In this document: in pieces, positions 1 through 64,000 of the stretch
How the letters are laid out: each line of letters opens with the position of its first letter
Position numbering within the stretch: the first letter of the stretch is position 1
From: Planctomycetaceae bacterium
GTDB taxonomy: Bacteria; Planctomycetota; Phycisphaerae; UBA1845; UTPLA1
Direction: 5' to 3'
Length of the DNA: 64,000 nt
Assembly: GCA_006969385.1 (NCBI GenBank)
Contig: CP030884.1
Coordinates: 4,272,249-4,336,248, forward strand
Program-made: the position numbers and the translations under genes
The notes under the pieces: model-generated
What the model saw: only the letters and a program-made list of their open reading frames with translations
What the model was told of the DNA's origin: nothing
The model's database searches: none

Positions 1-71
1 CGTTGCAAAGCGTGGAAGCCAACGACATCTTCGAGCAGCGCGTTACGACGAGCCTCGTCTTCACCTTCTAA
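1..71 (+). CDS. C-terminal end of a probable outer-membrane beta-barrel protein (partial)
   Basis: Only the last 22 codons lie in the window, reading from base 3 and ending with TAA at 69-71. The final residues RVTTSLVFTF alternate polar and hydrophobic positions and end in phenylalanine. This is how the last strand of many outer-membrane barrels ends, and it is the signal read by the BAM complex. The family cannot be named from this fragment. The barrel reading is inference from ten residues. Confidence 0.4.
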   Translation, partial: LQSVEANDIFEQRVTTSLVFTF

Positions 72-108
72 GCAGCGTCTTCATCTCAAAGGAATGGGAG
101 CGAACGAT

Positions 109-240
109 ATGAAACTCAAGACTCGCAAGAAACTGTATCGTTGGTCGCTGGTGTTGGCGGGCTCGGCGATGTTCGGCATTCTGCCCGGCGGCTGCGAAGT
201 GTTTATCCTGCGCGCCGTTTCACCGCTGTTTATTCGCTAG
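109..240 (+). CDS. Tiny lipoprotein-like peptide, 43 aa
   Basis: A 43-residue ORF with ATG at 109 and TAG at 238-240. A purine-rich GGGAG stands a few bases upstream. The product starts with a strongly basic stretch (KLKTRKK), then a hydrophobic segment of about 18 residues, then LPGGC near residue 29, which resembles a lipobox. A short hydrophobic tail (VFILRAVSPLFI) follows. Charge, hydrophobicity and a single Cys suggest an exported, possibly lipidated peptide. The function is unknown. It sits 38 bases after the barrel gene on the same strand and 83 bases before a second peptide of the same design, so all three may be co-transcribed. Confidence 0.5.
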   Translation: MKLKTRKKLYRWSLVLAGSAMFGILPGGCEVFILRAVSPLFIR

Positions 241-323
241 TGAATCGAAATCGCTAATCGGTGATATGAAGAATTAAACTCCCACCGCGAATGGGTTTCG
301 CCGTCGAACGGCAGGAGATCGAT

Positions 324-440
324 ATGAAACGAAAACACCAGGTGAAGATGGCCATCTTTCTAACAGCCAGCTTCAGCATTTTGGGATTGGGCACCTGCCT
401 CGAACAACTCGTGTTCATTGTTGCCCCTCTGGTCGTGTAA
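324..440 (+). CDS. Second tiny lipoprotein-like peptide, 38 aa
   Basis: A 38-residue ORF with ATG at 324 and TAA at 438-440. The strong ribosome-binding site CAGGAG lies 7 bases before the start. It begins with basic MKRKHQVK, has a hydrophobic stretch, LGTC near residue 25, and a hydrophobic end (LVFIVAPLVV). The order basic head, hydrophobic core, Gly-x-Cys, acidic residue, hydrophobic tail is the same as in the 43-aa peptide just upstream. The sequences are otherwise different, so the relationship is architectural. A terminator follows directly. The function is not known. Confidence 0.5.
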   Translation: MKRKHQVKMAIFLTASFSILGLGTCLEQLVFIVAPLVV

Positions 441-468
441 GCGTCGCTGCGCGAATCAATCAATCACA

Positions 469-516
469 AAAACGCGGTGCCCACGTTTCCAGACGTTGAC
501 ACCGCGTTTCTTTTTT
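469..516 (+). terminator. Rho-independent terminator after the small-peptide genes
   Basis: AAACGCGGTG at about 470-479 pairs with CACCGCGTTT at 500-509, and the stem is followed by a run of T (510-516). It closes the transcript of the two small peptides and separates it from the convergent exonuclease gene. Confidence 0.85.
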
Positions 517-538
517 GTTCGGTTTCAGGTCGCCCCGG

Positions 539-1585
539 TTAGTCGGACTTACCGTCCGCGTCGCCGCGAATGCCCATCACATCTTTCTTGAAGATGCGGG
601 CTTCCAACGGTCGCACGTACTGCGTCCAATCGGAATCGTCATCGCGCGAATCGCGAATGTTCGCCAGTGCCATGTTCAACTTGGCATCGAGATTATCGAT
701 ATAGTGCACGGCGATTGCCTCAGGGCAGGACGGTAACTTCGGGCTGCCAAATTCATAGCTGCCGTGGTGTGCAACGATAATGTGCGTCAAGACGTTGCGG
801 ATATCCTCGGGAAACGCCTCACCCGATTCAGCTTCGATCGCCGCGATCTTACGATCCAGCCAGATGGCGGCCTGCGTAATATGTCCGATCAGTTGGCCCG
901 ACGTGCTGTACGAAAAGCTCGTGTCGTAATCGAGCTCTGTGATCTTGCCGATGTCGTGCATCAGCAGGCCGGCCAAGACCAAGTCGCGACTGACATCGGG
1001 GAAGAGGCTATTGGCACGCTTGCCATCGCCGAAGATGCGATTCGCCAACTCGAGCAAGCCCACGGTATGCTCGAGCAAGCCGCCGATGTATGCGTGATGG
1101 TTCGTGATCGCGGCGGGTGCCTTCTTAAAGCCCGCGATGATTTTTTCGTCGGTGACGAACGCCTTTACCACCTTCAACACGTGCGGATTCTCGACGGTGC
1201 GGAGAATTTCCAACAATCGATTCCACATCGTCTCGACGTTAAAGCGCGTGTGCGGCAAGAAGCGACTGAGATCGACATCGTCCTTTTTCAACGGTCGAAT
1301 TGCCTCACCGATTACTTGCAAATTGCCCTTATAACTTTCCACGCGCCCGCGCATCGAGATAAATCCGCCTTCGGGAATGACGTTATACATCTGCTGATTG
1401 GCTTGCCAGATGCGTGCCACCACCTGCCCCGACTGATCGGCGAACACCATATGGATATACATGCTGCCGTTGCTGGTGGTGCGCAGGTCCTTTTGCGAGA
1501 CCATAAACACGCGATCTTCAAAATTCTCACCCGGCTGAAAGTCAGCGATCAGTTTATCGTCGGCACCGGTGGTCACTGCGCTCAT
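539..1585 (-). CDS. YhaM-family 3'-5' exoribonuclease-like protein (OB fold + HD domain)
   Basis: 348 aa. An OB-fold nucleic-acid-binding region (about residues 20-100, with FMVSQKDLRTT and YKGNLQVIG) precedes an HD phosphohydrolase domain. Metal ligands seen are H173 in LLEHTVGL, H210-D211 in LLMHDIGK and the later pair in HIIVAHHGSYEFG. This order is that of Bacillus YhaM, a 3'-5' exoribonuclease that shortens RNA (and single-stranded DNA) in the cytoplasm. The frame is open 39 codons further upstream, but that stretch looks non-coding. The ATG at 1585 follows AAAGAG and begins MSAVTTG, so it was chosen. The substrate is inferred from the family. It converges on the small-peptide terminator and is divergent from purU. 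Confidence 0.8.
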   Translation of the reverse strand: MSAVTTGADDKLIADFQPGENFEDRVFMVSQKDLRTTSNGSMYIHMVFADQSGQVVARIWQANQQMYNVIPEGGFISMRGRVESYKGNLQVIGEAIRPLKKDDVDLSRFLPHTRFNVETMWNRLLEILRTVENPHVLKVVKAFVTDEKIIAGFKKAPAAITNHHAYIGGLLEHTVGLLELANRIFGDGKRANSLFPDVSRDLVLAGLLMHDIGKITELDYDTSFSYSTSGQLIGHITQAAIWLDRKIAAIEAESGEAFPEDIRNVLTHIIVAHHGSYEFGSPKLPSCPEAIAVHYIDNLDAKLNMALANIRDSRDDDSDWTQYVRPLEARIFKKDVMGIRGDADGKSD

Positions 1586-1790
1586 CAAAACTCTTTCTTG
1601 GTCTTGGCGGTTGCATTCGTGTTGCAAAGGGCTGTCGAACCTACACGTGCAGGCGCGACCCGTTCCACCGCGGATGATAACGGATGGCCGGGCCTTCGCC
1701 AAAAATGGACCTAGCCCGAGCAGTGGTGCGAATTGATCTTAAACCTCGACGTCTTGCAGCCACGAATGTGCCGATTTGTAATAGTCGATT

Positions 1791-2642
1791 ATGCAATCCA
1801 TTCGCCTATTGATGGCCTGCCCCGACGCCCGCGGGATCATCGCCGCCGTCACAGAGTTTCTGGCGCGACGCGGCGGCAACATCATCGACGTCGATCAGCA
1901 CACCTGCCCGCAGCACGGTGATTTTTTTATGCGGCTGGAGATCGATCCGGAGGGTTTCGAAATCACCGAAGACGCGTTTCCCGCTGTCTGGGCGGAAGTC
2001 GCGGCACGACATCGGATGCGTTGGCGTATCGGTTGGCCCGGCCATCGTAAGCGACTTGCGATTCTCGTAAGCACTGCCGGGCATTGCCTAAATGACTTAC
2101 TCTTTCGTTGGCACACGGGCGAGTTGACGGCCGAGATTCCGCTGGTGATTTCAAATCACGATGCGTTACGCGCGCGGGCGGAAGCCGCCGGCATCGCGTT
2201 TCATCATCTGCCGATCCAACCGAACGGTAAGGCGGAACAAGAAGCGCAGATTAAGCAACTAATCGAGCAAACCGACGTCGATACGATCGTGCTCGCGCGT
2301 TACATGCAAATTCTCTCGCCCGAGTTTGTCGCTTCGTATCCGAATCGCATCATCAATATCCATCACAGTTTTCTACCCGCATTCGCCGGTGCCAAACCGT
2401 ACCATCAGGCATTCGAGCGCGGCGTGAAGTTGATTGGCGCGACGAGTCATTACGTTACCGATGATCTCGACGAAGGGCCGATCATCGCGCAGCAAACGCT
2501 CGCCGTGAACCATCGCGACGACATTCCGGATATGGTCCGCAAAGGACGTGATCTCGAACAATGGGTGCTCGCCCGCGCTGTGCGCTATCACATCGAAGAT
2601 CGTATCATCGTCAGCGGCAATAAGACGGTTGTCTTTGATTAG
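1791..2642 (+). CDS. purU: Formyltetrahydrofolate deformylase PurU
   Basis: 283 aa, the usual family length. An N-terminal ACT domain (about 1-80, starting RLLMACPDARGIIAAV) precedes a formyltransferase-fold catalytic domain. The catalytic stretch INIHHSFLPAF is near residue 191 and TDDLDEGPII near 225, giving the Asn-His-Asp set of this fold. PurU hydrolyses 10-formyl-THF to formate and THF and balances one-carbon pools for purine synthesis. The gene stands alone between a divergent exonuclease gene and a convergent regulator gene. No strong Shine-Dalgarno site is visible before the ATG. Confidence 0.92.
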   Translation: MQSIRLLMACPDARGIIAAVTEFLARRGGNIIDVDQHTCPQHGDFFMRLEIDPEGFEITEDAFPAVWAEVAARHRMRWRIGWPGHRKRLAILVSTAGHCLNDLLFRWHTGELTAEIPLVISNHDALRARAEAAGIAFHHLPIQPNGKAEQEAQIKQLIEQTDVDTIVLARYMQILSPEFVASYPNRIINIHHSFLPAFAGAKPYHQAFERGVKLIGATSHYVTDDLDEGPIIAQQTLAVNHRDDIPDMVRKGRDLEQWVLARAVRYHIEDRIIVSGNKTVVFD

Positions 2643-2887
2643 CCGAGTGGAACCTATCGCGTGCGCATTGCGGACGAAGCGTTGAGATGCTACGCGCGGA
2701 ATCCTACGCCAAAGGCGTTGCGCCAGTTGCCCCGGGGTTGATGCGCAGCAGTTACCCTGGGTTACGCGTGTCAACTCAAGGCTTGCAATACTGAAAGTGT
2801 TGCGGCATGCCGTAGAGGGACGGAACTCCTTCAGGTTTCGAAGATACGTTGCCAACCTTTCCCCGGCGTCGCCGCTTCCCGTCACCA

Positions 2888-3736
2888 TCACGCTGCGATC
2901 ACCGGCATCCAAATCTCCGTCACCAAATCTTCCGGCTTGGTTTTGCGCGGATCGTTCATATACACCTCGCGCGACGGCGGATCGCCCAACCGATATTGAC
3001 GACCGTCGATCTTGTGTTGCGCGATATGTCCAAACAGCCGACCGTACGTTTCACCTAGCGAGTCGTAGGCACCGCGGTGCGTCGTGACGGCAAATGCGCC
3101 TGCCGGCAGGTCCGTCAGTTGCACGTCACCCTTCACCTTGGTGCCGGGCTTTACGACCATGCAGGCGTCGTAGCGCAGCTTTTCCGCCGGCGTGACGTCC
3201 GGGTCATCGTGGCACAGCCCAAACGTTTCCAGCTTACCGAACATCATTTTGCTCCAGCCCCATTTCATCAGCGCGCCCCACGTATCGCCGACTGCTGTGT
3301 ACGGCCCGACATGTCGGACCGCGGCGACCGTGCAGGCGGGGCGCGTTTCGATGCGGACGTCGATCGGTTCGCTCGTCGTGGGTTTACTCGTGGTGGTCAT
3401 GGCGATTCTCTCCTTGCGAAAGACGGACGGGTTGGTGCCGAATTGGCGCTGAAAGGCGCGCGAAAACGCCTCGTGGCTGCCGTAGCCAACATCGAGTGCG
3501 ATCGCCAGGATATCGTCTTCGGTTTGGCTCAGCCGATATGCCGCCCGTTCCAGGCGCAGCCGCCGCACATACGCACCAACCGTCTCACCCGTCAGCCCGC
3601 GAAAGAGCCGATGGAAATGAAACGGCGATAGGAATGCCGCCGCGGCCACCTCTTCTAAGGCCACGTCTTCAGCAATGCGCGCTTCCAACAGGCGACAAGC
3701 GGCGTCGATTTGTTCCCGGTAATCCGCTCGATTCAT
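2888..3736 (-). CDS. AraC-family regulator with GyrI-like effector domain
   Basis: 282 aa. Residues 1-105 form the double helix-turn-helix of the AraC family, here at the N-terminus (FLSPFHFHRLFRGLTG, then ALDVGYGSHEAFSRAFQRQF). Residues about 125-282 match the GyrI/Rob C-terminal ligand-binding fold (VRHVGPYTAVGDTWGAL). The arrangement resembles Rob/SbmC-linked regulators that sense small hydrophobic compounds. The regulon is unknown, and no efflux gene is adjacent. It lies 70 bases downstream of dnaE on the same strand and might be co-transcribed, though the functions are unrelated. Confidence 0.88.
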   Translation of the reverse strand: MNRADYREQIDAACRLLEARIAEDVALEEVAAAAFLSPFHFHRLFRGLTGETVGAYVRRLRLERAAYRLSQTEDDILAIALDVGYGSHEAFSRAFQRQFGTNPSVFRKERIAMTTTSKPTTSEPIDVRIETRPACTVAAVRHVGPYTAVGDTWGALMKWGWSKMMFGKLETFGLCHDDPDVTPAEKLRYDACMVVKPGTKVKGDVQLTDLPAGAFAVTTHRGAYDSLGETYGRLFGHIAQHKIDGRQYRLGDPPSREVYMNDPRKTKPEDLVTEIWMPVIAA

Positions 3737-3806
3737 ACCCGTATTGTGCCGCGCTGAGAAATCGCTCGCTTGATCGGATTTGCGGTTACAAAAAACGTTT
3801 CCGGAA

Positions 3807-6800
3807 CTAACTCCGCATCCGTTTGCCCACCAACGACACAGCCCCTTCGCCGAGCAGATCTTCGATTCGATTGCGAAACGCCGCGTCGGGTAACACGCGC
3901 AAGCGGCTGTCGCAGCGCATCCAGACCGACATTTTCTGTGGGATTTGCAGGTTCAACATAAACGACTGCTCGCCGGGATGCTCGCGGCAGATCGACTCGA
4001 TTTCCCTTAACCGCTCGGGCATCAATCGATCGCCGTTAACGCGTAAAATCAAGGCATCGGCCAGGCGTGCCGGGCCTTCCTCAAACGGAATGACCTCGCT
4101 CACGCGCAGTGCGGGTTCTTCCCGTTTGCGATCGACCTCACCTTGCAAAAAGACAATCTGATCGGGGGCGATCAACTCGTGATATTTCTTGAGCTGTTCG
4201 CTAAACACGATCGCCTCCAGCCCGCCCGACAGGTCTTCAAAGCTGAGCACCGCCAGCTTCGAGCCCGCGTTGCGGCCGCTCTTGGTCGTGACCATCCGAA
4301 TGCGGCTGATCATGCCGCCGAGTACGACTTTGGCACCTTCACCGTAGTGTTGCAGATCGCGACAGTCCGCCGTGGCAAACTGTCGAAGCGTTTGTTCGTG
4401 CGCGGCCAGCGGATGCTTGGTGACGTAGAAGCCCAGCACCGCCTTTTCATTCGTCAGCATCTCGGCTTCGGACCATTCTTCGCTGCCGATGCGATGGGAT
4501 TCGTCGGTTTCAGCACTGCCGCCACCGAAGTCACCGAACATGGTCATCTGACCGGCGCTTTTATCCTTTTGCGAACTCGCCCCAGTCTTGAGCGCGCCGT
4601 CCAAGGCTTCGATCAACGCTTTGCGCATCGCGCCCGTCGTATCGAATGCGCCGGCTTTGATTAAGGCTTCGCACGCGCCACGGTTTACGGCGGACAGATC
4701 GATACGCTCGCAAAAATCGAATAGGTCTTTGAATTCCCCATTCGCATCGCGTTCCTGCACGATCGCTTCCATCGCCTTTTGTCCGACGCCCTTAATCGCG
4801 GCAAGGCCGAAACGAATAAAGCCGGGCTTCTCGCCCTTGCCCGGCACCGGCGTGAAGTCGACGCCGCTGCTGTTCACATCCGGCGGCCGCACTTCGATCT
4901 GCAGCCGCTTGCACTCCTCCATATAGTCGCTGACTTTGTCGGTATCGCCCTTGTCGTACGTGAGCAACGCCGCCATGAATTCGAGCGGGTAATACGCCTT
5001 GAGGAATGCGGTCTGGAATGCGACCAGCGCGTAACCGGTCGAGTGTGCCTTATTGAATGCGTACTCACCGAAGGGGATGATTTGGTCGAAAATTTCCGTC
5101 GCCGTTTTGCGCGGCACGCCTTTCTCGACAGCCCCCGAGATAAACGGTTCGCGTTCCGCTTCGATCTTATCGATCTTCTTTTTGCTAATCGCTTTGGCCA
5201 AGCGGAACGCGCGTTTGCGCTCCACGCCGCCGAGCTGATTGACGAGCCGTGCGACCTGTTCCTGATAAACGATAATACCATAGGTCTCGGCCAAGACTTC
5301 CGACATGATTGGATGCGGCGTTGTCCAACTGCCGCCGTGCTTGCGCTCGACGTAGGGATCGATATTGACCATCGGCCCCGGGCGATACAGCGCGTTGGCG
5401 GCGATCAAGTCTTCGATACGGTTCGGCCGCATCTTCATCAAGACGCCGCGCATGCCGCCCGATTCAAACTGAAAGACGCCCTTGGTTTCACCCGCAGCGA
5501 AAAGTCGATACACCTTTTGGTCCGTCAGGTCGAGGTCTTCAACGTTTATCTTGATACCGTAGTTTTCTTCCACCAGCTTGACGGTGAGCGCAAGCACGCT
5601 CAGTGTCTTCAACCCAAGGAAGTCCATCTTCAACAGACCGACCTGCTCGACTGTAGGGCCGTCGTATTGTGTGACCATCACACCCGAGCCCGGCGGTTGG
5701 TACAGCGGCAGCAAATCGTCCAAGGGTTGCTCGGCGACGACCACGCCCGCCGCGTGAATGCTGGTGTTGCGGGCGAAGCCTTCGATACGGCGACCGACAT
5801 CGATCACTTTTTTGATCCGCTCGTCGGTATCGTAAAGACGTTTGAGATCGGGTTCGCGATCCAGCGCCTTATCGAGCGTCATCTTCAGCTCTTCGGGCAC
5901 CATCTTGGCCACACGATCGGCCTCTGCCAAAGGTACGTCCAACACGCGGCAGACGTCGCGAATCGCGGCCCGCGCTTTGAGCGTTCCAAAGGTGATGATC
6001 TGTGCGACGTGTCCGTACTTTTCGCGCACGTATTGAATCGTCTTTTCGCGACTATCCTGACAAATGTCGATATCGATATCGGGCATTTCGTCGCGATCGG
6101 GGTCCATGAAACGCTCGAAATACAGGCCGTAATGCATCGGGTCGGGCTGCGACAAATACAGGCAGTGCGCGACGACCGACGAGCAACCGCTGCCGCGCGC
6201 TCCACACGGGATATCATGGCGACGGGCGTATTGCACGAAGTCCCAGACGATCAGGAAGTAGCTCGAAAAGCCCTTGCTTTGGATCACATCCAATTCAAAA
6301 TCGATACGCTCGCGCAGTTCGTCGGTTACTTCGTCGTAGCGTTCTTCCGCTCCTTGATAGACGAGTTCGCGCAGGTAGTCTTCCGGCGTTTTTTCATCGG
6401 GTGCGTGATAGACAGGCGTGTAGCGTTTGTTGAAGTCGAGTTCGAGATTGCACTTGTCGGCGATTTCGACGGTGTTGGACAGCGCTTCTGGGATCGAGGG
6501 GAAGAGGCTGGCCATCTCTTCGTTGCTTTTTAAATAGAACTCGTCGGTCTCGAACCGCATGCGATTCTCGTCGGATACCAGTGCCCGCGTGGACACGCAC
6601 AGCAACACATCGTGCGGTTCGGCATCGTCCTTCTTTAAGTAGTGCACATCGTTGGTAACAATCAAACCGATACCTTTGCGGTTGGCAATTTCAATTAACT
6701 CGGGATTGATGGCACGCTGGTCTTCGATGCCGTGATCTTGTAACTCCATGTAGAAGCGCTCGGGGCCGAACACCTTAAGGTACCAATCGGAATGTTCTTC

Positions 6801-7283
6801 CGCCAGCGCCCGATTCTTTTTGATCAAAGCTTGGGGGATTTCCGCACCGAGGCAGGTGCTGGTGCAGATTAGACCTTCGTTAAACTCTTCCAGCACTTCA
6901 CGGTCGATACGCGGTTTGTAATAGAAACCATCGCGATAGGCCGTGGACGTTAATTTCAATAGGTTGCGATACCCCTGCATATTTTGTGCAAGCAGCAACA
7001 GGTGGTAGCTCGTCTCACCATCGATGGCTTCGCGCAATTGGCGATCGCCCGGCGCGATATACGCCTCCAACCCGATGATCGGCTTAATTCCCGCTTTGTT
7101 AGCGGCCTCATAGAATTCGATCGCGCCAAACATGTTGCCATGGTCGGTAATCGCGACGGCCGGCTGTCCCAGCTCCTTCGCGCGATTGACCAACTCGCCG
7201 ATGCGGTTGCAACCATCGAGCAGGCTATAGTGAGTGTGGCAGTGTAGGTGAACGAAGTTGGATGCGGGCGGCGTGTCGGCCAT
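3807..7283 (-). CDS. dnaE: DNA polymerase III alpha subunit DnaE
   Basis: 1158 aa, the normal size of replicative DnaE1. It starts with a PHP domain (HLHCHTHYSLLDG, AITDHGNMFG). The palm follows with GARGSGCSSVVAHCL and the catalytic PDIDIDIC near residue 400, matching the two aspartates of the Escherichia coli enzyme. MKMDFLGLKTL and the finger and HhH regions (ALYRPGPM, EYAFNKAHSTGYA, AAIKGVGQKA) come next, then a C-terminal OB domain. It is the chromosomal replicase. The start MADTPPASNF at 7283 fits the family. A 235-base divergent region separates it from a lipoprotein gene. Confidence 0.97.
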   Translation of the reverse strand: MADTPPASNFVHLHCHTHYSLLDGCNRIGELVNRAKELGQPAVAITDHGNMFGAIEFYEAANKAGIKPIIGLEAYIAPGDRQLREAIDGETSYHLLLLAQNMQGYRNLLKLTSTAYRDGFYYKPRIDREVLEEFNEGLICTSTCLGAEIPQALIKKNRALAEEHSDWYLKVFGPERFYMELQDHGIEDQRAINPELIEIANRKGIGLIVTNDVHYLKKDDAEPHDVLLCVSTRALVSDENRMRFETDEFYLKSNEEMASLFPSIPEALSNTVEIADKCNLELDFNKRYTPVYHAPDEKTPEDYLRELVYQGAEERYDEVTDELRERIDFELDVIQSKGFSSYFLIVWDFVQYARRHDIPCGARGSGCSSVVAHCLYLSQPDPMHYGLYFERFMDPDRDEMPDIDIDICQDSREKTIQYVREKYGHVAQIITFGTLKARAAIRDVCRVLDVPLAEADRVAKMVPEELKMTLDKALDREPDLKRLYDTDERIKKVIDVGRRIEGFARNTSIHAAGVVVAEQPLDDLLPLYQPPGSGVMVTQYDGPTVEQVGLLKMDFLGLKTLSVLALTVKLVEENYGIKINVEDLDLTDQKVYRLFAAGETKGVFQFESGGMRGVLMKMRPNRIEDLIAANALYRPGPMVNIDPYVERKHGGSWTTPHPIMSEVLAETYGIIVYQEQVARLVNQLGGVERKRAFRLAKAISKKKIDKIEAEREPFISGAVEKGVPRKTATEIFDQIIPFGEYAFNKAHSTGYALVAFQTAFLKAYYPLEFMAALLTYDKGDTDKVSDYMEECKRLQIEVRPPDVNSSGVDFTPVPGKGEKPGFIRFGLAAIKGVGQKAMEAIVQERDANGEFKDLFDFCERIDLSAVNRGACEALIKAGAFDTTGAMRKALIEALDGALKTGASSQKDKSAGQMTMFGDFGGGSAETDESHRIGSEEWSEAEMLTNEKAVLGFYVTKHPLAAHEQTLRQFATADCRDLQHYGEGAKVVLGGMISRIRMVTTKSGRNAGSKLAVLSFEDLSGGLEAIVFSEQLKKYHELIAPDQIVFLQGEVDRKREEPALRVSEVIPFEEGPARLADALILRVNGDRLMPERLREIESICREHPGEQSFMLNLQIPQKMSVWMRCDSRLRVLPDAAFRNRIEDLLGEGAVSLVGKRMRS

Positions 7284-7518
7284 TGAAATTCCCTTGCCTC
7301 CATGCGGGAAAGCGTAAAAGTCTGCTCTTTGAGTCCAGACGACTGTTATACAGCGGTGGCATATTCTGCACTGGCTTCGAAAATTCTCGCGAATTTGGTT
7401 ACCATGCGCGAGAGGCCGGATTATACCGGATATGTGGGCATCAGGATCGGTCGCTCAATATGTGGCCTGTGACATTCATTTTGCAGGCGATCCTTTGGGC
7501 CGAACGGAGAGGAACGCG

Positions 7519-8979
7519 ATGACTCGTATAATATTAGCGACCAGTCTCTTACTTGCGTCGATAGGGTGCGACCGAACACCGCAGACTGGCGAAGATGTAT
7601 TGGCGAACTACCTTGAAGCGCTCGGTGGCAAGGCGGCGTTCGAGGAGATTAAGACGCGCCACGAGGTAATCCGACAAACTTATGATCAGACTGATGATAC
7701 GGTGCTGGTCGTCGTCGATACCGACCGTGAGCGCGGCGTCTATGTCCTTTCCGAATATCCCAATCGCGCCCAAACGCTGGCCGGTTTTTGTCGCGACGTC
7801 GCATGGTCGCTGGATGGGCAAGGCCCGCGCGTCATGACGGGGTCCGAGCGGGAATGGCTTCGTCACTTATCCTTCATCGAACCGCAAATCAGCGTCGGCG
7901 AACTCTTTTCAGATATCGCATTCGTCGGGCGCACCACGTTTAATGGCGAAGATTGCTATCATCTAAAGTTCACGACTACGGGCGGCTTGAGCTACGATGC
8001 TTACTTCTTAGTCGATTCGAGCTTGCTGTTCGCGCGGCAGTTTCCGCAAATGGGCGAATCGCCGGTGGCGATGACGCGATACTACCGCGATTACCGCGAA
8101 AAAGACGGGATCAAGTCGCCCTACCACATCGAAAGCCACTTTAAAAACCTCGACGACGGAAGCGAAGTCGTTCGCACGTCGCGCATGACGACCGTCACTT
8201 ATAATAACGAACTTCCCGATCAGTACTTCGAACTGCCGGAGCCCATCGAGAATCTGGTTGATTTACCCAATGCCCAAGACCTGATCGACCAACATATCCA
8301 GTCTATTGGTGGTATCGAGGCGATTCGCGGGATCAAGTCGCGCCGCGAAATAATGCGAACCACGTTTTACCATTCCCCCGAATATTGGGCTGAAACCGTT
8401 GACGAAATCACGACCGGACAACGCCATCTCATCAAGGTCAACACATCGGATGGCGTTAAATACCAATCCGGTTACGACGGTACGCATGCTTGGTCCATAA
8501 AGAATGGGGAAGCCATGTTGCTGTCAGGTCAACCGGCGGAAGAGGCCGCCTTGTTCGCGTGGCTTGCGCCCATCCTTGAAATCAAGCAGCAATTCAAGAA
8601 GTGCACAACACTAAGGCGTGTTGATTTTAAGGGGATGGATGCCTACGAAATTGAGGTCGTCGCGGACTCCGGTTGGAAGTTTTATATGTTCTATGACATT
8701 GAAAAGAAATTAATACGTGGGTTCCGGTTCGATGGTACCGTCGACGGCGATCCGCGCTTGACCGAGCGGTTGTTGGGCGATCATCGCGTGATAAATGGCG
8801 TAATGATTCCTCACGAAGCCACGGCGTGGCACACCCTCAAGGCGCAAAACCAGACGATGATCTCTAGCACCAAAACCATGGAAATCGAAGTAAACGTCGC
8901 ATTTCCTGATGGCCATTTTGAAATGCCGGCACAGGTTAAGGACTTGATCTCGAATCAAAGTGCCAGCCCAGCGCCCTAG
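7519..8979 (+). CDS. Lipoprotein with a tandemly duplicated LolA/LolB-like domain
   Basis: 486 aa from the ATG at 7519, preceded by GGAGAGGA. An upstream in-frame start would bury the signal, so it was rejected. MTRIILATSLLLASIGC is a clear lipoprotein signal with the lipidated Cys at 17. The mature part holds two copies of one domain. The first starts DVLANYLEALGGKAAFEEIK and the second DLIDQHIQSIGGIEAIRGIK. Both continue to a closing motif of the type DQYFELPE / DGHFEMPA. Such repeats are common in planctomycete and acidobacterial proteins of the LolA-like superfamily, which bind lipids or hydrophobic ligands. The partner is unknown. It converges on sucC. Confidence 0.75.
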   Translation: MTRIILATSLLLASIGCDRTPQTGEDVLANYLEALGGKAAFEEIKTRHEVIRQTYDQTDDTVLVVVDTDRERGVYVLSEYPNRAQTLAGFCRDVAWSLDGQGPRVMTGSEREWLRHLSFIEPQISVGELFSDIAFVGRTTFNGEDCYHLKFTTTGGLSYDAYFLVDSSLLFARQFPQMGESPVAMTRYYRDYREKDGIKSPYHIESHFKNLDDGSEVVRTSRMTTVTYNNELPDQYFELPEPIENLVDLPNAQDLIDQHIQSIGGIEAIRGIKSRREIMRTTFYHSPEYWAETVDEITTGQRHLIKVNTSDGVKYQSGYDGTHAWSIKNGEAMLLSGQPAEEAALFAWLAPILEIKQQFKKCTTLRRVDFKGMDAYEIEVVADSGWKFYMFYDIEKKLIRGFRFDGTVDGDPRLTERLLGDHRVINGVMIPHEATAWHTLKAQNQTMISSTKTMEIEVNVAFPDGHFEMPAQVKDLISNQSASPAP

Positions 8980-9038
8980 AACTATCTTCGGTCATTACAG
9001 CGCTCGCACAATCTGTTGGGTGTCAGCCGAGCTTCCTC

Positions 9039-10199
9039 CTAAACCGCCGCGCACACCTTCTTCGCCGCATCCGTCAAGTCGTCCGCCGGTACCAGCACAT
9101 CCAAGTTGGCCTCCTTCAACATCGCCCGCGCTTGTTCGACGTTTGTACCTTCCAAGCGCACGACGACCGGCACCTTGAAGCCGACTTCCTTGGCGGCGTG
9201 AATCAGTGCATCGGCGATCACGTCGCATTTGGCGATACCGCCGAAGATGTTGACCAAAACGCCCTTAACGCTCGTGTCCGACAAAATAATGCGGAATGCT
9301 TCGACGGCGCCATCTTTGGTTACGCTGCCGCCCACATCCAAAAAGTTCGCCGGTGAGCCGCCGTGCAGCTTTATGATATCCATGGTGGCCATGGCCAAAC
9401 CGGCGCCATTCACCAAGCAGCCGATGTTGCCGTCCAGCGCGATATAGCTCAGGTTAAACTCGTTGGCACGCAATTCGGCGGGGTTTTCTTCGCTCTTGTC
9501 CCACATCGCCTGCACGTCCTCATGACGGAAGAGCGCGTTATCATCAAAGTTAAACTTGGCATCGATGGCCTGTACTTCGCCGCCCTTGGTCAGCACCATC
9601 GGGTTGATTTCGGCCAGGCTGCAATCCTTCGCGAAGAAGGTATCGACCAACGCCTTAATGACTTGGCTCGTCTGTGCTTCGTGCGCGCCACCCAAGTCGA
9701 GCGCCGCACAAACCTTCTTCAACTGCGCGCCGGTAATACCCATCTCGGGGCGAATCCACTCCTTGATAATTGCATCGGGGTTCTTTTTGGCGACTTCTTC
9801 GATCTCGACGCCGCCTTCTTTCGATACCATCAACACCGGGCACGACTTGGCCCGATCGATCACCATGCCGACGTAATATTCCTTGTCGATATCCACGGCC
9901 GGCGCGAGCAGGATCTTCTTGACCTGCACGCCATCCGGACCGGTCTGATAGCTCACCATCGGCTCGGACAACATGCGCTTTACGTTGGTCTTAATCTCTG
10001 CGGGGTCGTCCGACAGAATCACATAGCCGGCCTTGCCGCGACCACCCGCGTGCACCTGCGCCTTCACGACCAGATTGCCGCCGCCCAACGCCTTAACCGC
10101 GCCGTCCACCTGATCGACCGAGTCGATCACCTCGTACTTCGGCACCGGTGCCCCCGCTTCGACCAACAACTGCCGCGCCTGATATTCGTGAACCTTCAT
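9039..10199 (-). CDS. sucC: Succinyl-CoA synthetase beta subunit (ADP/GDP-forming)
   Basis: 386 aa, full length. It starts MKVHEYQARQLLVEAGAPVP and has an N-terminal ATP-grasp domain (VKAQVHAGGRGKAGYV) followed by the CoA-ligase domain (GCLVNGAGLAMATMD, VNIFGGIAKCDVIA). It forms the TCA-cycle enzyme with SucD, making succinyl-CoA and ATP or GTP interconvertible. SucD usually follows directly, but here the next gene is an unrelated convergent lipoprotein, so sucD must lie elsewhere. The gene is divergent from citrate synthase across 280 bases, which suggests shared control of two TCA steps. Confidence 0.95.
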   Translation of the reverse strand: MKVHEYQARQLLVEAGAPVPKYEVIDSVDQVDGAVKALGGGNLVVKAQVHAGGRGKAGYVILSDDPAEIKTNVKRMLSEPMVSYQTGPDGVQVKKILLAPAVDIDKEYYVGMVIDRAKSCPVLMVSKEGGVEIEEVAKKNPDAIIKEWIRPEMGITGAQLKKVCAALDLGGAHEAQTSQVIKALVDTFFAKDCSLAEINPMVLTKGGEVQAIDAKFNFDDNALFRHEDVQAMWDKSEENPAELRANEFNLSYIALDGNIGCLVNGAGLAMATMDIIKLHGGSPANFLDVGGSVTKDGAVEAFRIILSDTSVKGVLVNIFGGIAKCDVIADALIHAAKEVGFKVPVVVRLEGTNVEQARAMLKEANLDVLVPADDLTDAAKKVCAAV

Positions 10200-10479
10200 G
10201 TCGTGCTCCCACAGCGCCGGTTGCGGCGCGTAAATCGTCGAATCGGCCGCTTGCGGCGGCGTACCATCAGATAACGGGGTAGTCTAAGGATTGCCGCCCG
10301 CGCGTCCAATCCGCCGACTGCCGGTTGCAACGCCTAACCTCCCCACCCTGCTCGATTTAGCCCACCTACTCACAGCCTGCCGTTCATTCACAGAATGGCC
10401 CTCGGCGACTATACTTCGCGGTCCGGGCACATCCGGCCCGGCAACCCTTTTACCACCGCTCAGCAGAGGTTTGAAGACG

Positions 10480-11679
10480 ATGTCGAAATACGTAGGACCG
10501 GTCGAGTTCCCATGCGAAATCACGCTGGGGCGCGGCTTGGAAGGCGCGATCACCAATGTCACCAAAATCGGAGCCGTCAACGGCGTCGAAGGTAAGCTGA
10601 TCTATCGCGGCTACGACATCAAAACACTTTGCGACCATAGCAATTACGAGGAAGTCGCCTACCTGCTGATCTATGGCAATCTACCCACCCAGTCCGAGAT
10701 GAGCGCCTTCTCGGCCGAACTCAAGCGCGAAGGCGAAATGCCCGCACCGATCATGCGGATGATCGAAGGCCTGCCGCGCGACGCCCATCCGATGAACGCC
10801 CTGCAAGCCGCCGTCGCCGCCGCCGGTTGTTTCGACAAAGAAGGCTGGGAAGTTACCAAACACACGTCCGACCCGGCCGCCGCGCTGGAAATCGAACGCA
10901 AGGTCGGTATTCGCATCCTCGCCCGCACGCGCAGCTTCGCCTCGGCCATCGCCCGCGCCCAAATGGGCAAAGACCTGCTGCAACCCAACCCCGATCTCGG
11001 CTTCACGGCCAACTATTTATACATGATGAGCGGCGAAGTGCCGGACGAAACCATGTGCGAAGTCATGGACGTCTGCCTCATCCTGCAAGCCGACCACGGT
11101 ATGAACGCATCGACCTTCACCTCAATGGTGGTGCACAGCTCGCTCGCCGATATGTATTCGACGATGGCCGCCGCCATCGGTTCGCTGCGCGGTCCCTTGC
11201 ACGGCGGTGCCAACGAAGCCGCCCTTAACGATTTCATGTCAATCGGCGGGCCCGACAAAGCCGCCGCGTGGGTCGAACAGCGCTTCGCCCAAGGCAAGAA
11301 GATCATCGGCTTCGGCCACCGCGTGTATAAGGCGCTCGACCCACGGGCCGTGGTGCTCAAGCAATACGCCGAGAAACTCTGCCGCGAAAAAGGCTTCGGC
11401 GATCTTTACGACACGGTCGAAACCGTCGAGCGCGAAACGCTCAAGCGCATGGAAGCCGCCGGTAAGAAGATTTATCCCAACGTCGATTACTACAGCGGTC
11501 TCGTCTATCACGCGCTGGGCTTCCCGACGCAACTCTTCCCCGTGATCTTCGCCGTCGCCCGCACGGCCGGCTGGCTCGCCCGTGTGTTGGAATACCTCCC
11601 CGAAAACCGCATCTTCCGCCCCCGCGCGGTTTATGATGGTGCTTCTGATTTAAAGTACGTGCCAATGGGTGAGCGCTAG
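10480..11679 (+). CDS. gltA: Citrate synthase
   Basis: 399 aa. The ATG at 10480 begins MSKYVGPVEFPCEITLG and follows AGAGG, so the open frame upstream of it is not counted. Catalytic residues are visible: His in GPLHGGANEAA (about 240), His in GFGHRVYKALDPRA (about 278) and Asp in NVDYYSGLVYHALG (about 335). It condenses oxaloacetate with acetyl-CoA. Its length fits the shorter citrate synthase / 2-methylcitrate synthase group, so a 2-methylcitrate activity cannot be excluded from sequence. Divergent from sucC, which supports a TCA role. Confidence 0.95.
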   Translation: MSKYVGPVEFPCEITLGRGLEGAITNVTKIGAVNGVEGKLIYRGYDIKTLCDHSNYEEVAYLLIYGNLPTQSEMSAFSAELKREGEMPAPIMRMIEGLPRDAHPMNALQAAVAAAGCFDKEGWEVTKHTSDPAAALEIERKVGIRILARTRSFASAIARAQMGKDLLQPNPDLGFTANYLYMMSGEVPDETMCEVMDVCLILQADHGMNASTFTSMVVHSSLADMYSTMAAAIGSLRGPLHGGANEAALNDFMSIGGPDKAAAWVEQRFAQGKKIIGFGHRVYKALDPRAVVLKQYAEKLCREKGFGDLYDTVETVERETLKRMEAAGKKIYPNVDYYSGLVYHALGFPTQLFPVIFAVARTAGWLARVLEYLPENRIFRPRAVYDGASDLKYVPMGER

Positions 11680-11686
11680 GGACGAT

Positions 11687-11707
11687 GTAGGGCGGGTTCC
11701 ACCCGCC
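11687..11707. repeat. REP-like palindrome (family D) after gltA
   Basis: GTAGGGCGGGTTCCACCCGC is a hairpin (GGCGGGT / ACCCGCC) starting 8 bases after the citrate synthase stop. It is directly followed by a truncated RAYT coding start. This is the usual position of a REP next to a RAYT gene. It may also act as a transcript end for gltA, although no T-run follows. Confidence 0.6.
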
Positions 11708-11729
11708 TGTTCTCGCCGGGGATCTTGCT

Positions 11730-11843
11730 GTGCCCAACTACCGTCGTTGGCGCGATAGCGGCGGAACCTATTTCTTCACAGTCGTCACCTATCGGCGTCG
11801 CCGCATTCTCGATCAACCTCTCGCGCGCCTACGTATCCGTTGA
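11730..11843 (+). pseudogene. N-terminal stump of a REP-associated tyrosine transposase (RAYT)
   Basis: A GTG at 11730 opens a 37-codon frame: PNYRRWRDSGGTYFFTVVTY, then RRRRILDQP, ending at TGA 11841-11843. The pattern (Y-R-R, GG-YFFTVVTYRR, R-iL) is the conserved start of RAYT proteins of the Y1/IS200-like transposase family. The catalytic HUH motif and Tyr are missing, and the downstream sequence belongs to a minus-strand DUF4272 gene. It is therefore a decapitated remnant. It is adjacent to a palindrome, as functional RAYTs are. Confidence 0.7.
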
Positions 11844-12470
11844 TACCTCGTCCCAATTCTTGCCGTAGCCAATTAACCAATTGAGCGCTCGGTGTCGTTC
11901 CAGCACGATGCCGTGGTCCATATCGCCGGTTTCGGTCGATGATTCGGGATTTACCCGAGCGTCGCGTACCGCCCAGTGCCGACGAAACATTAAGTCAGCT
12001 TCATCCAAGATTTGATTTTGCGATCGAAGGGATGCCGCAGAAATGAATCCATCCCGCCCCAAATCGCGCATCAAAGTAACAGCTCTAGGCACATCGCAAA
12101 CGGTATTTGGATAGCCAAGCTCTTCCACGAAGCCGAGCGCCCAGAGCATCACCCAGTAACATTCGTATTGCCAACAAAACTGAATCCGCGTGTGCTCACT
12201 CGGATCAGGATCATCAATAAAAGACTGTTCTGCGGGCGAGAATGCGGGTCGATAGTGATCAATAATTTGGTTAATCATCGGTTGAGGCGCGCCTTCTCCT
12301 TTGGTAGCCACGATGCACAGTGCAAACGCACGTTCTGCTACTTCGCGCGTTTCACGGCGAACCGTCTCGTGCTCACCTTCGATGACGGGTAACGATGCAA
12401 GTATTGTTATGCCCTCGTTTCTTAGTATTGAAATCGACTTATTCTTGCGTCCGGATTGCTCATCGGTCAT
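11829..12470 (-). CDS. DUF4272 family protein
   Basis: 213 aa from ATG 12470, preceded by GGAG at 9 bases. A TTG five codons upstream is a worse start because it has no spacing from that site. Features of DUF4272 are visible: an N-terminal RNEGITIL stretch, FCWQYECYWVMLWALGFVEELGYP, RSQNQILDEADLMFRRHWAVRDAR and the closing HRALNWLIGYGKNWDEV. The function of the family is unknown. It is often a single gene in accessory regions, sometimes beside polymorphic toxin immunity genes. Its 3' end overlaps the RAYT stump by 15 bases. Confidence 0.8.
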   Translation of the reverse strand: MTDEQSGRKNKSISILRNEGITILASLPVIEGEHETVRRETREVAERAFALCIVATKGEGAPQPMINQIIDHYRPAFSPAEQSFIDDPDPSEHTRIQFCWQYECYWVMLWALGFVEELGYPNTVCDVPRAVTLMRDLGRDGFISAASLRSQNQILDEADLMFRRHWAVRDARVNPESSTETGDMDHGIVLERHRALNWLIGYGKNWDEVSTDT

Positions 12471-12579
12471 CTTTATGATCTCCAACGACTGTGTGAATAT
12501 TCAAATAGTAACCTGCGGTGACAACACCTTGCCAACAATGCACGCCCCAAATGATTCGACGCTCGAGAAGCACCCTGCC

Positions 12580-14793
12580 CTACCAATCCACCGTCAACAG
12601 CGCCGTCGAGGCGGCAGGCACGTCGTAACGTTGTGAAAACGACTGTTGCACGGCGTACATCGTGCGGGCGACATGGCCTTGATACACCACCTTGCCGTTG
12701 GCCGTCACCGTGATGGGCTTATCCAAATCGATCAGCGCGTCGCGCAAGCGTAGCGTGATCTTGCTGACGTCGTCGCTGGTGATCGCAATGGTTTGACCGG
12801 TGACGTAGGCGCGAATCGTGGTGCCCTTCTTTGCATCCTCGTCTTCGATCTCCAACCAATAGAAGCGCGTGTGCGTTACGTCATCCTGATACCACACCAC
12901 GCGCGACGGCCACGGATTGCGCGTTTGCGCGGCCATCCACGGCAACGCTTCTTTATCGCGTCCCTCCATCCAATGGCCGAGGCCCGCATAGATTGTGACG
13001 CGATGGGGATAGCCTTGCGGGTCATCTCTCTGCAACGCCGCTAACTGGTCGCCCCAACTTTGCGCCACCTTATTACGGTCGTACGCCGCATCATCACCGC
13101 CCATGAAGATGGCAAAGGGCAGGTTGCGCAGGCCCAACGGTTTGGACTCGTTCGGGTGGCCGGCCATCATCGACGCGGCGGCGAAGCGATCTGCCATGCG
13201 CGGCGCGAGTTGATAGACGCCGTCGCCACCCGCCGAGTAACCTAATAAATACACGCGATTCGGATTCACGTTCTGCGCCGCGACGTACGTTTCAATCAAG
13301 CGGTCCAGCAAACCATCGACATGCGCCTGATGCCACAGGTTCCAGGTATCCGTCGGCGCCCGCGGCGCGATATAGATGCCCTCTTCGGGCTCGTATAGTT
13401 CGATCTGGTTTTTCCATTGCCGATCATTGACTGCGGTCGGCGCGCCGCCACCGCCATGCAGGGATATCCAAAGGCTGTAGCCATCGTCCGGCTGTCGACC
13501 GAAGCGGCGCTCCCTAAACCTGAGCTTATGGTCGCCAGTTTTAAAACACTTCTGGCTTATTTCAGATTGCCGCGTCGATCCGAGCATCGCGCCAAACACC
13601 TTCTTCATCTCTCCATTGACCAAAGCTTCAGCGGCGACTTCCGACAAGGGCGCGAAGTCAGCTGTATCAAAAAGAGCAGGTGTGCATTCCGACCAGTGCA
13701 AATCGACAGTGCGTGAGTCCCTACCCGTTAAGTCGAGCTTAGACCGCCGCACGCAACCATTATGCATGAGCGTGATCTCATACTCCCTGCCGTCTCTCAA
13801 TTCGATTTGCGGCATGTCGTTCAGGTCGCACGTTCCGGCCCGCGTGGAAAAACGACCGACAATGCCGGTCGAATCGTTCGTCACCATGACGCTTGCCCAC
13901 AACCGCTTGCCGCCGGGCCGGTCCCAAAGTCGAAACGACCACGTATGATCCATCTCGGGCAGGGCCGATTTGAGATAACGCGCCGTGACATCAACAGCGG
14001 GCACGCTTTTGTCTTCGGGGCTCCAGACCATCGGAAAGTGGTTTCCCGTGGGCTGAAACGACGTCGCCCAAATGGCATACTTCGGATCGCCCGGTACGGC
14101 CTGCGCCGCGCGACCTTCGAACCACGCATGATCGAGCCCGCGACTGTCGGGCTCGTCGGCACCCATAAAATGCCAGCCATCCTCGTCCCAGATTTCCACC
14201 CAGGTATGGTTGCCCTCGATTTCCTTCCAATTGGCAACGCCCACGATCCGCGCCGGTATGCCCACACTGCGGCACGCGTTCACCAACAGAATCGACAAGC
14301 CGGTGCACGACGCCTTGCCCTGCGCGATCGATTCGGACGGGCTTTGATTCGCCTTCTTGCGACCCCTGTGGTAATGCACGTTGACGGCGTCGAAAAGTTT
14401 TTGGTTAATGGCGTGCGCAGCTTCGGACGAGGTCTTGCAACCGGCGACCATCGGTTTGCAGATGTTGTAGAGCTTCTCGCGCCACAACTCGGGCGTTTCG
14501 TCGAGCGAGGCGAATGGCAAGACATCGTTTAGGAAACGGTCGTCGGAAAGCTTGCGGGCCCACGGGAATTCGGCGCGGGCCTTGAGCGCGTACTTGATCG
14601 TTTCAGCGACGATTGCCGCATTGATCGCGTCGTCGCGACCCGGGCGATGGTCGGCCACAAACGCAGCCGCGCGACGAGCGACTTCTCCATGCTGTTCAGC
14701 GGCGCGCTCGACAATAGCTACCCAATGGTCGGTTTCTACAGCAAGGGTGACGTTACAAGCCCCGAGAACGAGAACGATGACGACATGACGCAT
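12580..14793 (-). CDS. Secreted transglutaminase-like / alpha-beta hydrolase fusion
   Basis: 737 aa from ATG 14793, chosen because AAAGG lies 11 bases upstream. The signal peptide (MRHVVIVLVLGACNVTLA) is followed by a transglutaminase-like core. Its Cys is in GKASCTGLSILLVNACR (about 163), His in GNHTWVEIWDEDGWHFMG (about 196), with Asp nearby. The C-terminal half is an esterase-like alpha/beta hydrolase. It has the nucleophile elbow GYSAGGDG (about 519), the oxyanion region SLHGGGG and the final His in GLGHWMEG. Both triads look complete. A periplasmic or secreted enzyme acting on peptide or ester bonds is inferred. The substrate is unknown. Planctomycetes carry similar transglutaminase-hydrolase combinations. 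Confidence 0.78.
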   Translation of the reverse strand: MRHVVIVLVLGACNVTLAVETDHWVAIVERAAEQHGEVARRAAAFVADHRPGRDDAINAAIVAETIKYALKARAEFPWARKLSDDRFLNDVLPFASLDETPELWREKLYNICKPMVAGCKTSSEAAHAINQKLFDAVNVHYHRGRKKANQSPSESIAQGKASCTGLSILLVNACRSVGIPARIVGVANWKEIEGNHTWVEIWDEDGWHFMGADEPDSRGLDHAWFEGRAAQAVPGDPKYAIWATSFQPTGNHFPMVWSPEDKSVPAVDVTARYLKSALPEMDHTWSFRLWDRPGGKRLWASVMVTNDSTGIVGRFSTRAGTCDLNDMPQIELRDGREYEITLMHNGCVRRSKLDLTGRDSRTVDLHWSECTPALFDTADFAPLSEVAAEALVNGEMKKVFGAMLGSTRQSEISQKCFKTGDHKLRFRERRFGRQPDDGYSLWISLHGGGGAPTAVNDRQWKNQIELYEPEEGIYIAPRAPTDTWNLWHQAHVDGLLDRLIETYVAAQNVNPNRVYLLGYSAGGDGVYQLAPRMADRFAAASMMAGHPNESKPLGLRNLPFAIFMGGDDAAYDRNKVAQSWGDQLAALQRDDPQGYPHRVTIYAGLGHWMEGRDKEALPWMAAQTRNPWPSRVVWYQDDVTHTRFYWLEIEDEDAKKGTTIRAYVTGQTIAITSDDVSKITLRLRDALIDLDKPITVTANGKVVYQGHVARTMYAVQQSFSQRYDVPAASTALLTVDW

Positions 14794-15087
14794 TTCACAA
14801 AACACCTTTCGTTGCTCGCCATGGTATCAGATTTCACACGCTGAGCCTCAACGCTCTACGGTGCTCCGTTTTCTTAGGCAGCAACGTACACCCTACTGTC
14901 GTATAGCCGGCCAATCTTTGCTTAAAAATCTCTCGAAAAAACTTCCCAGCCGATTGTCCGATTTCTTCTCCTCTTGTCGCGTATCCTTCTGACCCCCGCG
15001 CTAGCGCTGCGCCATGTGGCCAGCCCGTCGCTGGGAAAATGACCTCGCAATTGTGAATTCAACACCGCCAGAAGGAGATTGGCACAG

Positions 15088-16620
15088 ATGACACCCACCT
15101 ATCAGACCAGCAAACACCTCATTCTCGCCCGCAAATGGGGCGTTTTCGCCCTTGCCCTCGTCCTCATCAGCTCGGTCGCGGCCGAGTGCCCGATGGACGG
15201 CAACATGGGTGGTGGCGGCGGTATGAGCGGCGGCGGCAATGGAAATGGAAACGGCAATGGCGGCGGCGGAAATAACACCGCCGGTGCCATTGTGAAGACC
15301 CAAATGACGGTGGGGTCTGCCGGAAAGGTGGCCGTCGGCGACAATATCGTCGTATTCGGCGTCGGCAGCGACGAAGCTGCGGTGTCGTCCAATCAGGAAG
15401 CCGGCGTGCATTACTTCAATCCCGCCGATGTCGACAACACGACCACCTCCGTCGATATGGTGCCCAATAGCGGCACACTCTTCGGCACGCGGGACTTCGC
15501 CGTGGCCCTCGCCAAGATCGCCCTCGTCCGCAGCACCGGTGCCGTTTCGATCTTCGATACGGGTGACGAATCGCTCGTTGATATCGCCATCACCGATATT
15601 GCCGTCGAGCAAATGGGGGCCGCCAATGAACCCGGCCAGATGCGCGCCAACGGTCAATACATCGCCACCATCAATAACGAAAACACCGTGACGGACGGCA
15701 ACGTGATCAAAGTCATCGATGTCTCGGGTGATACGCCTACGATTATCAGTTTCCCCAATCCCGATGACGCGCTCAACAATCCCGAGGTCAACTTCGATCA
15801 GGTCGACGTCGACGCCACCACCATGCAAGTCGCCGCCGTCTCCGATCATGACATTATCTACATCTTCGACATCAATAACCCGAATGCCGCACCGATGGAA
15901 CTTGATTTGGGTCTAAATTCCGGCACCGACGGTTTTCGCGGCGCGCAGCAGATGGTCTTCCGTAACGGACACATCCTTTACCAGGAAAACCCCAGCCCCG
16001 CCAATGTGCTACCCGGCAACGGCGACGTACATACCGCGCTGATCGATGTTGACACCGGCGATATCACCACCTATACCGCGAGCCCCACGACGGCAAACAG
16101 TCCGCTCGCCATGAGCGACACGACGGCCATGTTCTTCGTATGGCGTGAAGATGCCGATATGGGTGATGAGAATAATAGCTATCGCAGTGCCATCGGCCCG
16201 GTTGCCGACGCTCCGGATGCCACGCTTGCATCGCAAACCGATCGCTATGACTTCCGCACCACGCAAGTCAGCCTGGCATCTGCCGGCGGTGAAACGACCT
16301 TCTCGCAAGACGACTGTCTCGACCAAAAGCTCATCGGCTACGGTGCCACCTGCGCCGTCACGCCAGATGGCGCCCGCTACTTCCTCGCCGGCTGGGGGCC
16401 GATCGATCGCAACTTTGATTACATTCAAATGAGCACGGGCGGCGCGTTTACCGACTTCGACGATCCCGATGGCGACACGGTGACGGGCGCGTTGATGGGT
16501 AGCGACATCACCTGCAACAACAACATCGCCGCCTTCCGCGGCCTGCGCGAAGAACCCAGCGCGGGTTGCATTACCGACGCGGTTTGGGTGGTTAGCTTTA
16601 TTAAGATTGACGAGTTGTAA
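15088..16620 (+). CDS. Secreted protein with Gly/Asn-rich linker, probable beta-propeller
   Basis: 510 aa from ATG 15088, with AAGGAGA about 10 bases before it. A signal peptide (HLILARKWGVFALALVLISS) is followed by AAECPMDG and a low-complexity linker made of Gly, Asn and Met (about residues 38-65). The rest is a run of about 50-residue beta-rich units with motifs such as VGDNIVVFGV, LAKIALVRSTGAVSIFD and DHDIIYIFDI, and with many Asp and Asn. This looks like a repeat propeller, but no named family is recognised. The Cys after the signal is preceded by Glu, so lipidation is doubtful. A clear terminator follows. Confidence 0.65.
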   Translation: MTPTYQTSKHLILARKWGVFALALVLISSVAAECPMDGNMGGGGGMSGGGNGNGNGNGGGGNNTAGAIVKTQMTVGSAGKVAVGDNIVVFGVGSDEAAVSSNQEAGVHYFNPADVDNTTTSVDMVPNSGTLFGTRDFAVALAKIALVRSTGAVSIFDTGDESLVDIAITDIAVEQMGAANEPGQMRANGQYIATINNENTVTDGNVIKVIDVSGDTPTIISFPNPDDALNNPEVNFDQVDVDATTMQVAAVSDHDIIYIFDINNPNAAPMELDLGLNSGTDGFRGAQQMVFRNGHILYQENPSPANVLPGNGDVHTALIDVDTGDITTYTASPTTANSPLAMSDTTAMFFVWREDADMGDENNSYRSAIGPVADAPDATLASQTDRYDFRTTQVSLASAGGETTFSQDDCLDQKLIGYGATCAVTPDGARYFLAGWGPIDRNFDYIQMSTGGAFTDFDDPDGDTVTGALMGSDITCNNNIAAFRGLREEPSAGCITDAVWVVSFIKIDEL

Positions 16621-16710
16621 CACAATTGCTGCGCGGCAATTAACTTCGCCTCATCGAACGTGCGCAGCGATTGACACAAGAATCTTATGATTGGTTAGGC
16701 CCTCGCACCG

Positions 16711-16748
16711 AAAAGACCGCAGGCGCTGCAAGCGACCTGCGGTCTTTT
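16711..16748 (+). terminator. Rho-independent terminator after the secreted protein
   Basis: AAAAGACCGCAGG (16711-16723) pairs perfectly with CCTGCGGTCTTTT (16736-16748) across a 12-base loop. The stem ends in T's on the plus strand and in A's at its start, so it can work in both directions. Confidence 0.9.
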
Positions 16749-16817
16749 CTATGGTAGCAAGTATCTATCGTTTTTTTGGCGTTAGGTGCCACGCTTGCCC
16801 TTCAAGGCAAGCTACTT

Positions 16818-16955
16818 GTAGGGTCCGCACTGCGGACCAATACGCCTGCAGGTGTTGATTCGATGCCTCGCGAACGGCGTCGTCTAACTCTCATATCAAA
16901 TAAAGAAATTCGATCTCCTCCCATCTCCGTTGACGGTCCGCAGTGCGGACCCTAC
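16818..16955. repeat. Inverted-repeat element C, copy 1 (BIME/MITE-like, 138 bp)
   Basis: The ends are perfect 21-base inverted repeats. The left end starts GTAGGGTCCGCACTGC and the right end finishes GCAGTGCGGACCCTAC. Each end is itself a hairpin. The core holds a second small palindrome (CCTGCAGG). The right end runs into the 3' end of the GH1 gene and provides its TAG stop. The same structure with a diverged core recurs at 18822-18953. No transposase is inside. Confidence 0.8.
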
Positions 16956-18400
16956 GGAATGACTGCTGGTATCCGATCAAGTTGACCATCCGGCGTAAAG
17001 AGACCGCGCAGCATCTTAAATACGCGCGCCGAAGCGCGCGGCTTTAAGGCCTTCGTCGCTTGGTCAACCTCATACAAACCAAACTTCATCGTATAGCCGT
17101 GGGCCCATTCGTAGTTATCCATCAAGCTCCAATGAAAGTAGCCGCGCACGTCGGCACCTGCCGCCATTGCGCGTTGCAGTGCCGTGATATGTTCGACCAG
17201 AAACCGTGCGCGTTGGTCGTCATCGGCATCGGCCAAGCCGTTCTCAGTAATCACCAACGGTTTGCGATAGCGTTGATAGAGTTCGGTAATACGACGCTCA
17301 AAGCCACCCGGCGCGATCTTCCAACCGAGATCGGAAACATCGTCGCCGTCGCGCTGCTGTTGCATCAGCAGTGCCAACGGTGACGCTGTTTCCGCGAAAT
17401 AAAAATTGAATCCGATCCAATCGCAATGGTCGGCAACCTGATCGAGATGGTAGAAATTGTATTCCTGCCCCTTGCGATACCAGAAATCAAACAAATCCAA
17501 GGGCGCCCGCTGCCAATCGATGATGTTTTGCACACTGATGATGCGGGCGTCCGGTCGATATTGGCGAATCACCCGAGCGGCGTCGATGAAGCGCGCGACC
17601 TCCGCGTCCATCGTTTTGAGATAACGCCGATAGCTCAACCGCCCACCCGGTGGAAACTGATTGACCAAACACGCCAACGCATACGCGTTCGGCTCATTCA
17701 ACGGCGCAAACGTCTGCACATGCGGTGTTAACCGCGGCACGACATAGTCGAGAAACGCCTGCCAACGCTCCGCTGCCATCGGATGTAGCCAGCCATGCCG
17801 ATCGACATCGGCGTCATAGAGCCAACTGGGAAAAGTGAAGTGCCAGATCGTCAAGACCGGCGTGATGCCGCGCGCTCTTAGCGCCTTGGTAAGATCAACA
17901 TAATGCTGCAACGCCGCCTCGTTATATTCCCCCGGCGCAGGCTCGATGCGTGCCCATTCGAGGCTGAAGCGATAATGTGTTACCCCTAGCGCTTCCAGCG
18001 CATTCAAGTCGCGCTCGACCTGCGAATAACTCCAGCAACCATGCCCGCGCGCATGCTCTAACTTGCCGCGCTGGTAGTGCACATCCCAGTCGGTCTGGTA
18101 CTCGCCGACGTCGCCCGGACCGAAGTCTTCGACCTGATACGCAGAGGTGGCCACGCCCCACCAGAAAGCGGAGTTCTCGTTACTTTTCCGTTCACCGGTC
18201 GGTTTGTCACTTCGCGATGTCGCGTCTGTAGCAGATTGATCGTTGACCGTAGATGGTCGGTCGTACCGGAAGCCGCTGTCGATGCATGCGATGGATAAAT
18301 TTAGCAAAGCGAGAGTTAAGCAATTCGTCGGACCTATGTGCCTCAACGACTGAAGTCTATGTTTGGGTTGTTCGCATGGAACTCGTTGCTCTTTCACCAT
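16952..18400 (-). CDS. Family 1 glycoside hydrolase (beta-glucosidase-like), probable lipoprotein
   Basis: 482 aa from ATG 18400. A TTG start 12 codons upstream was rejected. The GH1 barrel starts FWWGVATSAYQVED. The acid/base Glu is in APLNEPNAYA (about 236) and the nucleophile in VITENGLADA (about 386). IWHFTFPSWL and FHWSLMDNYEWAHGY complete the sugar site. The N-terminus carries LALLNLSIAC, which could be a lipobox near residue 39 after an unusually long polar head, so envelope anchoring is possible but unsure. The TAG stop comes from the inverted-repeat element. Likely substrates are beta-glucosides, galactosides or fucosides. The exact sugar cannot be read from sequence. Confidence 0.88.
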   Translation of the reverse strand: MVKEQRVPCEQPKHRLQSLRHIGPTNCLTLALLNLSIACIDSGFRYDRPSTVNDQSATDATSRSDKPTGERKSNENSAFWWGVATSAYQVEDFGPGDVGEYQTDWDVHYQRGKLEHARGHGCWSYSQVERDLNALEALGVTHYRFSLEWARIEPAPGEYNEAALQHYVDLTKALRARGITPVLTIWHFTFPSWLYDADVDRHGWLHPMAAERWQAFLDYVVPRLTPHVQTFAPLNEPNAYALACLVNQFPPGGRLSYRRYLKTMDAEVARFIDAARVIRQYRPDARIISVQNIIDWQRAPLDLFDFWYRKGQEYNFYHLDQVADHCDWIGFNFYFAETASPLALLMQQQRDGDDVSDLGWKIAPGGFERRITELYQRYRKPLVITENGLADADDDQRARFLVEHITALQRAMAAGADVRGYFHWSLMDNYEWAHGYTMKFGLYEVDQATKALKPRASARVFKMLRGLFTPDGQLDRIPAVIP

Positions 18401-18543
18401 AAACTTCAATCCTAAGGGAGGACCATAACATGACAACTACAGTCATTTATTCCATCGAGGCCGCACCGCGAATAAAATCGCAACGCGAGCGATGATAATC
18501 CCAATCGCAGAGACCGCAGAATTACATTAAGGGCAAGTTCGGT

Positions 18544-18825
18544 ATGGACCGATTTATGTGGCACCTCAATTTTGAATACAAGGGAAGCACCGTCGGGGCC
18601 TTTGCGGGGGAGGAATACCCCGAGAAACCGGGGCAATATCGCTACGAACCATACCGAAGCGTGGGCCATATGCTAATGTGTTCTTGCCTACAAGACGGTG
18701 GGCGGCCAAGGTGCAGTTTTACCCAAGGCGATGTGCGGACTACCTTTGCGGTCGTCGCCCGTCCGTCAGCCGACATGATTGAAATTGATGATTTGGCAAA
18801 GGAGCGTCAGACCAAGTCCCCGTAG
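18544..18825 (+). CDS. Small protein of unknown function, 93 aa
   Basis: A 93-aa frame with plausible composition, starting MDRFMWHLNFEYKGSTVGAF. AAGGGC lies upstream of the ATG. It is rich in aromatic and charged residues and has no signal peptide or membrane segment. Two cysteines sit in MLMCSCLQDGGRPRC. No family is recognised. The TAG stop (18823-18825) belongs to the left end of the second inverted-repeat element, so the natural C-terminus may have been replaced. It is divergent from GH1, and the two genes are bracketed by the two repeat elements. Confidence 0.5.
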   Translation: MDRFMWHLNFEYKGSTVGAFAGEEYPEKPGQYRYEPYRSVGHMLMCSCLQDGGRPRCSFTQGDVRTTFAVVARPSADMIEIDDLAKERQTKSP

Positions 18826-18953
18826 GGTCCGCACCGCGGACCAATTTACCCGCGGTGGGTTTTGATGATTCAGGTGACGCCCTGCGCGACTGTATTTAGC
18901 TCAAAGAATAGACTTCACCAGTGATCTAAGATGGTCCGCAATGCGGACCCTAC
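18822..18953. repeat. Inverted-repeat element C, copy 2 (132 bp)
   Basis: Left end GTAGGGTCCGCACCGC, right end GCAATGCGGACCCTAC. These are imperfect inverted repeats of about 21 bases, the same family as 16818-16955. The inner flank also keeps a similar order (CCAAT, a small palindrome, GGTTTTGATG against GTGTTGATTC). It overlaps the stop of the 93-aa gene and lies in the upstream region of the aminotransferase gene, where its hairpins could affect expression. Confidence 0.75.
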
Positions 18954-19074
18954 TGTATTGTTAACCCGACACCCTCCTCCGGTTTTCCCCCTCTCCCCCT
19001 TTCCCGCCGCGCGTTATACTCTCGCTTACTGGGATGAACCGCCCGCCAACGATACGCCCTTAGGAGCCTTTGCC

Positions 19075-20211
19075 ATGCAGAAAATACGCCTCTTCACGCC
19101 CGGCCCCACGATGGTCAGCCCCGAAGCCATGTTGGCCATGGCCCAGCCGCTCGATCATCACCGTACCTCCGGTTTTCGCGACACGCTCAAAGATTGCGTC
19201 GAGCTGTTGCGTTACGTCTATCGCACCGAGGCCACGCCCATGGTCGTGACGGGCAGCGGCACGGCGGCGATGGAGGCGGCCATGCTCGGTTGCTGCAAGC
19301 CCGACGGTAAGACGCTTGTCTGCCACGCGGGTAAGTTCGGTGAGCGCTGGCGCGACATTCTGGTGCGCTTCAACCTGCCGCATGTCGATTATGAAAAGGA
19401 ATATGGCCAAGGCTTCTCGCCCGACGAAGTCGCAGCCAAGTTGAAAGAGCATGGCGACATCACCGCCGTGATCTTCGTGCATTCGGAAACCAGCACCGCG
19501 ACGGTCAGCGACGCCCAAGGCATCGCCAAGGTCTGCCGCGATCACAACGTGCTGTGTATGGTGGATGGCATCACGTCGATCGGCGCGATCCCGTTCAAGA
19601 TGGACGAATGGGGTATCGACGTCGGCGTGACGGGTTCGCAAAAAGCGATGATGTTGCCGCCGGGTCTGGGCATTGTCGCGCTGTCGGATCGCGCTTGGGA
19701 AACCATCGATTCTCATCAGGCACCAGCGTACTACAACGATCTAAAGATGTATCGTAAGAGCATGGATAAGTGGGACACGCCCTACACGCCCAACAACCAG
19801 ATGGTCAGCGGCCTTAAGTTCACGCTGACGCAAATCAAAGAGACGGGCATCGATAACATTTTGGCCAACACGGCGCTTTTGGCCAAAGCCACGCGCGCGG
19901 CGGTCGAAGCCTTGGGGCTAAAAGTCTTTTCCGATGCCCCCGTCGATTCGGTCACGGCCGTTTGCGTTCCGGATGGTGTCGACGAAGCCCAATGGCGCAA
20001 GGACCTGCGCGGCATGTACGGCATCCACTGCGCCGGCGGCCAAGGACATATCAAGGGCAAGATCATTCGCCTTAACCACATGGGCTACGTCGATGCGGTC
20101 GACACCGTCGGCGCGATCGCGGCGTTGGAATGGACCTTGGCCAAGCAGGGTTATAAGTTTGAGGCCGGCGCGGGGACGGGGGCGTTTGGGAAGGTGATTC
20201 AAGGAACGTAG
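19075..20211 (+). CDS. Class V aminotransferase (alanine/serine-glyoxylate type)
   Basis: 378 aa from ATG 19075, preceded by TAGGAG. It opens with RLFTPGPTMVSPEAMLAM, the family start. A glycine-rich PLP phosphate region follows (VTGSGTAAMEAAMLG), then the PLP Asp in MVDGITSIGAIPF and the Schiff-base Lys190 in TGSQKAMMLPPGLG. The C-terminal small domain ends with HCAGGQGHIKGKIIRLNHMG. Members transfer amino groups from serine or alanine to glyoxylate, or act in phosphonate or purine-linked pathways. The neighbours do not settle the substrate. The longer upstream frame lies in repeat DNA and was discarded. Confidence 0.9.
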   Translation: MQKIRLFTPGPTMVSPEAMLAMAQPLDHHRTSGFRDTLKDCVELLRYVYRTEATPMVVTGSGTAAMEAAMLGCCKPDGKTLVCHAGKFGERWRDILVRFNLPHVDYEKEYGQGFSPDEVAAKLKEHGDITAVIFVHSETSTATVSDAQGIAKVCRDHNVLCMVDGITSIGAIPFKMDEWGIDVGVTGSQKAMMLPPGLGIVALSDRAWETIDSHQAPAYYNDLKMYRKSMDKWDTPYTPNNQMVSGLKFTLTQIKETGIDNILANTALLAKATRAAVEALGLKVFSDAPVDSVTAVCVPDGVDEAQWRKDLRGMYGIHCAGGQGHIKGKIIRLNHMGYVDAVDTVGAIAALEWTLAKQGYKFEAGAGTGAFGKVIQGT

Positions 20212-20360
20212 TAATTTTTAGATTTGTCCGGTTTCCGACGGTCGACTCGTGCACATCAATTGTTCCTCCAAACGTTACTCAGCGGTCTCTTGAGTCCGCC
20301 GGGCTGACGTTCTGGCGAATTGCACTTTTAATCATTGTCATGAGCTACTAACATGTTCGC

Positions 20361-22304
20361 ATGCCACGGACGGCGACCATCAATGAGACCTTCCTTGCCA
20401 ACATGCGCCAGCTCTGGCGCAGCGACCCGCCCCTGGCATGGGCCATCGATCAGCTACCATGCGATGCGCGCTTGACCGTCTTCGAATCGCGCAAAGGTCC
20501 ACCGACTGCCAGCGTCACGACCGAAGACGGTCGCACGCTATTTCTTCACAGTAAATATGATCCGCAACGCGAAGCCACCGAGCTTTGCAAACAACTCGAT
20601 GCCGAGCGTGCCGCGTGCGTCGTGCTCAACGGCTTCGGCCTCGGCCACGCGGTAACGGCAATTCACGAGCACCTTGGTAGCGATACGGTCGTGTTCGTCA
20701 CGGAACCCGACTTGGTTACGATTAAGACGGCGCTGGAAGAAGTCGATCTGGCGCGCGAGCTAGCAACCGGCCATGTGCGAATCATCACGCGACTTAACAA
20801 AGACTACCTACACGACACGCTAACGCCCTATTCGACGCAACTGATGCTCGGCACCGTCTTCGCTGTTCCGACGGTCGCGCGCGACCATCACGCAGTATTC
20901 CACGAACAAGCGCGGCAGGCGATTCTCGATTATGCATCGTTTGCGAAGATGTCGCTCACGACATTGGTACGCAACGCGGAAGTGACTTGCCGCAATATTG
21001 CAAACAATCTTCCGACCTACATCACGACGCCACCGCCAGATTTGTTAAGGGGCGCGTGCAAAGGCCTGCCGTCGGTATTAGTCGCCGCCGGTCCATCGCT
21101 GCGAAAAAATATCGCACAACTCGCCACGTTGCGCGATAAAGCCATCATCATCGCCGCGCAAACGACGCTGCGGCCATTGCTCGAACGCAACATCGTTCCC
21201 CACTTCGTCACGACGCTTGACTTCAGTGACTTGTCGAAACACTTCTTCGAGGGTTTGCGCATTCCGGAAGAAGTTATTCTGGTCGCAGAGCCAAAGGCGT
21301 CTTGGGCTGTAATCGATGCGTTTCGTGCGGCCGTGGTGGGTACGCCGCGCGTGGTGATGCTCGACAATAAATTTGCGCGACATTGTTTGGGGGATCGCCT
21401 TGCCGGTCGCGCGCGAATCGAACCCGGTGCGACCGTCATGCACCTCGCGTTTTATTTAGCGCAATGGCTGGGTTGCGATCCGATCGCATTTATCGGCCAA
21501 GATTTATCCTTCGGCGATCACACGTACTACGCCCCCGGCGTCGAAATGCACCGCACGTGGCAACCCGAATTGGGCCGCTTTAGCACGCTCGAAATGAAAG
21601 AGTGGGAACGCATCGCGCGACACCGCCCGATCCTGCGCCGAGTAGAAGGCATCGACGGCACGACCATTTACACCGACGAACAGATGCATACCTATTTGCA
21701 ACAGTTCGAGCGCGACTTTGCCCGCGCGCCGCAGACCGTGATCGACGCAACGGAGGGTGGTGCCCGCAAACAGGGCGCCGAAACAATGACGCTTGCGGAA
21801 GCGAGTGCAAAGTGGAAATCATCGGTTGCAAACTGGGCGACGCCGTTATCGCGCTACACGTGGGCCAATCTCGCGTTGGTACCGGAGGCGGTTCGCGCGT
21901 TGAATGAGCGTATGGCATCGCTCGATCAATTTGAAGCCTTATGCCGTGAGACCGAAAGTATCCTAGTCGAATTAGAAACGCTGATTGAACGCCCCGACCA
22001 ATTCAATCGCCGCATCGCGCGCGTGGATGAACTGCGCACGCTGGTTCAAATGCAAGGCCTGATTTTTCGCATGGTGCGCGACGTATCGCAACAGGCCGAG
22101 TTGCGCAAAATTTCCTCCGATCGTCGCCTCTCGAAGGACACGCCGGATGATGCAATGCGTGCGCGACGGCAACTGCGGCGCGATCGCAGCTTTATCGAAT
22201 CCATGTTGGACGGCTGCGCGCGTTTGCGACGCATTTTGCGAGACGCCGTTGAACGATTCGATCATCACGCGGTGAATGGAAATGACGAAGGTGGCCAACC
22301 ATGA
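20361..22304 (+). CDS. DUF115 / Maf-like protein (motility accessory factor family)
   Basis: 647 aa. The central part (about residues 225-450) is the DUF115 (MptE/Maf) domain: PSVLVAAGPSLRKNIAQL, IIAAQTTLRPLLERNIVPHF, GCDPIAFIGQDLSFGDHTYY and GATVMHLAFYLA. Flanking parts are alpha-helical. Maf proteins transfer nonulosonic acids to flagellin, and archaeal relatives make pterin diphosphates. The stop overlaps the start of the next gene (ATGA at 22301-22304), so translation is coupled. With that neighbour it probably forms a glycan-modification pair. No flagellin gene is in the window, so the acceptor is unknown. The start has no clear ribosome-binding site. Confidence 0.82.
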   Translation: MPRTATINETFLANMRQLWRSDPPLAWAIDQLPCDARLTVFESRKGPPTASVTTEDGRTLFLHSKYDPQREATELCKQLDAERAACVVLNGFGLGHAVTAIHEHLGSDTVVFVTEPDLVTIKTALEEVDLARELATGHVRIITRLNKDYLHDTLTPYSTQLMLGTVFAVPTVARDHHAVFHEQARQAILDYASFAKMSLTTLVRNAEVTCRNIANNLPTYITTPPPDLLRGACKGLPSVLVAAGPSLRKNIAQLATLRDKAIIIAAQTTLRPLLERNIVPHFVTTLDFSDLSKHFFEGLRIPEEVILVAEPKASWAVIDAFRAAVVGTPRVVMLDNKFARHCLGDRLAGRARIEPGATVMHLAFYLAQWLGCDPIAFIGQDLSFGDHTYYAPGVEMHRTWQPELGRFSTLEMKEWERIARHRPILRRVEGIDGTTIYTDEQMHTYLQQFERDFARAPQTVIDATEGGARKQGAETMTLAEASAKWKSSVANWATPLSRYTWANLALVPEAVRALNERMASLDQFEALCRETESILVELETLIERPDQFNRRIARVDELRTLVQMQGLIFRMVRDVSQQAELRKISSDRRLSKDTPDDAMRARRQLRRDRSFIESMLDGCARLRRILRDAVERFDHHAVNGNDEGGQP

Positions 22305-23935
22305 CGCAAAACGTCATCACCGCCATCTATGTCGACCTCGAGACCAATCCTCTCGGCTTAACAGCGCGTTTGTCACACGAACTCGCCGGTAAGCCAGTCC
22401 TGCGACATACAGTGGAACGTGCCCTCGCCATCGATGCTGTCTCGTCAACCCACATTTTGTGTCACGCCTCGCAACGCTCGGCCGTTGCCGATTTACTTGC
22501 AGACTTGCCCGTTACGCTGGACACGCATCAGGCACCCGCCCCTCCTTATCAAGACTTGGTCCGCAGTTCGCGCAGTTGGGGGCTCGATGGTTGGCGCGGC
22601 GGCATCGGCTCGCTGTGCACGTTCGATGAAGATTGCCACGGTGAATTGCTGGCCGCGCTCCAACATAAAACGAATGCCGATTCGATACTCACGATTCCCG
22701 CAGCGGCACCCTTGATCGATCCGGAACTATGCGGCGCGCTGATCGCCCATCATCGCGAGTTTATACAAGCGTCCGAATTGACCATCGTGCAAGCGCCACC
22801 GGGATTGAACGCGTTGGTCATGTCGGCCAACACGATTCAGCAGTTGCGGCAGATCGCCATGCCGCCGGGCGCGCTGCTGGTTTACCAACCCGATAGCCCG
22901 GTCGCCGATCTGACCGGTCGGGAAGGTTGTTACCGCCCAGCCACGGAAATTGTTCATGCGTCAGGGCGATTGTTAGCGGATACACAGCGTTCGTGGGAAC
23001 GCATCGGGCGCGTTGTTGAAGCCGGTGGTTTGAATTGGGACGCAGCGCGAATAGCGCAGTGGCTGATCGACGATAATTCGCAACGAATTGATGACGCGCC
23101 ACGCGAGATCGAAATCGAACTCACGACCGAGTGTCAATTCGCCACCAATGACCTGGCCTATCCGCGTGGTGAATACGTCTCCTCTCGCGGCCCATTAACC
23201 GTATCCGCAATAGAAAGCGTCACGTCAATCTGCCGGCGCTACGACGATATACGCGTCATGCTCGGCGGTTTCGGCGAGCCGACGTTGCATCCGCAATTTG
23301 CCGACATCTGCCGACAACTACGCGATGCTGGTGCATTAGCAATCGGCGTACGCAGCAATGGGCTCGCAATCCCCAAAGCTGCGGAATCTGCATTATTTGA
23401 AACCCCCGTCGATGTTATCGAAATCACACTCGATGCGGCAACGCCGGAAACGTACCAACGCATGCACGGTCGCGACGGTTTCGAGACAGTCGTCGCCACG
23501 ATGGAGCGGCTCATGCAACGTCGGCGCGACATGCAATCGGTGCGGCCTTTAATCGTGCCGTCGATGGTGAAGTGTGCCGAAACGCTCGACGATCTGGAGC
23601 AATTCGTCGATCGCTGGCAGCGAGCGTTTGGGATGTACGCCTTGCGCGGCATCAGCGACTACGGCGGCAGTTGGCATCCCGAGCGCGCCGTGCGTTTCTC
23701 CACCGCCCCCGGAAGTTGCACCGGTTGCCGCCGCGCCCGCACGCGATTGATGATACTGGCGGATGGTACGGTGACGACATGCGATCAGGATTTCGCCGGC
23801 AAGCAGGCGCTGGGCAACTTGCGAAACGACGGCCTTGAAGCGCTGTGGCAGTCAAACGCAATCAACACGGCGCGGATCGGAGCATTTTCGAGTTTACCGT
23901 TGTGCCAAAACTGCCAAGAATGGCACCGACCGTAG
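22301..23935 (+). CDS. Nucleotidyltransferase-like + degenerate radical SAM/SPASM fusion
   Basis: 544 aa. Residues about 1-230 resemble a SpsF/CMP-sugar-type nucleotidyltransferase (ARLSHELAGKPVLRHTVERAL, DADSI-type core). Residues about 268-470 have the radical SAM scaffold: EIELTTEC at the cluster site, GGFGEPTLHPQFADIC and VRSNGLAI. A SPASM-like tail follows with CTGC, TTCDQDF and LCQNCQEW. The cluster motif C-x3-C-x2-C keeps only C278. The second and third positions are Thr282 and Leu285. Radical chemistry is therefore doubtful unless ligands come from elsewhere. It overlaps the DUF115 gene by 4 bases and probably acts on the same glycan or peptide. Confidence 0.75.
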   Translation: MTQNVITAIYVDLETNPLGLTARLSHELAGKPVLRHTVERALAIDAVSSTHILCHASQRSAVADLLADLPVTLDTHQAPAPPYQDLVRSSRSWGLDGWRGGIGSLCTFDEDCHGELLAALQHKTNADSILTIPAAAPLIDPELCGALIAHHREFIQASELTIVQAPPGLNALVMSANTIQQLRQIAMPPGALLVYQPDSPVADLTGREGCYRPATEIVHASGRLLADTQRSWERIGRVVEAGGLNWDAARIAQWLIDDNSQRIDDAPREIEIELTTECQFATNDLAYPRGEYVSSRGPLTVSAIESVTSICRRYDDIRVMLGGFGEPTLHPQFADICRQLRDAGALAIGVRSNGLAIPKAAESALFETPVDVIEITLDAATPETYQRMHGRDGFETVVATMERLMQRRRDMQSVRPLIVPSMVKCAETLDDLEQFVDRWQRAFGMYALRGISDYGGSWHPERAVRFSTAPGSCTGCRRARTRLMILADGTVTTCDQDFAGKQALGNLRNDGLEALWQSNAINTARIGAFSSLPLCQNCQEWHRP

Positions 23936-23960
23936 TCGCGCAGGCCATTGCATTGAAACA

Positions 23961-24902
23961 CTAACCTTGCCGCGATTCCCAACGCGTAACAGCCTCCGCC
24001 AGCGTTTCAAACTGAAACGACTCGAGCAACCGATGCAGTCGCGTTTCGATCCGCTTGCGGAACATTCCTTGCGTCATGCCGCGCCAAGGCGAAAAGCGAA
24101 GGCCATCCCAGCGGTGCTCCTGAATGCCATCGATATCCAATTCGTACGGATGCATATACAACACAGCCAGTTGACCGCGTCGATTGCTCAGCGATATCGC
24201 TGTTCGTACTAACTGCCCCGGCAGTAACCGAAAGTATCCACCTCCGGCAATCGGCATGCTCCGACCGACCACGCGCACCGTGGCCGGCGGCGCCTCGATC
24301 AATTGCATTGCTGCCCAGCGATGAAACTCGCGCGGCGCGTTGGCAATGCCATAGCGCGGGTGTCGAATCGGAAACACGCTTGAGTCGTAGCGTAGCCCCA
24401 ACCGCTGCAGGATTTCTCCCGCCCAACGCGTCTCTTCGACAATACTAAACGCCGGCGCGCGATAGCCGATCGGTCGCGTGCCCGTCAACATGGTCAGAAT
24501 ATCGATGCTGCGTTGTACGTCCTCTTCAAAGCGATCGGGCGTAATATTCGTGAGCAGTTCGTGCCCATGCCCGTGCGAGGCGATTTCGTGACCGTCGTCC
24601 TGCACCATGCGAATCAAATCGGGATAGCGGTCGGCAACCTTGGTGAGCACGAAAAACGTCGCTCGCACATTGTGCCAGCGCAGGATGCGCAGAATTTGTT
24701 TCGTATTGTCGACCACGCGGCCGGAAATCTCGTGCTGCGGCCCGAGTACCGCAATCGGCCAATCCTCAAGATCGACCGTGAAGACGTTGCGCACAGTCTT
24801 ATCGACCGGCGACTGCTGCCGGATGGTTCGATCGTTTTGGGTCGGCGCGCGAGCGACCGTCGCTTGCCGCAGCATCGGACCCGATTCGATTGCGCTCGCC
24901 AT
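23961..24902 (-). CDS. Polysaccharide deacetylase, PEP-CTERM/exosortase-locus type
   Basis: 313 aa. A NodB domain is visible: FTVDLEDW (about residue 42), RATFFVLTKVADRYPDLI, HEIASHGHGHELL with the metal histidines, and GYRAPAFSI. The C-terminal part (SMPIAGGGYFRLLPGQLV, AVLYMHPYELD) matches the DUF3473 extension of deacetylases from PEP-CTERM-linked exopolysaccharide loci (TIGR03006 type). It probably removes acetyl groups from an N-acetylated surface glycan. It lies 24 bases after the M16 peptidase gene on the same strand and ends facing the DUF115 pair. The exosortase itself is not in the window, but a PEP-CTERM substrate is (54645-55331). Confidence 0.85.
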   Translation of the reverse strand: MASAIESGPMLRQATVARAPTQNDRTIRQQSPVDKTVRNVFTVDLEDWPIAVLGPQHEISGRVVDNTKQILRILRWHNVRATFFVLTKVADRYPDLIRMVQDDGHEIASHGHGHELLTNITPDRFEEDVQRSIDILTMLTGTRPIGYRAPAFSIVEETRWAGEILQRLGLRYDSSVFPIRHPRYGIANAPREFHRWAAMQLIEAPPATVRVVGRSMPIAGGGYFRLLPGQLVRTAISLSNRRGQLAVLYMHPYELDIDGIQEHRWDGLRFSPWRGMTQGMFRKRIETRLHRLLESFQFETLAEAVTRWESRQG

Positions 24903-24926
24903 ACCCTTAAGATCGGCTGTCGGCGG

Positions 24927-27554
24927 CTACGGGATGAGCGACGCCCGCCGCAGGCCGCTACCCAAATCGACGATATCCGGCAGCGGCGTCGTGATACAAA
25001 CCGTCGCGCCAGTCAGCATCTCCGCGGCCACCTTGCGAACGCTTTCGGGCGAGACGGTGGCAACTTCGTTGAGAAAGCGCTGAAGATCGTCGACATCCAG
25101 GCCGAGCGCCCGATCGACGGCGAAGCGCGTGGCGAGATCGACGGCCGTTTGGTGTTGGTCCAACTCACCCATCCGGATCATGGCCCGGGCACGATCCAAT
25201 TCGCTCTCGTCGAACGCGCCGGCGCGCACCTGTTCGATTTCATCGCGCATCGCGCGGTACACCTCGTTCGCGCGTTCGGGTTGGCAGCCCGCACTGAAAC
25301 CGATCATGCCGGGCAAGAGCCCGGAAAAACCGACGCCCGCCACTTCGTACGCGAGGTCATCCTCCCCGCCGCGCAGCCTTTGGTACAAACGTCCACCCGC
25401 CAAGGCGTAGCCTGCAAGCATCGTTTCAAACAGGTTGACTGCCGCGCGCCGCTCGACATCGTGCAGGTCGATGCCGTCGAAACCGATGAACACGCCGGCC
25501 ACTTCGCGATCGTCGGAAGTCGCTTTGACGAACAACCGATCGTCACGTCTGACGGATTCAACGCGTGGCGGCCGTTTCACCGGGGCTGATGTGGGTGTCC
25601 ACCCACCGAGCAATGCATCGAGTTGCTGCACCAATCTCTCGCGATCGACGCAACCTGCGACGGCGATCTTGCCGAGTTGGCAGCCGACGAATTGCCCGTG
25701 CAGCGACAACAGGTCTTCTGCCGTCGCCGCCGTCACCGTCTCCGTTGTACCGCGCCGACTGCGGCGATAGGGGCTGGTCCCGAACAAGCATTGCCGTGCA
25801 AAGCGCATCAGTTCGGCCCCCCAATGTTCATCCTGTCGCGCGATCGCATCGAGCACTGTCGGCTTTATCTTCGCGAGTTCAGCCGCCGCCATCGTCGGTC
25901 GCAGCAACACATCCGCCCAAATGGGCAATAATTGCTCGACGTCTTCGGCCAACGCCCGAAAGCCCAGACCGAACTGATTCATGCCCGCACTCGCACCCAA
26001 CGATGCGCCGCAGCGCGCGAACGATTCCGAAATCTCATCCGCCGAGTAATTCGCACTCCCGCGCGTCCACAGTTGGGTCATCAAATTGAACCAACCGTTA
26101 CGCGACGGTGTTTCATGCAAGAGCCCGCCTTCAAAGGCAACCTGCACGGCAGCAAACGGTTGGTTGGCGATCAAACGAATGCATACATCTTGACCATTTC
26201 GCAGTGGTACCAAGCAAGTCGACGGCACCTTGGGCGTTTCGGTCGTTTGTCTTTTATTTTTTGAGCGGCGCGTTCGCGTCGGCATCGGCACGACGCGCGC
26301 CTCGGCATTCGGCTTACCGATGAGATATGTATTCGCGGCGGTTTGCACGATCTTCGCGTCGATTCGTTGCAAATCCGAAAGATATCGTTGGGAGTAGTTC
26401 GGATCGTGCAGGGCCAGCAAATCCTCGGCAACCTGGCTCGCCAAACCTTCGGCCGTTTGGCGATACGATAGAACCGACAGCTTAAGTTTTTGCACCGCCC
26501 GTGCGACTTCCTCGACGGTCACCGGGTTGCTTTGTAGCAGTGCAGTCTGCTGCTCAATCGCATGGTTTACATCGTCGGCTTTTGATTCATCAAATTGCGT
26601 CGAGATGCTTAACACGCCGGGCGTGTGCCAATTACTGTCGTGCGTACCACCAATGTCGAAGACCAGTCCTGCGTCCCAGCGCAGCGCGCGGGTAAGCCGC
26701 GCGTCATCCCCGTCCGTCAAAATCGTTGATAGCACATCGAGTGCAACATCGTCCGGCGCCCCTTCCCGTACCGTCCGCCACTGCAACGTGCTGCTAATCG
26801 ACTCGACCTGCATGTGCTTGGTCGCGCGCCGTGGATGGAAAAACGGCGACGGCTCCGGTAGCCGCGTATCGAGCGGCGTGCCGCGCGGCAAGTCCGACAT
26901 GTATTTTGCCATGCACGTCATCGCCTCGTTCGGATCGACCGCCCCGGCAATCACGACAATGGTGTTCTCACCGCCGTGCGTACAGCGATACCAATCGATC
27001 AAATCGCCATGCGTCAGCGCCGTCAGCAAACTCCTTTGACCGATGATCGGTTGGGCCAACGGATGACCGCGATAGGCCAGTTCGCCGGCGATTTCTTCGA
27101 GTTGCACATCCGGATCGTCGCGATCGCGTTCCAATTCGCGCTGTACGACACCGAGTTCGCGTTCGAAAACCGCCGTCGATAAGTGTGGGCGAATCGTGTA
27201 GTCGGCCAACACGCCCATCAGGCGGTCCATCTGTTCGACCGGGGCCGTACCGTGATAACAAAGGTGATCGACGGACGTGTAGGCGTTCATCAACCCACCC
27301 ATCTCATCGGCGATGCGTAGCAAGTCCGCTTCGTTGCGATCGCCGGCGCCGTCGCAGGTAACGAGATGCTCGAGCAAATGACTGATGCCGCTACCCAGAT
27401 ACTTGCCTTCGAAAACGCTGCCCGCGCGCACGTACACGCGTGCCGCCACCAAAGGCGCGGCGTCGTGATGCAATGCGATTGCCGTTAAGCCATTATTGAA
27501 GACGCAGATGCGTCGGTGAGAATCATCCGCAAGGCGGTAGGCTTCTTTGAGCAT
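24927..27554 (-). CDS. M16-family metallopeptidase, fused two-repeat form
   Basis: 875 aa with two M16 repeats. The first carries the inverted zinc motif HLLEH (residues 59-63) and the downstream Glu in the FERELGVVQRELERD stretch, so it should be active. The second (from about residue 440, VCIRLIANQPFAAVQVAFEGG) lacks the motif and is the usual inactive half. No signal peptide is seen. Clan ME peptidases of this layout degrade small peptides or process proteins. It starts 2 bases after the receiver-domain gene stop, so the two are in one transcript. Confidence 0.9.
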   Translation of the reverse strand: MLKEAYRLADDSHRRICVFNNGLTAIALHHDAAPLVAARVYVRAGSVFEGKYLGSGISHLLEHLVTCDGAGDRNEADLLRIADEMGGLMNAYTSVDHLCYHGTAPVEQMDRLMGVLADYTIRPHLSTAVFERELGVVQRELERDRDDPDVQLEEIAGELAYRGHPLAQPIIGQRSLLTALTHGDLIDWYRCTHGGENTIVVIAGAVDPNEAMTCMAKYMSDLPRGTPLDTRLPEPSPFFHPRRATKHMQVESISSTLQWRTVREGAPDDVALDVLSTILTDGDDARLTRALRWDAGLVFDIGGTHDSNWHTPGVLSISTQFDESKADDVNHAIEQQTALLQSNPVTVEEVARAVQKLKLSVLSYRQTAEGLASQVAEDLLALHDPNYSQRYLSDLQRIDAKIVQTAANTYLIGKPNAEARVVPMPTRTRRSKNKRQTTETPKVPSTCLVPLRNGQDVCIRLIANQPFAAVQVAFEGGLLHETPSRNGWFNLMTQLWTRGSANYSADEISESFARCGASLGASAGMNQFGLGFRALAEDVEQLLPIWADVLLRPTMAAAELAKIKPTVLDAIARQDEHWGAELMRFARQCLFGTSPYRRSRRGTTETVTAATAEDLLSLHGQFVGCQLGKIAVAGCVDRERLVQQLDALLGGWTPTSAPVKRPPRVESVRRDDRLFVKATSDDREVAGVFIGFDGIDLHDVERRAAVNLFETMLAGYALAGGRLYQRLRGGEDDLAYEVAGVGFSGLLPGMIGFSAGCQPERANEVYRAMRDEIEQVRAGAFDESELDRARAMIRMGELDQHQTAVDLATRFAVDRALGLDVDDLQRFLNEVATVSPESVRKVAAEMLTGATVCITTPLPDIVDLGSGLRRASLIP

Positions 27555-27556
27555 GA

Positions 27557-27985
27557 TCAGGCGTTGTCGGCCGAGTCGCCGGCGTAATGCCGCGCACGCA
27601 GTAGCGCCGTGACGCGTTCGGCCAAGTCGATACGATTGACCGGCTTGGTGAGGAATTCGTTGGCACCGACTTCGGTCGCCAGTTCCATGTCGGCCATTTC
27701 GTGCAGGGCCGTGACCATGATCACCGGGATGGTTGCCGTCTTATCTTTGGCGCGAAGCTTTTTACAGACTTCATAGCCGCTTAGCTTCGGCATCATAATG
27801 TCGAGCAAAATCAAATCGGGCAGCTTTTCGTCGACGGCGGCGAGACATGCCTCTCCGTCGGTCGCGCGTCGCGTCGAGACATTCTCCATCGACTCGAGAT
27901 AGGCTTCGAGCAATTCCAAGTTCTGCAGATTATCGTCAACGATCAAGATATCGCTGGGTGGCAAAGCAGTAGCGTCACTCATCAT
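27557..27985 (-). CDS. Stand-alone response-regulator receiver domain
   Basis: 142 aa consisting of one CheY-like receiver: acidic pocket in ILIVDDNLQN, phospho-acceptor Asp in LILLDIMMPKLSGYEVC, Thr in IMVTAL and the conserved Lys in EFLTKPVN. No output domain is present. It may pass phosphate to or modulate another regulator. The gene overlaps the preceding glycosyltransferase gene by 11 bases, and the M16 gene follows after 2 bases. No kinase is nearby. Confidence 0.9.
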   Translation of the reverse strand: MMSDATALPPSDILIVDDNLQNLELLEAYLESMENVSTRRATDGEACLAAVDEKLPDLILLDIMMPKLSGYEVCKKLRAKDKTATIPVIMVTALHEMADMELATEVGANEFLTKPVNRIDLAERVTALLRARHYAGDSADNA

Positions 27986-28655
27986 TCCAGCTTTCCGTTA
28001 CACATGCCATGATTTTTTCGCGGGTCGTACGCACCAACGTATCTTCCGCCGTCGCATCGGCTTGCAACAGCGCTCGTAGGTCCGCGGCATCGTCCAAATC
28101 GCGCTGCACGCGCATGAGTTCGTAGCGCATACCCGCTTCCCGTGCGCGCTCGGTCGTTTGCTCGCAGACGCGTTCGGTACTCCATTCGATCCGCTCGAAC
28201 AGGCGCGCGTCGTGTCGCGTCGCACCGATCAAATAGTATCCGCCATCTTGCGCCGGGCCAATCACCACGTCGGCTTGTGATAAAGCCGCCAGACTCGCCT
28301 GCAAATCGCTCGGCGTCAGCGTTGCACAATCGCTTCCCAACAGCATGACAGCGCGGTAGCCACGATCAAAAACACCAGCCGATACGCTGGACAAGCGCTC
28401 ACCCAAATCACCGGTGCCTTGATCGATGGATTGAACGCCCGGAGAAAGAAACTCAGAGAAATCCGCATCCGGCGGCGTGGTCGCAAGAAACACATCCAAA
28501 TCGTCGATACCATCGCATACCGCTAGCACGTGCCGCAAACAGATGGCATGAATCTGCGCGGCAACCTCGGCGGAAACCGTCCCGATGAGGCGCGTTTTGA
28601 CCTTACCAGCCTGAGGATATTTCGCAAAAATGACGGCAGCCGCGGGCGCGGGCAA
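27975..28655 (-). CDS. TIGR04282-type (DUF2064) glycosyltransferase
   Basis: 226 aa with the family start VIFAKYPQAGKVKTRLIG. MLLGSDCATLTPSDLQASL and VVIGPAQDGGYYLIGA form the nucleotide-sugar-binding core of the DUF2064 fold. The family was linked to arsenosugar biosynthesis in some genomes, but many members have other uses. Here an ArsM-like methyltransferase lies 4.2 kb away in divergent orientation, and no radical SAM ArsS is seen. The gene directly follows the ROK kinase and overlaps the receiver-domain gene. Confidence 0.82.
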   Translation of the reverse strand: MPAPAAAVIFAKYPQAGKVKTRLIGTVSAEVAAQIHAICLRHVLAVCDGIDDLDVFLATTPPDADFSEFLSPGVQSIDQGTGDLGERLSSVSAGVFDRGYRAVMLLGSDCATLTPSDLQASLAALSQADVVIGPAQDGGYYLIGATRHDARLFERIEWSTERVCEQTTERAREAGMRYELMRVQRDLDDAADLRALLQADATAEDTLVRTTREKIMACVTESWNDE

Positions 28656-29729
28656 CTAGCTGACCTCAACCTTCGCGTCGCATTCGTTAAACACGAGCAA
28701 GGCGGCACCCAAGAATCCGGCGTCGTTGCCAAGTTGAGCGAGTTGCACGTCGGGATGTGTGCCTACCTTACCCGGCATGAGTTGAGCGACGAAGCGCCGC
28801 ACGGTATCGAGCAGAATAGGTCCCGCCGCAGACATACCACCCGCCAAAATGATGCGACCGGGATTGATCACGTGTTGCAAACCGACGATCGCCTCCGCCA
28901 GGTGGCGACAAGCCTCGTTCCATACATCCAACGCGACGTTATCACCATTGGCGGCATGTTCGGCGATGATTTTTGAAGTGATGCCGCCACCCGAGTTTTG
29001 TACCGCGCGCAAGCTCGACTCGGTCCCCGATTGCAACCGCTCTTCGGCGATGCGGGCGATAGATGATGCCGATGCATACGTTTCCAGGCAGCCCCGTTGG
29101 CCGCAACCGCAAAGGCGTCCGTCGGATGTGACGATCATATGGCCGACTTCGGAAGCCGTGCCGTCTGCGCCGCGCCAGATTTTTCCATTTAAGATTGTGC
29201 CACCACCGACGCCCGTACCGAGCGTTAGCGTCATCATCGACGCGACATTCTGTCCGGCACCGTGGAGATACTCGGCATAGGCCGCAAGATTGGCATCGTT
29301 CTCGATTAAGACCGGACGCCCGAGTAGCGCACCGAGTTCGCCGGCAATATCTCGATTCTCCCAACCTTCGAGATTCGCGCACGCGCGCACGCGATTGGAA
29401 TGCAAATCGATGGAGCCAGGAATCCCAAGGCCGATGCCGATGAGTTCGCCGGCTTCGGGCATGTCTGTTTCGAGTTCCTTAACAAGATCGGCAAAGCGCG
29501 AAAGCACGCCGTTCACGCCCGACTCGGTTTTCGTCGGGATGCGACGCACGGCAAGCACGTTGCCGTCTTCATCGACCAGCCCCGCCTTGATGTCGGTGCC
29601 GCCCAGATCGATTCCGATCGCAAGGCGTCGCTTTGGTTCGGTTGAGGCGTTCAAAGTATCCAGTTTCCGTCCTTGCCTTCGCTCGATCGCCACAGCGCCA
29701 GTCGGCTCATCGCCTCGGTAGTCGCGCAT
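28656..29729 (-). CDS. ROK-family sugar kinase (glucokinase-like)
   Basis: 357 aa. The ATP-binding start is AIGIDLGGTDIKAGLVDEDG (about residue 37). The sugar site has VLIENDANLAAYAEY and the signature TLGTGVGGGTIL. The zinc-binding ROK motif CGCGQRGCLETYAS is intact. It most likely phosphorylates glucose or a related hexose in the cytoplasm. About 35 residues before the kinase core are poorly conserved, and a later start is possible. It begins right after the tatD stop and abuts the glycosyltransferase. Confidence 0.88.
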   Translation of the reverse strand: MRDYRGDEPTGAVAIERRQGRKLDTLNASTEPKRRLAIGIDLGGTDIKAGLVDEDGNVLAVRRIPTKTESGVNGVLSRFADLVKELETDMPEAGELIGIGLGIPGSIDLHSNRVRACANLEGWENRDIAGELGALLGRPVLIENDANLAAYAEYLHGAGQNVASMMTLTLGTGVGGGTILNGKIWRGADGTASEVGHMIVTSDGRLCGCGQRGCLETYASASSIARIAEERLQSGTESSLRAVQNSGGGITSKIIAEHAANGDNVALDVWNEACRHLAEAIVGLQHVINPGRIILAGGMSAAGPILLDTVRRFVAQLMPGKVGTHPDVQLAQLGNDAGFLGAALLVFNECDAKVEVS

Positions 29730-29730
29730 G

Positions 29731-30510
29731 TTAATTGTCCCGTGGCAGATCGAAAAAACGACGGGTATTCTCGTTTAACCGATCGGCGCAGGCCTGATTG
29801 CTCTCGCCCCGCACCTTTGCGACGCACTCACCAATATAACAAAGATGCGCCGGTTCGTTAGGCCGAATATTTCGTTTTGGCTCGGGCGACAGGTAGGGCG
29901 AATCCGTCTCGATCATCATGCGCTCGGGATGACACTGTTTCACGATCTCGCGTAACGCATCCGATTTCTTAAAGGTAATAACACCGGTAAAGGATATCCA
30001 GTATCCGCTATCCCAAAGTGCGGCTGCTTCGGCGTAAGTCCCCGTAAAACAGTGAAAAACCACGCCCTGCAGGTCCGGAAATTTTGACAAGATAGCCAGG
30101 CAATCTTCAAACGCCTCGCGACAGTGAATCACAACCGGCTTTTGCACGACCGTGGCAATTTCGAGCTGCCGGGTAAAGACGCGCTGCTGGATCGCACGAT
30201 CTGCGAAATCGTAATGGTAATCGAGCCCCATCTCACCGACGGCTCGAACATGGTCGCGTTTGGCCCATTCGATAAGGGAGTCGTCCCACCCGTCGCTGAC
30301 CTTTTCCGCTTCGTGCGGATGGATACCGGTGACGATCTCAACACAACCGTGCGCTTTGGCAAGCGCGTCTGCCTTCGCCGCATCTTCGAGGTCGGTCGCA
30401 ATCGTGACAAATCGCTCAATCCCCGCAGCCAACCCGCGTTCGATCACGGCATCGACTTGTTCGTACAATGCGTCAGACGTGAGGTGGCAGTGGGAATCGA
30501 TCCAGGTCAT
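29731..30510 (-). CDS. tatD: TatD-family metal-dependent hydrolase
   Basis: 259 aa. Metal ligands visible: WIDSHCHL at the start, the Glu in EMGLDYHYD, His in VVIHCREAF, His in VVFHCFTGTY and Asp in METDSPYLSPEP. TatD enzymes are 3'-5' DNases or exonucleases that also help remove D-aminoacyl tRNA products and damaged DNA. It heads the run tatD-ROK-glycosyltransferase-receiver-M16-deacetylase, with spacings of 0-25 bases or short overlaps. Confidence 0.93.
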   Translation of the reverse strand: MTWIDSHCHLTSDALYEQVDAVIERGLAAGIERFVTIATDLEDAAKADALAKAHGCVEIVTGIHPHEAEKVSDGWDDSLIEWAKRDHVRAVGEMGLDYHYDFADRAIQQRVFTRQLEIATVVQKPVVIHCREAFEDCLAILSKFPDLQGVVFHCFTGTYAEAAALWDSGYWISFTGVITFKKSDALREIVKQCHPERMMIETDSPYLSPEPKRNIRPNEPAHLCYIGECVAKVRGESNQACADRLNENTRRFFDLPRDN

Positions 30511-30576
30511 TGAGTGATCTTTGACATTGAAGGCTGCGAGCGAACAAAAACCGCGATAGCTCGCGCGAACCGGCCC

Positions 30577-30951
30577 TTATTTCAACCTTTGCGGTCGAAA
30601 AGCCTCCTCAATATGCTGGACTTGCGTACGACCGTCCCGATCGTGAATTAGAATCGCGTCGAAGCGAAAGGCTCGCTCCAAATTCTGACGACCTGAGAGC
30701 CAAACGCGCGCGACTTGTTCGACCTGACGGCGCTTTGAAATCGGAAACACCGAGCCCATATCACCATCGAACTCACCGCTACGTGTGCGCACTTCGACGA
30801 AGGCCAGCGTCGTACCGTTATCGATAATGATATCGATTTCGCCTGCGGGGCATCGGAAATTCCGCGCGACAACCTTCCAGCCTGCCTTGCGAAGATAGCG
30901 CACCGCGGCGCGCTCTCCGCGATTGCCTAAGGCGCGTCGCCAGAATGACAT
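30577..30951 (-). CDS. YraN/UPF0102 endonuclease-like protein
   Basis: 124 aa. The fold of PD-(D/E)XK nucleases shows in GNRGERAAVRYLRKAGW, AGEIDIIIDNGTTLAFVEVRTRSG and RRQVEQVARVWL. The usual FVEVKTR has Arg here (FVEVRTR). The role in the cell is unsettled. It follows rplS by 15 bases, a common position at the end of the rpsP-trmD-rplS operon. Confidence 0.88.
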   Translation of the reverse strand: MSFWRRALGNRGERAAVRYLRKAGWKVVARNFRCPAGEIDIIIDNGTTLAFVEVRTRSGEFDGDMGSVFPISKRRQVEQVARVWLSGRQNLERAFRFDAILIHDRDGRTQVQHIEEAFRPQRLK

Positions 30952-30966
30952 CCTGCCGCGACCGGC

Positions 30967-31407
30967 TTATACCGTGGCCGGTTCGCCTGCCGGCTCCACC
31001 GCAGGCGACGGCGGTGCCGTTTTCTTTGGTACCGCGGCGTTGGGCTTGTCGGTCTTGAAGACACGACGTTCGCGCAGGCGGCGCGACTTACCAACGCGAT
31101 CGCGCAGGTAGTAGAGCTTGGCGCGACGGGTCTTACCGTGGCGTTCCACTTCGACATTCGCAATGCGCGGCGAATGCAGCGGAAAGACCCGTTCGACACC
31201 TTCGTTGTTCACAATGCGTCGCACGGTAAAGTTGGCACTCATGCCGCCGCCGCTGCGCGCGATGACGACGCCGATGAACGGCTGAATGCGTTCCTTGTTA
31301 CCTTCAACAATGCGCACGCCCACCGATACGGTATCGCCGACTTCAAACTCAGGCACTTCTGACTTCATGTTTTCCGCTTCAATGGCGGCGATATACTTAT
31401 TCTGCAT
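30967..31407 (-). CDS. rplS: 50S ribosomal protein L19
   Basis: 146 aa. The L19 core is clear: [70 protein letters not shown]19 sits at the 30S-50S interface. A Lys/Pro/Ala/Glu-rich tail of about 30 residues extends past the usual 115-residue length. The start overlaps the trmD end by 11 bases, which indicates translational coupling. Confidence 0.97.
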
Positions 31408-32167
31408 CGGTCTCGTCTCCAGATCGCGCCGAGCGCTGAGCGCCGGGCGGTCGTTCGTGTTCTAACTGGCTCAGCAAATCCGGCCGCCGCGCTGCGGTGC
31501 GCTGTCGGGCCTGTTCGCTACGCCATAAGCGGATCCGTCCGTGGTCGCCGCTCATCAAAATCTCAGGTACGCTCATTCCGCGAAATTCGCGAGGTCGCGT
31601 GTAATGCGGATATTCCAATCCGCGTGAGTTTTCCGCATCGTCGAGCCGCAGCGTGAAAGATTCCTCCGCCGTTGACTCGTCATCCCCCAACACACCGGGG
31701 ATCAATCGCACCACCGCATCGACTAATGCCATCGCGGCAGGCTCACCGCCGGACAATACAAAATCGCCCAGCGATACTTCCATCGGGCTTAGGCCCGTTC
31801 GAATGCGTTCGTCAAAGCCTTCGTAATGGCCCGCCAACAGCAACAGCCGTGGCAACTCCGAAAGCTTCTCAGCCAACGGCTGCGTTAGCCGTTCGCCCTG
31901 CGGCGAAAGCAATATCCGCGTCGCAGGTCGTTCATCTAAGATCTCTATCGCTTCGACCGCCGCAAAGACCGGCTCGCACATGAGCACCATGCCGGGGCCA
32001 CCGCCGAACGGGCGCTCATCAACACGCTTATGTTTGTCGGTCGCGTAATCGCGCAGGTTATGGCAATGAATGTGTGCCAAACCCGCCGCTTGTGCGCGAC
32101 CCAAAATACTACTTCGGAAGAATGGGTCGCATGCCTCCGGGAACAGACTAATCAAATCGACGCGCAT
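31397..32167 (-). CDS. trmD: tRNA (guanine37-N1)-methyltransferase TrmD
   Basis: 256 aa. The SPOUT knot residues are in [14 protein letters not shown] and [17 protein letters not shown]. The start [11 protein letters not shown] and the [11 protein letters not shown] loop are standard. It methylates G37 of tRNAs with a G at position 36, which prevents frameshifting. It lies 21 bases after rpsP with no rimM between them. Confidence 0.97.
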
Positions 32168-32188
32168 CTATCTTGGCGTCGCCATCCA

Positions 32189-32476
32189 TTAAGCGCTTGC
32201 CGATGCTTCCGCAGCCGCCGCGCCCGGCACACCAATACCATGCCGCTTGAGCATGCTGGCCACCGTTTCAGATGTCTGTGCACCCTTGCTCAGCCAATAC
32301 TCGCAGCGCTCGCGATCGATGACTTCACCTTTGCTGCGATCTTTCTCGTGCGGATTGACGTAGCCGACTTCTTCGATAAAGCGGCCCGTGGGCGCAAAGC
32401 GCTCGTCACCAACGCGTAACCGAAAGAAAGAGCGATTGCGACGACCGAGCCGCACCAGACGCATCTTGACTGCCAT
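32189..32476 (-). CDS. rpsP: 30S ribosomal protein S16
   Basis: 95 aa starting MAVKMRLVRLGRRNRSFFRL, then ERFAPTGRFIEEVGYVNP and YWLSKGAQTSETVASMLKRHG. This is the full S16 fold with a short Ala-rich tail. It is the first gene of the minus-strand ribosomal cluster, and its promoter should lie in the 347-base divergent region before the methyltransferase gene. Confidence 0.97.
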   Translation of the reverse strand: MAVKMRLVRLGRRNRSFFRLRVGDERFAPTGRFIEEVGYVNPHEKDRSKGEVIDRERCEYWLSKGAQTSETVASMLKRHGIGVPGAAAAEASASA

Positions 32477-32823
32477 AGCGATTTCCTACTGAATCCAAGT
32501 TCGCGTATCGACACACCGCCTCGCTGCGATGCGGCGTTATCCTCAATACCTCGCCGAAACCGCAAAGGCGCGGAAAAGGCGTAAACCCTTAACTATACCC
32601 CATTTCTGAGGGTCGGCAAGGCCTATATTTACAAACTCAGCGGCAAATTTGGCCCCTGCAACGCATGGATTTCGGCCGTATCGAGAATACATCTCGGCCA
32701 GTTGGGCGAAGTCGAAAACCCGCGGCCAGCCCGCATGGAACCGTAGTTTGCGACCGGTCAGTCGGCTATATTGCTTCGACTACGCAATTTACCCCGCTTA
32801 CAACGCTGAGGAGTCCCCAGCAT
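32477..32823. other. Divergent intergenic region rpsP / arsM-like gene
   Basis: 347 bases without a convincing gene. It must hold both promoters. It includes an AT-rich stretch around 32590-32640 and, just before the methyltransferase ATG, GAGGAG as ribosome-binding site. No operator resembling an ArsR site could be assigned. Confidence 0.5.
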
Positions 32824-33990
32824 ATGGCCATACAAACGCAAATGGACGTGGAACAAGCCGTGAAGGACCGCTATTCCGGCGGCGCCAGGCAGGTCGAAGA
32901 AGGCCTCTGCTGCCCGTCGTCCACGTACGACCCCCGCTATCTCGATGTCATTCCGCAAGAAATCATCGAAAAGGACTATGGCTGCGGCGACCCCACCCAA
33001 TGGGCGGCGACCGGCGATGTGGTGCTCGACCTCGGCTCTGGCGGCGGCAAGGCCTGCTACATCATTTCCCAGCGGGTCGGCCCCGAGGGACAGGTTATCG
33101 GCATCGACATGAATGACGACATGCTCGGCCTGGCGCGAAAGTACCAAACCGATATTGCCAACAAGATCGGTTACGACAACGTCTCATTCCGCAAGGCCCG
33201 CATTCAGGATCTCAAACTCGACCTCGACCAAGCCGCCGCGTGGCTGGCCGAACATCCGGTCACAACCGTCGATGACATGGCGGCCTATGAAGCCTGGTGC
33301 GAAAAACAGATGGACGCCGAGCCGGTAGTCGCGTCCGACAGCGTCGACCTGATCGTTTCCAATTGCGTGTTGAATTTGGTGAAGCCTGCCGACAAGGCGC
33401 AATTGTTTCAAGAGATGTTCCGCGTGCTCAAGCGCGGCGGTCGCGCCGTCATCAGCGATGTGGTGAGCGACGAAGATGTGCCCGATCACATGCAGCGCGA
33501 CGAGAACCTCTGGAGCGGATGTATCAGCGGTGCCTATCGTGAAGACCTATTCCTGAAAGCCTTCGAAGATGCCGGCTTCCATGGCGTCGAAGTCTTAAAT
33601 TACGAATCGCAACCGTGGCAGACCGTCGAAGGAATCGAATTCCGCTCGATGACGGTGCGCGCTTACAAAGGCAAGCAGGGCCCCTGCTACGAACACAATC
33701 AAGCCGTGATGTACAAGGGACCTTTTTCGGCAGTGACGGACGACGACAACCATCGCTATCCGCGCGGCGTGCGCATCGCTGTCTGCAAAAAAACCTTTGA
33801 CTTGCTTCGCACCGGCCCATACGCCGAGCAGTTTGCGTTCATCGAACCGCGCGAAGCGATCGACGCGGCCAATGCCAGAGAATTCGATTGTCGACGTACG
33901 GCCATCCGCAACCCGCGTGAGACCAAAGGCATGGAATACAACGCGACGACCGAAGCGGAATCGTGCTGCGGACCGGAAGGGTGTTGTTAG
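32824..33990 (+). CDS. arsM: Arsenite methyltransferase ArsM, long arsenosugar-type
   Basis: 388 aa from ATG 32824, with GAGGAG upstream. The open frame before it is not coding. A class I methyltransferase core (VVLDLGSGGGKACYIISQRV, GIDMNDDMLGLARKYQ, DLIVSNCVLNLV, VISDVVSDEDVP) is preceded by GLCCPSSTYDPRYLDVIP (Cys29, Cys30). It ends in a Cys-rich tail CCGPEGCC. Paired thiols of this kind bind As(III). The extended N- and C-terminal parts match the ArsM group found with arsenosugar genes. It should methylate arsenite with S-adenosylmethionine. An adjacent ArsS is absent. A related-pathway glycosyltransferase is at 27975-28655. Confidence 0.85.
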   Translation: MAIQTQMDVEQAVKDRYSGGARQVEEGLCCPSSTYDPRYLDVIPQEIIEKDYGCGDPTQWAATGDVVLDLGSGGGKACYIISQRVGPEGQVIGIDMNDDMLGLARKYQTDIANKIGYDNVSFRKARIQDLKLDLDQAAAWLAEHPVTTVDDMAAYEAWCEKQMDAEPVVASDSVDLIVSNCVLNLVKPADKAQLFQEMFRVLKRGGRAVISDVVSDEDVPDHMQRDENLWSGCISGAYREDLFLKAFEDAGFHGVEVLNYESQPWQTVEGIEFRSMTVRAYKGKQGPCYEHNQAVMYKGPFSAVTDDDNHRYPRGVRIAVCKKTFDLLRTGPYAEQFAFIEPREAIDAANAREFDCRRTAIRNPRETKGMEYNATTEAESCCGPEGCC

Positions 33991-34001
33991 AAAAGACCTG
34001 G

Positions 34002-34111
34002 GTGCCCCTGCCCTTCTAGGGCTGGGGGACTTCTGCATGTTGGTGCGGTAGGTACGTCCACTGTGGCGTGTTGATGCGCTGTGTGCCCCTGCCCCTCTGG
34101 GGCTGGGGGAC
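34002..34111. repeat. REP family A, two direct copies left of RAYT gene 1
   Basis: Copies at 34002-34030 and 34083-34111 read GTGCCCCTGCCC(T/C)TCT, then AGGGCTGGGGGAC or GGGGCTGGGGGAC. Each is a GC-rich hairpin. The first is only 12 bases past the arsM stop. The same motif in opposite orientation lies to the right of the RAYT gene. Confidence 0.85.
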
Positions 34112-34132
34112 TACCCCTTCTCGCCAGCGATC

Positions 34133-34711
34133 TCAAATCTCAAACGGCATCCCGCCATCCCAATCCATTTCGATCAAACTTCGATCATCAAACTCATAAA
34201 ATCGAAAACTGCTCCACCGCCACTTTTCCGGCGAATCAACAAGCCCGCGCCGCACCGGGTTGTTGTGAAGGTACCGCAACTTCTCCAAGAGCTTCTTATC
34301 ATTCACAACGGAGAAGTCGTAACCGCGGGGTTTCCAGATGGGCTTATCACCATCACCCGTCGCCCATGCATTTAGTCGCTTGTCACCAATAGTTCTCCGG
34401 TGACGCCATACGTCACGCAACGCCTCCTTGGCATCGTGACCGCAGCGACCTTTGAAGTAATTCAAAACATCTGAGATCGGCGTCAAAGCGTTGCTCCCTT
34501 TTTTCTGCGGCACTACAACGGCGTGAATATGTTCAGACATGATGACATAGCCGATCCAGCGGATTGGGTACTTGTCGCGCGTTGCAATCATAGCTTTTAT
34601 CAAACTCAGCTTGACGGGATCGTGTCGGAAAAACGGTAGCCGCTTGAAGCACGAGATGGTGAGAAAATGAATCGTGTTGGGAGCATCGTGACGAATGAGA
34701 CGACTGGGCAT
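34133..34711 (-). CDS. REP-associated tyrosine transposase (RAYT) 1
   Basis: 192 aa of the Y1/IS200-like HUH family. It starts PSRLIRHDAPNTIHFLTISC. The HUH motif is in MSEHIHAVVVP (H-I-H), and LHNNPVRRGLVDSPEKWRWS is the conserved C-terminal signature with its Tyr-containing helix (LEKLRYLHNNP). RAYTs cut and move REP hairpins in trans. The gene is bracketed by REP family A: two copies on the left and two inverted copies on the right. This is a complete REP-RAYT unit of about 836 bases. Confidence 0.88.
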   Translation of the reverse strand: MPSRLIRHDAPNTIHFLTISCFKRLPFFRHDPVKLSLIKAMIATRDKYPIRWIGYVIMSEHIHAVVVPQKKGSNALTPISDVLNYFKGRCGHDAKEALRDVWRHRRTIGDKRLNAWATGDGDKPIWKPRGYDFSVVNDKKLLEKLRYLHNNPVRRGLVDSPEKWRWSSFRFYEFDDRSLIEMDWDGGMPFEI

Positions 34712-34737
34712 GCTCAGAGTTTACTCGCGATCGCGTA

Positions 34738-34837
34738 GTCCCCCAGCCCTGGAAGGGCAGGGGCACCCTTCCGGCTTGATATGTCCAGGGCTTTCGCGCG
34801 ATTCGGTTGTCCCCCAGCCCCAGAGGGGCAGGGGCAC
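34738..34837. repeat. REP family A, two inverted copies right of RAYT gene 1
   Basis: Copies at 34738-34766 and 34809-34837 read GTCCCCCAGCCC, a short loop, then GGGCAGGGGCAC. They are the reverse complement of the left pair, so the RAYT gene stands between inverted REP pairs. The two arms differ by single bases, mostly in the loop. Confidence 0.85.
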
Positions 34838-34911
34838 CCTTCTTGCGCGGCTCTGATTCATCGATACACGTCACTCAGATTGATTCACGTTACTCAGCAA
34901 CTATCAGATTC

Positions 34912-35604
34912 TCAAGTGCGAACTTTATACGTCTTCGTCCGCGCGTGGTTGCCGTCGGCGCGCATGTGCCAGCGCATGGGTCGAAAGCGCGATTCGCTTA
35001 TCATCGTCAATATTGGCACGCCATCGGCTCGGTCGAAATCGCAACGATCGACGGAGTTATCAAACGGCGAAAACACCGTCTCACCCCAGATGCGTACCTG
35101 CAGCCACCTGATCGCGTCGGTCGGACGGCGTCGCGGTAGGAACAATGGAAAGATGCCGTCGAAGGACTCGCACGACTCTGGTTCGCGTTCGGACCAACCA
35201 ACGTGCAAGTCTGGGGTACTGAAGCTGCCCATTCGATAGGTCCAATTCGGATCTAAATCCATCGCAATATCTTTACGAAAGCCATACGGTAGCCCGAACC
35301 ACTTGTCTTCAAAGAAGCAGATGAAGCGCGACGCGTTAAACGCGCTCAGTATGAAGAGGCCCTCTTGCTTCTCACCGAACGTGCTGCGTGCTGTGATCAT
35401 CACCGAGATGTCGTGAAACTTGGAAATTCCCCACCTTGCGGCGAGCCCGGTGATCAACAGTTGGGCAAAGCCATCGACCTCGACCGGCTCAACCGGCTGG
35501 TCGGCCAGTTCGTTGCGCCACCAATCCAGATCGGCAGCGCCGAACAAGCCGAGTTCGCATACGTGATTGAGTTCAGCAATGAATTTGGGAGATGAGGACG
35601 CCAT
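34912..35604 (-). CDS. Protein of unknown function, 230 aa
   Basis: A soluble 230-aa product starting MASSSPKFIAELNHVCELG. Stretches such as GFAQLLITGLAARWGISKFH, FFEDKWFGLPYGFRKDIAM and RFRPMRWHMRADG have good coding quality. No signal peptide, membrane segment or known motif is recognised. It follows REP family A copies and precedes a region with more repeats. It may be a lineage-specific gene. Confidence 0.6.
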   Translation of the reverse strand: MASSSPKFIAELNHVCELGLFGAADLDWWRNELADQPVEPVEVDGFAQLLITGLAARWGISKFHDISVMITARSTFGEKQEGLFILSAFNASRFICFFEDKWFGLPYGFRKDIAMDLDPNWTYRMGSFSTPDLHVGWSEREPESCESFDGIFPLFLPRRRPTDAIRWLQVRIWGETVFSPFDNSVDRCDFDRADGVPILTMISESRFRPMRWHMRADGNHARTKTYKVRT

Positions 35605-35797
35605 GGGTGCACCTCGAAGTGGGGATGTTTTTTCCGAGATGGATAGTAACCACGGGGCACTTCACTGCAACACATCGTGTGCAGCTAGTCCCTTGAGTGA
35701 ATTCGGCGCGGCTCACGCGCTAAGTGCGGGTAACCCGAGAGCGAGTGGCCTACGTACGCACAGACGCCCGGATAGTGCGGGTGCAACGTTAGTGCGG

Positions 35798-35826
35798 GTG
35801 CCCCAGCCCCTCTGGGGCTGGGGGAC
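35798..35826. repeat. Solitary REP family A copy
   Basis: GTGCCCCAGCCCCTCTGGGG followed by CTGGGGGAC. This is the family A hairpin with one stem change (CCCCAG for CCCCTG), standing alone about 1 kb right of RAYT gene 1. Confidence 0.8.
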
Positions 35827-35882
35827 TTAGGGCGTAGACATGGACCGCGTTACAAGACCACAAAACTTCAACGGCCAACACC

Positions 35883-35976
35883 GGTTACAAACCTGTGCCA
35901 CAGCGCGGCAAACACAGGTTACAAACCGGTGCCACAGCGCGGGAATCATCGATTACAAACCGGTGCCACAGCGCGG
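35883..35976. repeat. Three tandem copies of a 26-bp palindromic repeat (family F), 34-bp period
   Basis: Copies start at 35883, 35917 and 35951 and read (G)GTTACAAACC(G/T)GTGCC then ACAGCGCGG. The core GGTT-ACA-AACC is a hairpin, and with the flanks (CACAGGTT / AACCTGTG) it is a longer palindrome. Spacers are 8 bases and differ. The array stops 13 bases before the cstA start codon, so it is in or next to the 5' leader of that gene. Confidence 0.8.
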
Positions 35977-35989
35977 TAAGATCGAACGC

Positions 35990-38119
35990 ATGGACACCCT
36001 TCTCATCGCTCTCGGCGCGCTGGTACTGTACCTCATCGCCTACCACACCTACGGTCGTTGGCTCGCGCGCAAGTTGTTCAAGCTCGATGCCAACGCAACC
36101 GTGCCCTCGCGCGAGTTGGCCGATGGGCACGACTATGTGCCGACAAAAAAAGAAATCATCTTCGGCCATCATTTCACTAGCATCGCCGGCACCGGTCCGA
36201 TCGTGGGGCCGGCGCTGGCCGTGATTTGGGGCTGGGTGCCGGCGCTGATTTGGGTGCTGGTCGGCAGCATCTTCATCGGAGCGGTGCACGACTTCGGCGC
36301 GTTGATCGTCTCGATGCGTAATCGCGGTCAAACCATCGGTGAAGTCGCCGGTCGCCTGATTAACCCGCGCGTGAAGATTCTCTTTTTGTTGATTCTGTTT
36401 TTGGCGCTGACGATCGTCTTGGCGATCTTCGGCTTGGTGATCGCGTCAATCTTCGCGCTCTACCCGGCGGCCGTCTTGAGCGTTTGGTTGGAAATCCCGC
36501 TGGCATTGATCATGGGCTGGCTGGTCTATCGCAAAGGTAAGTCACCGCACGCCCCCGCCGTCATCGCTTTGCTGTTGATGATGGCCGCCATCGTGTTGGC
36601 CGTGTACGTGCCGGCATTTCAATTGGCGTTGCAACCCTTCGATCTCGCGCTGGGCGGTAACACGTTCACGATTTCGCCCGTCGTCATGTGGACGCTGATC
36701 TTGTTCGTTTATTGCTACATCGCTTCGACCATGCCGGTCTGGCGTTTGTTGCAACCGCGCGATTACATCAATAGCCATCAATTGGTGCTGTGCTTAGCGT
36801 TGATCGTCTTCGGCATCGGCGCGGCGACGTTCTTTCACGAGGGCGGTGCCCCCATCGTCGCGCCAGCCGTGCAAACAAACCCCGCCGGCGCACCGCCCAT
36901 CATGCCGTTCCTGTTCGTCACCATCGCCTGTGGTGCCATCAGCGGTTTCCACTGCCTCGTCAGCAGCGGCACCAGCAGCAAACAAATCGCCTGCGAAACC
37001 GATGCGCAGTTCGTGGGCTACGGTTCGATGCTGACGGAAGGGTTTCTGGCGGTGTTGGTGATTCTGGCTTGTTGTGCGGGGTTGGGGTTGGGCGTCAATT
37101 TTAGAGCAGTCGGCAATCCTGGCCTGATGTCGGCCTACCAACTTGGCCACAAAGAAATCCCCGAGCCAATTAATGGTCTCGTAACAGTATGGCATCCGGT
37201 GTTACCAAATATGCTCGATCAATATTCAGCGACTGCGGAAGGCGGAATTAAGTTTAAGAACCCAGATGTCGACAGTGTAAACGTGAGACTCGATACGCGG
37301 CAGTCAAGGTATGATACTAGCCCCTTACCAGTGGATTTGAGTGTTAACGACTCGGTCATGTTTAACGAATCAAAATTAACCTATCTTGGTGATTTGGCAT
37401 TTAGTTTGGAGGGCAAATTCGCGTGGCAAACCCGGTATCACTCCTGGTCCGCCAGCAGCGGTCTCGCGCCCAAGGTCGGGGCCTTCGTCGATGGCGCGGG
37501 TAACTTCGTCGCGGCGCTGGGCATTCCGCGGCCGGTGGCCATTGCTATTATGGCGGTGCTGGTCGCATCGTTCGCGGCCACTACGCTGGATACCGCCACG
37601 CGCTTGCAGCGCTACGTGATACAAGAACTCGCGACGACGGTGCGCGTGCAACCGTTGACGACCAAGCATGGCGCGACGGCGTTTGCGTTGGTCACGGCCG
37701 CGGTCGTGGCCGCCGTGCCGCCACCGGGCATGACGTGGGCGACGGGCATGGGCAAAGGCGGCCTAACGCTCTGGCCCGTCTTCGGCGCGACGAATCAATT
37801 GCTGGCGGGTTTGGCGTTTCTCGTGATCGCCTTCTACCTCGCCCGCCGCAAGCTGCCAACGTGGTTTATCATCGGCCCGGCTATTCTGATGTTGGGCGTG
37901 CCGCTATGGGCGATGACCTACGAACTCGGCCTCGGCAAGGAAGGCGGCGGCTGGATCGCGAAAGGTCAATGGCATCTCGTCGCCACGGCCATCGTGATTC
38001 TGATCTTACAAATCTGGATGATCGCCGAAGCCCTGCGGCTGTGGCCGCGTATTAAGGGCGTATTGGAAGCGGAGCTGCCGCCGGTGCGCAGGGGGTTTGA
38101 AGTGGTGGTGGAAGAATGA
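35990..38119 (+). CDS. cstA: Carbon starvation protein CstA (peptide/pyruvate transporter)
   Basis: 709 aa from ATG 35990. The open frame upstream is repeat DNA. Many membrane segments are visible, starting LLIALGALVLYLIAYHTYGR, with GTGPIVGPALAVIWGW and FHCLVSSGTSSKQIACE as family signatures. CstA imports peptides or pyruvate under carbon limitation. A long hydrophilic insert of about 115 residues (about 370-485) separates two membrane segments. Its DNA (37100-37440) is AT-richer and uses other codons than the flanks. The leader contains a palindromic array that could influence translation. Confidence 0.93.
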   Translation: MDTLLIALGALVLYLIAYHTYGRWLARKLFKLDANATVPSRELADGHDYVPTKKEIIFGHHFTSIAGTGPIVGPALAVIWGWVPALIWVLVGSIFIGAVHDFGALIVSMRNRGQTIGEVAGRLINPRVKILFLLILFLALTIVLAIFGLVIASIFALYPAAVLSVWLEIPLALIMGWLVYRKGKSPHAPAVIALLLMMAAIVLAVYVPAFQLALQPFDLALGGNTFTISPVVMWTLILFVYCYIASTMPVWRLLQPRDYINSHQLVLCLALIVFGIGAATFFHEGGAPIVAPAVQTNPAGAPPIMPFLFVTIACGAISGFHCLVSSGTSSKQIACETDAQFVGYGSMLTEGFLAVLVILACCAGLGLGVNFRAVGNPGLMSAYQLGHKEIPEPINGLVTVWHPVLPNMLDQYSATAEGGIKFKNPDVDSVNVRLDTRQSRYDTSPLPVDLSVNDSVMFNESKLTYLGDLAFSLEGKFAWQTRYHSWSASSGLAPKVGAFVDGAGNFVAALGIPRPVAIAIMAVLVASFAATTLDTATRLQRYVIQELATTVRVQPLTTKHGATAFALVTAAVVAAVPPPGMTWATGMGKGGLTLWPVFGATNQLLAGLAFLVIAFYLARRKLPTWFIIGPAILMLGVPLWAMTYELGLGKEGGGWIAKGQWHLVATAIVILILQIWMIAEALRLWPRIKGVLEAELPPVRRGFEVVVEE

Positions 38120-38144
38120 GCGATCTGTGTTGCTTGCAACACGT

Positions 38145-38168
38145 CAGAGCCGCGGCCTGTGGCCGCAT
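38145..38168. repeat. REP family B, left copy
   Basis: CAGAGCCGCGGCC, TG, GGCCGCAT is a hairpin (GCGGCC / GGCCGC) 26 bases after the cstA stop. It is preceded at 38127-38142 by another short perfect hairpin (GTGTTG / CAACAC). It is inverted with respect to the two right copies. Confidence 0.8.
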
Positions 38169-38202
38169 GAACGCCGCGCGCGATGCGTGTTCGCGTGATA
38201 GA

Positions 38203-38685
38203 TCATCCCTTCGTCGCACGTTGCCGCTCGATATAACCATACGCCGTGCGGAGATACGGCTTCTTCCAAACGTACTTGACGCTCCCGCCGACAGCCCACC
38301 AGCGCGGGCGCGATTCGTCGGGCCAACGCGCCGTTAGTTCTTGCCCCAGCCATGTCTTCAACCATTTGCGAATATCTCTCCCAGGGCGATCAGATGACAG
38401 CAGCACGTGCACATGATCGGGCTGAGTGGCGCAGATGTGGTATTCCCAGCCGCCTCGCTGGCAGATCGACGGCATCGTCGATTCTATGAATTGGCGTTGA
38501 GAATCGGTCAATACGACGGGCGCGGCGATCATCGAATCGCGCTCGAACTTTTGCTTCCACGGATCGTTCTCGACAATCGGCGTTCCGTATTGGTTGAAAT
38601 GACGCTCGACGGTCCCGCGCGGATCTCCATGCAAGCGCGTGCCGTAAGTGCCAAACGTGATGTGGTAAGCGAGGGGGAATTCCAT
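38203..38685 (-). CDS. RAYT-like transposase 2, divergent family
   Basis: 160 aa with a Y1-transposase fold. It starts MEFPLAYHITFGTYGTRLHG, has the HUH motif in ATQPDHVHVLLSSDRPGRDI (H-V-H), and ends YLRTAYGYIERQRATKG. It shares little with RAYT gene 1, so it represents another subfamily. It is bracketed by its own REP family B, with one copy on the left and two inverted copies on the right. Family A hairpins do not occur beside it. The protein is short but apparently intact. Confidence 0.8.
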   Translation of the reverse strand: MEFPLAYHITFGTYGTRLHGDPRGTVERHFNQYGTPIVENDPWKQKFERDSMIAAPVVLTDSQRQFIESTMPSICQRGGWEYHICATQPDHVHVLLSSDRPGRDIRKWLKTWLGQELTARWPDESRPRWWAVGGSVKYVWKKPYLRTAYGYIERQRATKG

Positions 38686-38740
38686 GATTGCCGCGAAATT
38701 GTATTAATTCGCATGAGATTGTGAATCGGTGCGTGATTGA

Positions 38741-38843
38741 CATGCGGCCACAAGCCGCGGCTCTGAACGGAGCTGGCAAAATGCCCGATTCACTCCGAGG
38801 CGAAACGCCCGAATTATTCATGCGGCCACAGGCCGCGGCTCTG
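38741..38843. repeat. REP family B, two right copies
   Basis: Copies at 38741-38765 and 38819-38843 read CATGCGGCCACA then (A/G)GCCGCGGCTCTG, reverse-complementary to the left copy. Together they place RAYT gene 2 between inverted REPs. Confidence 0.82.
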
Positions 38844-38911
38844 CCAGCCTCTTCATTTCTTTCAATATTTATGAAAAACTTTCACACTTTCTAGCGCTCG
38901 CCGCTATATTC

Positions 38912-38931
38912 CTTTCAGAGATTATTGAAAG
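38912..38931. promoter_or_regulatory. Candidate operator upstream of the GbsR-type regulator
   Basis: CTTTCA (38912-38917) and TGAAAG (38926-38931) form an inverted repeat with an 8-base gap, 35 bases before the start codon. TTTCA and TGAAA half-sites also occur at 38860-38880. The position suits autoregulation, but the call is based on symmetry alone. Confidence 0.35.
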
Positions 38932-38966
38932 AAACAGTTGCACCACCTATCACAGGAGACCGCAAC

Positions 38967-39545
38967 ATGGTTGATAAGACGCCGACTGCCGACATTCCAT
39001 CCTTGCCGACGCCGCTCGAACAGTCGAAGGCGCAGTTCATCCGCCGCTGGGGTGAGATGGGCGGCTATTGGGGCATCAACAGAACGATGGCCGAGATTCA
39101 CGCCCTGCTGTTCGTCTCGACCGAGCCGATTTGCACCGACGACGTGATGGCTAAGCTGATGATCTCACGAGGCAACGCGTCGATGAACCTGAGGTCGCTC
39201 GTCGATTGGGGGCTCATCGAACGCATTCATCTTCGTGGTGACCGTAAGGAATACTTTGTCTGTCGCACCGACGTGTGGGAGATGTTTGAGACCATTGTGC
39301 GCCAGCGCCGTCGCCGCGAAGTCGAACCGATCGTGGAAACGATCGAGCACTGCAAGGCGATGGTCGATGACATCCAACCGAAAGCCGCGGATGCCGACGC
39401 GGAGGACGTGCAGGTGTACAAGCAGCGTCTCGACGAGATGCACAAGTTTCTCGATTCGTTCGGCACCATCGTCGATTTAATGGTCAAACTCGGCCCGGGC
39501 AGCTTGCAACGGCTTAGCGGCATGATGACGAAGCTGGTGAAGTGA
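38967..39545 (+). CDS. GbsR/MarR-type transcriptional regulator
   Basis: 192 aa from ATG 38967 with CAGGAGA upstream. An in-frame start 14 codons earlier lacks such a site. The winged HTH (RTMAEIHALLFVSTEPICTD, LMISRGNASMNLRSLVDWGL, DRKEYFV) is of the GbsR group. The C-terminal half is a long helical dimerisation segment (RRREVEPIVETIEHCK to the end). Targets are unknown. A palindrome lies just upstream. Confidence 0.88.
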   Translation: MVDKTPTADIPSLPTPLEQSKAQFIRRWGEMGGYWGINRTMAEIHALLFVSTEPICTDDVMAKLMISRGNASMNLRSLVDWGLIERIHLRGDRKEYFVCRTDVWEMFETIVRQRRRREVEPIVETIEHCKAMVDDIQPKAADADAEDVQVYKQRLDEMHKFLDSFGTIVDLMVKLGPGSLQRLSGMMTKLVK

Positions 39546-39690
39546 GCCGAGAAAAAGGCGGCGCGGTCGCGCTGTTGATTAGCGGAAACAAGCGATTGCG
39601 TTTGGAGGCGTGGGATTAGAATGCCGTTGTAATGGCTTGCTTCTCAGAGCGCCATTATGCAGCGTACAAACGCAGGGTGTGTGATTCGTC

Positions 39691-39713
39691 GCCGCGGGGA
39701 CGCGGCGGCTCTG
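39691..39713. repeat. Degenerate REP family B-like hairpin
   Basis: GCCGCGGGGACGCGGC followed by GGCTCTG. The tail CGGCTCTG and the hairpin pattern match family B, but the inner stem is changed. The 266 bases 39546-39812 hold nothing else convincing. Confidence 0.45.
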
Positions 39714-39812
39714 AACATTGCTCATTGCGGTTCCGAATTCACTGCGATTCTGAAAGTTGTTACTCGCAATTCGTGCGTGGGACGTCGCTTCGTTCGGAAT
39801 CTCCGCTGCTCA

Positions 39813-39986
39813 TCACGCTTCGGCTTCCAACTCTTCACCAACGATCTTAGCCTTGACTTCACCACCACCGACGAGTCTCAGTTCCATCGTCTTGCCGGTG
39901 CGCGAGCAGGTCATGTGAATAATGGTTTCAGGCATATCGAGCACGTGTGATTCGTTACAGGCCGGGCAGGTAAATCGAACTTGCAT
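39813..39986 (-). CDS. Small zinc-ribbon-like protein, 57 aa
   Basis: From ATG 39986, with GGAG 10 bases upstream, the product is 57 aa and begins MQVRFTCPACNESHVLDMP. It has CPAC and a third Cys in IHMTCSRTG, so a fourth ligand may be His or Asp. The rest is a beta-rich tail (MELRLVGGGEVKAKIV). It may bind zinc or RNA or DNA. No family is recognised. The 39 upstream in-frame codons look non-coding. Confidence 0.6.
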   Translation of the reverse strand: MQVRFTCPACNESHVLDMPETIIHMTCSRTGKTMELRLVGGGEVKAKIVGEELEAEA

Positions 39987-40146
39987 CGCGGAATATCTCC
40001 AAGCTTTTGAGGGCGTCAGCGATACCAATAACCGACATCGCATGTGGACCATTTTTCCTACGGGGACTATCATCCGCCGCGCCGTGAAAATGTCCAATCG
40101 CACCGCGCGTTAGCGGCCCTTTTTTCTCACGAGGAGAGCTTCGGAT

Positions 40147-41190
40147 ATGTCCGACGCCAACGACAGCACCAACCCGACACCTACCGAATCTTCGGACTCC
40201 AACGCCGAGGGCAATTTCCTGACCCGCGTATTCGTCACCGGCGGCACCGGTTTTGTCGGTCGCTACGTGGTGCGCGAACTGGTCGCGCGGGGCCACAAGC
40301 CGGTCTGTTTGGTCCGCGACGTCAGCAAGTTTCGCAGCGTCTTCCCGGAATTGCCGGCGGATCGATACGAGTTAGTGCCCGGCGGCATGTTTGACGACGA
40401 GGCACTCGCCCAAGGCATCAACGGTGCCGAAGCCGTGATTCATCTCGTAGGTATCATCGTCGAGGACGCCGTCAACGGTCAGACCTTCGAGCGCATCCAC
40501 TTCGAAGGTGCCAAACGCGTAATCGATGCCACCATCAAAGCGGGCGTGAAGCGTTACGTGCATATGTCGGCCCTGGGCACGCGCGCAAATGCCATCAGCG
40601 AGTATCACAAAACCAAGTGGGCGGCGGAAACGTATCTGCGCGATACCGACCTCGATCATACGATTTTCCGACCGAGCATCATCCACGGACCCGACGGCGA
40701 GTTTATGCAGATGATGAAGACGTTTGTCTGTGAAGCGGCGGTTCCGGCGTTTGGCTTCTTACCTTCGCCGTTCCCAGTTATTCCATATTTCGGTGATGGT
40801 GAAAATAAGCTGCAACCGGTGTCGGTACGCGATGTGGCTCACTGTTTCGTCGCAGCGCTAAGCATGCCGGAAACGATCGGTCAGGTATACGATCTCGGCG
40901 GACCCGAACCGTATAGCTGGAAACAACTGTACAGCACGGCGAAAGAACTGATCCCCGGTGCCAAACAGTGGAAGCCGATGGTCAGCACGCCGGTACCCGT
41001 CGCAAAACTCTTGGCCCGCACGATGATGAAGTTGCCGGTGTTGCCGAAGCAACTGCGCTTTAACGTGGGGCAAGTGCAGATGTCGCAGGAAGATTCCGTA
41101 TGCGATACGAAGCCGGTGGAAGAAACGTTTGGGATACAGTTGCGCGATTTCCGTGAAGAATTAAAGGTGTATGGCGGGGAGATCGCGTGA
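40147..41190 (+). CDS. NAD(P)-binding atypical SDR, NDUFA9-like
   Basis: 347 aa. After a polar 24-residue head comes the Rossmann motif VFVTGGTGFVGRYVVRELV, and VIHLVGIIVEDAVNGQTFER follows. YHMSALGT-type and SEYHKTKWAAE stretches replace the classical Tyr-x3-Lys by the atypical SDR pattern (SALG, YHKTK). NDUFA9-like proteins are complex I accessory or sugar-epimerase-like enzymes. The substrate is not known. GAGGAG precedes the start. Confidence 0.85.
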   Translation: MSDANDSTNPTPTESSDSNAEGNFLTRVFVTGGTGFVGRYVVRELVARGHKPVCLVRDVSKFRSVFPELPADRYELVPGGMFDDEALAQGINGAEAVIHLVGIIVEDAVNGQTFERIHFEGAKRVIDATIKAGVKRYVHMSALGTRANAISEYHKTKWAAETYLRDTDLDHTIFRPSIIHGPDGEFMQMMKTFVCEAAVPAFGFLPSPFPVIPYFGDGENKLQPVSVRDVAHCFVAALSMPETIGQVYDLGGPEPYSWKQLYSTAKELIPGAKQWKPMVSTPVPVAKLLARTMMKLPVLPKQLRFNVGQVQMSQEDSVCDTKPVEETFGIQLRDFREELKVYGGEIA

Positions 41191-41206
41191 CCCAACGATC
41201 CGTGTC

Positions 41207-41235
41207 GTCCCCCAGCCCCAGAGGGGCAGGGGCAC
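41207..41235. repeat. Solitary REP family A copy
   Basis: GTCCCCCAGCCCC then AGAGGGGCAGGGGCAC. Same orientation as the right pair near RAYT 1. It starts 17 bases after the SDR gene stop and lies just before a gene remnant. Confidence 0.85.
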
Positions 41236-41254
41236 GCGGCGTTCACGCAGCCCC

Positions 41255-41380
41255 TACGAGGAAGAAAAGCGCGCTGAGATCGAATACGAAGCACAAAGAA
41301 AACTCGGTAACGGCAAGGATTTCAAATTCCAACTGCCCGGTATCGATCACGCGTTCGGCGACCACCAGCCCTTAAAATGA
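41255..41380 (+). pseudogene. Probable C-terminal remnant of a small gene
   Basis: In frame and ending with TGA 41378-41380 there are about 41 codons (YEEEKRAEIEYEAQRKLGNG, then KDFKFQLPGIDHAFGDHQPL and K) with the codon pattern of real genes here. No start codon or ribosome-binding site precedes them. The frame runs back into REP A and the SDR 3' end. The most economical view is a decapitated gene whose head was lost at the REP. A short real peptide cannot be excluded. Confidence 0.35.
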
Positions 41381-41392
41381 AAGCAAATTCCC

Positions 41393-41857
41393 ATGGATGA
41401 TATCAACTTCTTACTCGTCGCCATTCGTTGGGTGCACATCTTCGCCGCCATCGCCGCCGGGGGTGGTGGGCTATTCATGCTCGTTGCGTTGCATCCGGCG
41501 GCGCAGCAGCTCGACGAGGCCACGCGCGACGGGTTCCTTGCCAAGGTACGCAGCGCCTTCACCAAGGTCGTCATTCTCTCGATCGTCGGCTTGCTCGCGT
41601 CGGGCTTCTACAACTATCTTGCCGTTACCCGTCATCAGCACGACGGCCAAGCCCTCTATCACGCCCTAATGGGCACCAAAATCCTGCTCGCATTCGGCGT
41701 CTTTTTTCTCTCGAGCGCGCTGGCCGGGCGCAGCAAGGCATTCGAAAAACTCCGAGCCAACGCAGGGCTTTGGTTGAAAGTCAACGTGTTTTTGGTAGCT
41801 GTGATCGTGCTGTTGGGTGCGATCCTACGAGCCATGCCGCAAGTTGCGGCCAGCTAG
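41393..41857 (+). CDS. Four-helix membrane protein (CopD-like)
   Basis: 154 aa with four hydrophobic helices: FLLVAIRWVHIFAAIAAGGG, TKVVILSIVGLLASGFYNYL, ALMGTKILLAFGVFFLSSAL and LKVNVFLVAVIVLLGAIL. His in WVHIF, and others, recall CopD and DUF-type heme or copper membrane proteins. The family assignment is tentative. It starts 13 bases after a gene remnant and is followed by a tRNA gene on the opposite strand. Confidence 0.7.
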   Translation: MDDINFLLVAIRWVHIFAAIAAGGGGLFMLVALHPAAQQLDEATRDGFLAKVRSAFTKVVILSIVGLLASGFYNYLAVTRHQHDGQALYHALMGTKILLAFGVFFLSSALAGRSKAFEKLRANAGLWLKVNVFLVAVIVLLGAILRAMPQVAAS

Positions 41858-41886
41858 CGGATGCTCAATAGAAAAGAGAAGTGAAC

Positions 41887-41972
<86 letters not shown>

Positions 41973-42444
41973 GTTGGGGGCTGCGAAGCGCTGTAAATTA
42001 CTACGCACCGCCCGCATCGTCAACGCGTTCACCGGGACCACAAAAATTTGCATTCGGGTATCAATCGGTCGGTCGCGAGGAACATCGCCGCCCCTGCAGG
42101 TCATATTGTCTTTTCCGTACCGGCGAGTCGTCGATGCTCCCCCAATCAATGGCACGACCAAAACCTGAGCAGGCAGTTGAATGACATGAAGAGCCAATCC
42201 ACCGAAGGCCGAATTGGCATTGCATACTATGTGGCGATTGGCTGCCGTAAAACGATGGCGCGAGCAATCAGTCGCTGGTTTGCCGCGATGCAAGATATAT
42301 TTGATTCGGTGACTCTCCAACCATCACAATTCGTCGCGCTTCGACCGTGAACCCTTTGCTCGCTCCATAACGAATGCGAACATTCCGTCTTGCGAGTATC
42401 ATTCGTAACGCAACGTGACGCCCGAATAAAATTACTCGAACCCT
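41973..42444. other. Intergenic region between tRNA-Leu and the RlmI-like gene
   Basis: 472 bases with no frame of convincing codon use. Frames on either strand lack ribosome-binding sites and partly run into the tRNA. It should contain the promoters of tRNA-Leu (minus) and of the methyltransferase (plus). No further structure was found. Confidence 0.5.
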
Positions 42445-43698
42445 ATGCACGACGCCCCCAAATCTCGTCGCCCTGCGGAAAAATCCGGCCCTCCGAAGAA
42501 CGCGCAATCGCCTTGGGTTTCGTTGCGCAGCGGCACCAATCATCCGTTCATTTTCAAGCGGATGATCCGCACCGTCGATCCGGCGGCCAAATCGGGCGAG
42601 GTCGTCAACATTTACGACAAGTTCGGGCACCTGCTAGGTCGCGGGCTTTACAACCCGGGATCGAATATCGCGTTGCGCGTGCTCAGCCATGGCGATGCAC
42701 CCATCGATGAAAGCTTCTGGCGTGACGGCATCGATCGCGCCGTGGCGTTGCGTGAATCGCTTGGCCTCAACAACTTGACCGACGCGTATCGATTGGTGCA
42801 CGCCGAAGGTGACGGCCTGAGCGGCTTGATTGTCGAACGCTATGGCCCTGCGCTGGTGGTCGAACTCTTTTCGCTCGGTATGTACAAACGCGTGCACCAA
42901 CTGGTTGACTTGATAAAGCAACGGTTGGGCCCAGCCAGCAGTCTCGAACGACCCGATGACACGTTTGACGACTGGCGGGTGATCGTTCGCGCGGATGAGA
43001 AAATTCAACGGCTAGAAGGCTTCAAACTGCCTGCTGTGCATGAGGCCGACGATCAGTCCGTCATCATTCGCGAGCACGGTCTGCGCTATCGCGTCGACAT
43101 GACGGGCGGCCATAAGACCGGCTTCTTTTGCGATCAGCGCGACAACCGCTTGCGGCTGGCCCAACTTTGCAAAGGCGCGCGGGTATTGGATTTGTGCTGC
43201 TATACCGGCGGATTTGGGATGTGCGCGAAGGCGCTGGGCGATGCGGCGGAAGTTACCAGCGTCGATCTCGATGAGAATGCGTTGGCGCTCGCAACGAAAA
43301 ACGCCAACTTAAACAATCTGCGCATCAAACATGCCCATGCCGACGCGTTTATCTATCTGCGGCAAATGCTTGACGCGGGCAAACAGTTCGATGTCGTGGT
43401 ATGCGATCCGCCCAAGTTCGCTTTATCGCGCACAGGTGTCGACGAGGCGTCGCGCAAGTACAACGATCTGAACACGCTCGCCTGTCGCGTGGTAAAGCCG
43501 GGCGGTATCTTGCTCACGTGTAGTTGCAGCGGCCTGATTTATCCGAACCGCTTCGCCGACATCATCAAGGCCGCCGCCTTTCGCGCCGAACGACGGTTAC
43601 AATTCTTCGATCGTTCGGGGGCAGCGCCCGATCATCCGGTGATGGCCAACTGTCCCGAATCGGAATATCTCAAGGCGCTATGGTGCCGGGTTCTTTAA
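42445..43698 (+). CDS. RlmI-like 23S rRNA m5C methyltransferase
   Basis: 417 aa. A PUA-like N-terminal region (about 25-95, VVNIYDKFGHLLGRGLYN) precedes a linker domain (RLVHAEGDGLSGLIVERYG) and the methyltransferase core (GFFCDQRDNRLRLAQL, VLDLCCYTGGFGMCA, SVDLDENALAL, VVCDPPKFALSR). The catalytic Cys is expected in SCSGLIYP. It fits RlmI, which methylates C1962, although eukaryote-like relatives exist. The 4-base overlap at the 3' end is convergent with the amidotransferase gene. Confidence 0.9.
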   Translation: MHDAPKSRRPAEKSGPPKNAQSPWVSLRSGTNHPFIFKRMIRTVDPAAKSGEVVNIYDKFGHLLGRGLYNPGSNIALRVLSHGDAPIDESFWRDGIDRAVALRESLGLNNLTDAYRLVHAEGDGLSGLIVERYGPALVVELFSLGMYKRVHQLVDLIKQRLGPASSLERPDDTFDDWRVIVRADEKIQRLEGFKLPAVHEADDQSVIIREHGLRYRVDMTGGHKTGFFCDQRDNRLRLAQLCKGARVLDLCCYTGGFGMCAKALGDAAEVTSVDLDENALALATKNANLNNLRIKHAHADAFIYLRQMLDAGKQFDVVVCDPPKFALSRTGVDEASRKYNDLNTLACRVVKPGGILLTCSCSGLIYPNRFADIIKAAAFRAERRLQFFDRSGAAPDHPVMANCPESEYLKALWCRVL

Positions 43699-44297
43699 CC
43701 TGATGCTGCTGCGATGCTCCACTCCCGCGCGATGCGCAAAAAGTTCTCCAACAAGCGCGGCCCGGCTGTCGTCATGAAAGACTCGGGATGAAATTGCATG
43801 CCAAACGTCGGATAAGTTCGATGGGCCAACCCCATACAAATACCATCGTCGGTCCAAGCGGTGACGTTAAAATCCGCTAGAGTTTTGGCGTCGGTCACCA
43901 CCAGCGAGTGGTAGCGCATTACCTCTATCGGCGTTTCCATTCCCGCGAAGATGTCGGTGCCCGTGTGATGCACCAGACTCGTCTTACCGTGCATCGCCGC
44001 TGGTGCACGACCGACTGTCGCACCAAATACCTCGGCAATACACTGATGGCCCAAACACACGCCAAGAATGGGAATACGACCGTGGAATTGTTTTATGACA
44101 GCGTTGCTGATTCCGGCGTCAGCGGGCGTGCAAGGGCCCGGTGAAATCACTAGCGCGAACACCTCAGAATCGTCGATTTGTTCGACGGCGATCTCGTCAT
44201 TGCGGACGACATGCAAATCGATCTCGGCATCCAAAGCACCAATGGCTTGCACCAGATTGAATGTGAACGAGTCGTAGTTATCGATGAGTAACAGCAT
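43695..44297 (-). CDS. Glutamine amidotransferase of anthranilate / aminodeoxychorismate synthase (TrpG/PabA)
   Basis: 200 aa. Class I amidotransferase with the start LLIDNYDSFTFNLVQ, ISPGPCTPADAG, the nucleophile Cys in GVCLGHQCIAEVFGA and the His-Glu of GMQFHPESFMT. It supplies ammonia for the chorismate-using partner (TrpE or PabB). That partner is not adjacent, so trpG and pabA cannot be told apart, and a dual-use subunit is possible. Confidence 0.93.
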   Translation of the reverse strand: MLLLIDNYDSFTFNLVQAIGALDAEIDLHVVRNDEIAVEQIDDSEVFALVISPGPCTPADAGISNAVIKQFHGRIPILGVCLGHQCIAEVFGATVGRAPAAMHGKTSLVHHTGTDIFAGMETPIEVMRYHSLVVTDAKTLADFNVTAWTDDGICMGLAHRTYPTFGMQFHPESFMTTAGPRLLENFLRIAREWSIAAASG

Positions 44298-44555
44298 AAC
44301 CCGCGGTGTATTTCAAACGTTGGCAGTTGTTCCAAATGTGAGTTTCACAGGTCGCACGGCTTCATCTTAGCCAACAGGCGCACTTTCGTCGCACACGCGA
44401 CGCGAGCCTCGGAGATTGCCGCTGTTACCCGCGAAACCGCGTTTACCCTAACTGCCATCGAAATTAGAATGTTGTAAAGATTTCGCGCTGCCCGACCAGC
44501 CGTGTTGGTTGCTCGATGTTGCACGCGACCGGGTTTTTTAAGGTCACTGTCACGC

Positions 44556-45038
44556 GTGGGTGCCATTAAACTGCTAATCTTGGATGTCGACGGCGTTTTA
44601 ACCACCGGCGCGTTGCCCTACGGCAGCAAAGGGAACACCGACAAGACCTTTCACGTTCAAGATGGTAGTGCGATCAAGCGTTGGCAACGGTCGGGCAGAA
44701 CCGTGGCCGTGTTGAGCGGTCGCGATGCTCCCGGCGTCGATGCTCGCTGTCGCGACCTTGGGATAGAGATCGTGCGGCAAGGTGCCCGCGACAAGGGTGC
44801 CGCGCTGATAGACGTGTTGGCCGCTGCCGAGGCCACCAGCGACCAAGCGGCCGCCGTCGGTGACGACCTGCCCGACTTGCCCGTGTTTGAGGCGTGCCGT
44901 CACGCGATTGCGGTGGCCAACGCGCACCGATTCGCCAAACGCGCCGCCGAGTATGTTACGCGCCGCCACGGCGGTGCGGGTGCGGTGGCCGAGGCCATCG
45001 AATATTTGTTGAGGATTGACGACGCGGCGAAGCGCTAA
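44556..45038 (+). CDS. kdsC: KDO-8-phosphate phosphatase KdsC-like HAD hydrolase
   Basis: 160 aa from the GTG at 44556 (product starts GAIKLLILDVDGVLT). The HAD motifs are DVDGVLT with both aspartates, AVLSGRDAPG, and GDDLPDLPVFEACRHAIAVAN. Small tetrameric KdsC proteins have no cap and release inorganic phosphate from KDO-8-P in lipopolysaccharide synthesis. A longer frame with GTG at 44502 exists. The inner GTG is preferred because an earlier start would add a non-homologous head, but the ribosome-binding site is weak. The next gene is an LptC/OstA-like protein, which supports the LPS role. Confidence 0.85.
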   Translation: MGAIKLLILDVDGVLTTGALPYGSKGNTDKTFHVQDGSAIKRWQRSGRTVAVLSGRDAPGVDARCRDLGIEIVRQGARDKGAALIDVLAAAEATSDQAAAVGDDLPDLPVFEACRHAIAVANAHRFAKRAAEYVTRRHGGAGAVAEAIEYLLRIDDAAKR

Positions 45039-45096
45039 CACATGGCCGCGGGCCTCGGTCGCAGAGTCGACCGGATGCGTCGAGGAGTATAAACCT

Positions 45097-46524
45097 ATGC
45101 AACGTAAGATCATTTTATTTGTCGCCGTGCTCGTTCTCGTGAGCGGCGCGTACTTCATATTCAGCAAGAACGACAAGCCCGTCGCCGAGCGCGATATCAC
45201 CGATGCTCGTAACGCTGTGAAGGAATTCGTCACCACTGAGGACGATTCGAGCGGTGACAGCCTCACGACCGGCAACAATATCAAGTTCCGTCCCGGCGAG
45301 CGCACGTTGGTAAAGGTGTACGACAAAGATGCGCGCCTGCGCTACGCCTTCAAAGCCGAAAAATGGAAACCGAACGGTCGCGATCGCTTCGAAGCCGAGC
45401 AACTCGAGATTCAGGTGCACATGCCGCGCGGGGAGATTGCCTACATCACTGCCGATCAGGCTGACATCGGTTTCAAGGAAACCAACGGCAGCCAAGCCGC
45501 GCCGCGCAATGGTGAGTTGCGCGGTAACGTTCGCGTGGATATCGATCGCGCCACCCGCGCGTTTCGCGAAGCCAACCCCGACTTGCAAGATCGTTCCGCG
45601 CGTCCGGATGATGTGATTCGCATGGAGATGGAATCGGCCCGCTTCGATATGGATCGCTCGGAGCTTTTCGCCGAAGGTTCGGTCGTTGTCGACGCACGCG
45701 AAGCACGCATCGACGAAGTTTCCGGCCTCACGGTCCGCTGGGATCAGGTCGACAACCGCTTGGAATCTTTGCGATTCAATCAGGGCGGTCGATTCACCAT
45801 TCGGCGCGGCGCCGACATGGTGGAAATCAAACTGCCGGGCGCCGAAATCGAAACCGACGAGAATACCTCCAACGAGCGAGCCGTCGCGCAGGCACCGGCA
45901 ACCGTCAAGGACGATCGCATCGCCGTGGCGACCAATCAGCCCATCAGCATTCCCAAGGCAACGTCCCGCAATACGGTGAAAGCCAAGCCCATCTCGGCGC
46001 GCGAAGCCGCTCAACAAATCCGTGCTCAAGGCCTACGAGTTCGCACCAACCAGCCAATCTCCCTCGCCGATGCCAAACGCGAGCGCGAAGAGAAGGCCGA
46101 AGTAAAGCCAGACGATACGGCGCTGGTAACGGCCAACAACGCGCCCCCGCCGATGCCCACCGGCCCGGCCGATCGCGATGACTTACGGACCGCCGAAGAC
46201 CTCGAAACCGACATGGACACCATGCGCGCCGAAGTGCGCTCCGGCGTGATTCAGGATGCGACTGCTGCGCTGACGGCCGAAGAGCTGGCTGCCATCGACG
46301 CCAAGAACGTGCAGTCGTTTAAGGCAGTCTTTGAAGGCAGCGTCGACGTAGAGCAAATGCGCGGCGATACGGTCGTCGGCAAGTTACTCGCCGATCAGCT
46401 CGAAGCACACTTTGATTTCGGCAAAAACAGGAACGCTTCGTACGCGGCGATTCCGAAGAAGCCCCGCAGGAAAAACCCGACGACGCGGCGAAGGATAAGC
46501 CCGCCGCCCAAGGCGCGATCGTGA
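45097..46524 (+). CDS. LptC/OstA-like protein, N-terminal part before an apparent frameshift
   Basis: 475 codons from ATG 45097, with GAGGAGT upstream. A membrane anchor starts the product (MQRKIILFVAVLVLVSGAYF). LptC/OstA-type beta-jellyroll stretches follow (YAFKAEKWKPNGRDRFEAEQ, ELFAEGSVVVDAREARIDEV). The last 30 residues after about base 46425 are basic nonsense (PKKPRRKNPTTRRRISPPPK). In the -1 frame, coding sequence continues without a gap into the next ORF. LptC and LptA carry lipopolysaccharide across the periplasm, and this large form may bind it or a related amphiphile. kdsC lies directly upstream. Confidence 0.8.
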   Translation: MQRKIILFVAVLVLVSGAYFIFSKNDKPVAERDITDARNAVKEFVTTEDDSSGDSLTTGNNIKFRPGERTLVKVYDKDARLRYAFKAEKWKPNGRDRFEAEQLEIQVHMPRGEIAYITADQADIGFKETNGSQAAPRNGELRGNVRVDIDRATRAFREANPDLQDRSARPDDVIRMEMESARFDMDRSELFAEGSVVVDAREARIDEVSGLTVRWDQVDNRLESLRFNQGGRFTIRRGADMVEIKLPGAEIETDENTSNERAVAQAPATVKDDRIAVATNQPISIPKATSRNTVKAKPISAREAAQQIRAQGLRVRTNQPISLADAKREREEKAEVKPDDTALVTANNAPPPMPTGPADRDDLRTAEDLETDMDTMRAEVRSGVIQDATAALTAEELAAIDAKNVQSFKAVFEGSVDVEQMRGDTVVGKLLADQLEAHFDFGKNRNASYAAIPKKPRRKNPTTRRRISPPPKARS

Positions 46525-48716
46525 TCAGGTGGGATGGTCCGTTTGAACTTAATCCATTGGCCGTCGATCCCGCCCAACAATCGGGCGGGCGGTTCGACAT
46601 CATCGCATTGGGCAACCCGGTGCGCGTGAACAACGACGACGGCGGAGCCGTGTGCCAGCAATTGGTCTTCCGCAACGAGCGCAACCAGATTTGGCTCACC
46701 GGCGAAGGCAAACGCGACGTACAGTTGAAACTCGGCGACCGACGCGAATTGGTTGCGCAAGAAGTGTTCTTCGATCAAAGGCGGGGCTTGGGTCGGATCG
46801 ACGGCAAAGGCTTTATCCGCGACGAGTCGGATAAGGAAGACGCTTCGCAATTGGCAACGGCGATGGGCTTAGGGCGCTCGCAAGTCGAGATCTACTGGTC
46901 GCAAGGCGTCGATCTCGAATTGGGCAAACGCCCCGTCGCCAAGCGCAACCCGTCAACTGGTGAATGGACCACGGAAGAAAAACCTTACCTCCGTCGCGCG
47001 TGGTTCCACGGTGATGTGCGCTTCCGCCGCGATGATGAAAAGGCCCGCGCTGATGAAGTCGCGGCCACCTTCGGTTATCCCACCTCTGACAACGCGTTGG
47101 CCGAGCATATCGATCATCTCGATTTAGCTGGTAACGTCGTGTTGGCCAATAAATCCGAAATCGTGCAAGCGAGCCATCTCGATATAGAGATGACGCGCAC
47201 CGTCGATAACCGCAGCATTCCGCAACGTATCCAGGGCGAAGGCAACGTGCTGGCCAAGCAAGGTCGGCGCGAGGTTCGCGCGAACAAAATTGACGTCAAC
47301 GTGCGCGAGCTTCCGTCGTCGAACGGCACGAGCAAAGGTGCGCCGGCGTTGGCAATCGAAAAGATGTTCGTCAAAGGTAATGTCGAAATTCGAGATCCCA
47401 GCCGCAACATGAAGGTCAGCCGCGCCGATACCTTGCGCGTGCAGATGAACGACGCCAACGAACTCGCCCTCTTGCAAATTCAGAGCCCCGATGCGAACAC
47501 GCTCGCCCGCGCCCGCTTTGAAGACATGGCAGTGCACGGTCACTACATCGAAATGAGCATGGCCGAGCAGCGCATGCAAGTGCCCGGCCGCGGCGCGGCT
47601 TGGATGATCACCCGCCAGGACTTCGGCGGTCGACCGTTAGAGGCCCCCAAGCCGGTCAAGATCACGTGGGCCAACGAAATGCAGATGAAGCTTAACGAGA
47701 ACTATGGCGTCTTCGTTGGCGATGTCGCGGCGCGCATGGATGGCTTCGATCTCGATTCCGAAAAGCTGACGATCCGCTTCGCCGATGCGCCGCCGGCACC
47801 GGTCAAAAGCAAGTCCGATGGGCGCGGCGTCTTTGCGCAACTGTCCGATTTCATCAATGACGAACCCGATGCCATCATCACCGATCAGGTCGCTTCGACG
47901 GGCACGCGCAAGCGCCCGGTTTACGTCGTGGCCGAAGGTAACGCGCAGGCATTGATGAGCACCCACGCCGCCGGCACCGGTCCCACGCCCGGTCGCTTGC
48001 TGAGCCGCGCTCACATTACGGGCACGCAAATCGCTGCGGATCTGGAACGCGAAGAACTCTCCGTGCCCAGCGCCGGTACGCTCTTAATTGAAGATTATCA
48101 ATTCGAGCAAAGCAGCATCCGCCCATCGGATCGCAAGGTCAAAGGGGTGGGCGGTCCGCTGATGAGCAGTGTGCGCAGCGACGGCCCCAGCCAAACGCTC
48201 GTGACCTGGGAACAAAAGATGGACTTCTTCGGCGACAAGGCCATGGTCGTTTTCGATCGCGACGTAAAGATGGATCACTGCAGCGGTCAGCAAATCGTCA
48301 AGCTGGATGAGCTGCTCGATTCGATGAACATCGACCGCAGCGTGCGCAACCGTTTGCGACCGGGGCGCAAGGCAAGCCTTACCTGCGGCAATCTCTTGTT
48401 GGAATTCGTCGCCGACAACAAACCCGTTCGTTCCGATTCGAGTTCGCCGGTTCGTGCGACCGATCTGCGCCGAATGATCGCCAAGGGACAGGTCTTACTC
48501 GAAGACGGCGACAAGAGTTTGATGGGCGATTCGCTGAAGTATCTCAAGCAGTCCGAGACCGTCACGATCACGGGCGGCAACGGGGTGGACGCTCGCATCT
48601 TTGTGGAAAAACCCGGCACCAGCGAAAGCATGATTTGGACGGGCGATTCGCTCACGTGGGATCGGCGTACCAATCGCATCGAAGCGCCCAACGCGCGCGT
48701 TATTAGCAGCCAGTAG
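46521..48716 (+). CDS. LptC/OstA-like protein, C-terminal part after the frameshift
   Basis: 731 aa from a GTG at 46521 that overlaps the upstream stop (GTGA). The frame is open and coding back to about 46428 (ERFVRGDSEEAPQEKPDDAA), so it is the continuation of the preceding gene. It contains repeated OstA-type beta strands (KARADEVAATFGYPT, IQGEGNVLAKQGRREVRANK, VFVKGNVEIRDPSRNMKVSR, LLEDGDKSLMGDSLKYLKQS) and ends in NARVISSQ. If the two parts are one gene, its product is about 1206 residues. A genuine split with translational coupling is the alternative. It may serve the LPS bridge together with elements elsewhere. No LptB gene is adjacent. Confidence 0.75.
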   Translation: MIRWDGPFELNPLAVDPAQQSGGRFDIIALGNPVRVNNDDGGAVCQQLVFRNERNQIWLTGEGKRDVQLKLGDRRELVAQEVFFDQRRGLGRIDGKGFIRDESDKEDASQLATAMGLGRSQVEIYWSQGVDLELGKRPVAKRNPSTGEWTTEEKPYLRRAWFHGDVRFRRDDEKARADEVAATFGYPTSDNALAEHIDHLDLAGNVVLANKSEIVQASHLDIEMTRTVDNRSIPQRIQGEGNVLAKQGRREVRANKIDVNVRELPSSNGTSKGAPALAIEKMFVKGNVEIRDPSRNMKVSRADTLRVQMNDANELALLQIQSPDANTLARARFEDMAVHGHYIEMSMAEQRMQVPGRGAAWMITRQDFGGRPLEAPKPVKITWANEMQMKLNENYGVFVGDVAARMDGFDLDSEKLTIRFADAPPAPVKSKSDGRGVFAQLSDFINDEPDAIITDQVASTGTRKRPVYVVAEGNAQALMSTHAAGTGPTPGRLLSRAHITGTQIAADLEREELSVPSAGTLLIEDYQFEQSSIRPSDRKVKGVGGPLMSSVRSDGPSQTLVTWEQKMDFFGDKAMVVFDRDVKMDHCSGQQIVKLDELLDSMNIDRSVRNRLRPGRKASLTCGNLLLEFVADNKPVRSDSSSPVRATDLRRMIAKGQVLLEDGDKSLMGDSLKYLKQSETVTITGGNGVDARIFVEKPGTSESMIWTGDSLTWDRRTNRIEAPNARVISSQ

Positions 48717-48999
48717 CCCGTAACACGTCATTTGTATAAATAAAAAATACCGCGTTCGACTTGCCTTTGGGCGATTGCGGTAAAGAATCATTTAGTGATG
48801 GAAGGAATGCGGTTGGCAGCCAAAAAAGGCCTGATTCAACCGCGTCGGCACCGGCGTTTCTCTGCCGCTGGCAACGAGACGTCGGTCGCACGGCGAACGC
48901 GGCAACTGTATAAATCGCATTCCCGATTTAGCGCCGTCATCGCTCTCACGCCCGGTTAACGAGCAACTCGTTGACCACGCCCACAGACATGCAAAATTT

Positions 49000-49229
49000 G
49001 GGGGGACGATGTTGCGGGATGATTCCGCGCGTCGGCTCGCGCGCCGACCGATCGGCGCGAAATCCCCCGCAGGTTGAATCGAAGATCGTTGAGCGGTCGC
49101 GCTGCGTCCGCGCCAATTGCGATTGGGAGGAGTGGAAAGTACGCGCTCGCAGAAGGCGATCGCTCAATATCTTCGAGTGTATTTAGATTGGAGCCGCGGC
49201 AGTTGGGGGGTTGTCGCGGTTCCTTTTTT
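49000..49229 (+). ncRNA. Candidate structured RNA in a 510-base gene-free region
   Basis: Between the LptC/OstA gene and the epimerase gene (48717-49227) no gene is found. GGGGGA (49001-49006) can pair with TCCCCC (49063-49068), closing a loop that holds hairpins GCGGGA/TTCCGC (49014-49028) and GTCGGC/GCCGAC. GCGCCGA/TCGGCGC overlaps the last and is mutually exclusive with it. The region ends in a T-tailed terminator. The conformational choice and the terminator resemble a regulatory leader or small RNA. No known RNA class is recognised. Confidence 0.35.
49193..49229 (+). terminator. Rho-independent terminator
   Basis: AGCCGCGG-type arm (about 49192-49200) pairs with CCGCGGTT-like arm CGCGGTT (49215-49221) with one G-U pair, followed by CCTTTTTT. 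It is oriented for a plus-strand transcript. No gene lies directly upstream, which supports a separate RNA. Confidence 0.55.
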
Positions 49230-50034
49230 ATTCCGGCCGCAACATGCGCAATTCGCGCTCGAACAACTCGCGGGCGCGCACCAAATCTTCGGCGCGCCGA
49301 TCGCCTTGCTCGCGCGCCAGCACGATATCCCCGCCAAAACCGGCCACTAGCAAATCGGCAAGAAACACCGGAACGTCGAGCGCTCCCTCACCCACGGCAC
49401 ATTCCGCGCCCGCAACCTGCGCCGTGCCCGGTTGGGCATCGCGACCGCGCACCAAGTGAACCCGCCCCGCCATGTGGCGACTGGCGTGGTGCGGATCGTC
49501 GCCGCGCTCGAGCATACCGCCGGCATCGCAACAAACACCCAAAAACGGGCAATCGATATCGCGCAACGCCTGCCCCAACCACGCGGCTTCGCATCCATTG
49601 GTCTCGACGGCGACATGCACGCCCTGATGATCCGCCTCGTCGGCAATCGTATGAAAAACTTCGAGAATTCGGTCGCTGGCGTTGTCGTCACCCGCCACCA
49701 TGTGACCCGGCGCCGTCGAGACGACCGGCACGCCGAGTGCCCCGGCGAGTCGAATCACGTCGCGCAGCGAATCGAGTCGCTGCTCGCCGACATGCGGATC
49801 GGCATAGCTCTTCCCGCCCGCCGGCCCGCGCAGGCTGGCCGGGCGCAACCCGAGATCGCCAAGAAACCTGCGAAAATGCCGCTGCCCGCTGCGGTCGAGT
49901 TGCTGCATCGTCACCGGCCCGCGCGTGGCGTTGACCGAAACGGCGTCAAATCCGAGTCGTCGTGCGCGTTGCAAGGCCGCTTTCAACTCGGCATGCAGGT
50001 CATCGGCTTGTACCGCCAGCTTGGGAGTGTGCAT
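49228..50034 (-). CDS. Sugar phosphate isomerase/epimerase family protein (TIM barrel)
   Basis: 268 aa of the AP-endonuclease-2-like barrel: LQRARRLGFDAVSVNA, LAGALGVPVVSTAPG, HVAVETNGCEAAW, FLGVCCDAGGMLERGDD, VHLVRGRDAQPG, FGGDIVLAREQGD. Expected metal ligands are the Glu in AVETN, Asp in CCDAGG, His in AGRVHLVRG and Glu near the end. These enzymes use a divalent metal to isomerise or hydrolyse sugars or inositols. The substrate is unknown. Confidence 0.82.
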   Translation of the reverse strand: MHTPKLAVQADDLHAELKAALQRARRLGFDAVSVNATRGPVTMQQLDRSGQRHFRRFLGDLGLRPASLRGPAGGKSYADPHVGEQRLDSLRDVIRLAGALGVPVVSTAPGHMVAGDDNASDRILEVFHTIADEADHQGVHVAVETNGCEAAWLGQALRDIDCPFLGVCCDAGGMLERGDDPHHASRHMAGRVHLVRGRDAQPGTAQVAGAECAVGEGALDVPVFLADLLVAGFGGDIVLAREQGDRRAEDLVRARELFERELRMLRPE

Positions 50035-50179
50035 ACCGAGTTTTATACCCGATTTTCTTCATTCGTCATGACCAAAACGGCCTGTTGCAACACCGCCCCG
50101 TATCGGTCAGCATGCGGCTCGCATTCAAACAAGCATTATTTGCGGTGAATCCCGCACCCATCATGGAGGAAACGAATCG

Positions 50180-50584
50180 ATGCCCGACATCACCACCGAA
50201 CAAGCCCGCGCCGCCGTCGACGCCGCGCGCAGCAAAGCCGCCGAAATCAACACCAAGATGAACATCGCCGTGGTCGATGCCGGTGCCAACCTGAAGGCGT
50301 TCTTAAGAATGGATGGCGCTTGGCTCGGCTCGATCGATATTGCTCAGAAAAAAGCGCGGACCGCGCGCTATTTCGATATGCCCACGGGCGACATCGGCAA
50401 TCTGTCGCAACCCGGCGGCAGTCTATACAACATCGAGCATTCCAATGGCGGCCTGATCACGTTTCCCGGTGGCGTCCCCATCAAAGACGGCAGCGGCACC
50501 ATCATCGGTGCCATCGGCGTTTCGGGCGATACCGTCGAGAACGATCACATAGTCGCGACGGCGGGCGCAGCGGGTGTTAAATAA
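50180..50584 (+). CDS. GlcG/HbpS heme-binding-like protein (DUF336)
   Basis: 134 aa, the standard length. Starts [20 protein letters not shown], then [40 protein letters not shown] and [20 protein letters not shown]. Members bind heme or act as cob(I)alamin adenosyltransferase-like octamers in diol use. The exact role is unclear. GGAGG stands upstream. The 3' end overlaps the convergent PhoD gene by 8 bases. Confidence 0.9.
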
Positions 50585-52412
50585 ACCGACGCCGACGCCC
50601 GGCCAACAGGAAAATCGGAACCGCCAGCATCGGCGTCATGCCGCAGCCGCACACGTTCGGAAAGTCAAAAATGCCGAACGTCAACGGTGGGCATCCGATG
50701 CCGTCATCGCGCTGCGGCGTAACCACGAATCGGCTTACCACCTGCGGCTGGCGCAGAAGAATAAACCATGGTATGGCCTCGATTTCTTCCGGGCGATACC
50801 AGTCGATACCCCATGTCGTCACCGTCAGGTTCTGCGTGGCGGCGTCGATATCAAATTCGGTCCAACCGTAGGTGTTCACCGCGACGTAGCCGCCGTCGGT
50901 AAGCCGCGCGTTGACTAAAGAATTTTGCAAGCCGATCGGATCCAAACCGAACTGCCCCAGCAGGATGTCGCCGAAGAACGCAAAGATGTTGTCGCGGCCG
51001 ACACGATCCGACAGCGCGTAGATCAACATGAAAATATCGGCAGGTGGGCCGAACGTTGCCGGATCGATGAACGACACCACCGTCGGCCCGAACGGTTCGG
51101 CATATGCAACGGACCCCGTCGTGATTTCGAACGCGTTGGTCTCAATCTGCGGGCCACCGAAAGTATCCTGAAAAGTAAGATTGTTCACCACGGTGCCATG
51201 AATATCAGCGGCGATGAACACAACGTTATCGATATCGTTGTCGTGAATGAAGCGCAGGATTTCTGTGCGCTCCGCCGCGTACCCTTCGAATCGGTCCGAC
51301 GCCAAGGGCGGGCCGAGGTTTTGAATCGGCTCGGGCACGAGCACGAATTTCCACGTCACACCCGCAGCTTCCGCAGCCTGCAAATCGGCCTTTAAGTCGG
51401 CAACCTGCGTACGGCCTAGCATGGTGCGCGTAGCATCGAACGAGCTTTCCAAAAACGCGTCAATTTCCTCACCCGGCGTAGCGACAAACGGCGCGGGCAA
51501 CGGTTCGTCGCGAAAGCTGCGCGCATCAAGTAGGAAGAACGCGGCGTCCAGACCGTAGGTCCGCTGCCGGTACAGCTTTCGTTGTCCCTCAGTGCGCGGT
51601 TCGTCGGTGCCTTCGTAAATCTCAGCGCGAATCGGGTTGTATTCGTGAAAGGCCTGCAACGCGTTGTTAAACAACATCGTTTGGTTGATGAAGTCACCGC
51701 TGTCATCGAAGCGACTATCGGATGAGGGCGGTGCCGCGCCCGCGAAATCGTTGGTAATCTCGTGGTCGTCGATCATCGCGAGAATTGCGGTGTTCGCCCG
51801 CAAATCGCCCAGCGCATTGACGCCGCTTCGTGCGCTGTACACCTCATTATGTTTGATGCGAAACTCTTCGAGCGTACGCGCTTGGCCGAGGGGCAAATCC
51901 GGCGACGGCACGTCGGCATAGATCGTATCACCGAGCCCGATGAATAAATCGAGTTGACTTGCGGATACGTTTCGAATGGATGGATAAGGCGCCAAATCAC
52001 CTCGCCAATCGCCGGACACGCCGAAGCGCAATCCGTGTTGACCGTCGGAATTGGGTGTTACGAATTGACCGTCGGCCGTGCAACCATCGGGATCGGTCGC
52101 GCGATAGTAATAACGCGTGCCCGGTAGCAGGTCGCCGACATCGGCCTTGGCCGGCTCCATCGTGTCGATCACCATCTCGGTGAAGGTGGCCGCGGCAACA
52201 CCCAACGCCGCCGGATCGGATGAGACTTCAAACGTCACTTCGCCCGTCACCGATGAGCGCGTCCATAGCACCGCCGACGTTTGCGTCACATCGCCTGCAG
52301 CAACGCCGTTGGGCAATTCGGCGCGCACGGGCGATGCAATTGCTACAGCCGCGCATAGAAAAACAAAAAAAACACCGCAAATCCGAGCGGCGCTGAGGTG
52401 GGTGAACATCAT
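50577..52412 (-). CDS. phoD: PhoD-like alkaline phosphatase with a C-terminal sorting tail
   Basis: 611 aa from ATG 52412 with GAGGAG upstream. A signal peptide ([20 protein letters not shown]) is followed by an Fn3-like PhoD N-terminal domain ([20 protein letters not shown]). The metallophosphatase core follows ([48 protein letters not shown]). The tail is [20 protein letters not shown], with Arg residues to the end. That tripartite tail (Cys-Gly, membrane, Arg cluster) resembles envelope sorting signals of the PEP-CTERM/MYXO-CTERM kind. It hydrolyses phosphodiesters or monoesters outside the cytoplasm. The cluster partners are also exported. Confidence 0.88.
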
Positions 52413-52520
52413 CACGCGCTCCTCGAAATATGCGGTGGTTGAATGGCAGGCGTAAGCTGAATACTTCCTCGGCGTTGATCAATCGGAACGTAGAAGTTGA
52501 AGCGATCGCGAGAGACCAAC

Positions 52521-52551
52521 CCTCCCCTAACCCCTCCCTGCAAGGGAGGGG
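52521..52551. repeat. REP-like hairpin (family E)
   Basis: ACCCTCCCCTAACCCCTCCC leads into a hairpin CCCCTCCCT-GCA-AGGGAGGGG. It lies between the PhoD and pseudopilin genes. A weaker copy of the same sequence is at about 57929-57963. Confidence 0.6.
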
Positions 52552-52592
52552 AATTCGTCAGGCCACGATGCAGGCACCGCGTGTCGCAGCGC

Positions 52593-53408
52593 TTAGTAAC
52601 CGGGGTAATGTGGTTGCCAGTAACGCGTGAAATACATCGTGGGCTCTTCTCCATCAGCATGCAGTTCATGATACCCGGTCGGCTGTGCCGGGCCATTGCT
52701 GTTCGTTTCAAACTGCTGTTGAGCCGCGCCGAGGTCGCTGCGACCTTCGAGGGTGCCGCGATGGGGATACTCGAACTTGCCGGAGGCGATATCCCCACCC
52801 AGCTTGTCCGACACGATCGCCCGCCGCACCGACCACGAGCCGCGCCGGTCGTTATTCAACCCACCGGCCTGCACGTAGCGTCGCCCGTCAAGCAGCTTGA
52901 TCGGTCGACCATCCAGATGAACGTAGTTGCTCACGGCCGGGTCCAGCGCCGTGCCCGTGCGCGCGAATGGGCTTTGATCGTAGGGCACCGTCGGCAACCC
53001 CTGCACCGAATCGGCCGTGCTAAAGCTGTACGTCATCGCCCAACCGCCCTGTCCGGCATTGTTGGGCCATCCGGAGACCGCCGACTTACAAACCCAACTC
53101 TTTTCGCCGACATATGGCTGCAGCAATACGCCGACCGTGGTGGGGTATGCCAAGTCAAACGGATCGGCATCGGGCATGGAGATGTTGATGTTGGTCGCAT
53201 ACGGCAGGCGGTCGTCCCAGGTAAGCGAGTACGACCAAATGCCCGTCCAGATGTTGCGCAAGTTGTTCTTGCAATACACCTTGTTCGCTTCTTCGCGGGC
53301 GCGCCCCAAAGCAGGAAGCAAGACCGCCACCAGAATCGCGATGATGGCAATCACCACGAGCAGTTCGATCAACGTAAATGCCGAGCGAGATGAATGCTTA
53401 CGTGTCAT
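52593..53408 (-). CDS. Type IV pilin-like exported protein with H-X9-DG motif
   Basis: 271 aa from ATG 53408. AAGGAG lies upstream of this start, and an earlier frame start was rejected. The N-terminus has a prepilin peptidase site and hydrophobic helix ([20 protein letters not shown]). The motif [12 protein letters not shown] gives His, nine residues, Asp-Gly, diagnostic of the H-X9-DG pseudopilin group common in Planctomycetota. It is probably processed by a type II secretion-like prepilin peptidase. That machinery is not in the window. Confidence 0.9.
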
Positions 53409-53442
53409 TTCCACAGACTCCTTCCGCATTCGATCGTTCCTA

Positions 53443-54582
53443 TCAGTCGAGTAGCGCCGTCATAAACAGCGGGATATCACCGCCGTTGACTGCGCCGTCG
53501 CAGTTAAGATCCGCCGCATCCTGCAAAGCCGGATCGCTGTTGTTGCCTACGGCCACGGCTGCAAACAAGCCGATATCACCGAGATCGGTGGTGCCGCTAT
53601 CGTCCAAATCGCCATCCTTGGCACAATCGCTCAACACGATCGACAGCGCCGCCGGGGCCGCATTCGGATTGAGCGGCACCCCTTCCTTGCTGTAGAACGC
53701 CGGCACGGCTGTGGACGATCCCTGCACCGCCACTTCGGCAAGCGAGGTAATCGCCACGATGATCCGTCCGTTGTTGAGTTGTTCTTGAAAATACCGTTTG
53801 ACGCCCCCCCCGCTCAGCGTGAGATCCACGCTAAACGTGACGTCAAACGGCGTAACCTGAACGCCGGGCGTATAGCCCTGCGGAATTCCAATGGCCCACG
53901 GCTGCGGCGTAAACGAAAACACGCCGAGCGCTTCGTTGTGCAATCCCTTGACGCAATCTTCCACGTGCAGCCGGTTGCCGTTTTCATCGTATTCAAACGG
54001 ATAGGGATTGCGGGGCACGTTGCCGTTGCCGTTCGCACCGAGGTAGAAACTCGTTTCGATCCAAGTGGCTTCCGTAAACGGAGCCCCTTCGTCAAACGCA
54101 ACCCCGAACAAATCGATGGTGCGCCCGGGATCGGGATCGTCGCTTTCGCCGTCGGTATCACCCGGTTCGCCCGCCGGAATCCCATCGGCATTGATAATGC
54201 CGTCGAGATTGACGTCGTGCGTAAACCACTCATCGACTGTGAGATCGACCTGCCAGTCCGGAATCGAAAACTCGTTTGCCTGATTGGTCAGCGTGATATC
54301 GATCGAGTCGATGTTGTAATTCTCGGGCCCCATGCCCGGTGGAATGAGAGCGCCCGTTTCCCATGCCACCAGCACGATGCCGTCTCGATCGTTGAACTGA
54401 TCGAACAACGCACCGAAGCTCGACGTGATCGCACGCGTGCCCGGCGTGAAGTTAAACGGGTAATGCCAACGATCATCGCTCGGCATCGGAAAATCGAACT
54501 GCTGGCCACGCGCGGCTGAAGTTACCACCGCAAGCGGCAACGCGACGACGAGCAATCCGTAAAGGTTTAGCTTGTTTCTCAT
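53443..54582 (-). CDS. Exported protein with C-terminal dockerin-like domain
   Basis: 379 aa from ATG 54582 with AAAGGAG upstream. A signal peptide ([20 protein letters not shown]) is cleaved before QQFDF. The middle is a beta-rich domain without a named match. The end carries two calcium loops, [15 protein letters not shown] and [13 protein letters not shown], the pattern of a type I dockerin as found in many planctomycete surface proteins. It may attach to a cohesin-like partner or act as a calcium-dependent fold. It follows the PEP-CTERM gene and precedes the pseudopilin gene. Confidence 0.82.
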
Positions 54583-54644
54583 CTGCCAGACAACTCCTTT
54601 GGGCAATTGATGAGTGAATGTTTTCATTCGGCGTACGCTTGCAA

Positions 54645-55331
54645 TTAGTTTGCCGAGCGGCGACGACGAATCAGCGCAACCCCGGCCAACAACACCAAAA
54701 CGCCCGTCGTCGGTTCCGGCACCAACCGCACCTGATCGAGATCGAACGTCACCTGCGCCGGTAATCCCGCCACGCCTGCGGTGATTGACGGTCCGATCTG
54801 GATGTGGCCGATCAGTCCAAACACGCTGTTAAAGTCCATCCCTTCGAATGTCACGAATTGCGGGCTGCTCGGATCGATTGGAAAGCTGACTTGCGTCCAG
54901 ACGTTCGGGAACACCGGCACAAAATCCACCGATACGGCCCCCGGGAAATTTCCCGGTCCGCTGAACCGCGTGAACATGTTGATCGGTGCCGGCGCGTTAT
55001 GACGGATGAACGCCGTCAATTCGGTGGCACCGTTGGTGAGGTAGTTACCGACAAAGGCGTTGCCGCTGGAGCCGAATTCATCCTGTGCGCGGAACAACGC
55101 GGGCGTGTCGGCAGCCATGGAGGTCGAGAGATCGAGTACTTCACTGATGTAGCCACCGCCATCGGAACCGCCCGTGGCGTTGTACGTCGCGGGGCCAAAA
55201 CCACCGGCGTTAAACCAGTTAGCCGCATCCGTGTCGAAGTTTTCTTCGATCGGTAAGCTGGCCTGCGCCGTTGCGGTAAAGCCCAAAGCAAAAGTCAAAA
55301 CCAGCAGTTTGCAAGAGTTGCGATTCATCAT
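54645..55331 (-). CDS. PEP-CTERM sorted exported protein
   Basis: 228 aa. Signal peptide (KLLVLTFALGFTATAQA), then a beta-rich domain with FDTDAANWFNAGGFG and FDLDQVRLVPEP. The C-terminus has the full PEP-CTERM signal: VPEPTTG, a membrane segment (VLVLLAGVALI) and RRRR. Exosortase would cut it and link it to the envelope. Two adjacent ATG codons exist at 55331 and 55328. The mature function is unknown. The deacetylase at 23961 belongs to the class that goes with exosortase loci. Confidence 0.9.
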   Translation of the reverse strand: MMNRNSCKLLVLTFALGFTATAQASLPIEENFDTDAANWFNAGGFGPATYNATGGSDGGGYISEVLDLSTSMAADTPALFRAQDEFGSSGNAFVGNYLTNGATELTAFIRHNAPAPINMFTRFSGPGNFPGAVSVDFVPVFPNVWTQVSFPIDPSSPQFVTFEGMDFNSVFGLIGHIQIGPSITAGVAGLPAQVTFDLDQVRLVPEPTTGVLVLLAGVALIRRRRSAN

Positions 55332-55655
55332 GATTCAGATTTCCCACAGAGAAGCGCGCTTTGAGCGCGCGAAATGGTTCGGTTACGAAAATTTGCGATC
55401 AAACGTGTCGCATCGATTCCGCGGACTGCCAATATCGAATGGGACCACGAAAACCCGGCATCGATCTGCCTCCCATTCAAGAGTGCGTCGATCCGCTTAC
55501 ACGTTTTTGGGTTGAAAAGTTAGGTGCGCGCAGAACGCGGGCGCGATCAATCATGCGGCGGCGAAGTAACCGGCGCGGTTCCGTCAGAACAGTGATTCAA
55601 CTTTTTTGTTCTGGGGATACGGCGCGGTATCGACCGGCGCGGAATTCACCCGCAA
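55332..55655. other. Intergenic region upstream of the PEP-CTERM cluster
   Basis: 324 bases with no convincing gene. GCGCGC-TTTGA-GCGCGC (55354-55370) is a compact hairpin in the presumed leader of the minus-strand cluster. The rest may contain the promoter of the cluster. The RNA end of the membrane-protein gene also falls here. Nothing else is seen. Confidence 0.45.
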
Positions 55656-56150
55656 TTAGGCAGCGGGGGGAGCGTTGGCAGGATAGGCGAGAAAATAGCC
55701 GCGGGGCATGAGCCTTGGCAGCCAAGGCCTGGCGCGCAGCGACCAGATCAGAAAGGCATCAGCATGCGGACGGCCGACAGCAGTAATCAGCACCAGCAGT
55801 GCCGCCACCAACCATGTCACCAACACGCTGAACGTGATTGGGATCAGTTCCCAATCGAAGTTGATCGTAGCATCCTGAATCACGCCCGCATGCAAAAGCG
55901 TGACGATCAGCAACAAGGCGATCATACGCTTGCGCGACGCACAAAGTAGAAGCACCGGGCAGAAGACGATCTCGAGCAAAAAAACGACGTTGGTCAGCAT
56001 CATCAATGACGCCGCCAAGTTGTTTATCTCCCCGTCGGTGCTCCCTAGGCCAAGCACCTTGATCGACGCAGGAATGTGCAGCAGCAGGACCGAAAGCCAG
56101 CACAGCCGCCACAACAATTTGTTTGAGAAACGTTTCACCATTTGTTTCAT
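55656..56150 (-). CDS. Small integral membrane protein, about four helices
   Basis: 164 aa from ATG 56150. An alternative GTG at 56213 would add 21 residues of weak quality, and no good ribosome-binding site decides between them. Hydrophobic segments: LCWLSVLLLHIPASIKVLGL, LMMLTNVVFLLEIVFCPVLL, MIALLLIVTLLHAGVIQD and ITFSVLVTWLVAALLVLITA. No family is recognised. The function is unknown. Confidence 0.5.
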   Translation of the reverse strand: MKQMVKRFSNKLLWRLCWLSVLLLHIPASIKVLGLGSTDGEINNLAASLMMLTNVVFLLEIVFCPVLLLCASRKRMIALLLIVTLLHAGVIQDATINFDWELIPITFSVLVTWLVAALLVLITAVGRPHADAFLIWSLRARPWLPRLMPRGYFLAYPANAPPAA

Positions 56151-56389
56151 CGGAATGCTAGTAGCGCTTTCAGCAATACGCCCGTCGCATTCTTCTATTG
56201 CAAAGTATCGCACTTTGACAAACCCATGTCAACGCTAATTGAGACTGATTCTCAATTAGGATAAAAATAATGCGACACCGCAGGAGTCGTCGAATCAGGT
56301 CGGAATCCGCCGCCTCTGGTGCGAATCGATAGCCACCAGACAATGGCCCAATGTTGGACTGCCACTCACCTTCTGATTGGAATCTCCGG

Positions 56390-57859
56390 ATGCCGGACGG
56401 CGACGCGCACAAACAAAATGAAAGCTTTGAACCGGCGGCGAGCCGGCGAACGTCTTCCCGCTCGAACGTTTTCGTGTGGCTCCTTTTGGCCGCGTCGCTC
56501 GGGCTGTCAGGATTCAAGGCCGCGACTGCTCCTATTACATTTGACGAGGCCTACACCTACCTACGGTTCGCCCGCCAACCCGTGAGCGGCATTTTGTCGG
56601 ATTACAGCTATCCCAATAATCACATACTGCACACGCTCCTCGTCAAGGCTTCAACATCGGTATTGGGAAACGCACCGTGGGCGCTGAGATTGCCCGCGTG
56701 GCTCGGCGGTGCTGCGTTGCTCGCCGGTTTGTTTGCCGTAGGTCGCAATGCAACGCCGCGCTTAAGCGGCATGGTCATCGTGGCGGCAGCATTTATGCCG
56801 ATCGTCATCGACTACCACGCGCTCGCGCGCGGATACAGCTTAGGGGCCGCCGCATGCGTGTGGGCGATCTGGGTCGCGCTGAGGCTCGACGCGTCGCAAT
56901 CGAATAAAACGCCCCGCCGTCGCTTTTTCAGTGCAACCCTATTCGGCGGACTGCTTGGGATGGCTGTCGGATTCGTGCCGACCTACGCGATCTTCACCAC
57001 AGCCATCGTTTTGGCCGCGTTGGTCGCACGCGTCGCATCGAGAAGAAACATCGGCTTTGCCGTACTTGCGCGCGACACGGCGGCCCTGCTGATAGGCGCG
57101 GGTGCGGTCATCGGTATCACGTACGCACGCATCCGCATGAAACCCGGATCGTGGCCGTGGGGGTATGAAACGGCCCACGCGTGCAACGACGCATTATGGC
57201 AACGCGCTCTCGCGCTGCCGGCCAACACACCAACATATTTACCGACGACGATTCTGATATCGATCTTAGTAATTAGCGTATTGACATTCATCGTCGCCGC
57301 ATGGCGACGACAGCCATACGCAATCTTATATATCGCTTTATTGCCCGTCTGTGCGATTGCGGTATTGGCGACGTTGGAAGCAACGATCGTCAGCAAATGG
57401 CCGTTTGCGCGCAGCTTGCTGTTGTTTGCCCCACTCGCTTTGTTGCCGCTGGGTTTCGCAACCAGCGCAAATCGGCGTTGGTGGCGACGGATTGCACAAA
57501 CACTCATATTCGCTGCAACCGCATTACTCGTTGCCCACACACTCCTAAATTTCGACCCAATTCATTATCCCGAATGGCGCGACAATGCCGGCGTGCCCAC
57601 TGCCGTTGCGGTCATCGAGGCCGACCTCCCCAAAGGCTCCGACGTCGAACTGCAGATCGCTCATCCGTGGCCACTCGACGTCTGTCTCGAATACGCCTTC
57701 CTTCGCCAAGGGCACTCGAATTGGAAACTTGTACCGGCGGACGATCCGCACGCTCCTTACCGCATTTTGCGCACCGGCGAAAAACGCCGAGCCGACCGTG
57801 AAGTCATCTACAAAGATAAAACGCATGGCATACGCGTCACTCGCAAGATCGAAGGCTAG
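56390..57859 (+). CDS. Membrane glycosyltransferase of the PMT/ArnT-like GT-C type
   Basis: 489 aa from ATG 56390. An ATG 13 codons earlier is less likely. It has about ten hydrophobic helices. The catalytic loop after the first helix carries the GT-C acidic pair (PITFDEAYTYLRFARQPVSG), and DYSYPNNHILHTLLVKAS follows. Such enzymes use a lipid-linked sugar and act at the periplasmic face. Acceptors could be protein, lipid A or glycan. No lipid A genes are next to it. Confidence 0.8.
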   Translation: MPDGDAHKQNESFEPAASRRTSSRSNVFVWLLLAASLGLSGFKAATAPITFDEAYTYLRFARQPVSGILSDYSYPNNHILHTLLVKASTSVLGNAPWALRLPAWLGGAALLAGLFAVGRNATPRLSGMVIVAAAFMPIVIDYHALARGYSLGAAACVWAIWVALRLDASQSNKTPRRRFFSATLFGGLLGMAVGFVPTYAIFTTAIVLAALVARVASRRNIGFAVLARDTAALLIGAGAVIGITYARIRMKPGSWPWGYETAHACNDALWQRALALPANTPTYLPTTILISILVISVLTFIVAAWRRQPYAILYIALLPVCAIAVLATLEATIVSKWPFARSLLLFAPLALLPLGFATSANRRWWRRIAQTLIFAATALLVAHTLLNFDPIHYPEWRDNAGVPTAVAVIEADLPKGSDVELQIAHPWPLDVCLEYAFLRQGHSNWKLVPADDPHAPYRILRTGEKRRADREVIYKDKTHGIRVTRKIEG

Positions 57860-57928
57860 AAGCTTTTCCAAGGCACATCCATGACAATTTCCGTGCGTGC
57901 AATAATCGGGGTTACCTAGCGGATGCAA

Positions 57929-57963
57929 CCCTCCCCTCACCCCTCGCTGGAATGGACGGGAAG
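57929..57963. repeat. Degenerate REP family E copy
   Basis: ACCCTCCCCTCACCCCTCGC followed by TGG and ATGGACGGG. It parallels 52519-52551 but its hairpin is broken. The 311 bases 57860-58170 hold no gene beyond this and the leader of the 118-aa protein. Confidence 0.45.
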
Positions 57964-58170
57964 TTTTGGGATCGCTTTTTATTGACGATATGCAGCCGTT
58001 TATCGGATACCCTGCCGCATGCTCATCTTGCTAACAGCGTTTACCAACGCTCTCGAACGTCGCGCACGCGTTCGCGCAATCCAAACTGATATTTAACTCG
58101 CCCCCCGTCGCGACTGCGCCGATCTAACCCATGCAATCGAATCAATATCTAATTTGCAAGGGAGAACGAC

Positions 58171-58527
58171 GTGCTCAGCTATCATGACGCCAGCGACCGT
58201 GCCGCTCGATATGCCGTTGCCACCGGCGACGCCGTCAACCTTGCAACGATTCAAGCCACGCAACTGGCGGAAGGCTTCACACCCTGCTTTGGCCGTGCCT
58301 CGGCCCCCTGTAACGAAACCGCCTGCAGCTTTCACGAACCCTGCATGAACCTGCTGGCATTTTCCAGCCAACCAGCCCCCAGCGATGAAGCCGCACGCGA
58401 CTACGCCAGTTGGAGCCTTCCGGCGGATTCGCTCCTGCCATCCGTCCTGCACAGCGCACCGATCACGCCCGATATCGCCGCTTTCAATCGACCCGTCCAT
58501 CAGCGTTACGAAGTGTTGAACGACTAG
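58171..58527 (+). CDS. Small Cys-containing protein of unknown function, 118 aa
   Basis: GTG at 58171 with AAGGGAG six bases before it. The product begins MLSYHDASDRAARYAVATGD. Four cysteines are clustered (CFGRASAPCNETACSFHEPC). No family is recognised, and there is no signal peptide. Spacing of the cysteines could suit metal binding. It overlaps the convergent RlmN-like gene by 4 bases. Confidence 0.5.
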   Translation: MLSYHDASDRAARYAVATGDAVNLATIQATQLAEGFTPCFGRASAPCNETACSFHEPCMNLLAFSSQPAPSDEAARDYASWSLPADSLLPSVLHSAPITPDIAAFNRPVHQRYEVLND

Positions 58528-59432
58528 CGGTGCTTGAGGCGCTTCAGCGCAAGATTGCCGAGTTGCCCGCACGCACCCATCGCGCCGCGCCCTTTGGTGC
58601 GACGCCGAAACGTCATCTGCCCGAGGCTCATCAATTCCCGCTGAAACGTGTCGATCGTTTCATCGCTCGGCGTTTTGTGGTCCAGCCCTTCGCACGGATT
58701 CCACGGAATCAGATTCACGCAGGTCGGCAACCCTTTGAGATAGGCCGCCAATTCCCGCGCGTGTTCCAACGTGTCATTCACACCGGCTAGCATCACGTAC
58801 TCGATCAGAATATGCCCGCCCGCCCGCACCGGGTAACTCGCAATCGCCTCGCGCAATTCGGCCATCGGTGAGCGCCGATTGATCGGCATAATCTGATCGC
58901 GAATCTCGTCGTTGGGGGCGTTCAGCGATATCGCCAATCCCAACCGTCGGTAGTTCAGGCTGGCCAGCTTGCGAATCCCCTCACAATGCCCGACCGTCGA
59001 AACCGTAATGCGACGGCGGGCGATCTCGAAGCGTTTGTCGCGATGCAAGATTTCGATTGACTCGACCACGTTCTCGTAATTGTCGAGCGGCTCGCCCATC
59101 CCCATGAAGACGACGTTGCGCACCTGCGCCTCAAAGGCGGCGTTGGCGGCCGCAACCTGCCCGATGATTTCATCGACCGTGAGATTGCGAATCAGCCCCA
59201 TCCGCGCCGTCTGGCAGAATGTGCAGCCCCGAGCACAGCCGATCTGCGAACTGACGCAGAGCGTGTTCCAAAACACGCCCTTGCCCCCCATCGGAATCAC
59301 GACCGACTCGATCTCCAATTCGTCGTGCGTGCGCTGGCAAAATTTGACCGTCTCGGCTTCGTTGCGCATGCGGACGATGGGCAGCGTGCCGTCGTCAAAC
59401 GAATGAATCGGTGGGTCTAAATCGAGACGCAT
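58524..59432 (-). CDS. RlmN-like radical SAM rRNA/tRNA methyltransferase, short form
   Basis: 302 aa. Radical SAM cluster motif CARGCTFC, then MGMGEPLDNYENVVES, AISLNAPNDEIRDQI, VMLAGVNDTLEHAR, NLIPWNPCEG. The second conserved Cys is in GAMGACGQLGNLA. RlmN methylates A2503 of 23S rRNA and A37 of some tRNAs. The usual N-terminal helix-hairpin-helix domain is missing (302 against about 370 residues), and the frame before MRLDLDPPIHS has no homology. It may belong to a short RlmN-like clade. Confidence 0.88.
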   Translation of the reverse strand: MRLDLDPPIHSFDDGTLPIVRMRNEAETVKFCQRTHDELEIESVVIPMGGKGVFWNTLCVSSQIGCARGCTFCQTARMGLIRNLTVDEIIGQVAAANAAFEAQVRNVVFMGMGEPLDNYENVVESIEILHRDKRFEIARRRITVSTVGHCEGIRKLASLNYRRLGLAISLNAPNDEIRDQIMPINRRSPMAELREAIASYPVRAGGHILIEYVMLAGVNDTLEHARELAAYLKGLPTCVNLIPWNPCEGLDHKTPSDETIDTFQRELMSLGQMTFRRRTKGRGAMGACGQLGNLALKRLKHR

Positions 59433-59659
59433 CCCCTCATTCTACTATCGAAACCGGATCGTCCCAATGCGCCCCCTTTTGCGAGGCGAAAGTCAAGAGG
59501 CATACCAATTTTTCTTTCGCGACCGGTATCGCGCAACTGCTGTCCGAAATTGATGGCCGCGCCGGCGAATTGTGCGCCCCAACGTCCACCTGAAGTTGAC
59601 GGCGTCAAAGGCTGGTGGTAGAAAAATAGGTCTGCTCGCAACACATCGAGCGAACTCGT

Positions 59660-59733
59660 GGTGGCGTGCCCGAGCGGTCTAAGGGAGCGGATTGCAAATC
59701 CGCGATTCGTGGGTTCGAATCCCACCGCCACCT
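59660..59733 (+). tRNA. tRNA-Cys (GCA)
   Basis: 74 bases: acceptor GGTGGCG / CGCCACC, D arm CCCGAGCGGTCTAAGGG, anticodon stem GCGGA / TCCGC with loop TTGCAAA (anticodon GCA), T arm GTGGG / CCCAC with TTCGAAT. Discriminator T. CCA is not encoded. Confidence 0.96.
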
Positions 59734-59766
59734 TTCATCTCAACTTAATTCGCAAGATTTAACACA

Positions 59767-59792
59767 ATTGTCATAATTCTCTCGGTTACAAT
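59767..59792. promoter_or_regulatory. Candidate operator / promoter upstream of the BlaI-type gene
   Basis: ATTGTCA (59767-59773) and TTACAAT (59786-59792) form an imperfect inverted repeat. ACAATTGT at about 59764-59771 is a perfect 8-base palindrome. BlaI/MecI regulators bind such AT-rich palindromes, so autoregulation is possible. The site is about 130 bases before the start codon and was not supported by any second copy. Confidence 0.3.
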
Positions 59793-59922
59793 ACTTGAAT
59801 TGCGATCGGCAATTCGTTCATCATCTTGACATTCCGTCAATTCAAGACAGAATGCGAAATTCTTTCACCGCTCGCATTATTGCGTACGATCCCACAACGC
59901 AAGCCAAAGGACACATTCATAC

Positions 59923-60381
59923 ATGGCCAAGAAACGCACAACCAAAAAGCGGGCCGCGGCCCAATCCGACGGTGCCGATACCTTGCCACCGGCCGAACTC
60001 GATGTGCTCGCCGCCGTTTACGCCGAAGCCCCCGTCACCGCCGGCCGCATTCGCGAAATCATGGAAAAGTACCGCCCGATGGCGCACGGGTCGGTGGTTA
60101 CCCTTTTGACACGACTCGAAGCCAAGGGCCTCGTCACGAAAGAAAAAGGCCCGGTTGGTAAAGCGTTTTTGTTTAAGCCGCTCAAGAAGCCCGAGCAGGT
60201 TTACAAGAAGCTCGTCAAGGAAATGGTCGATCGCCTGTTTAACGGTAACACGGGGGCGATGGCTGTCTCCCTGCTTGAAGCCAACCCGCCCACGCAAGAT
60301 GAAGTCGCCGATATTCAGAAGGCGCTTAACAGCGCTAAAAAGAAAGCCAAGAAAACGCGTACGACGACCCGCCGCCGCTAA
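59923..60381 (+). CDS. BlaI/MecI/CopY-type transcriptional regulator
   Basis: 152 aa. After a basic 18-residue head, the winged HTH of the BlaI family is clear: LPPAELDVLAAVYAEAPVTA, GSVVTLLTRLEAKGLVTKEK and AFLFKPLKKP. Members repress beta-lactamase or copper genes and are removed by a membrane peptidase (BlaR1). No such partner is seen. A very basic tail (KKAKKTRTTTRRR) may add DNA affinity. A terminator follows. Confidence 0.9.
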   Translation: MAKKRTTKKRAAAQSDGADTLPPAELDVLAAVYAEAPVTAGRIREIMEKYRPMAHGSVVTLLTRLEAKGLVTKEKGPVGKAFLFKPLKKPEQVYKKLVKEMVDRLFNGNTGAMAVSLLEANPPTQDEVADIQKALNSAKKKAKKTRTTTRRR

Positions 60382-60410
60382 TCCGTTGCAAATCGTCTTT
60401 ACAAATCCAT

Positions 60411-60442
60411 AAACGCCGCAGGCCAGCACCTACGGCGTTTTT
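60411..60442 (+). terminator. Rho-independent terminator after the regulator
   Basis: AAACGCCGCAGG (60411-60422) pairs with CCTACGGCGTTT (60429-60440) with one mismatch, followed by T's. It ends the BlaI-type transcript. Confidence 0.85.
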
Positions 60443-60592
60443 ACATGCACCTGCGCGCCTGTGTATATCGCAACGCTGGCGAATCGCGCCAATTCATTTT
60501 ATAAGCTGAGCCTGATAAGGCACGACATTGGCATTCCCGGCTTCTATGTGCATCTGCGCCGGCACCATTGACCTAACGACCGCGATATCACC

Positions 60593-61489
60593 ATGACCGA
60601 CACCGAATATCAACTGATTCAATGCCCCAACGGCCACGATCTGCAAGCCGCCAAGACCGATTTGCACAAACGCCTCGCCTGCCCGGTTTGCGAGATCCAC
60701 TTCGTCCCTGCTGAGGCCAACAACGCCATCGCGCCCGCGACGCCGCCAGTCGAAATGCCCTACGGCGCGGCCGATCTTGCGCTGGGGCGCCCGGAATATC
60801 CGGGCACCACCGAACCGTTGCGATACCTCTGGCTATTTTCGTTTGCCGTGATCTTTGCCTTGAATCTGGTGAGTTACTTCTCCAAAAACGCGTTGGTAAC
60901 ACCGGGCCAAACGCCCGCGCCGATGTTTGCGTTGATCGGTTGCTCGTTCGGCATCGCCGTGATCGCCGCGTGCATCGTGCAACTGATGTGGATATACCGT
61001 ATCCACGCCGACGCACAGAAGTTTGGCAACTATTCCACCATACCGGCGTGGGCCGCGCTGGCCGTGAGCTTGATTCCGTTCGTCAATCTCATTTGGACCG
61101 CCGTGGTCATGAAGCTGCTATCCAACTTCGCAGACCAGCAGGGTCGGTCATCCTCCGAGAACCGCACCGCGATCAAATCCGCGCGCGGCATCACGACATC
61201 GCTGGTGGTGTTATCCGTCGTTTGGATAGGCCTGACCGGCGTTTTTAGCTATCAGTCTTTCGGTATCCGAGCTGAGGCCGTCAAAAACGTGAAAGCACAA
61301 GGCGATGTCAACGCCAATTCGCCCGAATTTCAACGTGCGGTGATGAAGGAATCGCAGGCGTTAACGCCCAAATGGATGACCGCCACCGGCGGAATTGTTC
61401 CGCTCATCGCCGGCATCACTTACTTCTTCGCCATCCGCCGCTTGGTGGACGCGTTGTATCCGGCGCTCGGCACGCCGTCGCGCGAGTGA
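60593..61489 (+). CDS. Membrane protein with N-terminal zinc-ribbon motif
   Basis: 298 aa. Cys residues in IQCPNGHDLQAA and LACPVCEIHF form a likely zinc site in the first 40 residues. At least four membrane segments follow: YLWLFSFAVIFALNLVSYFS, FALIGCSFGIAVIAACIVQL, AALAVSLIPFVNLIWTAVVM and GITTSLVVLSVVWIGLTGVF. The last segment is near the end (ATGGIVPLIAGITYFFAI). The pattern recalls DUF4328-type or similar proteins, but the assignment is uncertain. Confidence 0.6.
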   Translation: MTDTEYQLIQCPNGHDLQAAKTDLHKRLACPVCEIHFVPAEANNAIAPATPPVEMPYGAADLALGRPEYPGTTEPLRYLWLFSFAVIFALNLVSYFSKNALVTPGQTPAPMFALIGCSFGIAVIAACIVQLMWIYRIHADAQKFGNYSTIPAWAALAVSLIPFVNLIWTAVVMKLLSNFADQQGRSSSENRTAIKSARGITTSLVVLSVVWIGLTGVFSYQSFGIRAEAVKNVKAQGDVNANSPEFQRAVMKESQALTPKWMTATGGIVPLIAGITYFFAIRRLVDALYPALGTPSRE

Positions 61490-61503
61490 TTCGCGGCAAC
61501 CAA

Positions 61504-61884
61504 TCAATGCTGATACAACCCCGCGACGGCGCCTGCCGGGTCGCGAATGACGCACATCGTTCCGCCCCCTGCCGAGCGCGGGCCGTCTAGCACTTCACCG
61601 CCGAGTTCCTTCACTTTCGCGACGCTCGCGTTGATGTCGTCCACCGTAATGTAAATCAGCCACGCCGGCGGAATCTTCGCATTGACACCCTTTGCGTGAC
61701 ATATGCCCGCAACCGTCTGCCCATCGGCCGGTCGCTGCATGCAGAAATCCTCGTAGTCGCCCATGCTAAGCCCTTCGGATTTCCAGCCGACCACGCCTTC
61801 ATAAAACGCTTTTACGCCCTCGGCGTCTTTGACCGTTAGATCCGTCCAGCTAATCGCACCGACTTTTTTGGCATCATCTGACAT
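61504..61884 (-). CDS. VOC / glyoxalase-like protein
   Basis: 126 aa from ATG 61884 (AGGAG eight bases upstream). A TTG two codons earlier has poorer spacing. The vicinal oxygen chelate fold: ISWTDLTVKDAEGVKAFYEG, GWKSEGLSMGDYEDFCM, AGICHAKGVNAKIPPAWLIY, VAKVKELGGEVLDGPRSAGG and GTMCVIRDPAGAVAGLYQ. Single-copy VOC proteins of this kind act on or resist small molecules. The substrate is unknown. Confidence 0.85.
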   Translation of the reverse strand: MSDDAKKVGAISWTDLTVKDAEGVKAFYEGVVGWKSEGLSMGDYEDFCMQRPADGQTVAGICHAKGVNAKIPPAWLIYITVDDINASVAKVKELGGEVLDGPRSAGGGTMCVIRDPAGAVAGLYQH

Positions 61885-61928
61885 CTTCAAACTCCTGCTT
61901 ACTGAGTTACCGACGCGAATCGCGCGAC

Positions 61929-62732
61929 CTAACCCGCGTCACCATTAGCCGTGACGCTTAGGTACGCGATCACGTCGTACACCACATGGCATCCGACGGC
62001 CAGCCCGAATCCGCGCAACACGAATACCGCCGCCAGATAAGCCCCCGCCGCCGCCCGAAACGCAAAGCGCTGCACGTCCCAGGCGTCGGCACCGATCGGC
62101 TCGTGATGGCTCACCGCAAAAAACAAGGAGGATAAGATGACGATTAGCGCAACCGACGCCGCTTCGCGCATGCGCAACAACTGGTCGAACAACACCGATA
62201 GCGCGGCGATCACGATCAGGCGAAACACCAATTCCTCATAGATCCCCGCGCCGATGCTAAACAGCAATTCGCGAATATCCTCTCGCGCCGCCTGCAGCAC
62301 ATCCGGCTGCCCGACGGTATGCAGCAAGAAATTGAGCAACACCAACAACATGGCGAGCCCGATGCTTTCCGCCGCCATGCCCAGCAGCGCCATCGGTCGA
62401 ATTTTCCACGGGTAGCGATAGATAATGTGCCAGCCCAACAGTACCACGATCAGCACGGCCCCCGGCAGGTAAACGCTGGACGCTCCGAACAAGCTGAAAA
62501 ACCAGTGCAAAAGCTGCGACGCCGCCAACTCGCGATGTTGCGCCTCGCCGAAGGTGCGAATCGTCATCGCCGTGCCGATTTCGTAGGCCAGAATCATCGG
62601 CAACAAAAACACCAGGCTTTGCAGCGGATGATGGGTAACCTGCCAGTAGTTGTCTTTGGAAACGTCGCGCGAGGGCCGCGCGCGACGCTGTTGTGTCTTC
62701 GGGGCTTTGCGACGCTTTTTGCTGACGGCCAT
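61929..62732 (-). CDS. CPBP family intramembrane metalloprotease
   Basis: 267 aa. A basic head (KKRRKAPKTQQRRARPSR) leads into several membrane helices. The active-site motif EExxxR appears in GAGIYEELVFRLIVIA, followed by the second and third metal-site helices with His in FFAVSHHEPI and His in GLAVGCHVVYDVI. These proteases cleave signal-like segments or bacteriocin-related membrane proteins. The substrate is unknown. Confidence 0.85.
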   Translation of the reverse strand: MAVSKKRRKAPKTQQRRARPSRDVSKDNYWQVTHHPLQSLVFLLPMILAYEIGTAMTIRTFGEAQHRELAASQLLHWFFSLFGASSVYLPGAVLIVVLLGWHIIYRYPWKIRPMALLGMAAESIGLAMLLVLLNFLLHTVGQPDVLQAAREDIRELLFSIGAGIYEELVFRLIVIAALSVLFDQLLRMREAASVALIVILSSLFFAVSHHEPIGADAWDVQRFAFRAAAGAYLAAVFVLRGFGLAVGCHVVYDVIAYLSVTANGDAG

Positions 62733-62788
62733 GTCGTTATACTCACCGGCATATCCGAAACACGCAACGATACACCAGCAAGCTGTTT

Positions 62789-63460
62789 ATGCCCGTGCGC
62801 GCCGAGATACAACACGCACTCATAGATTTGTACGAGTCGCTGTTCGCGCGCTTCGGTCCACAACATTGGTGGCCGGGCGACTCGCCGACCGAAATTGCCA
62901 TCGGGGCGGTGCTCACCCAAAACACATCTTGGTCGAACGTTGAAAAAGCGATCGCGAATCTTAGGGCACAAGATGCGCTCGATTTCGACGCGCTGCTAAA
63001 GCTTGGCGACGGAGAACTGGCCGAGATCATTCGGCCCGCAGGTTACTACAACACGAAGTCACGATACCTGAAGCATCTCGCAAACTTCGTGAAGACCTTG
63101 CCGACCGGTCGCCTCGATGATTTGAAAAGACTGGACCTTGCTGATGCACGACGGCGACTGTTAGCCGTCAAAGGCATCGGCCCTGAGACCGCCGATTCGA
63201 TCCTGCTCTATGCATGCGACATGCCGACGTTCGTGGTCGACGCGTACACCCGCCGCGTTTTATCCAGACACGGTCTAATCGAGGCGTCCGCATCGTACGA
63301 CGATATCAAACGCCTAGTGGAAGACGCCTTGCCGCGTGAAACGCTGCTCTTCAACGAGTTTCATGCTTTGATTGTGAAATTATGCAAAGAACACTGCCGC
63401 ACCACCGCACAGTGCGCGCGCTGCCCTTGGGAACATCATCCCCACGATGCGTCCCCATAG
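62789..63460 (+). CDS. Endonuclease III-like DNA glycosylase (MagIII/COG2231 type)
   Basis: 223 aa. The helix-hairpin-helix reads LLAVKGIGPETADSILLYA. The EndoIII Lys position is Glu here, so a beta-lyase step is unlikely. The catalytic Asp is in MPTFVVDAYTRRVLSRHG. IGAVLTQNTSWSNVEKAI is family-typical. Cys residues near the end (CKEHCRTTAQCARCPW) have C-x3-C-x5-C-x2-C spacing, not the EndoIII pattern, so a cluster is uncertain. It probably excises alkylated bases such as 3-methyladenine. It is divergent from the CPBP gene. Confidence 0.85.
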   Translation: MPVRAEIQHALIDLYESLFARFGPQHWWPGDSPTEIAIGAVLTQNTSWSNVEKAIANLRAQDALDFDALLKLGDGELAEIIRPAGYYNTKSRYLKHLANFVKTLPTGRLDDLKRLDLADARRRLLAVKGIGPETADSILLYACDMPTFVVDAYTRRVLSRHGLIEASASYDDIKRLVEDALPRETLLFNEFHALIVKLCKEHCRTTAQCARCPWEHHPHDASP

Positions 63461-63519
63461 CGGCAATTGAAAACCCGGAATGCCTTGGCCTTTTTCGATC
63501 GGTGCGATCGATAACGCCC

Positions 63520-63609
63520 TTAGCGCATGGTCTTGTCGCGATACTTCTTCAAACCGAAGACAAGTACAACGATCAGAACCAAAGCGCCCCATTGCCACCA
63601 TTCCAACAT
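63520..63609 (-). CDS. Single-helix membrane peptide, 29 aa
   Basis: ATG at 63609 with AAGGA about 8 bases upstream gives MLEWWQWGALVLIVVLVFGL followed by KKYRDKTMR. It is one hydrophobic helix with a Trp-rich outer end and a basic inner tail. This is a design of many small membrane proteins. The frame is open upstream, but the longer version has no coding quality. The function is unknown. Confidence 0.4.
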   Translation of the reverse strand: MLEWWQWGALVLIVVLVFGLKKYRDKTMR

Positions 63610-63899
63610 TGTGAGCTTCCTTGAAGAAATTAGTCCATTTGCTTCGGAACGAAAACGCTTCACCGATAGCAAAATCAAATCAACTTGCCTTTGCACACAT
63701 GTGCACCGGCCTAAAGGGACGATTGTTATCCAAATTCCATTCTTTTTCAAATCCAGGCTTGGGTTTGGGGCAAATTTCTCTCCCGTTGACCGATAGGTCG
63801 TAGTCCCTCATTCACGTCGAGTCGAAAGCCCTGTTCCCCGCTCAAATTCTCCGCGCTCGATGACGCGACGAAATCGCCGAAAATTGCTACCCTGCGCGT

Positions 63900-64000
63900 A
63901 TGGAATCGAGCGCGTGGCCCAAACCGACACCGATACATCTCGGCAGCACCCTACTGTCCGTAGAGCGACTGTCCGAGTTGCATCGGAGCCCCTTGCAACC
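63900..64000 (+). CDS. Start of an unidentified gene running past the window edge
   Basis: An ATG at 63900 opens a frame to the end of the window (MESSAWPKPTPIHLGSTLLS and 13 more codons). There is no obvious ribosome-binding site. The 33 codons visible do not match a family, so the call is weak. Confidence 0.35.
   Translation, partial: MESSAWPKPTPIHLGSTLLSVERLSELHRSPLQ

Follow-up and report, generated by a model that had tools for sequence, protein, structure and literature searches.

A radical-SAM-like fusion protein without its SAM-cluster cysteines as a probable non-radical partner of Maf-type flagellin glycosyltransferases in Planctomycetota

Radical-SAM enzymes make up one of the largest superfamilies of enzymes, and proteins that only resemble them are routinely labelled as radical enzymes. 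The CxxxCxxC motif (or a variant of it) binds the [4Fe-4S] cluster that reduces SAM. A protein that keeps the fold without this motif is encoded at 22301–23935 on the + strand of a 64,000-nucleotide stretch of DNA from a Planctomycetaceae bacterium, which we refer to as the window. At the place of the SAM cluster this ORF reads ELTTECQFATNDLAYPRG, with C278, T282, and L285 where CxxxCxxC is expected, and GGFGEPTLHP is found at residues 322–331, C-terminal to the cluster loop. An initial annotation had correctly noted both the C278/T282/L285 substitution and the retained GFGEPTLHP, and proposed that the scaffold either now serves glycan transfer as a non-radical binding module or holds its cluster with unusual ligands.

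The ORF starts with ATG and encodes 544 amino acids followed by a stop. Its start overlaps the stop of an upstream maf-type gene (20361–22304, + strand) in the sequence ATGA (22301–22304, + strand). All parts of the fusion protein lie on the + strand. The N-terminal domain (residues 1–243, 22301–23029) was assigned the fold of an SpsF/KdsB-like cytidylyltransferase from structure and sequence matches to 6oew, and its catalytic motifs are altered. The radical-SAM-like partial barrel (residues 262–455, 23084–23665) was assigned by comparing residues 262–544 of the model with BtrN (4m7t; Z 22.7). It contains the former cluster loop (residues 277–297, 23129–23191), where CxxxCxxC is absent and L-R-P-R-G-x-x-V-x-x-R-G is common to relatives, and a G-G-F-G-E-P motif (residues 322–327, 23264–23281), which by column conservation is the equivalent of the SAM-binding GGEP. 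The Twitch domain (residues 470–544 and the stop, 23708–23935) was recognized from its Cys columns, C476-x17-C494-x40-C535-x2-C538, and a sequence match to BtrN. With Pfam, the Radical_SAM match (PF04055, E 7.7e-10) began only at residue 304, SPASM (PF13186, E 3.4e-11) matched residues 476–539, and NTP_transf_3 was a weak match. An AlphaFold2 model built from 54 alignment rows (pLDDT 93.4, pTM 0.93) predicts a cytidylyltransferase-like domain followed by a barrel like that of BtrN. The gene has no internal stops and the frames are open across the relatives' genomes. Compared with its genus mate, dN/dS was 0.12 for the whole gene and about 0.10 each in the barrel and the N-terminal domain, so both are under purifying selection.

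A match to the fusion protein was found in all but 2 of the 61 relatives' genomes, with four of the weaker matches being partial. Conserved absence of the cysteines, which together with an intact frame the initial annotation had named as support for its claim, was observed in each set of sequences. The CxxxCxxC triad occurred in 0 of 63 aligned rows of the order-wide set, in 0 of the 57 usable loci among 62 that came from scanning named genomes (almost all with Phycisphaerae or Planctomycetota as their title), and in 0 of 42 ORFs with the full architecture among those fetched in a search across the phylum; these three sets overlap. The phylum search gave a family match in 75 of 392 genomes. 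Over 105 partly redundant rows, 102 had no Cys at any of the three triad columns and 3 had one. Only the window protein and its genus mate have Cys at position 278, where 47 of 63 rows have Asp. Because C278 is limited to the window's genus, it is a late lineage-specific change and no surviving ligand. Thus, where two of three cluster cysteines had been described as lost, all three are absent family-wide.

The loop itself has not been held constant. Mean entropy was 2.3 bits at loop columns 278–286 versus 0.54 bits in the flanking strand just before it, and 0.5 bits in the GGEP-like motif. Few columns vary as much as the three triad positions, which carry indels and gaps across relatives. The L-R-P-R-G-x-x-V-x-x-R stretch common to relatives lies C-terminal to this variable loop. 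Within GGFGEP, G323 was found in 62 of 63 rows, G325 in 63 of 63, and P327 in 62 of 63. With GG-x-G-[ED]-P so strongly conserved in the alignment, the protein may have kept the ability to bind SAM or a different ligand.

Close relatives with a full CxxxCxxC could have exposed a sequencing error or a single-strain mutation. The search for them yielded only separate, more distant radical-SAM/SPASM proteins. These triad-bearing proteins are present in the same genomes and share the barrel and Twitch, but have no N-terminal domain, and a quick maximum-likelihood tree places every one of them across one branch from the family (SH-aLRT 99). The simplest history would be a single loss of the triad preceding the spread of the family. 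By fold and ancestry (a partial TIM barrel with a GGEP-like motif) the window protein belongs to the radical SAM superfamily; as an enzyme, defined by CxxxCxxC or a variant, neither it nor any of its relatives does. Two proteins with other fusions were also seen. At L152:1402–3096 (+ strand), from a planctomycete, a WbqC-like domain is fused to a radical-SAM/SPASM protein with intact CxxxCxxC, an architecture that looks undescribed, and at L154:2116–4500 (+ strand) an ATP-grasp domain is fused to a canonical radical-SAM/SPASM protein.

Twitch domains have 4 Cys for their clusters and SPASM domains have 7–8. In the order-wide set, C476, C494, C535, and C538 were each kept in 62 of 62 complete rows. 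From this Cys pattern, the C-terminus is a one-cluster, four-Cys Twitch like that of BtrN, and not the full Cys-rich, two-cluster SPASM end of the initial annotation. The protein thus belongs among the SPASM/Twitch domain proteins as a Twitch type, with the cluster itself predicted. The auxiliary cluster of BtrN is fully Cys-ligated, has a very low potential, and is retained in the C16A/C20A/C23A mutant (PMC9012708). Since this triad mutant still assembles its Twitch cluster, the fusion protein would by analogy be expected to hold one cluster.

The nucleotidyltransferase call of the initial annotation agrees with the fold of the N-terminal domain. Residues 2–269 superposed on 6oew, an SpsF-like cytidylyltransferase of Leptospira, with Z 22.4 over 219 residues and on KdsB with Z about 17, and 6oew was also matched by sequence (E 1.5e-7). 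The domain shares the fold of the CTP_transf_3/SpsF-KdsB cytidylyltransferases, but their catalytic motifs, S-x-R-L-P-x-K and GD-x-P, are replaced, including the catalytic Lys and the metal Asp. Canonical L-P-G-K corresponds to L-x-S-R in the family, with Arg for the catalytic Lys in 51 of 63 rows. Canonical G-D-C-P-L-I-D corresponds to P-A-x-A-P-L-[IL]-D, with Ala, His, Gly, or Glu for the Asp in most rows. In the 63-row alignment, the most conserved block of this domain is R91-x-W93...W98-R99-G100-G101...D109-E110, and P167-G168, R223, and D227 are also strongly conserved; D227, D109, E110, R91, R99, and R223 are nearly invariant. These invariant Arg, Trp, Asp, and Glu residues could belong to an active site that has changed but still works.

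NeuB was found in 61 of 61 relatives, weakly in one, and in 46 of 60 genomes a separate cytidylyltransferase-family gene lay no more than 2.5 kb away from it. The window's own genome has a cytidylyltransferase adjoining NeuB with an intact ARGGSxGLPGKN motif. With this separate enzyme beside NeuB, activation of the donor sugar needs no fusion protein. The distance between NeuB and the module is about 4 kb in four genomes from three families (G017, G022, G028, and G042), and a UDP-GlcNAc 2-epimerase accompanies NeuB in the two of these that were checked, G017 and G022.

The upstream gene encodes a 647 amino acid protein that matched PF01973 (MptE-like/Maf) with E 5.9e-34. Its AlphaFold2 model (pLDDT 88.6) aligned with the Maf of M. 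magneticum, 5mu5, with Z 23.3 over 528 residues (VIA-align), and its central domain aligned with CMP-sialyltransferases with Z about 8–9. The upstream protein thus has the full three-domain arrangement of a Maf flagellin glycosyltransferase, a central PF01973 domain with N- and C-terminal Maf domains, and is predicted to transfer nonulosonic acid. Maf enzymes move nonulosonic acids onto flagellin (PMC11339370). The DUF115/Maf identity proposed for the neighbor therefore stands, and the translational coupling proposed with it is plausible from the ATGA overlap. Both genes occur in 59 of 61 relatives and are adjacent on one strand in 55 of them; the remaining 2 relatives have neither. Maf was also found in 17 of 17 further phylum genomes with a family member, in several of them non-adjacent. 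Flagellin was found in 59 of 61 relatives and in 27 of 30 phylum genomes, a co-occurrence confounded by shared ancestry given that nearly every genome within the order has everything.

Other genes were noted around these loci. At L163 (G088:C5) two different Maf genes, 2316–4022 and 5599–7422 (– strand), flank the pseudo-radical-SAM gene. In the window, an XrtA-type polysaccharide deacetylase at 23961–24902 (– strand) is convergent with the fusion gene; as only the genus mate, of all loci compared, has it in the same place, we do not count it as belonging to the system. A methyltransferase-like ORF at 32665–33990 (+ strand) has a Cys-rich tail, ESCCGPEGCC, of a kind that recalls arsenite methyltransferases.

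In the phylum-wide set, 15 ORFs, mostly from one clade, carry Maf and the pseudo-radical-SAM protein in one frame. In this Phycisphaerae clade Maf, NTP domain, and barrel are in one ORF and the Twitch Cys are also lost. Fewer than three Twitch Cys were found in 14 of the 15 fused ORFs, although rows were added at fixed alignment length, so that a single Twitch Cys may be misplaced, and the tails were read by eye. A Fisher p value for fusion versus Twitch loss was set aside, since most of the fused rows belong to a single clade. Several fused ORFs have a vestigial Twitch sequence, for example MMILSDGAVLSDERDAAG. Fusion and loss of the Twitch Cys are not strictly tied to each other: L229 is fused, lies on a separate branch, and keeps all four Twitch Cys, and L231 and L232 have lost them without fusion. 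The W98-R99-G100/D109-E110 signature survives in nearly all rows, fused ORFs mostly included. Loss of the Twitch Cys while this signature survives points to iron-sulfur sites that are dispensable and an N-terminal site that is kept by selection. We regard as evenly balanced the proposal of a double-pseudoenzyme Maf subunit, in which the SAM cluster was lost throughout and the Twitch cluster was kept in the two-gene form and lost after fusion, giving an iron-free three-part enzyme. Three phylum genomes have no flagellin; one is 79% complete and the others, G355 and G420, are 97–98% complete. In the fused genes of G355 and G420 the Maf part lacks both flanking domains and keeps the central domain, and G311, a genome of the same family with flagellin, has a longer Maf match. 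These two cases of Maf trimming in genomes without flagellin are suggestive, not proof.

Together, these data support the idea that the fusion protein is probably a non-radical accessory subunit of the upstream Maf. Catalytic motifs are altered in the cytidylyltransferase-like domain as well as in the radical-SAM-like barrel, and these two parts would form a scaffold that contacts Maf and works with it as Maf puts CMP-activated nonulosonic acid onto flagellin. We favor a role for the N-terminal domain in binding CMP-sugar or nucleotide because its signature persists where every iron-sulfur ligand has gone. The barrel and Twitch would be structural, perhaps holding flagellin, and the Twitch domain would carry one structural [4Fe-4S] cluster. 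The subunit thus probably binds donor or acceptor, and radical chemistry by the fusion protein is very unlikely. The well-kept GG-x-G-[ED]-P, the invariant residues of the N-terminal domain, and the confounded flagellin co-occurrence count against the accessory-subunit reading. Of the two possibilities raised by the initial annotation, the non-radical glycan-transfer module is the better supported, given the conserved loss of three ligands, the obligate partnership with Maf, and the Maf gene fusion.

The main rival to an accessory subunit is a CMP-sugar synthetase still at work in the N-terminal domain, which would make the donor and hand it to Maf, with the radical-SAM part alone being dead. 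The SpsF/KdsB fold and the nearly invariant D227, D109, E110, R91, R99, and R223 argue for this in that the site is under selection. Nucleotidyltransferases of other subfamilies lack the Asp of G-D-C-P-L-I-D, so its replacement in most rows is not decisive. However, the Lys of LPGK is Arg in most rows as well, and a cytidylyltransferase with intact motifs is found elsewhere in the same genomes, mostly adjoining NeuB, so we consider an active synthetase unlikely.

Less likely still is that the Twitch cluster serves as a redox or oxygen sensor gating flagellin glycosylation. Such a sensor would account for four Cys that are invariant in the two-gene form though no radical chemistry remains to be served, but Twitch is dispensable in the fused clade and the fully Cys-ligated cluster of BtrN has a very low potential (PMC9012708). 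A radical-SAM enzyme with its SAM cluster held by unusual ligands fits the retained barrel, GGxGEP, and the Twitch Cys of the two-gene form. We nonetheless give this reading very little weight and rejected it because the cluster loop is highly variable, with indels at the triad positions, and because one clade is without Twitch ligands too. Nothing beyond the absent Cys speaks for a decaying pseudogene or a sequencing error, and this has almost no probability. The dN/dS of 0.12 and the open frames reject a pseudogene, as the initial annotation had held, and the relatives, with conservation across the phylum, refute an error.

If the accessory-subunit reading is true, this family is a clear case of non-radical reuse with a defined partner, in which loss of iron-sulfur sites can be traced step by step. 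For flagellin glycosylation in Planctomycetota it yields a prediction that can be tested, and it offers a lead on the unnamed role of spiro-SPASM proteins. In the literature searched, with most subscription journals outside it, we found nothing relevant on spiro-SPASM or pseudo-radical-SAM proteins with Maf and no paper on planctomycete flagellin nonulosonic acids or glycosylation; nor did these searches turn up a Maf with a further subunit fused to it or with a pseudo-radical-SAM protein as its dedicated partner.

As a comparison, the best named match of the window protein was the spiro-SPASM family, NCBIfam TIGR04321 (residues 224–542, E 1.2e-35). At 123.2 bits against a curated cut-off of 250, it is a relative and not a member, and none of 59 sampled genomes reached this cut-off. 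Distant members of the planctomycete family align to TIGR04321 from profile position 75–96 on, and a shared architecture seems likely. When Cys-added fragments were scored, each added triad Cys gained about 2.8 bits in TIGR04321 versus about 5–6 in canonical models, which suggests, as judged from profile scores alone, that most spirochaete seeds are without the triad. Plasmid matches in a search for spirochaete members were canonical radical-SAM proteins. One plasmid, pBHWA1 of Brachyspira hyodysenteriae, carries several consecutive radical-SAM/SPASM genes in a glycan-type cluster (L172:1590–6840). The pseudo-SAM/SPASM family of haloarchaea, NCBIfam TIGR04347, is a named radical-SAM/SPASM look-alike that matched one relative, L072 (29 bits, E 5.1e-7). 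It is from another lineage, has a cut-off of 525 bits that was not reached, and does not appear among the 25 matches listed for the window protein.

Among solved structures, the closest fold to residues 262–544 is BtrN (4m7t), a Twitch radical-SAM dehydrogenase (Z 22.7, rmsd 2.7, 230 residues), although these residues superpose on other SPASM/Twitch enzymes too. BtrN was the only PDB sequence match at E below 0.001, with a Twitch i-E of 1.6e-9. The four-Cys Twitch is common to both proteins, whereas BtrN alone has CxxxCxxC and radical chemistry and is without the N-terminal domain; its C16A/C20A/C23A mutant is an artificial analogue of the window protein. The upstream partner is like the Maf of M. 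magneticum (5mu5) and that of C. botulinum (PMC11339370) by fold over all three domains. Proteins of the pseudo-SAM/SPASM kind are thus already known. What seems to be new is a family that spans the phylum, is tied to Maf and in places fused with it, and has lost the ligands of both clusters step by step.

Follow-up and report, generated by a model that had tools for sequence, protein, structure and literature searches.

The Maf and PseD proteins are transferases that move nonulosonic acids onto flagellin, and members of the Maf group act on flagellin in phyla other than the one considered here (PMC4065374, PMC11339370). In the solved Maf, the central PF01973 (DUF115) domain resembles a sialyltransferase, and it is accompanied by N- and C-terminal domains whose function is unclear (PMC11339370). 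Activity of Maf has been shown in other systems without a partner of the kind described below, and the Maf literature examined holds no description of such a partner.

Three further families bear on that partner. NeuA and PseF (PF02348) are the CMP-nonulosonic-acid synthetases, with a catalytic P-loop (R-x-GSKG-x-x-x-K) and a metal-binding Asp. The radical SAM/SPASM enzymes (PF04055 and PF13186) carry a CxxxCxxC motif that binds the [4Fe-4S] cluster. Spiro-SPASM (NCBIfam TIGR04321) is a family of the spirochetes, the flagellins of which are glycosylated (PMC13144727). Our literature search returned no paper on spiro-SPASM or the function of TIGR04321, nothing on radical-SAM pseudoenzymes with SPASM, and nothing on nonulosonic acid with flagella in bacteria of the source's group. 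The locus described here lies in the window, the whole 64,000-nucleotide stretch of planctomycete DNA that was analysed. As Maf-type nonulosonic-acid glycosylation the system itself is ordinary; it is the conserved partner, an apparent double pseudoenzyme, that is unusual.

Gene organization and conservation of the pair

The features of the locus, in window coordinates, are as follows.

20361..22304 (+), DUF115/MptE-like (PF01973) Maf-type glycosyltransferase, 647 aa; PF01973 at residues 212-386, E 5.9e-34
20994..21518 (+), central PF01973 domain of the DUF115 gene, by profile match
22301..22304 (+), ATGA overlap of four bases between the DUF115 stop and the fusion start
22301..23935 (+), fusion protein, 544 aa: degenerate nucleotidyltransferase, pseudo-radical SAM and SPASM
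22304..22774 (+), N-terminal domain of the fusion protein (residues 2-158), a NeuA-type homologue by hhalign
22571..22630 (+), motif R91-x-W93 ... W98-R99-G-G ... D109-E110 of the N-terminal domain, by alignment
22700..22711 (+), AAAP (residues 134-137 of the fusion protein) at the DxP position of related families, by alignment
23093..23635 (+), radical-SAM-type barrel of the fusion protein (about residues 265-445; PF04055 at residues 304-409)
23129..23155 (+), CQFATNDLA replacing CxxxCxxC in the fusion protein, by alignment and whole-sequence pattern search
23726..23917 (+), SPASM domain of the fusion protein with C476, C494, C535 and C538; PF13186, E 3.4e-11
23961..24902 (-), polysaccharide deacetylase (Polysacc_deac_1 and DUF3473), 313 aa, outside the unit

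The open reading frames agree with the first-pass annotation, which had placed two overlapping plus-strand genes tail to tail with a deacetylase gene; the stops of the fusion and deacetylase genes are separated by 25 bases (23936-23960), and the names it had given to the domains were borne out by domain searches. A gene-neighbourhood survey had also been proposed there, and it linked the fusion protein by synteny to DUF115 and nonulosonic-acid genes, and by phyletic pattern to flagellin. Order, class and phylum denote here the kinship levels of the genome set compared. Within the order, 98 of 101 genomes were matched at E <= 0.001, three of these matches (G074, G076 and G096) being background radical-SAM similarity that was left out, and the specific fusion protein was found in 95 of the 101, in some as contig-end fragments. 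Forty order loci were inspected together with about 8 kb of flanking sequence in each direction, as far as the contigs reached. In 38 of them the gene immediately upstream, in the same orientation, is DUF115, and the overlap is exactly four bases in 30 of these 38 adjacent pairs. The remaining neighbours in the window, the deacetylase included, hold their position in just one genome among the 40 loci (G001), and a genome of the same genus (G002) shares with the window the DUF115-fusion pair and none of its other neighbours. Conservation of the pair across genomes excludes chance adjacency, and the DUF115 and fusion genes are a conserved unit.

The two proteins also occur as one polypeptide (DUF115-NTP-pseudo-rSAM), with a single open frame of about 1,110-1,470 aa, in 15 genomes of families f9, f15, f16 and f60. 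The first three are families of the class, and f60, represented by G188, is more distant. These 15 cases are apparently intact, and two more (G271 and G313) are decayed. The natural joining of genes that are elsewhere separate strongly supports a functional association of DUF115 and its partner.

The DUF115 protein itself belongs to PF01973 (117.8 bits against a cut-off of 34.6), and its GPSL and GQDL motifs are invariant in 38 sequences. It has in common with Maf and PseD proteins the central domain as well as co-occurrence with nonulosonic-acid genes and flagellin, but it is distant from them and differs in having an adjoining or fused partner. The PseD-like model NF050051 gave 59.7 bits (2.1e-16) against a cut-off of 670, by which the protein appears to be related to, but not itself, a Campylobacter-type PseD, and the closest solved structure is an MptE-type pyrophosphokinase (E 1.7e-4). 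In another class, DUF115 occurs without the fusion protein a few kb from flagellin genes (L137 and L138 of family f22, in G129 and G159, and also G172), which is the classical Maf arrangement.

The sugar and its acceptor

The pair is probably a two-component Maf-type nonulosonic-acid O-glycosyltransferase for flagellin with a dedicated, probably non-catalytic partner. We infer the transfer reaction from the homology of DUF115 to Maf: the protein would move a nonulosonic acid (of the sialic, legionaminic or pseudaminic type) from its CMP form onto flagellin in the cytoplasm, the CMP-activated sugar being supplied by a neuA-neuB cluster elsewhere in the genome. That the two genes are translationally coupled, occur fused and are lost together speaks for a stoichiometric complex, in which partner and Maf would stand at 1:1. 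The partner would most likely act by binding, holding or positioning CMP-sugar or acceptor flagellin, or else stabilising Maf; its NeuA-like domain suggests that it may bind the CMP-sugar.

Among the class relatives, nonulosonic-acid genes follow directly behind the unit on the same strand (NeuA at 24 loci, NeuB at 16 and NeuC at 20). On representatives, NeuC_NnaA scored 394 bits against its cut-off of 236 and NeuD was likewise above cut-off, whereas NeuB_NnaB and PseF, though the best NCBIfam models, fell under theirs; the sugar is therefore named broadly as a nonulosonic acid. Within the source's own order the pair is in most cases without Neu genes alongside, and NeuC/NeuB face it in four genomes (G017, G022, G028 and G042; loci L046, L052, L263 and L264). 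The source genome has one NeuB and one DUF115, with adjacent NeuA- and NeuB-type matches at G000:C1:5157704-5159274. An HDOD gene follows this NeuA-NeuB and recurs beside NeuB in several families (L104:12900-13793, L046, L263, L260:9665-10543).

Across 41 class genomes, the fusion protein and DUF115 were present together in 27 and absent together from 13, with the fusion protein by itself in one and DUF115 by itself in none. The corresponding counts for NeuB were 26 with both, 11 with neither, two with the fusion protein only and two with NeuB only (Fisher p 1.7e-6), and for flagellin 26, seven, two and six (p 0.002), these p-values being optimistic in that they treat genomes as independent and ignore shared ancestry. 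Both genomes with the fusion protein and no flagellin (G271 and G313, noted above) are also without NeuB, and their DUF115 is decayed. All six with flagellin and no fusion protein belong to family f14, and five of them are without NeuB too. Since f14 has flagellin without the fusion protein, the latter is tied most closely to DUF115 and NeuB, and more loosely to flagellin.

The same two-component Maf-type nonulosonic-acid transferase could instead serve an S-layer or other secreted surface protein. The looser flagellin link and the flagellates of f14 that have no pair speak for such an acceptor, as does gene position: the source genome has four PF00669 flagellin matches, and the pair has no flagellin gene in its vicinity. 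Set against this is the pattern of loss. Within the order, G048, G057 (55% complete), G074 and G075 have no flagellin; G048, G054, G074, G075, G076 and G096 have no fusion protein; and G074, G075 and G087 have no NeuB, G048 having only a weak, distant one. Three genomes from three families (G048, G074 and G075) are thus without flagellin, fusion protein and full-type NeuB, which makes more than one joint loss probable. The evidence of loss is weaker for G048 (72% complete) and G074 (87%) than for G075 (98%). Against the flagellin reading, three order genomes (G054, G076 and G096, 77-84% complete) have flagellin and no fusion protein. Flagellin, NeuB and fusion protein have also been lost together in members of the class families f11, f13 and f15, and the characterised Maf proteins target flagellin (PMC4065374). 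A different acceptor is on this balance unlikely.

Elsewhere in the source genome, at a site that also holds fliD and fliS, one flagellin gene is preceded by a glycosyltransferase and an HldE-like kinase/adenylyltransferase (L261:8542-11468), which represent a possible second glycan route.

The partner as a candidate double pseudoenzyme

The fusion protein is matched in Pfam by SPASM (3.4e-11), Radical_SAM (7.7e-10) and, below cut-off, NTP_transf_3 (1.8e-4). Its N-terminal residues 2-158 are homologous to NeuA and PseF (hhalign against a NeuA alignment, probability 83.6, E 8.2e-6), but the P-loop with its Lys and the metal-binding Asp of the DxP type are not preserved in the order, which sets the domain apart from the CMP-nonulosonic-acid synthetases; the true NeuA is a separate gene. 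At the DxP position, where related families read GPDWPL or ADCPLL, the window protein carries AAAP and has lost the putative metal-binding Asp. The most conserved motif of this domain, RxW....WRGG.......DE, persists in most versions, among them most that have no SPASM cysteines.

The remainder of the protein shares its barrel and SPASM domain with the radical SAM/SPASM enzymes, and both could be recognised in all 44 aligned members, but it is without CxxxCxxC and so has no canonical radical cluster. The Radical_SAM match begins at profile position 30, and the stretch that should hold the motif reads CQFATNDLAY, the copies in the window and in G001 keeping one Cys of three. By alignment and pattern search of whole sequences, none of the 83 members examined in the phylum has CxxxCxxC. 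The SPASM domain fits its family by PF13186 match and by conserved cysteines, with C476, C494, C535 and C538 invariant in 47 of 47 order sequences and forming one putative Fe-S cluster site, and these cysteines are gone in nearly all single-chain versions. The catalytic residues of both the nucleotidyltransferase and radical-SAM domains thus appear lost, and it is from this absence of known catalytic residues that the partner is considered probably inactive. Its pattern of conservation would fit selection for structure or binding and not for radical chemistry. A PDB sequence search with the fusion protein returned no useful relative, and a fold prediction of it alone, made without an alignment of relatives, had a mean pLDDT of 39.1 and was left unused. 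A further radical SAM protein (PF04055, 1.4e-17) is encoded in the window at 58527-59432 (-), distant from the pair.

It may be asked if the fusion protein has kept an enzymatic role, either activating or editing a sugar through its N-terminal domain with altered residues, or using SPASM-type Fe-S redox chemistry in place of the radical cluster. Strong conservation of the RxW..WRGG..DE motif and the invariance of the SPASM cysteines in the order would favour this, as would the retention of DxP (GPDWPL) by several families outside the order and of CxxxCxxC by 11 of 20 spirochete relatives. The uniform absence of CxxxCxxC in the phylum, the lost Asp and P-loop in the order, and the lost SPASM cysteines of most single-chain versions all point the other way, and we regard continued catalysis as quite unlikely. 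The role in activating a sugar that had been suggested for the fusion protein is likewise doubtful, in that order members are without the nucleotidyltransferase catalytic residues and a separate NeuA-type match stands beside NeuB.

The nearest named family to this probably non-catalytic partner is spiro-SPASM, to which residues 224-542 are homologous (TIGR04321, E 1.2e-35), although at 123.2 bits against a cut-off of 250 the fusion protein falls outside it. In 28 spirochete genomes, reached through loci found by 16S pattern, a TIGR04321-type protein was found in 23 and DUF115 in 27, the latter in one to five copies. A spiro-SPASM/DUF115 pairing in spirochetes was considered and rejected, as the two, each present in most of these genomes, lie in separate places; the recurring neighbours of spiro-SPASM are a SurA-type PPIase, exonuclease VII and MutL. 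The spirochete proteins also differ in that most keep DxP and 11 of 20 (L294-L313) keep CxxxCxxC, which is missing in the other nine as it is in the fusion protein. These nine mostly keep the SPASM cysteines, and one (L301) has lost them too.

The neighbouring deacetylase

The deacetylase had been taken as exosortase-linked and as trimming the transferred sugar within a dedicated route. Its best NCBIfam model is indeed TIGR03006, the XrtA system polysaccharide deacetylase, but its 246.9 bits lie just under the cut-off of 276.2. A PEP-CTERM protein is present in the window, as had been observed (54645-55331 (-)), with a C-terminal VPEP sorting signal ending VPEPTTGVLVLLAGVALIRRRRSAN, and the single exosortase of the genome lies 2.8 Mb from the pair (G000:C1:1507288-1508070); nothing was found in favour of a tie between these and the pair. 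As a member of the unit the deacetylase was rejected, since it adjoins the pair in G001 only and does not do so even in G002, a member of the same genus, and it is an incidental neighbour. The dedicated route holds for DUF115 and the pseudo-radical-SAM fusion, which are a conserved pair, and not for the deacetylase. A three-gene locus for sugar activation, transfer and deacetylation on an envelope target, tied to exosortase and PEP-CTERM, would draw on the closeness of the deacetylase to the XrtA-system model and on the presence of one exosortase and a PEP-CTERM protein, and is highly improbable given the convergent transcription of the deacetylase, the remote exosortase and, above all, a neighbourhood survey that keeps the three-gene grouping in G001 alone.

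Implications

The two-component Maf-type transferase with a probably non-catalytic partner allows a more tentative extension, which we hold as a conjecture more doubtful than probable: that a class of Maf works only with a double-pseudoenzyme partner, in which a dead CMP-sugar-synthetase domain would carry the CMP-nonulosonic acid and a dead radical-SAM barrel would recognise flagellin. Spiro-SPASM would then be a relative in which the radical site is being lost repeatedly, and may have a part in modifying flagellin in the spirochetes as well. The partner offers a case of a radical-SAM lineage without its radical site that is still strongly constrained beside, or fused to, a glycosyltransferase. 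Together, these observations suggest a role, open to testing, for a protein that nearly all the examined genomes of a single bacterial order carry, and through homology they offer a starting point for the uncharacterised spiro-SPASM family of spirochetes.

Follow-up and report, generated by a model that had tools for sequence, protein, structure and literature searches.

Two transposase genes lie close together in this DNA, each among hairpin repeats of its own family, and the locus raises the question of what kind of element the second gene (RAYT2) and its hairpins (family B) form, and whether this transposase is matched to this hairpin. The window, i.e., the whole stretch of 64,000 nucleotides analysed, corresponds to G000:C1:4272249-4336248, and the genome (G000) is a single contig of 5.48 Mb. 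The locus is best explained, with a probability of roughly 0.78, as a REPtron, in which an HUH/Y1 transposase present in one copy cleaves and religates single-stranded DNA and is bracketed by the hairpin repeat that it spreads.

Table 1. Transposase genes and tagged hairpins, with positions in the window.
Feature	Position	Strand	Remarks
Family A hairpins 3′ of RAYT1	34002..34111 (34002-34030, 34083-34111)	-	
RAYT1, canonical REP-associated tyrosine transposase	34133..34711	-	NF047646, YLHNNP
Family A hairpins 5′ of RAYT1	34738..34837 (34738-34766, 34809-34837)	+	
Left family B hairpin	38145..38169	tag-first + (pattern match 38145-38166 (-))	CAGAGCC-GCGGCC-TGT-GGCCGC-ATG
RAYT2, HUH/Y1 transposase, 160 aa	38203..38685	-	Intact ORF; PDHVH; catalytic Y151 in YIERQ
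Right family B hairpin 1	38741..38765	tag-first - (pattern match 38744-38765 (+))	One stem mismatch
Right family B hairpin 2	38819..38843	tag-first - (pattern match 38822-38843 (+))	
Family C hairpin	39690..39713	-	Tag CAGAGCC as in family B, other stem, loop TCCC; type found beside RAYT2b

RAYT2 and its neighbour RAYT1

The RAYT2 product narrowly exceeds the cut-off of the Pfam Y1_Tnp profile (24.2 vs 23 bits). An AF2 model built from 31 homologs (mean pLDDT 86.9) matches IS200/IS605 TnpA structures with Z scores of 11.9–14.1 and the E. coli RAYT structure 4er8 with a Z score of 8.8. His91, His93 and Tyr151 are invariant among the 31 RAYT2 homologs, and Gln155 is present in at least 90%. Judged by the modelled fold, RAYT2 is a predicted HUH/tyrosine (Y1) transposase acting on single-stranded DNA. 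One family B hairpin stands to the left of the gene and two to the right, in inverted orientation with the tags facing outward.

The first-pass annotation placed this gene and its hairpins where they are found, as one of two dissimilar RAYTs within 4 kb of each other, each with its own hairpin family, and this description largely holds. RAYT1, which scores 88.2 against the 80-bit cut-off of NF047646, lies 3.5 kb from RAYT2, has no significant similarity to it by BLASTP and falls in a separate, well-supported tree clade. Pattern searches, on which all genome-wide family counts are based, find 120 copies of family A (six of them in the window) and 57 of family B in G000 at up to three mismatches, and none with the reversed-pattern control of either family; the family B pattern has no match in the shuffled window.

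Parts of the description need correction. Strictly speaking, RAYT2 falls outside the RAYTs (class 2, RAYT/TnpAREP): it resembles that class in its REPtron layout, a single gene between inverted dispersed hairpins, in the tens to hundreds of scattered intergenic copies and in outward-tagged pairs like REPINs, but it has no match to NF047646, carries Y---Q (YIERQ) rather than Y---NP, has the hairpin foot CAGA(GCC) rather than GT[AG]G and belongs to a different clade. Nor are the two systems a unique pair, since about ten REPtron-like loci are present in G000; by our own arithmetic the chance that some pair among so many lies within 4 kb is roughly 7%, which makes the spacing less remarkable. These loci include four YIHYNP transposases flanked by GTAG hairpins (L004, L005, L007, L011), a relative of that group with an internal stop (L006), a YIHRNP gene with GGTGCCACTGG repeats (L008), a RAYT1 relative (L010), and a divergent Y1 gene (L012/L045, G000:C1:828142-828567; QPDHFH, YIEAHN) of unsure tree position, flanked by the TTAGCC palindromes TTAGCCATGGGCCAATGGCCCATGGC and TTAGCCCCGGCCATTGGCCGGGG.

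Variation, placement and distribution of family B

The consensus of the aligned copies, written tag-first, is CAGAGCC-GCGGCC-TGT-GGCCGC-ATG. Loop and tag vary little, unlike the stem, in which changes are compensated. Among 36 distinct rows from G000 and a second genome (G001), 94% of stem cells are paired (87.6% in shuffled data) and 12 double changes are found where 1.6 are expected, a number reached in 0 of 500 shuffles. The stem variants include GCGTCC/GGACGC, ACGGCC/GGCCGT, GTGGCC/GGCCAC and GGGGCC/GGCCCC, and compensated pairs occur at orthologous sites in the two genomes. Folded as single-stranded DNA, the tag-first strand has an energy of -7.6 kcal/mol (z -2.0 vs shuffles); the z value of its complement is -3.2. 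C (G, as printed) is absent from the position just outside the tag in all 60 aligned copies read tag-first, and CG is over-represented one position beyond it; this pattern possibly reflects a cleavage or target preference.

About 54 of the hairpins in G000 have no adjoining transposase gene. Wherever two copies form an inverted pair within 800 bp, they face outward, both in family B (5:0, one pair being the RAYT2 bracket itself) and in family D, described below (6:0), a geometry shared with the RAYT2 bracket and REPINs. Family B copies are depleted in ORFs, as defined by a crude filter (22 of 57, against 77% of random positions), and by intergenic context (23 co-directional, 15 convergent, 3 divergent) they lie mostly downstream of genes. 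The tag-first strand is found on the lagging-strand template in a ratio of 39:18 (single-test p = 0.0075), a bias that is suggestive only, with gene orientation mixed in and with ori (~1.4 Mb) and ter (~4.2 Mb) placed by guesswork from 20 sparse samples of GC skew. Strand bias is not significant for family A (56:44 among the 100 copies listed) or family D (54:40).

Across 120 related genomes, family B exists as a family only in G000 (47 copies at up to two mismatches) and G001 (56 copies); the other 118 have at most one match each, and two of them have one isolated match. In G001, the corresponding site holds a RAYT2 orthologue, in conserved synteny and with three B hairpins, the gene being frameshifted in this draft assembly. 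In G002, of the same genus, the nearest RAYT2 homolog is 31% identical and no B copies are present. The expectation that each hairpin family tracks its own RAYT is therefore upheld for family B, which is confined to G000 and G001, the genomes that have RAYT2 and its orthologue, respectively, but family A is restricted to the same two, so presence and absence cannot separate the two systems and fail as a test of their orthogonality.

At 26 of the 32 G001 B loci compared, a B hairpin is present at the orthologous site in G000, so the spread of family B appears, from this comparison, to be slow or old. A clean empty site in G000 was sought at six B sites found only in G001; none was seen, and no movement was observed. 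In G000, a degenerate B stands at one of the six and D-type hairpins lie near two more; the remaining three have no B, and their intergenic DNA has been replaced, so no empty site is demonstrable.

That family B consists mainly of conserved RNA elements (terminators or 3′ stabilisers), among which a transposase landed, would agree with its position downstream of genes and with the sharing of most compared sites by G000 and G001, but is improbable. A terminator needs neither an unpaired tag nor a fixed loop, and no conserved T-run is found among the aligned B copies, which are near-identical and restricted to genomes with RAYT2. Moreover, RAYT2 homologs across the whole class show the same inverted bracket with outward tags, with stems that are particular to each lineage.

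For the REPtron, we infer that RAYT2 cuts and copies family B. The folded tag-first strand (5′ CAGAGCC, GC stem, TGT loop) would be bound by RAYT2 while single-stranded, probably on the lagging-strand template. The enzyme would read mainly tag and loop, tolerating compensated stem changes, and would occasionally place copies of lone hairpins, or of pairs facing outward, in intergenic DNA. The RAYT2 gene itself would be passed on vertically, without hopping.

Class assignment and the hairpin code of the RAYT2 clade

A scan of genome contigs finds 34 loci with RAYT2 relatives, all labelled planctomycetes and mostly Phycisphaerae, one of them (L066) being the orthologue in G001; no plasmid-borne relative was found. 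The tree, which took in the other Y1 proteins of G000 and the class 3 proteins of relatives, has four separate groups: the RAYT2 clade (98/98), class 3 (99/99), class 2 including RAYT1 (94/89) and class 1 (96/92). With class 3 rows chosen by motif, the RAYT2 clade branches outside class 3 itself as its sister (90/72), and on this sequence evidence the Phycisphaerae RAYT2 clade is probably the sister of class 3 TnpAY1.

Class 3 TnpAY1 is a rare group with Y----Q, NHVH and hairpins with a CnGA foot (Quentin et al., 2018; PMC6006769). RAYT2 resembles it in the extended N-terminus (PLAY-x-TF-TYGT-x-LHG), where PLAYHITFGTYGTRLHGDPRGTV aligns with class 3 PLAYLITFHTYGTWLHG-GSVDR, and in the WA motif, planctomycete host, low gene copy number, IS/REPtron intermediate character and flanking dispersed hairpins with a 5′ CnGA foot, which in RAYT2 is CAGA(GCC), in 57 copies. 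It differs in having YIERQ instead of Y----Q (YV[VI]xEQ), the spacing Y---Q being found in every intact RAYT2-clade member with a readable motif, and PDHVH instead of NHVH, NH occurring in few members of the clade. The two clades are separately supported (98/98 and 99/99), and the hairpins of the RAYT2 clade are simple and perfect, with a TGT or TCCY loop, whereas class 3 has a weaker CCGC-GACCGTNAGGGA-GCGG type. RAYT2 is termed class-3-like, without being class 3 proper, because by sequence it combines the CnGA foot and long N-terminus with DHVH and Y---Q.

RAYT2 also shares the HUH/Y1 fold (Z 12–14), DHVH and Y---Q with class 1.1 IS200/IS605 TnpA (IS608, ISDra2), and its best structural matches are IS200/IS605-like. 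It is nevertheless very improbable that RAYT2 is an ordinary insertion sequence of this type, with ends that resemble family B by chance or capture. No multicopy near-identical element was found in G000, only one gene and a 49% paralog (RAYT2b, G000:C1:876841); the hairpins, ~54 of them without the gene, far outnumber it and form inverted pairs; synteny is kept in G001; and the RAYT2 clade lies apart from the class 1 proteins of G000.

Class 3 domains (NHVH, YV..xQ) were also observed in frame and without stops inside alanyl-tRNA synthetase ORFs at eight loci: L073 (G073), L078 (G107), L079 (G090), L081 (G049), L084 (G111), L085 (G009), L091 (G016) and L083 (G029). The same applies to a valyl-tRNA synthetase ORF at L086 (G019). 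Linkers of these embedded domains read as translated hairpins (PSRDREGA, PLPHGRGS), and at all four loci tested (L079, L085, L091, L086) Pfam places a tRNA synthetase domain and Y1_Tnp in the same frame. In G004, G014, G015, G030, G062, G086 and G088, other transposase homologs are embedded in host-gene open frames of 840–960 aa. We found no paper on transposase domains inside aaRS genes; whole REPtrons inside these essential genes would, if true, be very surprising.

Most RAYT2-clade genes are flanked by outward-tagged hairpins on one or both sides; by a stricter scan, L172, L180, L187 and L189 have none. The hairpins follow the pattern nGAG, then an 8-bp GC-rich stem beginning CCG, then a TGT or TCCY loop. 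At two-sided loci with the same loop, stem sequences differ between the sides in 9 of 14. The first base of the tag is C in 11 scored members, mostly with PLAYH-type N-termini, and G in 16, mostly with WHIT-type N-termini, and it changes once on the transposase tree (8.8 changes in shuffled data; 0 of 500 shuffles). Loop type is only weakly associated with the tree, with six changes against 8.9 shuffled and 22 of 500 shuffles as low, which rules it out as a strict lineage marker.

The GTAG and CGTC tagged REP superfamilies (PMC3733652) are likewise short palindromes with an unpaired terminal tag, found mostly downstream of genes, but the tag of the RAYT2 clade is C[A/C]GAG or GCGAG. In vitro, the S. 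maltophilia TnpAREP depends on tag and loop and tolerates changes in the stem (PMC8266576), and by analogy the RAYT2 clade may recognise its hairpins in the same way.

Families that share a tag, and transposases that may serve them

The tag CAGAGCC is not private to family B and is common to families B, C and D. Family C (12 copies in G000) adjoins RAYT2b, so that in G000 RAYT2 is paired with a TGT loop (family B) and RAYT2b with a TCCC loop (family C). Family D, CnGAGCCGCGNCCGTNAGGNAGCGG, has ~94 copies in G000 (e.g., G000:C1:272404, 341957), where no class 3 transposase matching it was found. It occurs in 81 of the 120 relatives, with up to 676 copies (G090), and is more common in genomes with a RAYT2 or class 3 homolog (Fisher p = 9e-5); in 23 genomes with at least 10 copies, no such homolog was detected. 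In some relatives, D pairs stand at a fixed spacing, with starts 43 or 51 bp apart.

Persistence of family D in these 23 genomes and in G000 suggests, from the sequences compared, that tagged hairpins outlive, or borrow, their transposases, and it means that proximity alone is no proof of a substrate. Borrowing would mean that a single transposase acts in trans on more than one tagged family, with family C and the orphan family D also moved by RAYT2 (or RAYT2b) via the common CAGAGCC. This is unlikely, though it has some precedent: the E. coli TnpAREP processes other REPs that share a few features with its own (PMC8266576), and in G000 the tag is common to all three families while D, at ~94 copies, lacks a detected class 3 transposase. 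The D hairpin, however, is different and weaker, it adjoins class 3 transposases in relatives, and its presence in the 23 genomes is consistent with loss of its own transposase.

Beyond the REPtron itself, we tentatively propose, at somewhat less than even odds, that RAYT2 represents an undescribed TnpAY1 class between the IS200 transposases and class 3. Recognition would rest on a signal of two parts, the tag base (C or G) and the loop (TGT or TCCY), which would shift along the tree of transposases, with stems free to drift, and the several tagged families that share one genome may be served partly in trans.

Biochemical tests of how REP transposases and hairpins are matched are limited to a few GTAG systems. 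The RAYT2 clade offers ~30 natural transposase/hairpin pairs of one architecture, with a clean switch of the tag and repeated changes of the loop, and G000 adds two paralogs, present together in one genome, whose hairpins differ in loop, which makes the recognition code directly testable. The idea of an IS-to-REPtron intermediate, put forward for class 3, gains a second and better-sampled lineage.
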